Source: a virus
IMG/VR virus record: IMGVR_UViG_3300048033_001068
Span: 1-22,554 of that record
Strand: one strand, 5' to 3'
DNA: 22,554 bases
Positions 1 to 22,554 of this stretch are shown one piece after another; position 1 is the stretch's first letter, and every line of letters starts with the position of its first letter. Both the position numbers and the translations under genes were made by a program. The notes below the pieces were generated by a model. The model was not told the origin of the DNA. It did not search any database and saw only the letters and a program-made list of their open reading frames with translations.

Positions 1-959
1 TTGCGTATTAGGTTATCAATAGCTGTACAGAACAAGGGTTCATTAACTAATAATGATGGAAGCAGTCCTATTTGAACTTGTTTTATATATGATGTGCTTT
101 TTAAATAATCGTTTAGTATTTCTGTAATGTTGCACTTTTCTTTGTCTAGCTGTGCATCTTCTTTTACAAGGTTAGTAAACTCTTTAACACCGGCATAAAC
201 TTTCTGTGTATGGCGCAGCCCCTCTTCAAGCATTCTTAATGGGGCTTGTATTTTTAACTTTTTAATATCTTCTTCTGTAATTCTGCGTTTTAAAGAGCTT
301 AAACCTCTAGGCATATATGTATTTATACCACTATGCATATCGTGTCTTAGAATCTTTGCAGCATGCTCTAGGTAAGAGTTTTTTTGATTCACTAAAGCTT
401 CAGTCTCGTGTTGTAACGTTACATCTGTTGCAATCTTAAGAACTTTAGAGTATTCGCCTTTTTTATTTTTTACAGGTGTATAATGACCAAACAACCAAAT
501 TTCCTCGCCGTTTTTTGACACTCTCTCAAACTCGCCACTTATAGTTTTACCGCTTTTAAGTTTTTGCCAAAAGTTATGGTATTCTAGGCTTTCGCTATAA
601 TCCTTAGGAACTAATTTACTGTGATGTATTCCTTTAGGGTTAGAATACCCAGTAAGCTTATTAAATTTTTGGTTTGCAGACTTTATAATGCCATGCATAT
701 CCATAGTAACCACTATATTAGAGCTATTAATGGCTTTCATTTGCATATTTATGTTCTCTTCTTTTATTTTTGTTGAGTTTATAAAGCTATAAACAACATA
801 AGAAAAAGGCGGCATAAATGCAATAACACAGGCATAGCCAAATTTGGCTAAAAAGTAAGAGGGTTCGCAAAATTTAAACACAACGCATGTTTGTACTGCA
901 AAGAACACAAACATTATTGTAGCTGATACCACTAAACATGCTTTAGCAAACCGTGACAT
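1..959 (-). CDS. Membrane PAS sensor histidine kinase, phage-encoded (3' end cut by window)
   Basis: The frame is open from ATG 959-957 to the window edge, giving 319 visible codons; it has no stop in the window. TAA lies directly upstream in frame, so the start is fixed. Visible order: TM segment about residues 7-28, a very short loop, TM segment about 36-60, a short polar linker, then a PAS/PAC domain about 76-183 (FNKLTGYSN, SGEFERVSKNGEEIW, YTPVKNKKGEY, ending KIATDVT). The dimerisation/phosphoacceptor helix follows, with LRHD and H206 as probable phosphoacceptor. The last residues, AIDNLIR, match the start of the GHKL ATPase N-box, so the catalytic domain should continue outside the window. 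With almost no extracytoplasmic loop, sensing is probably by the cytoplasmic PAS or the membrane. The gene starts 3 nt after the holin-like gene (TAATAAATG junction), so it belongs to the lysis cassette. No response regulator is visible. Family is confident; role is unknown. Confidence 0.85.
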   Translation of the reverse strand, partial: MSRFAKACLVVSATIMFVFFAVQTCVVFKFCEPSYFLAKFGYACVIAFMPPFSYVVYSFINSTKIKEENINMQMKAINSSNIVVTMDMHGIIKSANQKFNKLTGYSNPKGIHHSKLVPKDYSESLEYHNFWQKLKSGKTISGEFERVSKNGEEIWLFGHYTPVKNKKGEYSKVLKIATDVTLQHETEALVNQKNSYLEHAAKILRHDMHSGINTYMPRGLSSLKRRITEEDIKKLKIQAPLRMLEEGLRHTQKVYAGVKEFTNLVKEDAQLDKEKCNITEILNDYLKSTSYIKQVQIGLLPSLLVNEPLFCTAIDNLIR

Positions 960-962
960 TTA

Positions 963-1112
963 TTATTTTTTTCTTAATAAATACCAGCGGTGCGCCGTAT
1001 ACCCTATAGATACTAATAATAACGCCATTTTAAGAAGCACTTCAACTTGCGACATGCTAATAGTCATTGCCGTTGTGTTCAATAAAACCAATCTAACGTC
1101 GTGCTCGTTCAT
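963..1112 (-). CDS. Small single-TM protein, holin-like (49 aa)
   Basis: ATG at 1112-1110, TAA at 965-963, 49 residues: too short for usual length cut-offs. The N-terminal half is polar to amphipathic (MNEHDVRLVLLNTTAMTIS). A hydrophobic stretch lies at about residues 26-46 (LLKMALLLVSIGYTAHRWYLL), followed by a basic RKK C-terminus. The start lies 1 nt after the endolysin stop and the stop lies 3 nt before the histidine kinase start, so all three are probably translated together. Position beside an endolysin without a signal peptide, small size, one membrane helix and a charged tail suggest a holin or lysis regulator that lets the M15 enzyme reach the wall. No enzymatic motif is present. It could instead be a small membrane partner of the adjacent kinase. 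That it is a real gene is likely; holin function is inferred from context. Confidence 0.7.
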   Translation of the reverse strand: MNEHDVRLVLLNTTAMTISMSQVEVLLKMALLLVSIGYTAHRWYLLRKK

Positions 1113-1113
1113 A

Positions 1114-1575
1114 TTAAATATGCTTATACTTTGTTTTACCATTTGCCTTATAGGCTTTTAAGGTTTCGCCTCGGTTCAAGCCGTCAGCAACCCAGGATAC
1201 GTGAACCCAAGCAGGTTCTTCGTCTGTCCCAAATTCCCAAATAAGCTGATCGTAGTCTAAGTGGTTTTTAATACGATTAAATATGTCGGCATTGGTTATT
1301 TTGCCATATATGTCAGCATCAAGGTCAAGTGCTTGACCATTACAATGCTGCGAGCGCTTACTCCCACCAATAGCTTCATTAAGTTCTTTGCCTCGATAGC
1401 CAGATGAAACACCAATAGGTACACCAAAGTGTAACCTAAGTGGTTCAAATATATTCTCAGCTACTTCTTTTAATGCTACTAAATGCGAAACAGTCGGTGT
1501 ATTATCAATTCCGCGACGAGACGCTGTATTTGATTTAGATACTTCCTTTACTGATAAGTGCTTTGATAATTTCAT
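1114..1575 (-). CDS. Endolysin, M15-family peptidoglycan peptidase
   Basis: A 153-residue protein typical of phage M15 (D-Ala-D-Ala carboxypeptidase/VanY-like) endolysins, which cut the peptide part of peptidoglycan. Visible motifs: N-terminal KLSKHLSVKEVSKSNTA, the SSGYRGKELNEAIGG segment (about 57-71), SQH..GQALDLD with Zn ligands H77 and D84, and IWE..(7)..WVHVSW with probable catalytic E114 and third Zn ligand H125. All expected metal ligands are present. No signal peptide is seen, so export needs a holin. I place the start at ATG 1575: it gives the classic family N-terminus and lies 1 nt after the giant protein's TAA. An upstream in-frame ATG at 1659 would add 28 charged residues overlapping the giant gene and looks spurious. 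The purine-rich run AAGAAGAAAAT before the ATG may serve as a weak ribosome site. Confidence 0.93.
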   Translation of the reverse strand: MKLSKHLSVKEVSKSNTASRRGIDNTPTVSHLVALKEVAENIFEPLRLHFGVPIGVSSGYRGKELNEAIGGSKRSQHCNGQALDLDADIYGKITNADIFNRIKNHLDYDQLIWEFGTDEEPAWVHVSWVADGLNRGETLKAYKANGKTKYKHI

Positions 1576-1576
1576 T

Positions 1577-4500
1577 TTATTTTCTTCTTTTTTTAGCTCT
1601 AGCGGCACGGTCTTCTCTTGTACCTCGTGATTTCCCTCTTGTTTCCTTAGCTTTTTCAATGCCCGCCTCTTTCCGTTCTTTTTTAGCTTCTATTTTAATA
1701 AGATCGTGCTCTTCAATTTTTGCACCAACATCCCAAGTTTTCCAACCAAGTGCTAATGCTATACGCTGCCATACTGTATTTCTAGAGTCTAATGCTTCGG
1801 AATAACCATTGATAAGGTCAACCATTCTATCCATAGGAATATTGGCCGTACCCGAAACAAGAGACCCTATTATAGAATATGCAGGGCTTAATACTAATCT
1901 GCCGTCTTGCATTATATCAAAACCTCTAGCTTTAAGTACATCTTTATTAAATTGCTCTCCTTTAATTGCTGAATATATTTTTCTTGCTTTTGAGCCTATT
2001 GGTGGAGAAATACTTAAAGCGGCCAAAAGAGTATAAGCATGATCAGCCATAAACCCTTTTTCTTTTTGTGCAAAAAACTCGGTAATTGTGTTTTTAACAG
2101 TGGCTAATGCCGCGCCGCGTACTCCGCTACCTTTAAGAATAGAATCTGTCATACTATTTATAATACGCAAATTTCTTTTATCATTCTTACGCTGTAACTT
2201 TTCTAACTGAGCTTCTGTTATTTCTGATTCGTCTTCGTCATCGAAGCCTGGTATAAGGGCGAATAAAGCACTTTGTAGTGCAGAGAATATAAAGTTTTGT
2301 ACAGCTCCGTAATAAATAATTTTAGATATATGAGTTTTAGCATCGCCACGACCATTAGCAAGGTCTTGCATTGCTTTCTTCATTAAACGGGTGTACTGCA
2401 TTGGTGTATTTTGGAATGCCAGTATAAGACGACCTAATGAACTACGTTGCTCTTGGGATACTAAATATGGGTCTGAAGATTGCTGTGCTTCGTCAGCAGT
2501 TTTGCTAAAATCTTCAAACGCCTGTTTTTCAGCTGCTTCTTTTTCCATGCCCTCTTTTAAATATGAGTTTACACGGTTGCGATAAAAAGACGCCCCACCC
2601 ATTGAAATTGCAAAACTATCCGCAATTTGTGTTGGTGTAAAACCAATCTTTAATAAATAAGCAATAACAGCTCCAGCTTTATCTTTAGCACCTTCTGCTT
2701 CATTCGCAATTTCAGCAGTATTTACATCTGTTTGTAGACCGGAGCGACGTTGTTTTAGCTTGTCGGAGTTAAATATCATTGAAAAGTCAGTCCAGTACTG
2801 CTTTTGATTTGCAAAAGCTCCAGCGGCTTTTAAAGGGTTATTATCCGACCAATTAATAAAGTTAGTAGCAGATAATGTTTGTAATACTGCAGATCTTACG
2901 TTAAAGAACATAATTGCCCCAGTAGAATTGTTTACCCAATTCATCCACTGGTTCATTTGCTTATTCATGCCTGAAGGTCTGTTGCGACCGTTTGTCATAG
3001 AATATAAGGCGTCTTCAATAGCTTCTTTATGGCGAGTACCGTAAACAGCTTCAATTTTATTTAAATTTTCACTACTAAATATTGCTTCTGAATTTTCAAT
3101 AAATTCTTGTAGGTATTTTTTTCTACCTACTTTTTCCGTCATATTATTAAGGTCTGATATAAGCGTTTGCGATAACCAGTAAGGCGTAGGATCCATCCAA
3201 GTATCTTGTCTAGATATAAGTTGCATTGCATTACCTAATTCAATAAGACCAGGGAATTGGTTGATTTCATTAATTAAAAAACTAATATCATCTTTAGACA
3301 TACCGGGAACTTCAATGCCCTGTTGCGTCCACATATATACTCTTAATGCTTGGTCATAAGTAAACTTACTATTTGTAATTTTTTTGCCCAGCATTTTAAA
3401 GTATTGCTTATTAGCTTTTGCTACCGCTATATATTCTCTACGTACTTGTTGTTTAACAGCTTCAATTTGAGCTACACCTCTTACGTAAGGTGTGATTAAA
3501 TTATCTTCAAAAAACTTTTGATCGGCTTCTCCTTGTTTCCCTTTTCCAGCAAAAGTATATGATGTTAGTCCTCTAAAGTCTTCAGCAGATGCAGGCACAA
3601 ATAATCTGTACTTACCCTTCTTTTCACCTTGCATTTTAGCTTGTACATCGGAAAATACTTTATCTGGTGCAACACCTTTATTACGGCCTACCATTTCATT
3701 AAACTCGGTGTTTAATGATTTGCTAAATTTAATATCAGAAGCTTCTAAACCCTTATCTACAAGATTAACAAAGTCGCTAGGTAATGCTTCGCCATATTTT
3801 AAATTATCTGTATTAACCTCGTAAAATCTATTTTTATAGTCTTCTTTATATTTAGCAGAACTTTCTTGTACGCTATCCCACGTTTTTGTTACAATAAAAT
3901 CAGCTAATGAACGTTCCGCCCTGGCACGATTTCTATCTACGGCTACTTGCTTGCTAGTGTTAACGTAAATTACATGGATCTCAAACCCTGCGTCTTCTAA
4001 AGCTTTCATTTTTTTAGTAGTCGCTTTATAAGATGCACCAGTTCCGTCTATCACCATACTTTCTTTAGCGGCAGTATTTTGAGCTAAGTCTTCTTCTGCT
4101 GCTTTTCTAGCTTTCCATCCTAGCTTAGCACGCAAAGAGCGTTCTTCTTTATTATAAGTTTTCTCGTCACTTGCAAGCCCAGCTTCTTTAATGTATTTTT
4201 CTAAATATGGGTCTTGATTAATTAGTCTATAACCTTTTTCTGTTAAATCTAAGCCACTTAATACACTAGACTTACCAGAACCAGGACCTCCTACCATAAA
4301 TATTGCTTTAGGGTTTTCAAGAGAAAACTTAACAGATGGTGCAATAATATTTTTAGCATCAGTAGCTTTAGACCATTTTATATTTATTTTTTTCTTGTAG
4401 GCTTCTACTTTTTCTTCGTTATTAAGATCGTCTTTTAAAGTTTGCAATGTGCCTTCTTTAATTACGGTAGAAAATATTTTTTCTTGTGCGGTATTGTCTA

Positions 4501-7500
4501 AAACACGCATGCGCTCAATACCAGACTTATTTGTTTTGCTTAGTTTATCTATTAATGCAGCAGTATTTATATCAGTTGCCCATAAAGTATTTTTATTAAA
4601 TATTTCATTTAAAGCATTAATACTACTTTCATCTAATTCACCAAATTGGTCTAATCCAAAGCTTTCATCAGCAGCTAAAGAAGCTAAGTCAAACATTAAA
4701 GCTGAGTTAGGATATACATGCTCCATATATGGTGAACCTGATATACCACTAGAAATGTATTCTAATGAGCCTAAAGCTCTAAAGCCTCTTTTATCATGCT
4801 TATTATTCATATGTTGGAGAAACCTCAAAAAGTTTTTCTCCGTCAAATCACCTTTTTTAACTGCCGTTATAAATGTTTTAGCAACAGATATTGCTAATTT
4901 CCTATTTGCAATATTTGCTGCTTGTATATCTAAAGCTAATCCAGACTCCGCAGTTTTTGTTGCGGTGCCGGAGCTCTGTTGTGCTTGAACTACTCTTCTT
5001 GCAATACCAGTTTTTGCGGTATAATATTCTATTGCACTAAGCTGTGCACTACTCATTTTAGAAGTTTGAGTTTGCAAAACACTAGACTCCGCGGCGGTTG
5101 CAATATCGTTATCACCAAATACAGCACCACCACCAAAAGCGTTTACCTCGCGTGGGTCTATAAGTAATGCTGCGTTACTAACTTCTTGGTTATACTGGGT
5201 TAGCTCGGCTATTGCATCCGCATTACCGCTCTCAGCTTTTTTCGTTAACCCAGCTAATGAACTCCATTCATTAAAAAATGTTTCATCGAAAACTGGTAAG
5301 TTAGATTCTTTTATTGAGTTTTTAACCTGTCCTTCGGCTATAAACTCTAATAACCCTTGGTCTTCTAAATATTTAAGAGTTGCAAATATTTTTTCAAAAG
5401 GTACATTAGATATATCTATAGGATTTTTTAATTCAGCCGCAGCGGTTTTTATTGCGTTAATTATTTCTGTATTAAAAGTTCCCTTATTTTCTTCGTCTTC
5501 AAGTAAGTTAATTTTTTTGTTTTCACCTAATTGTTTATGAATATTTATAGCTTGCCCAAACGCAAATGCAACATCTTTGCGTCGAGCTTCTGCTCTGGTA
5601 AAACCTTTTGAAAATTTAACATTACCTCTTTCAAAATCAAGAGCAAGTTTTTGAATATGATTATCAAGTAATTCTACTTGCAATCTTTCTTGATTAGCAT
5701 CAAACGCTTGGCGAATTGCGCTTTCAGGATTTTGCATTTCCTGATTAACAATTTCTATGGCAAGTTCTTCTCCGACTGCTTTAGCAATAGATTCTTTTTT
5801 ACCGCGAATAGGATTGCCTGATTCTTCTAAAATAAAAGATAAAAAAGTTTTATCATCTATTTTTAAAGAAGCTTTTGGTAATCTACGTACAATTTCCGCA
5901 CCTGATGTTCTTCCTGCTTTATCTGTAGTCGTAGTTTCTCTATCTATTTTTTTACCCTGCCAATCACTGGTAAATACACCATCCACTTTCTTTTGAATAG
6001 CAGCAGGAAAAGCAGTCATTAAATAAGTAGTGGTCATGTTTTCTAGAATGGCTTTTTTGTTTTTAGTTAACCATTTTCTTAATTGACCATCTTTTTTACC
6101 GCCCATTGCTTTTTTCAAATCAATGTCAACTTGTTTACCCAAAGCAAGACGCAGCTCGTTTACTAATGGTGTAACTGTTGTGTTTTTAGAAATGGGAGCG
6201 TCGATACGATTTTTTAATGTACCAACAATTCTAGGTATTTTATTTTTAATTGTTTCTATTACCTCAGCGTCAACTACTTTACTATCTAAAAGAGGCTTAT
6301 ATTGAGGTCTTTCGGCTTCCGCACGCTCTTCTATTTGTTCTGTAGTAGTAACATCAGCTGCAGCTCCTTTAAGGTCTTCTACGTCTTCCCTATTAAAGTC
6401 TTCTACAATGCCTTCACTACCTTTAAGCATGTCTTTAATACGGAAACCTATTCTCCCGTTAACATACCCATATAAAGTACCTCTACCGTCAAACTTAGCG
6501 ATATCACCAGCGGAATATACCCGCAAAATTACATCACTAATAGCTTCTTCCATATCAAACTGTAATCCTTTGTTTGATAACTTAGCCAATTGTGCTTGTA
6601 TCATACCAGGAAGTACCCTAGCTATAAGAGGCGAGTTAGGGTCAAAGAAGTCCATATTAGAGCTCACTTTATCCATTACTTGCTTAGCGCGCTCTGCAGC
6701 ACCGGAAATATCTTTACTAAGTTTAATATTAGCATTAGCTTCTTTAATAGCAGCGTCTACCGCCGGCTTTCCTTTAACTTCGCCTTTAAATATTTTTTTA
6801 GCTAAACCGCTAATTTCACCTGCGTCAAATGAAGCATTAAATGATTCAATAGCAGCAAGAACATCTTTACCGGTTTTAATTTCGGTAGGTATACTTTCAC
6901 CCTTAGTTATTTTATTCCAACGACCAAGCAGTTTACCTTGTAATGTTTTATTAGCTGTAGACTTTAAATCGAACCTACGAGATAACTCTACAACACCTGC
7001 CATTAATTCTTCTGCAACTTCTGCTTTAGAATCGCCTTCGTAAGCCTTTTCAATTTGATTAAACTTATTTTTAGCTATATCACCATATGTTTTAATCATA
7101 TAGCTTTTTAAATCTTCAGCTAAGCCTATTATATCCGCATTGCCTTCTAATAGCTTTTTAAATAAAGTAGCATGCGCAACTTCATGAGCGGCAACCGATC
7201 TATTACGTTTTGCACCTTCGTCGGTTGTTACAGCTATAGGGAAACCTTGGTTAGCTCCAGCTAAAAATCCAAATTTGTTTTTTTCTCCTCTGTAAGCTTC
7301 AATGTCTGACTTTATACTGGCTTTTTGTTTTTCTTCTATATCAGAATTATCAATAGCTTCAATAGCTAAATCAATAGCTTCCTCAAAGTTTTCGCCGTTT
7401 ATATATGTAAACTTCAAATCTTTTTCCGCCGCAGTTTTCATTTGCATCACTTTAGCCTTAGCGATGCTTTTTGATGATTCGCTATTAGCTAAGACATCGT

Positions 7501-9613
7501 CTTTGCGAAATTCTAATTTCGATATAGTTTCAGCATGCTTTACTATTAAGCTTTTCTTTTCAGCGTCAGTAAGATTTTCATTACTATTTATTTTGTCAAC
7601 AGCACCCTTAGCTCTCCAAATTTGGCTATCAATATTTAATAATATACGTTTGTCAGAACGCGAAAGCTCATCAATGCGAGCCTCTGCCGCTTTCATTGAC
7701 TTTAAATTTTCTTTTATTAAGCCATCAGCTTCCTCTTGTAATAAGTTAACCGCTTCTTGAGTATTTACATCTGATAAATCAGAATTTGCTTGCAGGTCAT
7801 TAATTCTATTTGTTATTTCAATAACTCTTGCACTTCTTTTACCCGCCGCTGCTGCTTCATTTCCTGTTGTTGCAGCAGAATAAACGCCACTAATTAAACC
7901 AGGAGCACCAAAGCCTAAACCAGACATAACAGCACCAGAAAAATAAGCTTCACCAACGCCGTCCCATAACGATACGCCTTTATCTAAAACGTATTTATCT
8001 GCAGCATTACCAATAATTTGAGACCCAAGCTCAGCTGCACCTTCACGATTTAATCCCGTGCCCCAAGTTTGAATTGCTTTAATTGTAGTAGTTGGGGATT
8101 GAGTAATAGGTGTTTTTGAAAGACTAAAAGATTTTTTCAATGCTTTTTTCGCACCTAAGAATTGGTCTAAAGCTACTCTTTCTGTAATGTATTCACCTGC
8201 TCCGTATAATATACCAGCTGTATAGAATTGGAATGGAGAATACTTTTCGCCATCTTCCATTTCAATGTCCATCGTACGGAACTTTTCGCCTGAAGCACTT
8301 GCTGCTACTAACCCTAAACCTGCCACAGGCACACTCGCTGTTAAAGCTGTATTAACTGCTTGCTCAGAAAATAAATCAAGACCAAATTCTAAAAAGTCTT
8401 CAACTGATTTTACTTTGGTAAGCTCTTGACGTTTTTCAATTTTACCTGTTATTTCTTCTGCCTGCTTAACAAGCTTGTCGCTAGCAACAGAAAGCATCCC
8501 TATATTACCCATAACACTTGGGGCATACATAGGTACATAACCATTTGTTTCTTCACCTGTAATTCTCGCTTGTATCATCTCGGGAGATAATTCTTTAGCG
8601 AAGTTTAAAAAGTTGCCCGCAAAGTTTAAAGAAGCTGAAGCTACACGACCGCCTATTACATCTAAGTTGTCGTATGATCTGCCAGTTAAATCAACAAGTT
8701 CTTCTAATGTTCCTGCCGTTTCTACTGTATTTGCTATCTCTTCATTTGTTTGTTTATACGTTTCGTAAACGTTATTATATGATTGCTCTAGGTTTTTATA
8801 CTTAGAGATTTCTTCCGGCGTAACCGAAGATGGGTCTTTTTTATATTTAGCACCTATAGTATTCAGCTCAGCTGCCGCGGTTTCTAAATAAGTTTCTTGT
8901 GCGGCTTTGTCATTGCTTAATCTGTCAATTTCGGTAAACGCTCTAGTTTTTGAAGCTTCAACTTCTTTTTCTAAAAGCTTTCTTTGTCTGCCACCTTCTG
9001 ATAAATCCGTACCATATAATAGTTGTGTACGGTATTTGTTTAGTCTGCCAAGCGGAGTATATATTTCATTATCAAAGTCCTCAAGAACCTCTTCGGCCTT
9101 AGCATTTATTAAATCAGACTTAGCAGCATTAAGATACATTGCCTTTGCTTGCTCTTTAATTTTATCCGGCGTGGCCTCTTTGCCTAGTTTTGCTTCGGCT
9201 TCTTTAATATAACCATCATAAGCATAGCGCTCAAAAAATTCCCCTGTAGGAGCCATAATGCCTGACGGCAGCTCTTGCATCATAGGTACCTGTTCAGGTA
9301 CATCTATATTGTCAATTAACGACTGAAACTCTTCAGATATGCTTATTTCACTTAACCTAGATAAAGCTTTATCTACTGGTGTAAGTTCTGGTGACTCCAA
9401 AGAAGTATCGGCCAAACTGGAATCCCCAGCGGCCGTCTTCTTTTCTGGTTCCGTTGGCGGAGTCGTACCCCCCGGAACCGTTGTCTTTCCCTCATCAGAG
9501 GTAAAACCAAATTCATTCATGTATTCAAGCAACTCCATATCAGAAGCTTCTGCTCCAATTTGCAAAGAGTCTAAAGCTATTTCGTTGCCGCTTTTATCAA
9601 AGTACTTTGGCAT
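1577..9613 (-). CDS. Giant polyvalent virion protein: HExxH peptidase, sigma-2-like and zeta-like kinase domains
   Basis: A 2678-residue protein of the polyvalent type carried by many Bacteroidota phages, probably packaged and injected with the DNA. Order: N-terminal FDKSGNEI segment (1-42); Pro/Thr/Glu linker (about 43-80); coiled-coil region (about 150-320); Gly/Ala-rich hydrophobic stretches near 420-440 and 560-585; gluzincin-like motif HEVAH at 810-814 with candidate third ligand E868 or E869; segment 997-1062 resembling sigma-70 region 2 (EEAISDVILRVY, FDGRGTLYGYVNGRI); zeta/AAA_33-like kinase about 1761-1955 with Walker A GGPGSGKS (1775-1782), NQD (D1801), DGTG (1856-1859) and R1894/R1898; long helical C-terminal domain with a hydrophobic stretch near 2433-2458 and a very basic tail ending KKRRK. 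Motifs of the form [IV]K[FLW]S occur at 963, 1332, 1745, 1761 and 1961, near domain borders, and may be linkers or cleavage sites. No DxDxD RNA polymerase motif is present. It starts 10 nt after the 377-aa gene. Confidence 0.9.
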   Translation of the reverse strand: MPKYFDKSGNEIALDSLQIGAEASDMELLEYMNEFGFTSDEGKTTVPGGTTPPTEPEKKTAAGDSSLADTSLESPELTPVDKALSRLSEISISEEFQSLIDNIDVPEQVPMMQELPSGIMAPTGEFFERYAYDGYIKEAEAKLGKEATPDKIKEQAKAMYLNAAKSDLINAKAEEVLEDFDNEIYTPLGRLNKYRTQLLYGTDLSEGGRQRKLLEKEVEASKTRAFTEIDRLSNDKAAQETYLETAAAELNTIGAKYKKDPSSVTPEEISKYKNLEQSYNNVYETYKQTNEEIANTVETAGTLEELVDLTGRSYDNLDVIGGRVASASLNFAGNFLNFAKELSPEMIQARITGEETNGYVPMYAPSVMGNIGMLSVASDKLVKQAEEITGKIEKRQELTKVKSVEDFLEFGLDLFSEQAVNTALTASVPVAGLGLVAASASGEKFRTMDIEMEDGEKYSPFQFYTAGILYGAGEYITERVALDQFLGAKKALKKSFSLSKTPITQSPTTTIKAIQTWGTGLNREGAAELGSQIIGNAADKYVLDKGVSLWDGVGEAYFSGAVMSGLGFGAPGLISGVYSAATTGNEAAAAGKRSARVIEITNRINDLQANSDLSDVNTQEAVNLLQEEADGLIKENLKSMKAAEARIDELSRSDKRILLNIDSQIWRAKGAVDKINSNENLTDAEKKSLIVKHAETISKLEFRKDDVLANSESSKSIAKAKVMQMKTAAEKDLKFTYINGENFEEAIDLAIEAIDNSDIEEKQKASIKSDIEAYRGEKNKFGFLAGANQGFPIAVTTDEGAKRNRSVAAHEVAHATLFKKLLEGNADIIGLAEDLKSYMIKTYGDIAKNKFNQIEKAYEGDSKAEVAEELMAGVVELSRRFDLKSTANKTLQGKLLGRWNKITKGESIPTEIKTGKDVLAAIESFNASFDAGEISGLAKKIFKGEVKGKPAVDAAIKEANANIKLSKDISGAAERAKQVMDKVSSNMDFFDPNSPLIARVLPGMIQAQLAKLSNKGLQFDMEEAISDVILRVYSAGDIAKFDGRGTLYGYVNGRIGFRIKDMLKGSEGIVEDFNREDVEDLKGAAADVTTTEQIEERAEAERPQYKPLLDSKVVDAEVIETIKNKIPRIVGTLKNRIDAPISKNTTVTPLVNELRLALGKQVDIDLKKAMGGKKDGQLRKWLTKNKKAILENMTTTYLMTAFPAAIQKKVDGVFTSDWQGKKIDRETTTTDKAGRTSGAEIVRRLPKASLKIDDKTFLSFILEESGNPIRGKKESIAKAVGEELAIEIVNQEMQNPESAIRQAFDANQERLQVELLDNHIQKLALDFERGNVKFSKGFTRAEARRKDVAFAFGQAINIHKQLGENKKINLLEDEENKGTFNTEIINAIKTAAAELKNPIDISNVPFEKIFATLKYLEDQGLLEFIAEGQVKNSIKESNLPVFDETFFNEWSSLAGLTKKAESGNADAIAELTQYNQEVSNAALLIDPREVNAFGGGAVFGDNDIATAAESSVLQTQTSKMSSAQLSAIEYYTAKTGIARRVVQAQQSSGTATKTAESGLALDIQAANIANRKLAISVAKTFITAVKKGDLTEKNFLRFLQHMNNKHDKRGFRALGSLEYISSGISGSPYMEHVYPNSALMFDLASLAADESFGLDQFGELDESSINALNEIFNKNTLWATDINTAALIDKLSKTNKSGIERMRVLDNTAQEKIFSTVIKEGTLQTLKDDLNNEEKVEAYKKKINIKWSKATDAKNIIAPSVKFSLENPKAIFMVGGPGSGKSSVLSGLDLTEKGYRLINQDPYLEKYIKEAGLASDEKTYNKEERSLRAKLGWKARKAAEEDLAQNTAAKESMVIDGTGASYKATTKKMKALEDAGFEIHVIYVNTSKQVAVDRNRARAERSLADFIVTKTWDSVQESSAKYKEDYKNRFYEVNTDNLKYGEALPSDFVNLVDKGLEASDIKFSKSLNTEFNEMVGRNKGVAPDKVFSDVQAKMQGEKKGKYRLFVPASAEDFRGLTSYTFAGKGKQGEADQKFFEDNLITPYVRGVAQIEAVKQQVRREYIAVAKANKQYFKMLGKKITNSKFTYDQALRVYMWTQQGIEVPGMSKDDISFLINEINQFPGLIELGNAMQLISRQDTWMDPTPYWLSQTLISDLNNMTEKVGRKKYLQEFIENSEAIFSSENLNKIEAVYGTRHKEAIEDALYSMTNGRNRPSGMNKQMNQWMNWVNNSTGAIMFFNVRSAVLQTLSATNFINWSDNNPLKAAGAFANQKQYWTDFSMIFNSDKLKQRRSGLQTDVNTAEIANEAEGAKDKAGAVIAYLLKIGFTPTQIADSFAISMGGASFYRNRVNSYLKEGMEKEAAEKQAFEDFSKTADEAQQSSDPYLVSQEQRSSLGRLILAFQNTPMQYTRLMKKAMQDLANGRGDAKTHISKIIYYGAVQNFIFSALQSALFALIPGFDDEDESEITEAQLEKLQRKNDKRNLRIINSMTDSILKGSGVRGAALATVKNTITEFFAQKEKGFMADHAYTLLAALSISPPIGSKARKIYSAIKGEQFNKDVLKARGFDIMQDGRLVLSPAYSIIGSLVSGTANIPMDRMVDLINGYSEALDSRNTVWQRIALALGWKTWDVGAKIEEHDLIKIEAKKERKEAGIEKAKETRGKSRGTREDRAARAKKRRK

Positions 9614-9623
9614 GCTATTATAT

Positions 9624-10757
9624 TTAAATTACTGGTAGTAATCCTATTAATCCGTCTAATGTTTTTCTTTCGCGCTGAGCGCTTTCAACCCATATTTTTT
9701 CAGCTGGATCCCATTCTTCTACAATCCAAGAGTCTTTACCTGATGGTGACACTCTTATATTTTGCTTTTGTATAACTATAGGCACTCTTGCGTTAAAGCC
9801 ATTTTGTATTCTCTGGACGGCTGAGTCGTAATCTTTTTGGGAAGATGTTCTGGTATCCTTGCTATTACCTATAGCGCTTACTGGTTTAGCTAGCGCGCTG
9901 CCTCTTGTACTTTCTAAACCATTCATTAGTCTATCTAATACAGTTTCACGAAGCTCGTTAATATCAGATTCTGGGTCTAAGTCGTCAAACTTAAAAATTT
10001 CAAATTGATTGTCTGCTATAAAACTTAAAAGATTTTCTTTACTCCCAATGCTGTTATCTAACTTATTTCTTAACGACTCTTTAAGGGCTGGCGTTAAAGG
10101 GCCACGCGCTTTAGATTGACGCTCTACTTCGTTAAATATATTTGCTGCAGCTTGTTTCGCAGGCTTATTAGATGCCGGCATTTTAAAACCAGTAGACGAA
10201 AACTCACCAAGTCCTTCATCAGACCACATAAGTTCACCTCTATCATTTACACCGGAAAATGGCATCGCTGCCATAACAGTAGCTTTAGCTATTGCTTCAT
10301 CGTTAAAACCTGCTGTGGAATAATCGTTAAGATCTGTTTTAAAGTCAGCTTTTAACTGCTGCCTTCCGTCAATATTATTTTTTAAAGAAACTAAACGGTT
10401 TTTAAATCCGGTCATTTCGTCCATCAAACTTTGATATTCCGAACTTGTCTTATCTTCTATTTTAGAGGCTTTACTTGCTAAATCAGCATATGCATTTCTC
10501 CACGTTACCACTTTGTCTTTAACTAGCTTACCTTCTTCGGGGGTAAAAGACATGTAGTCAATATCATCTTTAAACCCGTCCATTAATGTATTAGCTCTAG
10601 CTATGCCTTCCTTAGCCTTAGCTTCGCGCGCTTTTTTAGCTTCTAAAGATTTGTTATAGCCAGTCATAAATTGACCACCTACATCTTGAAATCTACCTTG
10701 TGTATCTGACACTCTACGTGCCGCGGCTACTACTCCTAATCCTTGTTGCTTAGCCAT
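9624..10757 (-). CDS. Probable internal virion/cargo protein (377 aa)
   Basis: No catalytic motif is recognised. The protein starts with a short Ala/Gly segment (about 6-30), then a Lys/Ala/Glu-rich helix (SLEAKKAREAKAKEG), followed by predicted helical and coiled-coil sequence to about residue 150, a charged middle region, and a C-terminal part that looks beta-rich (VPIVIQKQNIRVSPSGKDSWIVEEWD). It overlaps the preceding 240-aa gene by one base (TAATG), so the two are probably co-translated. The giant polyvalent gene begins 10 nt after its stop. In crAss-like and T7-like podoviruses this position, after the tail tube and muzzle genes and before the giant ejected protein, usually holds internal or cargo proteins. 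The gene is certain; its role is inferred from context. Confidence 0.75.
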   Translation of the reverse strand: MAKQQGLGVVAAARRVSDTQGRFQDVGGQFMTGYNKSLEAKKAREAKAKEGIARANTLMDGFKDDIDYMSFTPEEGKLVKDKVVTWRNAYADLASKASKIEDKTSSEYQSLMDEMTGFKNRLVSLKNNIDGRQQLKADFKTDLNDYSTAGFNDEAIAKATVMAAMPFSGVNDRGELMWSDEGLGEFSSTGFKMPASNKPAKQAAANIFNEVERQSKARGPLTPALKESLRNKLDNSIGSKENLLSFIADNQFEIFKFDDLDPESDINELRETVLDRLMNGLESTRGSALAKPVSAIGNSKDTRTSSQKDYDSAVQRIQNGFNARVPIVIQKQNIRVSPSGKDSWIVEEWDPAEKIWVESAQRERKTLDGLIGLLPVI

Positions 10758-11479
10758 TATTCTATTATGTTTCCAAATTGATCAAAGATTGGATTCAATC
10801 TTGTTGCGCCTGTAGGTGCGGATATAGCTGGTTTTGCACGTAAATCAACAGTTTTTTGACCGCCTGAAAGTTTACTTAAAATTTGGTTGCCCAAACCGCC
10901 TGTTAATGCATTTCCAACTCCGCCAGCAAATTGCCCTAAGGCTTCGGTTCTAGCTGCTCTTGCTGCTTGTATGGCTTCTTCGCTCGATGCTAACTCGTTA
11001 GCGTTAATTTGAAATTCTTCACCAAGTAGCTGTGCTTTTAATGCTCTAGACTGTCCAGCACCAGCTCTTTCTAATTCTTGTAATCTACCTCCTTGTTGAG
11101 CAGCCAATCTTTGATTCATTGATTCTTGCTGCCCTATACTTGCAGATGCTGCAGTTGCTGATTGCGCTTGCTGATTAGCTAATGATTGTGCTAACGCAGC
11201 GATACCACTACCGCCTGCGGCTTGATTCATAGATCCCATTATATTAGATAATCCCTGCGCTTGTTGCTGCGCTGCAAACTCTGCCGCTTGTGTATTAACG
11301 GTTAAGTCTTCCATTGTGTTCTCTAAGTTAGAGTACAAGTTAGAAGTATCCTGAGAAAAGTAATCAGCCATAGATGCATCATACCCTGTTTGGGCTTCTT
11401 CTCTTCTAGCTAGTCTTTTTTTACCGCCGATATATGAAGTGCCGAAATTAACAGCACCACTTAAAATATCCCCGAACAT
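10757..11479 (-). CDS. Ala/Gln-rich internal virion protein, candidate ejection protein (240 aa)
   Basis: Composition is the main clue. The N-terminus has a short glycine-containing hydrophobic stretch (FGDILSGAVNFGTSYIGG), followed by helical sequence rich in Ala, Gln, Ser and Gly (about 60-185; QQQAQGLSNIMGS and SLANQQAQSATAASASIGQQ), then a glycine-rich segment GQFAGGVGNALTGGLG near 188-203. This resembles small internal proteins of podoviruses (T7 gp14-like or crAss cargo-like) that associate with membranes or the ejection channel. The start codon lies 31 nt after the stop of the muzzle-type gene, and its stop overlaps the next ATG by one base. No catalytic motif is visible. A minor tail or neck protein remains possible. 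Confidence 0.7.
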   Translation of the reverse strand: MFGDILSGAVNFGTSYIGGKKRLARREEAQTGYDASMADYFSQDTSNLYSNLENTMEDLTVNTQAAEFAAQQQAQGLSNIMGSMNQAAGGSGIAALAQSLANQQAQSATAASASIGQQESMNQRLAAQQGGRLQELERAGAGQSRALKAQLLGEEFQINANELASSEEAIQAARAARTEALGQFAGGVGNALTGGLGNQILSKLSGGQKTVDLRAKPAISAPTGATRLNPIFDQFGNIIE

Positions 11480-11510
11480 ATTTAATTAGTTTATAAGTTA
11501 TTATTACGTA

Positions 11511-14500
11511 TTATTCGCTGCTGATAAATATTTCAGAGTTAACCGCGAACAGTTCTTTTTTAGTTCCGCCAGCTGAGGTAAACTCTGCTTCTGCATAGTA
11601 GCCAATCAACCCAGATGTATTTACGTTACCGTTTTTAGCAAATAATATAAAATCACCATCTTCAGGTTCATTAGCTGCTGTACCATCCCATTCAGCACGT
11701 ACGGTTAAACCTGTTATACTAAGCACGTCGCCGAGCAGCTTTAAAGCATTACCTGCGGAAACATCTACAAAGTATATTACATCGCCAACCTGTAAAGAAG
11801 TATTAATAGCATTTATAAAAGACAGGTCGTAGTAGTCAACACCATCAACCGCATAATCAACATCTCCAATTCCCTGAACAGAAAACTCGCTGGTGTCAAT
11901 GTTACTTAGCAAGGTAGCCTCTCCTTTTATATAGTTAAAGTAAATGCCTTCACGCTCTTTCCAGTTACTTACCGATCCACTTTGTTTATTTGTCGTGATT
12001 GAAGCGGTCCAGCCAGCGTCTCCTTCGTACGACAAAGTCTTAAAGTTTTTAACGCTTGTGGGGGCATCATTGAATATAGTTGTGACAGTTGTGTTTTCCT
12101 GCACGCCAAAGAAGTTTGCTCTTGTGTTGTTCGTGTGCTCCCAGATTTCGCCATCTTTAAAACTATAGTAGTCGTTATTAAGTGAAATTGCAAACTCAGG
12201 AGCGTACGACAATCTAGTCGACCAGCCATCAACACCTTCTTTAAACGATGTTTGTTCGTTGCCGATTTTTATATTATATGAGCCAGCCTGCTCGTCATAC
12301 GAGCCAATTAGAGCACCTGTAGCTGACTTTAACTTATCTTCAAAGTAATCAGTCATACCTTTGCTAGATATCTCAGTGATGCCGTCTCTAGACAATCTGA
12401 TAACCGCTCCTCTAGCCTTGTCAGTGAAGTACGCTCTAAACCCGTACATTGCAAAAGACTCAGGATTTTTAGATATACCAAACTCACCTACGTAGGGCAC
12501 TGGTTGACCGAGTACGTTTTTATTCGATGTAACGTTTGTACTACCATCCGCGTTAAATAGTGCGTCTTTGTCGGCTAGTATTCTAAAGCACTTGTCTTCG
12601 CATAGTGCAATTAAATCTGTGTCGCGAGCATGCAGCTTTTGGATACTTCCATATACCGGATTTAAGTCCTGAGTAATGTCTTCAGCTATAAGAAACTGAT
12701 TAGTGTTGTTTACACCGCTGCGTGAATTAAATATCCCGCTAAATATCATTCCAGCACCTCTGCGCTCCTCCTCATACGGGGTTTCTAGTGTAGAAGATAC
12801 TCTAACTCCTTTGCCTATTCTAGGCGCGTTAAAATCATCTCTAATTCTATCTGACTCAACACCGTTGCCAAATGAATAGCAGTTCCACCAGTCTAAAGCC
12901 ACTGTGCTGCTTAGGTTGGCTATAGGAAGTGCGTTGCTGGCTTCGTAGTAAATATCTAGATCAGCTAGGTCAAGCGGCTCAGTTTCGAAAATACCCGGGT
13001 CTCTAGTTACAAAAGTTCCAGTCCCCTGTAGGTCTAATATCTGTAGTCTTTTTGGTGTGTCCCCAAAAGTATCAGTATAATTGCGGTCAAGCGTTACTTG
13101 TTTAACGTTAAAACCAAATGTCTTAGAGCCTATTATCCTGGTATACGATGAACTACTAACATTAGCCACAGTGTATACCTGCCCGTTATTACCGTCTCTT
13201 TTAAACCTAATTTTAGCACCGATTTCGACTGCATTAAAGGTTGATGTTGTTAGAGTTGTACCTGTTGGAGATGCTGACGAAACAAGTGTAAAATCAGAAA
13301 ACCCAGTGGTTGGAGTGTTTACGGGCACCGCTGGGCTAGCATTAGTATCACCAAAAGCTAAATAATCTTTAGTAGCGTTTAGGCCAGCAGGCATGTCTTC
13401 ATAAAGATCGTTGTTTGCCGTCTGCACAGACACTCTAAAATTAGCGCTATTCTGCGAAGGCAATTCTACGTTTGTTATAAAAGCTGAATTTCTTGGTATT
13501 TTAGCAAAAAACCTGCCTTGAAACTCAGGTAACCCTTCGTTAACATTTTTGTATAATGTTGCTCTAATGGCCGTTTCTGAAGTGCCAACAGGGAGTACAA
13601 GCCAGCTATCCGCATCCGATATCCCCTCAGCAAGCGTAGCCTCGAAAACCGCATGCGACGGGTTACCGTGTGCATCTATTTCACCGGTAGGTCCGCCTTT
13701 TATTATTTCGTATCTTTTAGATATTTGATTTGCTGTAAAAAACTGAATGCTATCAGCACTGTTAAATTCTTTATGAAATTCAGGTATTTTAGCCTCTAGA
13801 TGCGCGTGAATGTTTATACTTGTGTTACCAAGGACAAAGCTGCCAGGTTCTATAAACACTTCCGCTGACGCTGCGGCTGTAGGCAGTGAGCTTATAAATT
13901 GCGGTGCTTCATTGCTTATTTCTAGTACTTTATATTTATTATCGCTAGTTACGGGATTTTCTGTGCCATGCTGCTTTTTTAAGAACAAGTAATCGTCTTC
14001 GCTGATTTTGTTGCGCTCGCTAGACGGAAAGCTTAGCCAAACGTTACCGTCCTGAGCATCGTAAAATCTATCAAGAACTATGTTATAATATTCGGGAGCA
14101 GGGTCTTTTACGTAGTACTTATAGTGAGAAGCCCAAGCTGGTGCAGCTGAGGAGACGCTAGCTGTCAGAGCGTTTTTATTTGCAGATTTTGTTGGGAATA
14201 CATTCTGCGCCGCTGTTTTATTAGTAAAAACGGGTGACTCTCTATTAAATTCATCTATAAATGTTACTCCAATTTGGTATGTTCTGTTAGATTTAACAGA
14301 TTCTTCGCCTAAAAGGTTAGCAGCGTGCAAAACGTTTGTTTGCCCGCCAACAAGAGCTATAGAATTGTTTATAGTGTAGTTTTGTAAATAGTTTCCGTAA
14401 ACTATTCTGTTTCCAATAATCTCTTGAGCTTTGGCTTTGCGAGGTACGTTATCCCACGGTCTTAATAGCTGTACGCTTTCTATAACACTACCAAGCAGTT

Positions 14501-15767
14501 CCGTTGTGATAACGAACGAAGTAAGCGCTCCGTCCGCAACCTTAAATGCTTCCAGCTTATATACATTGTTGGATGCCACGCCTTTATACAGCACTTCTAC
14601 CTCAACCACGTTGCTAGGCGGGGTTTCAAAGTTACTCAATGTTATTTTGCGGGTGAAATTGTCCATACCTAAGTTATGAGCTTCTACAGTATCATAGTCA
14701 AACTCATTAGGTATAAATGCCGCTTCGGAAAATGGCGCATAAGTTGAATATTCGCCATCAACGTATTTCCATCTATAAGAAAATCTAGGGAAATCATTTT
14801 GAAAAATAGGCGCTTCCTCGATTAAAAGCATTTTCCAAGCAAGCTCTAAATTAGGCACATCTGAGGATATGCTAACTATAGTTAAATCGCCAGCTGTATA
14901 TTGTCCGGGAACTTCAGGCGCGGTTAGGTTCGACAATGTCCCTACAACCTCAAATTCATCTACTGTATTATCAGAATTTACTACCTTAGTTGTGAGCCTT
15001 ACGTTTTTACCGTTAAAGTTTGTGTTAGGCGCCACAAATGGAGCCCACGTTATAGAAACAGTATCTCCAACTGGTAGTGGATAAAATGCTCCTACCCCAG
15101 TGTTAAAATTAACAGGAAAAGTAGTTACAGGCTTAATGCCGGTGCCATTGCCTCCCACTAGAGATGCTTCAGCTAAAATTGAAGTTGCTTGACGTGGCGA
15201 CTTAAGTATTACAGTTGTATCAGATTCAACAAACGGTCTGCCGTACACCTGGGTATGCGCAACCAGAGTATCCTCACCTTGCCCTTGCAGCGAGCCGGCT
15301 TTAAACCTAGCTATTTCTATTTTCTTTGGTTCAGAATTGTCATCTGTCCAAAACAACATGCCACCTAATATATTAACACCAGTAATAAGATTACTAGTAC
15401 TGAAATTTAGCACGTTGTTCGTATCAACCAATACAGGCGCTACAACAGAGGTCGCTTGGTCGTACTCGAGTATAGCATCCACAGTGTCACTAGTAATGAA
15501 CCAGTATATCTTTTCATTTTGGCTATCGCGAATCGCACCTATACAGGTGGTGTTACTTAGCCCAAATCCCGCAGCCCAAGACTGAACCTCAGTACCTAAA
15601 TTTTGTATTGTGTTACCAAGTATGTTCTCAACAGCGCCAACATCAGAACCTTCAGATGTGCTTACCTGAATATTCTTTGCATCGCGGTATTGGCCATTAG
15701 GGACTAACCTTTCGTCAAGGTCTTTATTCATTTTCCCTTGGACAAATGTATGCTGTAGCTTAGCCAT
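11511..15767 (-). CDS. Tail stabilisation / muzzle-type protein (1418 aa)
   Basis: The N-terminus, with FVQGKMNKDLDERLVPNGQY followed by RDAKNIQVSTSEGSDVGAVENILGN, is the hallmark of P22 gp10-like/crAss stabilisation proteins that close the tail tip after packaging; in crAss-like virions the large protein in this place forms the muzzle. The next part (IGAIRDSQNEKIYWFIT, ILEYDQ) reads like beta-propeller blades. The middle is beta-rich and Thr/Ser/Asn-rich. A conserved-looking block near residues 1090-1140 contains GEFGISKNPESFAMYGFRAY followed by FTDKARGAVIRLSRDGITEIS. No signal peptide or catalytic motif is seen. The length is far above P22 gp10, consistent with the large crAss version. The start lies 3 nt after the gp4-like gene, so the two are probably translationally coupled. 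It could carry receptor-contact loops in its variable middle, which I cannot show. Confidence 0.8.
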   Translation of the reverse strand: MAKLQHTFVQGKMNKDLDERLVPNGQYRDAKNIQVSTSEGSDVGAVENILGNTIQNLGTEVQSWAAGFGLSNTTCIGAIRDSQNEKIYWFITSDTVDAILEYDQATSVVAPVLVDTNNVLNFSTSNLITGVNILGGMLFWTDDNSEPKKIEIARFKAGSLQGQGEDTLVAHTQVYGRPFVESDTTVILKSPRQATSILAEASLVGGNGTGIKPVTTFPVNFNTGVGAFYPLPVGDTVSITWAPFVAPNTNFNGKNVRLTTKVVNSDNTVDEFEVVGTLSNLTAPEVPGQYTAGDLTIVSISSDVPNLELAWKMLLIEEAPIFQNDFPRFSYRWKYVDGEYSTYAPFSEAAFIPNEFDYDTVEAHNLGMDNFTRKITLSNFETPPSNVVEVEVLYKGVASNNVYKLEAFKVADGALTSFVITTELLGSVIESVQLLRPWDNVPRKAKAQEIIGNRIVYGNYLQNYTINNSIALVGGQTNVLHAANLLGEESVKSNRTYQIGVTFIDEFNRESPVFTNKTAAQNVFPTKSANKNALTASVSSAAPAWASHYKYYVKDPAPEYYNIVLDRFYDAQDGNVWLSFPSSERNKISEDDYLFLKKQHGTENPVTSDNKYKVLEISNEAPQFISSLPTAAASAEVFIEPGSFVLGNTSINIHAHLEAKIPEFHKEFNSADSIQFFTANQISKRYEIIKGGPTGEIDAHGNPSHAVFEATLAEGISDADSWLVLPVGTSETAIRATLYKNVNEGLPEFQGRFFAKIPRNSAFITNVELPSQNSANFRVSVQTANNDLYEDMPAGLNATKDYLAFGDTNASPAVPVNTPTTGFSDFTLVSSASPTGTTLTTSTFNAVEIGAKIRFKRDGNNGQVYTVANVSSSSYTRIIGSKTFGFNVKQVTLDRNYTDTFGDTPKRLQILDLQGTGTFVTRDPGIFETEPLDLADLDIYYEASNALPIANLSSTVALDWWNCYSFGNGVESDRIRDDFNAPRIGKGVRVSSTLETPYEEERRGAGMIFSGIFNSRSGVNNTNQFLIAEDITQDLNPVYGSIQKLHARDTDLIALCEDKCFRILADKDALFNADGSTNVTSNKNVLGQPVPYVGEFGISKNPESFAMYGFRAYFTDKARGAVIRLSRDGITEISSKGMTDYFEDKLKSATGALIGSYDEQAGSYNIKIGNEQTSFKEGVDGWSTRLSYAPEFAISLNNDYYSFKDGEIWEHTNNTRANFFGVQENTTVTTIFNDAPTSVKNFKTLSYEGDAGWTASITTNKQSGSVSNWKEREGIYFNYIKGEATLLSNIDTSEFSVQGIGDVDYAVDGVDYYDLSFINAINTSLQVGDVIYFVDVSAGNALKLLGDVLSITGLTVRAEWDGTAANEPEDGDFILFAKNGNVNTSGLIGYYAEAEFTSAGGTKKELFAVNSEIFISSE

Positions 15768-15770
15768 ATA

Positions 15771-16691
15771 TTAGTGTTTAATCCACTTGGATTGGTTTCT
15801 CATTACTTGTGCTAGCTCTGCTATCTTAAGATTAGACATGCGTAGCTTAGCGTTGCGCTTCGCCGCAGACATCTCTTTCTTAAAGCGAGCAATTTGATAT
15901 TCTGGAGTGTTAGCTCTTGTCGCTAGAACAGCATGAGCTATGTATTTGTATATAGCCTCTTCAGCAAACTTGTGTACTTGCATTTCTGCATCTGTACCTA
16001 AACCGTCGCTGATGTACTTAAGCGTTACAATCTGATCCGCTAAGTGAGAGCTAAAGTGCACTATGCCTTTTAATTTGTCGATGTAGAACACACCGTTAGA
16101 TTGTGCTTCTTCAGGGCTAAGACCATAGCGTCTACCAAACCTGTATAGGTTGAATAATTCGCTGTCTGTTAAATCTCCTGGGTTATCCGAGTTGTTTGCT
16201 AATTGGCCTCGACCACTAGCTTTAAAACGCTCCCACGTGGTTGATTCATCAGCTTCTATAATCTCGCCGGTGTTGTCAAACGTGTATTCGTAGTTTGCAT
16301 CCTGTGTAATAGCCGTAGGGTTGCTTGTATTGCGAGTAGGGTAAAGTATTCTTTCAACACCTTTATTGTCGGTGTAAGAAAACTTAACGTAGTTAACATA
16401 ATCCTGTGGTAGTATCATCTGCAACGCAGGTCCTACCTCAATCTCTTGTGCTTTTTCTGATGGCAATGTATCGAAGCTAAACTCTTGAATTGCACGCTTA
16501 GCATGGAACATTACATCAGTTCGCTTAATCTTGCTGATAATTTTATCTTCACCAACATAAGCAATCATAAAGTTACCTATAATATTATCAAGGCTAGTGA
16601 ATTGGTAGTCACCATAATTTTCATCGCCACTATTCCAAATGCCATCGGCACCTTCATAGTACAGCTCGTTAGTTTGATTTATTAGCCCCAT
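15771..16691 (-). CDS. Tail tubular / ring protein, P22 gp4-like (306 aa)
   Basis: This matches the crAss-like tail tubular (P22 gp4-like) pattern: a helical N-terminal part with MFHAKRAIQEFSFDTL (61-76), then the motif EIEVGPALQMILPQDYVNYV (83-102) leading into a beta sandwich (KFSYTDNKGVERILYPTRN), an intervening insert, IVTLKYISDGLG late in the sequence, and a helical C-terminus with Arg/Lys-rich FKKEMSAAKRNAKLRMSNLK. Such proteins form rings below the portal and connect it to the tail tube. Neighbours fit: the 228-aa connector ends 3 nt upstream and the muzzle-type gene begins 3 nt downstream. Which of the several crAss ring proteins it corresponds to cannot be decided from sequence alone. 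Confidence 0.8.
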   Translation of the reverse strand: MGLINQTNELYYEGADGIWNSGDENYGDYQFTSLDNIIGNFMIAYVGEDKIISKIKRTDVMFHAKRAIQEFSFDTLPSEKAQEIEVGPALQMILPQDYVNYVKFSYTDNKGVERILYPTRNTSNPTAITQDANYEYTFDNTGEIIEADESTTWERFKASGRGQLANNSDNPGDLTDSELFNLYRFGRRYGLSPEEAQSNGVFYIDKLKGIVHFSSHLADQIVTLKYISDGLGTDAEMQVHKFAEEAIYKYIAHAVLATRANTPEYQIARFKKEMSAAKRNAKLRMSNLKIAELAQVMRNQSKWIKH

Positions 16692-16694
16692 TTA

Positions 16695-17381
16695 TTAAGA
16701 TTTTTCTTGTTGAGTGTTGCGCATTTCTTCTTGTGCTGCAATTTGGTACACCTGAAGTTCTCTTGTAGATATACCCGCAAGCTCTAATATTTTCATTACC
16801 AATTCAGTTTCTTCTGATGGATGCAGCTCAAAGTTTGTTGAGTTAGAAGCGTTGTATTGCGCTTCACCTAAAACTGTATTGTAGCCCCACACTACTGTAG
16901 CGGGTCTTTTAATATAGTTACACGTTACACCTGTAATTAATTCAGAGTCACCGTATACTTTATAGCCGCTTGAGCTTGCTACAAACACTGGACGAATGTT
17001 AGACGGCTTAGTAAGAGGAGATGCGTTAATGTACAAGAATTCATTCTTATTGATACGCTCTACTTCTTTGTTGTCATATATCAATGTACCAATACGGTAT
17101 AAATCATTTGGGGCTGACCAATGATTATTTGCATAAGTCATTGCAGCCGTAACTTCAAAGATGTTTATTTTTTCGTTTAGGATATTGAGCATGTCGGAGA
17201 ACTCCGTGTCATTACCATGCATACGACCGAACTGGTTGATGTCGTAAAAATATTGTTCAAACAAATCCATTTGCGCTTGATTGGCAAATAGGTTGAACTC
17301 TTGAGGCGTAACATATCCTCGTTGTTCTTTATTGAGTATGCTTAATACCCGTTGATAAACAGTGTCTACGCTTACGCTCAT
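16695..17381 (-). CDS. Conserved neck/ring connector protein (228 aa)
   Basis: The N-terminus (VDTVYQRVLSILNKEQRGY, then VTPQEFNLFANQAQMDLFEQYFYDINQF) is very typical of a structural protein shared by many Bacteroidota phages between the capsid gene and the gp4-like gene. The first 80 residues are helical, and the central part is beta-rich (LYRIGTLIYDNKEVERI, VYGDSELITGVTCNYIKRPA). The C-terminus is helical with HPSEETELVMKILELAGIS, a pattern shared with head-tail adaptor or tail-tube subunits. It probably forms a ring between portal and tail. It starts downstream of a hairpin at 17398-17425 and ends 3 nt before the gp4-like gene. Structural role is fairly sure; the exact ring is unknown. Confidence 0.75.
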   Translation of the reverse strand: MSVSVDTVYQRVLSILNKEQRGYVTPQEFNLFANQAQMDLFEQYFYDINQFGRMHGNDTEFSDMLNILNEKINIFEVTAAMTYANNHWSAPNDLYRIGTLIYDNKEVERINKNEFLYINASPLTKPSNIRPVFVASSSGYKVYGDSELITGVTCNYIKRPATVVWGYNTVLGEAQYNASNSTNFELHPSEETELVMKILELAGISTRELQVYQIAAQEEMRNTQQEKS

Positions 17382-17397
17382 ATTCTTATTTGATTAA

Positions 17398-17425
17398 AGT
17401 GGAGGCTACCTTAGTAACCCCCACT
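17398..17425 (-). terminator. Hairpin after the 284-aa gene: possible partial terminator or processing site
   Basis: On the minus strand a 12-bp imperfect stem (AGTGGGGGTTAC with GTAGCCTCCACT, two G-T wobbles) closes a TAAG loop. It sits 6 nt after the stop of the 284-aa gene and is followed by TTTAATC, only a short U-run. It lies 16 nt before the next start codon. The weak U-tract suggests attenuation, an mRNA end-protecting structure or a processing site rather than full termination, because essential tail genes follow without another obvious promoter. Confidence 0.55.
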
Positions 17426-17431
17426 GTTGTT

Positions 17432-18286
17432 TTATAATCGTTTTTCAATTGTGTTCAGTACTTCCATGCCTTCGTCTGTTTTAAAGTACGATGCAAGTGC
17501 TGAATATGGGTGCTCGTCAAATGGCACCGTCATTAGCTTACGCCCTGTGTTAGAGTAGCTGAATGTTCTTTGGTCTTGTGATAATGCAATCAACCCTTGC
17601 TCAACTGCTTTAATACCGATGTTACGTAAGTGTACGTTTTCGTCATTAGCTAGTTCTATAAACAATTCAGGGTTACGACGAGCGAACACAAGTAAATCTC
17701 TTTTAAGCTCCTTAGAACTCATCTCAGATACCTTAGAACCGAATTCTACGCGCAAGATTGCTTCAGCTTCATCAACATCCATTGCTTTAGCCGCGTTCAT
17801 TGCGTCGAGTTCCAATTCAATCCAACCAACTTCGTTTTCAGCCAATGCTTCAGGCTTGTATTCTTCAATAACACCTTTTGCTAAAAATGGGTGGTACAAA
17901 GATAAAAGTTGTTGCAGTACTACATTTTCTTTAGGTACATTTAAAACACCGTTTCTAAATACGATGCGACCTAATGTAGCCGGTCCTTCTTGCTCATCTA
18001 CAAAACAAGAACGTTGGTTAGTTGCATATCTGATTTCACGCTGGTATCCTTTCTCTTCATCAAACCAAAGTAATGGTTTTTTAGCAGAGTGTACTGCTGG
18101 TAGTGTGAATATTAAAGGTTTTCTGCGACCGGTTAATTCGTACAAGCGGTCTTTGTATTCCCAGGTGGGTTTTTTTGGCAGCGGAGGAGTAACCTCTGTA
18201 TTTTCAAATGATACTTGAGGTGCCTCTACTGTAGTTTCTTTTTGAACCGGAGCTTTCTTAGCGACCGGCTTTTTAGCTGTTGCCAT
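17432..18286 (-). CDS. Conserved structural-region protein with histone-H1-like N-terminus (284 aa)
   Basis: I do not recognise an enzymatic family. The first 20 residues (MATAKKPVAKKAPVQKETTV) are Lys/Ala/Pro-rich, like histone H1 tails, and are followed by a Pro-rich linker to about residue 40. The next part (WEYKDRLYELTGRRKPLIFT and LLWFDEEKGYQREIRY) is aromatic and probably beta-rich, followed by GRIVFRNGVLNVPKENVVLQ and LLSLYHPF. The second half is helical and acidic (DAMNAAKAMDVDEAEAILRV), ending with helices and no membrane segment. Genes of this type sit right after the capsid gene in Bacteroidota phages, so an auxiliary capsid, head-completion or DNA-associated virion protein is plausible. 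It lies between two hairpins, so its transcript level may be set separately from both the capsid and the tail genes. Confidence 0.7.
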   Translation of the reverse strand: MATAKKPVAKKAPVQKETTVEAPQVSFENTEVTPPLPKKPTWEYKDRLYELTGRRKPLIFTLPAVHSAKKPLLWFDEEKGYQREIRYATNQRSCFVDEQEGPATLGRIVFRNGVLNVPKENVVLQQLLSLYHPFLAKGVIEEYKPEALAENEVGWIELELDAMNAAKAMDVDEAEAILRVEFGSKVSEMSSKELKRDLLVFARRNPELFIELANDENVHLRNIGIKAVEQGLIALSQDQRTFSYSNTGRKLMTVPFDEHPYSALASYFKTDEGMEVLNTIEKRL

Positions 18287-18300
18287 GATATAATAAGATT

Positions 18301-18340
18301 AAATAAATAAAAGAATAAAGTCCCCGGCCGAAGCCGAGGA
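18301..18340 (-). terminator. Intrinsic terminator after the major capsid gene
   Basis: Minus-strand sequence TCCTCGGC-TTCG-GCCGGGGA forms an 8-bp, GC-rich stem (one G-T wobble) closed by a UUCG tetraloop, immediately followed by CTTTATTCTTTTATTTATTT. The stem lies 13 nt after the capsid stop codon, and the U-rich run reaches to within about 14 nt of the next start. In this AT-rich sequence such a GC block stands out clearly. It probably ends or attenuates transcription after the capsid gene, giving more capsid than tail mRNA. It could also protect the 3' end of capsid mRNA. Confidence 0.85.
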
Positions 18341-18353
18341 CAATGTTATAAAC

Positions 18354-19778
18354 TTACTTCAACAATACGAAGTTGTTTGCTGCTTGTACACAAAGTGCAC
18401 GCTCAGACAAGAAGTGTACATTCATCTCATCAACTGCGCTAGTGTAGTTACCACCAACTGAACCAGTTACCCAAGACTTCATGCGACGATCTTCTGCTTC
18501 GTTAGCACGGTAACGGATGTGCAAGAATGGACGAGAAATGTTCGTACCTAATTGCTCATCGTATACAGTAGAAGTACCAGCAGGAACAAGAACACCTTCG
18601 ATATCGCCGATAGAACCGCGAGTAGTTGAGTCGTTCAAGTATTTCCAGTCAGTTTTGTAGAAGTCGTAAGAACCACGACGGAATCCAGAGAATCCTAAGT
18701 TCAACGCCATATCTTCTTCGTTGTTGAATACACCGTAAGATGTACCACCAGCTCCGTAAGAGTTTTGAGCAGCAAGCATGTTGTCCATACCTAAAGAAGT
18801 TGAACGATCCAAGAACAACATGTTCTCTTCAATAGCACCTTGCTTGTCAAGTTCAGCTAAGATTTCGTCGAATTGACCTAAACCGTTAGCACCACCAAAG
18901 TCAGTAGAGTTGTAAACCAAACCACGAGACTCGATAGCTTCGAACATACCTTCAGAACCTGTAACACCTGTAGCGATAGTCGCTGCACCTGCTTTTTCAG
19001 TTTCAACCATGCTCATTTCCAAGTAGTCTTCGAAACGTAGACGAGCTTCGTGCTCAGACTTCAAGTACCACAAGTAACCGCCAGTTCCAGCTTCAGTAGT
19101 AACTTCAACCCAACCGATTTGAGCTACGTCAGAACCGTTAACGTTGTACTTATCACGTAAGATGATAGGCTTGTTCTCGAAAGTTGTGAAAGAAGCGTCG
19201 AATGAGTTACCTACATCGCCAGATCCTTTAGCGTACTCAGAACCGAATACAAAGATGTTCAATGTTCCAGAAGCACTGCGAAGAGCAGACGGAAGAACCG
19301 CACTTGTTTCACCGTATACTTTGATGTTAACTACTTGCGTAGAAGTATCGCCAGCACCGCTAGTGAAAGTACCCATGCTATCAACACGTGCTTTTGCAGT
19401 AACAGTACCGTTAGAGATAACCAAAGTTTGACCCACACCAATAAGTGAAGTATCAGTTCCAGTTGGAAGACCCGTAAGAGTAATTTCAGTACCACCAGCA
19501 TTTGAGTTAACGCTATCGTATGCGATGTGCAAACGGCCTTGTTCTGACCATACAACGCGGTCAGATGCCATTGGCATTTCAGCACCAACCATACGTAGGA
19601 ATCCACCTACAGTACGCTTTCCGTAGCGCTCTACTTCCTTTTCGTAAACTTCAGGAAGAAATTGTTGTGTAAAGTCCATGTCAGCCACAGACAAGTAATT
19701 GTCTCCAAACAATCCTTTAACAGGACGTGGAGTAAGGTGATTTAATTGGGCACCAGTACCCGGATTAGGAAAAGCCAT
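18354..19778 (-). CDS. Major capsid protein, HK97 fold, crAss-like (474 aa)
   Basis: Position after portal and scaffold, length, and sequence character fit a crAss-like HK97-fold capsid protein. The N-terminus (GTGAQLNHLTPRPVKGLFGD) leads into LPEVYEKEVERYGKRTVGGF (41-60) and an E-loop-like segment with MASDRVVWSEQGRLHIAY (70-87). A Gly/Thr/Ser-rich beta insertion follows (about 93-200; TEITLTGLPTGTDTSLIGVG), and after residue 200 come spine-helix and P-domain-like sequences with YLWYLKSEHEARLRFEDYLE. The C-terminus is HFLSERALCVQAANNFVLLK. Unlike the flanking genes it strongly prefers C-ending codons (AAC, TTC), as expected for the most abundant virion protein. The leader is A/T-only without a Shine-Dalgarno, and a strong terminator follows the stop. 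Confidence 0.9.
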   Translation of the reverse strand: MAFPNPGTGAQLNHLTPRPVKGLFGDNYLSVADMDFTQQFLPEVYEKEVERYGKRTVGGFLRMVGAEMPMASDRVVWSEQGRLHIAYDSVNSNAGGTEITLTGLPTGTDTSLIGVGQTLVISNGTVTAKARVDSMGTFTSGAGDTSTQVVNIKVYGETSAVLPSALRSASGTLNIFVFGSEYAKGSGDVGNSFDASFTTFENKPIILRDKYNVNGSDVAQIGWVEVTTEAGTGGYLWYLKSEHEARLRFEDYLEMSMVETEKAGAATIATGVTGSEGMFEAIESRGLVYNSTDFGGANGLGQFDEILAELDKQGAIEENMLFLDRSTSLGMDNMLAAQNSYGAGGTSYGVFNNEEDMALNLGFSGFRRGSYDFYKTDWKYLNDSTTRGSIGDIEGVLVPAGTSTVYDEQLGTNISRPFLHIRYRANEAEDRRMKSWVTGSVGGNYTSAVDEMNVHFLSERALCVQAANNFVLLK

Positions 19779-19802
19779 TTGTATAAATTTTTAAATGGAT
19801 TA

Positions 19803-20951
19803 TTATTTCTTAAATTTGACCTTGAGCCTAGAAGAGCTTTGTCCACTGTCAACCGCGCGTATTTTCCACCCGTTAGATGCCGTTACTTCTTCATGAACCC
19901 CTCTCGGATTCATATTAACGTTCTTCGTGCGTGCCATACTATCCTTCACTGCATCGGCTTTGCCTTGCTCGTAGAAGTGTTGTGCAACCTGATCAGCATT
20001 CATAGCTGTGAACAGCGATTTATGATAACCCTTGGCGTCTTTCATTTCCCCCTTTTCATTCAAGAACTTCTTGATAAAGTTGTTAATGTCACCCTGAGTT
20101 TCTTTAACCTGGCCAGCGTCGTTAACCTTAAAGCGGTACTTCTTGTCTCCAACGTTATAATCGAATCCCTCGAATTTTTCGTTAAACACTTTCGCACTTT
20201 CTTGTTTAAACCTACTGGTTTGTCGTTCAGCAACCTTCGCCGCTTCCTCACTCTCTTTATTATAACGGTTAAAAAACTCAACCGCTTTTTGTTGTTCCGG
20301 ATTCAACTTTGAACCCATCTTAATTTCATCGTAGTACTTAGACTTTAAACCGTCTAAGTGATTCTTTGCTTTCGCTAATGCCTCTTTGCGCTCAAGTTTC
20401 TTTAAACGTATTTCACGCTCGTCGTCAAGGTCTTCGTCGTAAGAAAACTTATCGTTTAATAAAAAGTCAATGTCCTCTTTGTCGTAAGAAGTATATACTG
20501 CTTCATAGTACTCACGAAGCAATTGGTCTTCATTTAACGATGCGTAATCCGTATTAAGCTTGACGTAGTCTTCAAGTGAGCCACCTGTTTCGTTCATAAA
20601 GTCAACGACCTTTTGAATGTTTTCGGGTAGCTCTACGCCTGATGCGGCTTGCTCTGCTACAGCTTCTTCAATTTCATCAGCTAGCTCTTCAGCAGCTTCT
20701 TCAACCTCTTCTTCTGTAATCTCCTGTAATACAGGCTGTTGCTCTACTGGTTCTTCAACCGGGGCTTCTTCTCCGGTAGGTTCTTCAGCTGGCTGCTCGA
20801 GGTTTTCTGCTGGTACTTCTTCGCTAACTGCGGGTTCGTCGCGTACAGGAACCTCATCTGTGCTTTGCTCTTGAACGGCATTTTGTCGTAAATCTAATTT
20901 AATAGTTCCATCTTCATCGACGGATGCTACCGGGTTAGTTTCTTCACTCAT
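19803..20951 (-). CDS. Scaffolding-like acidic protein (382 aa)
   Basis: Between portal and capsid genes, the usual place of a podovirus scaffold. Residues about 20-110 are extremely rich in Glu, Pro, Ala and Val (EEVPAENLEQPAEEPTGEEA and similar). This is followed by an amphipathic, highly charged helical middle (about 120-280) with long Lys/Glu stretches, and a C-terminus that becomes basic and ends SSRLKVKFKK. An acidic N-terminus, coiled-coil middle and basic C-terminal tail that could bind capsid subunits are typical of scaffolds. No serine-protease or other catalytic motif is visible. The stop lies 24 nt before the capsid ATG. Scaffold is the best call, but homology cannot be shown because such proteins diverge fast. 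Confidence 0.7.
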   Translation of the reverse strand: MSEETNPVASVDEDGTIKLDLRQNAVQEQSTDEVPVRDEPAVSEEVPAENLEQPAEEPTGEEAPVEEPVEQQPVLQEITEEEVEEAAEELADEIEEAVAEQAASGVELPENIQKVVDFMNETGGSLEDYVKLNTDYASLNEDQLLREYYEAVYTSYDKEDIDFLLNDKFSYDEDLDDEREIRLKKLERKEALAKAKNHLDGLKSKYYDEIKMGSKLNPEQQKAVEFFNRYNKESEEAAKVAERQTSRFKQESAKVFNEKFEGFDYNVGDKKYRFKVNDAGQVKETQGDINNFIKKFLNEKGEMKDAKGYHKSLFTAMNADQVAQHFYEQGKADAVKDSMARTKNVNMNPRGVHEEVTASNGWKIRAVDSGQSSSRLKVKFKK

Positions 20952-20983
20952 GATAAGATATTATAAAATTGTTATTACTATAA

Positions 20984-22554
20984 TTACCTAGGTTCAAAGG
21001 TACCTAAGCCGAACCCACCCCCAAGTATATCGTTTCCAGAGGATTCGAAGTTTTTAGGTGGTGAGTCATTTTTTCTTTGATCGATCAACTCACTTTGCTG
21101 AGTTGCTTGTAATTTTGTTCTTTCGTCCTTGCGGTCTTCTTTCTGTTGCTCTTTAGCTTTCTGACCTTCAACCTCAATGCCTTTAAGCTGCATGTTGTAT
21201 TGGAACTCCAAAGCCATAAGCTCTTTCTTCGCCTCAACTTCGCTTTGCATTTTCTGTTGCTCAAGCTGTGCCTTCATCTGTTCAAGCTGTGCTTTTGTTT
21301 GGAACAACGCTTGGTCTTTTTGTACCTCGGCTTGTGCTGCAACCTGTTGTGCCTGTGCATTTGCTTGTGCCTGCGCTTGAATATTCTCTTGTTGCATCAT
21401 CTGATCACGCTCAAGTTTCTTCTTGCGGCGTAGTTTCAACAACTGGTTAGCTAGCTTAAGGTTTTTAACCTCGCGGATATCAATAGCATCCTCAAGGTCA
21501 ATCAATCCTGCAGACAGTGCTGTTTGAATATTGTTTTCCAACATTCCTTTCTCTTCATCGTCTGGCGCTAACTCCAGCATAATACCAAAGTCGTAAAGGT
21601 GTAATTCAGTAAGCTCATCTAATGTAGCCACATTGAATCCGCCAATCTTTTGTATAAACGCATCGCGTGACGGGCTGTACTCTAGTATATCAGATATTCT
21701 AAGTGACAATCCTTCTGCTACATCAGCTGTTAAGAATAAACCGGCATCTAGTATGTGGCGTGTAGCTGTATTTGAATTTGCCGCTGCAAGTTTCTGTACG
21801 CCAACCAATGCTCTAGCATCTGGGGATGAACCATCACGAGCTTCATTAAGACCCGTAACGTCACGAATCATCTGCAGGTAATAGTTATATGTCTGGATTA
21901 AAGTTTGTAGCTTTTGGCCGCCTGCGCCTGTCTGTAACGGCTGGATAGGCACTTTACCAGGATTCATATCGCCCTCTTGTGTAAATGACCTACCAATAAC
22001 AGAACCCGTTTGGAAGAACATGTTTAATGCTTCTTGTGGGTTGTAGTTTGTACCGTTACCTAAATCAATTTCAGCAAGACCATCAGCATCCATATAAACA
22101 CCGTCAGGCATCATCTTAGATAGCACTTGTTGCATCTTTAAATGTGTAAGCTGCACCATATCAGCAAAGCCAGTACAACGGCTTACAATAGATTCGATAC
22201 GACCCTTATACATTCTAGGCGCTACAATACTGTAATTCATTTTTACTTTATTGTAATCGCTCTTAGGGCGCATCATGTTCTCAGCAATACCCCATTCAAG
22301 CAGTATGCTTGTGCCTAATACTATTGCACCTTCGTAAAGTACTTCCAGTGAGCGCGATGCTTTAGCAAAACCTTCAGCGTCTGCTGGCGGGTTAAACTGG
22401 TCGTCGCGCAGTATTACTTTATCAGCACCTGTAGCTGTTTCTTTAATCTTGTACACCTCGTTCATGTACGTCTTGTAATTAAAGTACAGTATCTGAACAG
22501 TGTTTGAATCGTAGTAGTTATCGTTAATCTCGCTTCTGTTCCAGCTACCTGTCA
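20984..22554 (-). CDS. Portal protein, crAss-like (5' end outside window)
   Basis: The frame is open to the right edge, giving 522 visible residues. An internal Met at 22465 is not the start, because coding sequence with portal-like character continues upstream to the edge (TGSWNRSEINDNYYDSNTVQ). Diagnostic crAss-like portal stretches: PRMYKGRIESIVSR, QLTHLKMQQVLSKMMPDGVY, FFQTGSVIGRSFTQEG, YYLQMIRDVTGLNEARDGSS, VGVQKLAAANSNTATRHIL, LYDFGIMLELAPDDEEK and LIDLEDAIDIREVKNLKLAN. The last 150 residues are an Ala/Gln/Lys-rich coiled-coil, presumably the barrel facing the capsid interior, ending GGGFGLGTFEPR. The portal forms the dodecameric DNA entry ring and contacts terminase and the neck rings. 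The scaffold-like gene follows after 32 nt. Confidence 0.93.
   Translation of the reverse strand, partial: TGSWNRSEINDNYYDSNTVQILYFNYKTYMNEVYKIKETATGADKVILRDDQFNPPADAEGFAKASRSLEVLYEGAIVLGTSILLEWGIAENMMRPKSDYNKVKMNYSIVAPRMYKGRIESIVSRCTGFADMVQLTHLKMQQVLSKMMPDGVYMDADGLAEIDLGNGTNYNPQEALNMFFQTGSVIGRSFTQEGDMNPGKVPIQPLQTGAGGQKLQTLIQTYNYYLQMIRDVTGLNEARDGSSPDARALVGVQKLAAANSNTATRHILDAGLFLTADVAEGLSLRISDILEYSPSRDAFIQKIGGFNVATLDELTELHLYDFGIMLELAPDDEEKGMLENNIQTALSAGLIDLEDAIDIREVKNLKLANQLLKLRRKKKLERDQMMQQENIQAQAQANAQAQQVAAQAEVQKDQALFQTKAQLEQMKAQLEQQKMQSEVEAKKELMALEFQYNMQLKGIEVEGQKAKEQQKEDRKDERTKLQATQQSELIDQRKNDSPPKNFESSGNDILGGGFGLGTFEPR

Follow-up and report, generated by a model that had tools for sequence, protein, structure and literature searches.

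A candidate phosphorelay module of histidine kinase, single-domain response regulator and membrane protein TM181 in uncultured flavobacterial phages, often situated among lysis genes

The stretch of DNA analysed here in its entirety, referred to as the window, is a linear IMG/VR virus contig of 22,554 bases in which every recognisable gene resides on the minus strand. The gene series comprises portal, scaffold, major capsid, several structural genes and a relative of the crAss muzzle, and goes on with a 2678-aa protein, an M15 endolysin, a 49-aa protein with one transmembrane (TM) segment, termed SMTM, and a histidine kinase gene that is cut by the contig end. The features at this edge are the following:

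1114..1575, minus strand: M15 peptidase endolysin (Peptidase_M15_3, E 8.7e-18; PHROG endolysin, 1.7e-33)
963..1112, minus strand: SMTM, 49-aa one-TM protein directly upstream of the kinase (hydropathy; module accessory, unsupported as a holin)
3..959, minus strand: membrane PAS histidine kinase, N-terminal 319 of about 408 residues, open to the contig end
780..935, minus strand: TM hairpin of the kinase, made up of residues 9-27 and 42-60 around a loop of ~14 residues (hydropathy)
417..716, minus strand: PAS domain of the kinase, residues 82-181 (PAS_9, E 1.5e-10; nearest solved relatives are the FAD-PAS domains of MmoS and Aer)
342..344, minus strand: codon of H206, the predicted phosphorylated histidine (ILRHDMHSGINTY), in an LRHD motif and invariant in 93/93 kinases
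3..17, minus strand: start of the GHKL N-box, DNLIR, the remainder of which lies past the contig edge

The endolysin probably starts with the ATG at 1575. SMTM begins 1 nt past the endolysin stop codon (1114-1116) and ends 3 nt ahead of the kinase ATG, in agreement with the positions and gene distances given in the initial annotation. Its description of the kinase also holds on the 319-aa open reading frame, on which both TM segments, the PAS domain, the LRHD motif with H206, the start of the N-box and a nearly absent periplasmic loop were recovered. Four contigs encode a full-length version of the window kinase with 77-90% identity and a profile search of IMG/VR yielded 60 kinase loci, so that the truncated reading frame is not due to chance.

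Judging by its genes, the window is a fragment of a crAss-like phage. The muzzle models crAss_MUZ (E 7e-13) and crAss_MUZ_C (1.6e-9) both match, pointing at Crassvirales, the portal matches the portal PHROG (1.1e-88), and the Pfam crAss capsid model gives a weak match (E 0.0028). The capsid is nearest to those of Maribacter, Flavobacterium and Cellulophaga phages (45-48%), and flavobacteria are the probable hosts. Bacteroidota as hosts also fit the scarcity of Shine-Dalgarno-like motifs, which were found in 23 of 852 genes of related full contigs (8 expected by shuffling). The giant crAss-like 2678-aa protein (1577-9613, minus strand), whose gene is located directly upstream of the endolysin gene, features an embedded kinase-like domain, i.e. 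a Zeta-toxin/AAA_33 P-loop domain at residues 1766-1913 (E 1.7e-12 and 3e-13, respectively), and also a HEVAHA motif that was spotted by eye.

The four closest contigs extend past the position at which the window ends. In these, the kinase is complete with 408-411 aa and its gene overlaps by 4 nt with the downstream gene for a response regulator of 145-146 aa, which in turn overlaps with a gene for a 181-aa protein, TM181; the gene for a 180-aa protein, f8, comes next. The window edge cuts a conserved phage operon with the arrangement (SMTM)-histidine kinase-single-domain response regulator-TM181. The complete kinase in contig L002 matches HATPase_c (E 1.9e-16), and the GHKL N-, G1- and G2-boxes, which were to be expected beyond the edge, are all present in the kinases of the relatives. 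No Pfam HisKA-type model matches the DHp region (ILRHDMHSGINTYxPRG). The regulator is a receiver domain without fused output, Response_reg (E 1.2e-7) being the sole Pfam match in the one regulator scanned, and its length reaches up to 176 aa among the members. A DNA-binding response regulator was also considered and is ruled out, as no output domain is fused to REC. The initial annotation had proposed a search for a response regulator elsewhere in the genome and had taken a host regulator into account as partner of the kinase. Such a regulator is indeed encoded directly downstream of the kinase in the relatives, and a host partner is not needed because the phage regulator adjoins the kinase just past the window edge. 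The two-component system is complete in the relatives and belongs to the phage.

Hydropathy and AlphaFold give TM181 two TM helices in addition to a coiled coil. The model (mean pLDDT 80, pTM 0.33) consists of a short N-terminal part, a helix spanning residues 36-142 that continues into the first TM, and a second TM helix. The loop of the hairpin is short and free of positive charge while both ends are charged, and the coiled coil should thus be cytoplasmic and reachable by the regulator. TM181, which with its hairpin was also considered as a putative holin or antiholin, matches no known family, and a fold search returned one uncharacterised viral relative, the remaining matches being chance helix matches. 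The f8 gene (L002:10187-10729 and 32 other loci) is often found directly after TM181; the AlphaFold model of the protein is confident (pLDDT 83.7) and a PDB search gave no significant match. A further gene, tm165 (f12; L027:7666-8163 and relatives), is situated between the genes for regulator and TM181 in one T4-like lineage; its product combines several hydrophobic segments with a coiled coil at the C-terminus.

The 49-aa gene had originally been taken as holin-like. Pfam, PHROG and NCBIfam gave no match for SMTM, to a holin family or any other, and membership in a lysis cassette is contradicted by the crAss contigs G001, G002, G003 and G012, in which SMTM adjoins the kinase and the lysis genes lie 12-21 genes from the module. 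As it stays by the kinase where lysis genes are elsewhere, we treat SMTM as an accessory of the kinase. Its place is occupied in other T4-like lineages by tm66, a protein with two TM segments and a conserved WTxFCPSK motif, and by s38. The latter is a conserved basic peptide of 38 aa (e.g. MKELEDIFNTDEFKALPFWNRVWIRLKVAFIQTISMN) that precedes tm66 or the kinase (e.g. L132:4459-4572) and occurs in 45 of 98 analysed contigs, including T4-like ones without lysis genes nearby.

Profile searches of IMG/VR furthermore returned relatives of the regulator in at least 483 stretches and relatives of TM181 in at least 527; removal of duplicates left the 98 contigs analysed here. Regulator, TM181 and SMTM are without match in 50,697 phage records, in which the kinase finds weak PAS/HATPase matches and nothing else. 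A plasmid search with the regulator gave one weak match in Halobacillus, and one scan of genome contigs for a host donor gave a 22% match in an Anaerocolumna MAG and nothing else. The module is present in crAss-like podophages as well as in T4-like myophages, the latter with NrdA/NrdB and DnaB and gp55-, gp25- and gp6-like neighbours that were named by reading the sequences; NrdA was confirmed by a 75% match to Flavobacterium phage immuto. Genes for kinase and regulator are co-directional and usually overlap. Linkage was tested independently on loci that were fetched with TM181 alone and offered enough upstream sequence. The regulator gene is located upstream of TM181 in 72/72 testable loci and the kinase gene in 60/60, with a 4-nt overlap as the commonest junction. 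Kinase, regulator and TM181 are always found together in the tested loci, and this across two unrelated flavobacterial phage groups.

No kinase that extends far enough lacks any of the residues H206, D207, N316, N320, D346, G348, G350, G375 and G377, the count covering 93 kinases of which the window kinase is the one cut short (full set in 92/92), and H206 within RHDMHSGINTY is conserved in all 93. A loss of catalytic ATPase residues beyond the edge, named by the initial annotation as an argument against its own proposal, is therefore not seen. In the regulator, D10, D11, D64, S95 and K117 are kept in 89/89 sequences. The regulator is the most conserved member of the module, with a mean pairwise identity of 0.83 (kinase, 0.62; TM181, 0.64), and is under very strong purifying selection (dN/dS 0.015-0.09, synonymous sites often being saturated); purifying selection on the kinase is strong, too. 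Going by these patterns, the genes are working parts of the phages and the module very probably constitutes a working phosphorelay. Kinases and regulators are common in hosts and cultured relatives such as immuto lack the module genes, which would suit passenger genes (morons) that were taken from a host and play a minor role in infection. The very low dN/dS with saturated synonymous sites, the invariance of the catalytic residues and a three-gene linkage that is unbroken over two phage groups speak against this explanation, which selection has already largely refuted and which we consider highly improbable.

Of 78 scored contigs, 55 have a lysis gene at most six genes from the kinase, compared to an expected share of about 16%, i.e. 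the genes lying that close to a lysis gene in ten full contigs; since the contigs are related, the 55 lysis-near ones cannot be counted as independent events. The module tree shows five changes of the lysis-near state and two of the crAss/T4-like type. The nearest lysis gene resides on the same strand as the module in 56/56 loci having one and is mostly less than 600 nt away. When position was tested contig by contig, six lysis-near contigs gave values of 0.032-0.2, and the crAss contigs G001, G002, G003 and G012 gave 0.38-0.59. While the module directly follows the endolysin in the window, it is located between HOL83, a holin-like 83-aa family without family match, and a spanin-like gene in the crAss-like contigs L221, L223, L224, L233, L238 and L243. 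Two contexts are HOL83-endolysin-Phage_holin_4_1-tm66-kinase-regulator-TM181 and HOL83-SMTM-kinase-regulator-TM181-spanin-like, where the neighbouring Phage_holin_4_1 (E 4.6e-5) is also a PHROG holin and the spanin-like label is our own reading of a lipobox combined with a C-terminal TM. Other lysis families nearby are an endolysin with PG_binding_1 and Amidase_2, the M15 endolysin, LYS14 (a relative of PHROG endolysins) and DUF5675. Two genes adjoining the module in crAss-like contigs (L003:5377-5793 and L016:4012-4437) encode proteins that resemble unimolecular spanins and match neither Pfam nor PHROG.

In the T4-like contig G006 (252 kb, with gp55) over 100 kb separate the module from the genes for amidase and HOL83. 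The lysis linkage is real and recurrent and, in view of the distant lysis genes in this contig and in G001, G002, G003 and G012, it is not obligatory. The connection between kinase and lysis genes put forward at the outset therefore holds in so far as it recurs across phage families, and the opposite case of a kinase always apart from lysis genes is contradicted by the 55 of 78 contigs; it does not hold for the five contigs just named, nor for the small gene, which follows the kinase. Lysis adjacency could be a shared late-operon position. Nine switches in endolysin type occur on the module tree, with the module itself retained, which speaks against a specific contact with the enzyme and in favour of a step at the membrane.

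The main rival to a role in lysis is that kinase and regulator act on a target in the host, e.g. a kinase or a component of gliding or the stress response, so that the place near lysis genes reflects late transcription and TM181 is an anchor or a second host-facing part. A conserved host partner would fit with the regulator being the most conserved member across unrelated phages, and in one crAss clade and one T4-like clade the module is indeed off the lysis genes. However, the phage-specific membrane protein TM181 always adjoins the regulator, pointing at a target within the module, and the position in lysis cassettes recurs far above chance. We regard such a rewiring of the host as rather unlikely.

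The invariant sensor core of the kinase is the TM hairpin with its periplasmic loop of almost nil. Fifteen of the 82 kinases in the tree are devoid of PAS, and its presence switches six times on the tree; sensing by an optional domain cannot be the core function. Where PAS is present, its closest matches are two FAD redox sensors, MmoS (E 5e-8) and Aer (E 1.1e-5). A tryptophan aligned with W70 of Aer is kept in 63 of 65 PAS domains, while other flavin contacts are not conserved, among them an Arg/His pair that we take to belong to the FAD contacts of Aer. The early suggestion that the PAS domain reads redox or energy state agrees with these closest relatives but cannot describe what all the kinases have in common. 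L039/L040/L041 and L058/L059 are close relatives that differ in the presence of the whole PAS domain, the difference between L039/L041 and L058/L059 apparently being a recent domain loss or swap. In L049, L050, L055 and L057, two kinases are encoded ahead of a single regulator, and L057 encodes a secreted coiled-coil protein, f50, between the two. The two-kinase loci and the variation in PAS suggest that one regulator serves exchangeable sensors.

The module might also keep watch on the membrane, sensing a second phage or membrane damage and bringing about lysis inhibition or superinfection exclusion, similar in effect to T4 RI/RIII. PAS-less kinases form the same kinase-regulator-TM181 unit, hinting at sensing at the membrane, and the second kinase of L057, which reads as an apparent signal peptide and a periplasmic region before TM and core, is encoded beside amidase and holin. 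A match to a PADLOC defence family is lacking, though, and we deem this explanation improbable. A known anti-phage defence system was rejected as well, PADLOC giving no match for kinase, regulator or TM181.

The timing of phage lysis is generally put down to the accumulation of holin, which antiholins can modify. Our preferred reading of the module, with a probability of about 0.5, is a phage phosphorelay that would operate at the inner membrane in the late phase and probably affect lysis timing via TM181. Late in infection, the inner-membrane kinase would sense the energy or redox state of the membrane via its TM hairpin, plus PAS where present, autophosphorylate on the predicted site H206 and pass the phosphate on to D64 of the regulator. 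The latter, having no output domain, would exert its effect by binding to the coiled coil that membrane-anchored TM181 would expose to the cytoplasm, and this docking would change a late inner-membrane step, most likely by delaying or triggering the release of the holin/endolysin/spanin system. Late action appears quite likely given that the module sits among co-directional structural or lysis genes. We lean slightly towards TM181 as the immediate target of the regulator, a contact to which the linkage of the genes points, and see the chances of lysis timing being the outcome as even. We can offer more tentatively a dedicated phosphorelay in which the kinase would monitor energy or redox state as the cell dies and the regulator would switch TM181, which would gate the holin. 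If this were true, lysis timing would be a sensed, reversible decision and not a holin-accumulation clock, and this would be widespread in marine flavophages and occur in none of the cultured phage records searched.

Bacterial two-component systems with CheY-, Spo0F- or DivK-like regulators possess the same HATPase_c kinase and receiver (DD, D64, S95, K117), encoded in one operon; the module differs in being phage-encoded, in the missing HisKA match, in the fixed third gene TM181 and in its frequent location in lysis cassettes. LytST acts on transcription via a LytTR regulator, whereas the phage regulator is without a DNA-binding domain. LytST controls the holin-like LrgAB in Gram-positive bacteria (e.g. 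PMC3507848), the same concept of two-component control of holin-like membrane proteins but in a host-encoded form. The Clostridium difficile phage phiCDHM1 carries agrDBC genes, among them one for a GHKL kinase, directly after its lysis genes. This phage is temperate, infects a Gram-positive host and has AgrB/AgrD for a peptide signal, and the authors state that there is no phage response regulator (PMC3901668). The flavophage module, in contrast, includes regulator and TM181, and we saw no AgrB/D neighbours. Uncultured pelagiphages carry a histidine kinase beside curli (T8SS) genes and are likewise uncultured marine phages, but the kinase is linked to curli and FecR/adenylate cyclase, and the part of that report considered here mentions neither lysis context nor regulator (PMC9599517).

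We found no published description of the module in a literature search whose coverage ends short of preprints and most subscription journals, in keeping with the initial view of the locus as a candidate for an undescribed system. A two-component pair with a dedicated membrane protein, often among lysis genes, may mean that viruses use phosphorylation signalling to time or shape the end of infection. A sensor-regulator pair in very many uncultured marine phages, repeatedly within lysis cassettes, would be a new control point, by which viruses of abundant marine flavobacteria could tie host death to the energy state of the cell, and the question whether phages actively decide on lysis time becomes directly testable with three small genes. 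The cultured Flavobacterium phage vB_FspM_immuto_2-6A (MW353175) has the same order of HOL83-like gene, endolysin, holin and a relative of tm346 (f9). Its genes between holin and the membrane protein f9 encode an Ala-rich protein, two spanin-like proteins and a small TM protein other than tm66, whereas its uncultured relatives carry tm66-kinase-regulator-TM181 there. With different genes at this place in a cassette of the same order, the module is an exchangeable block of the lysis region.
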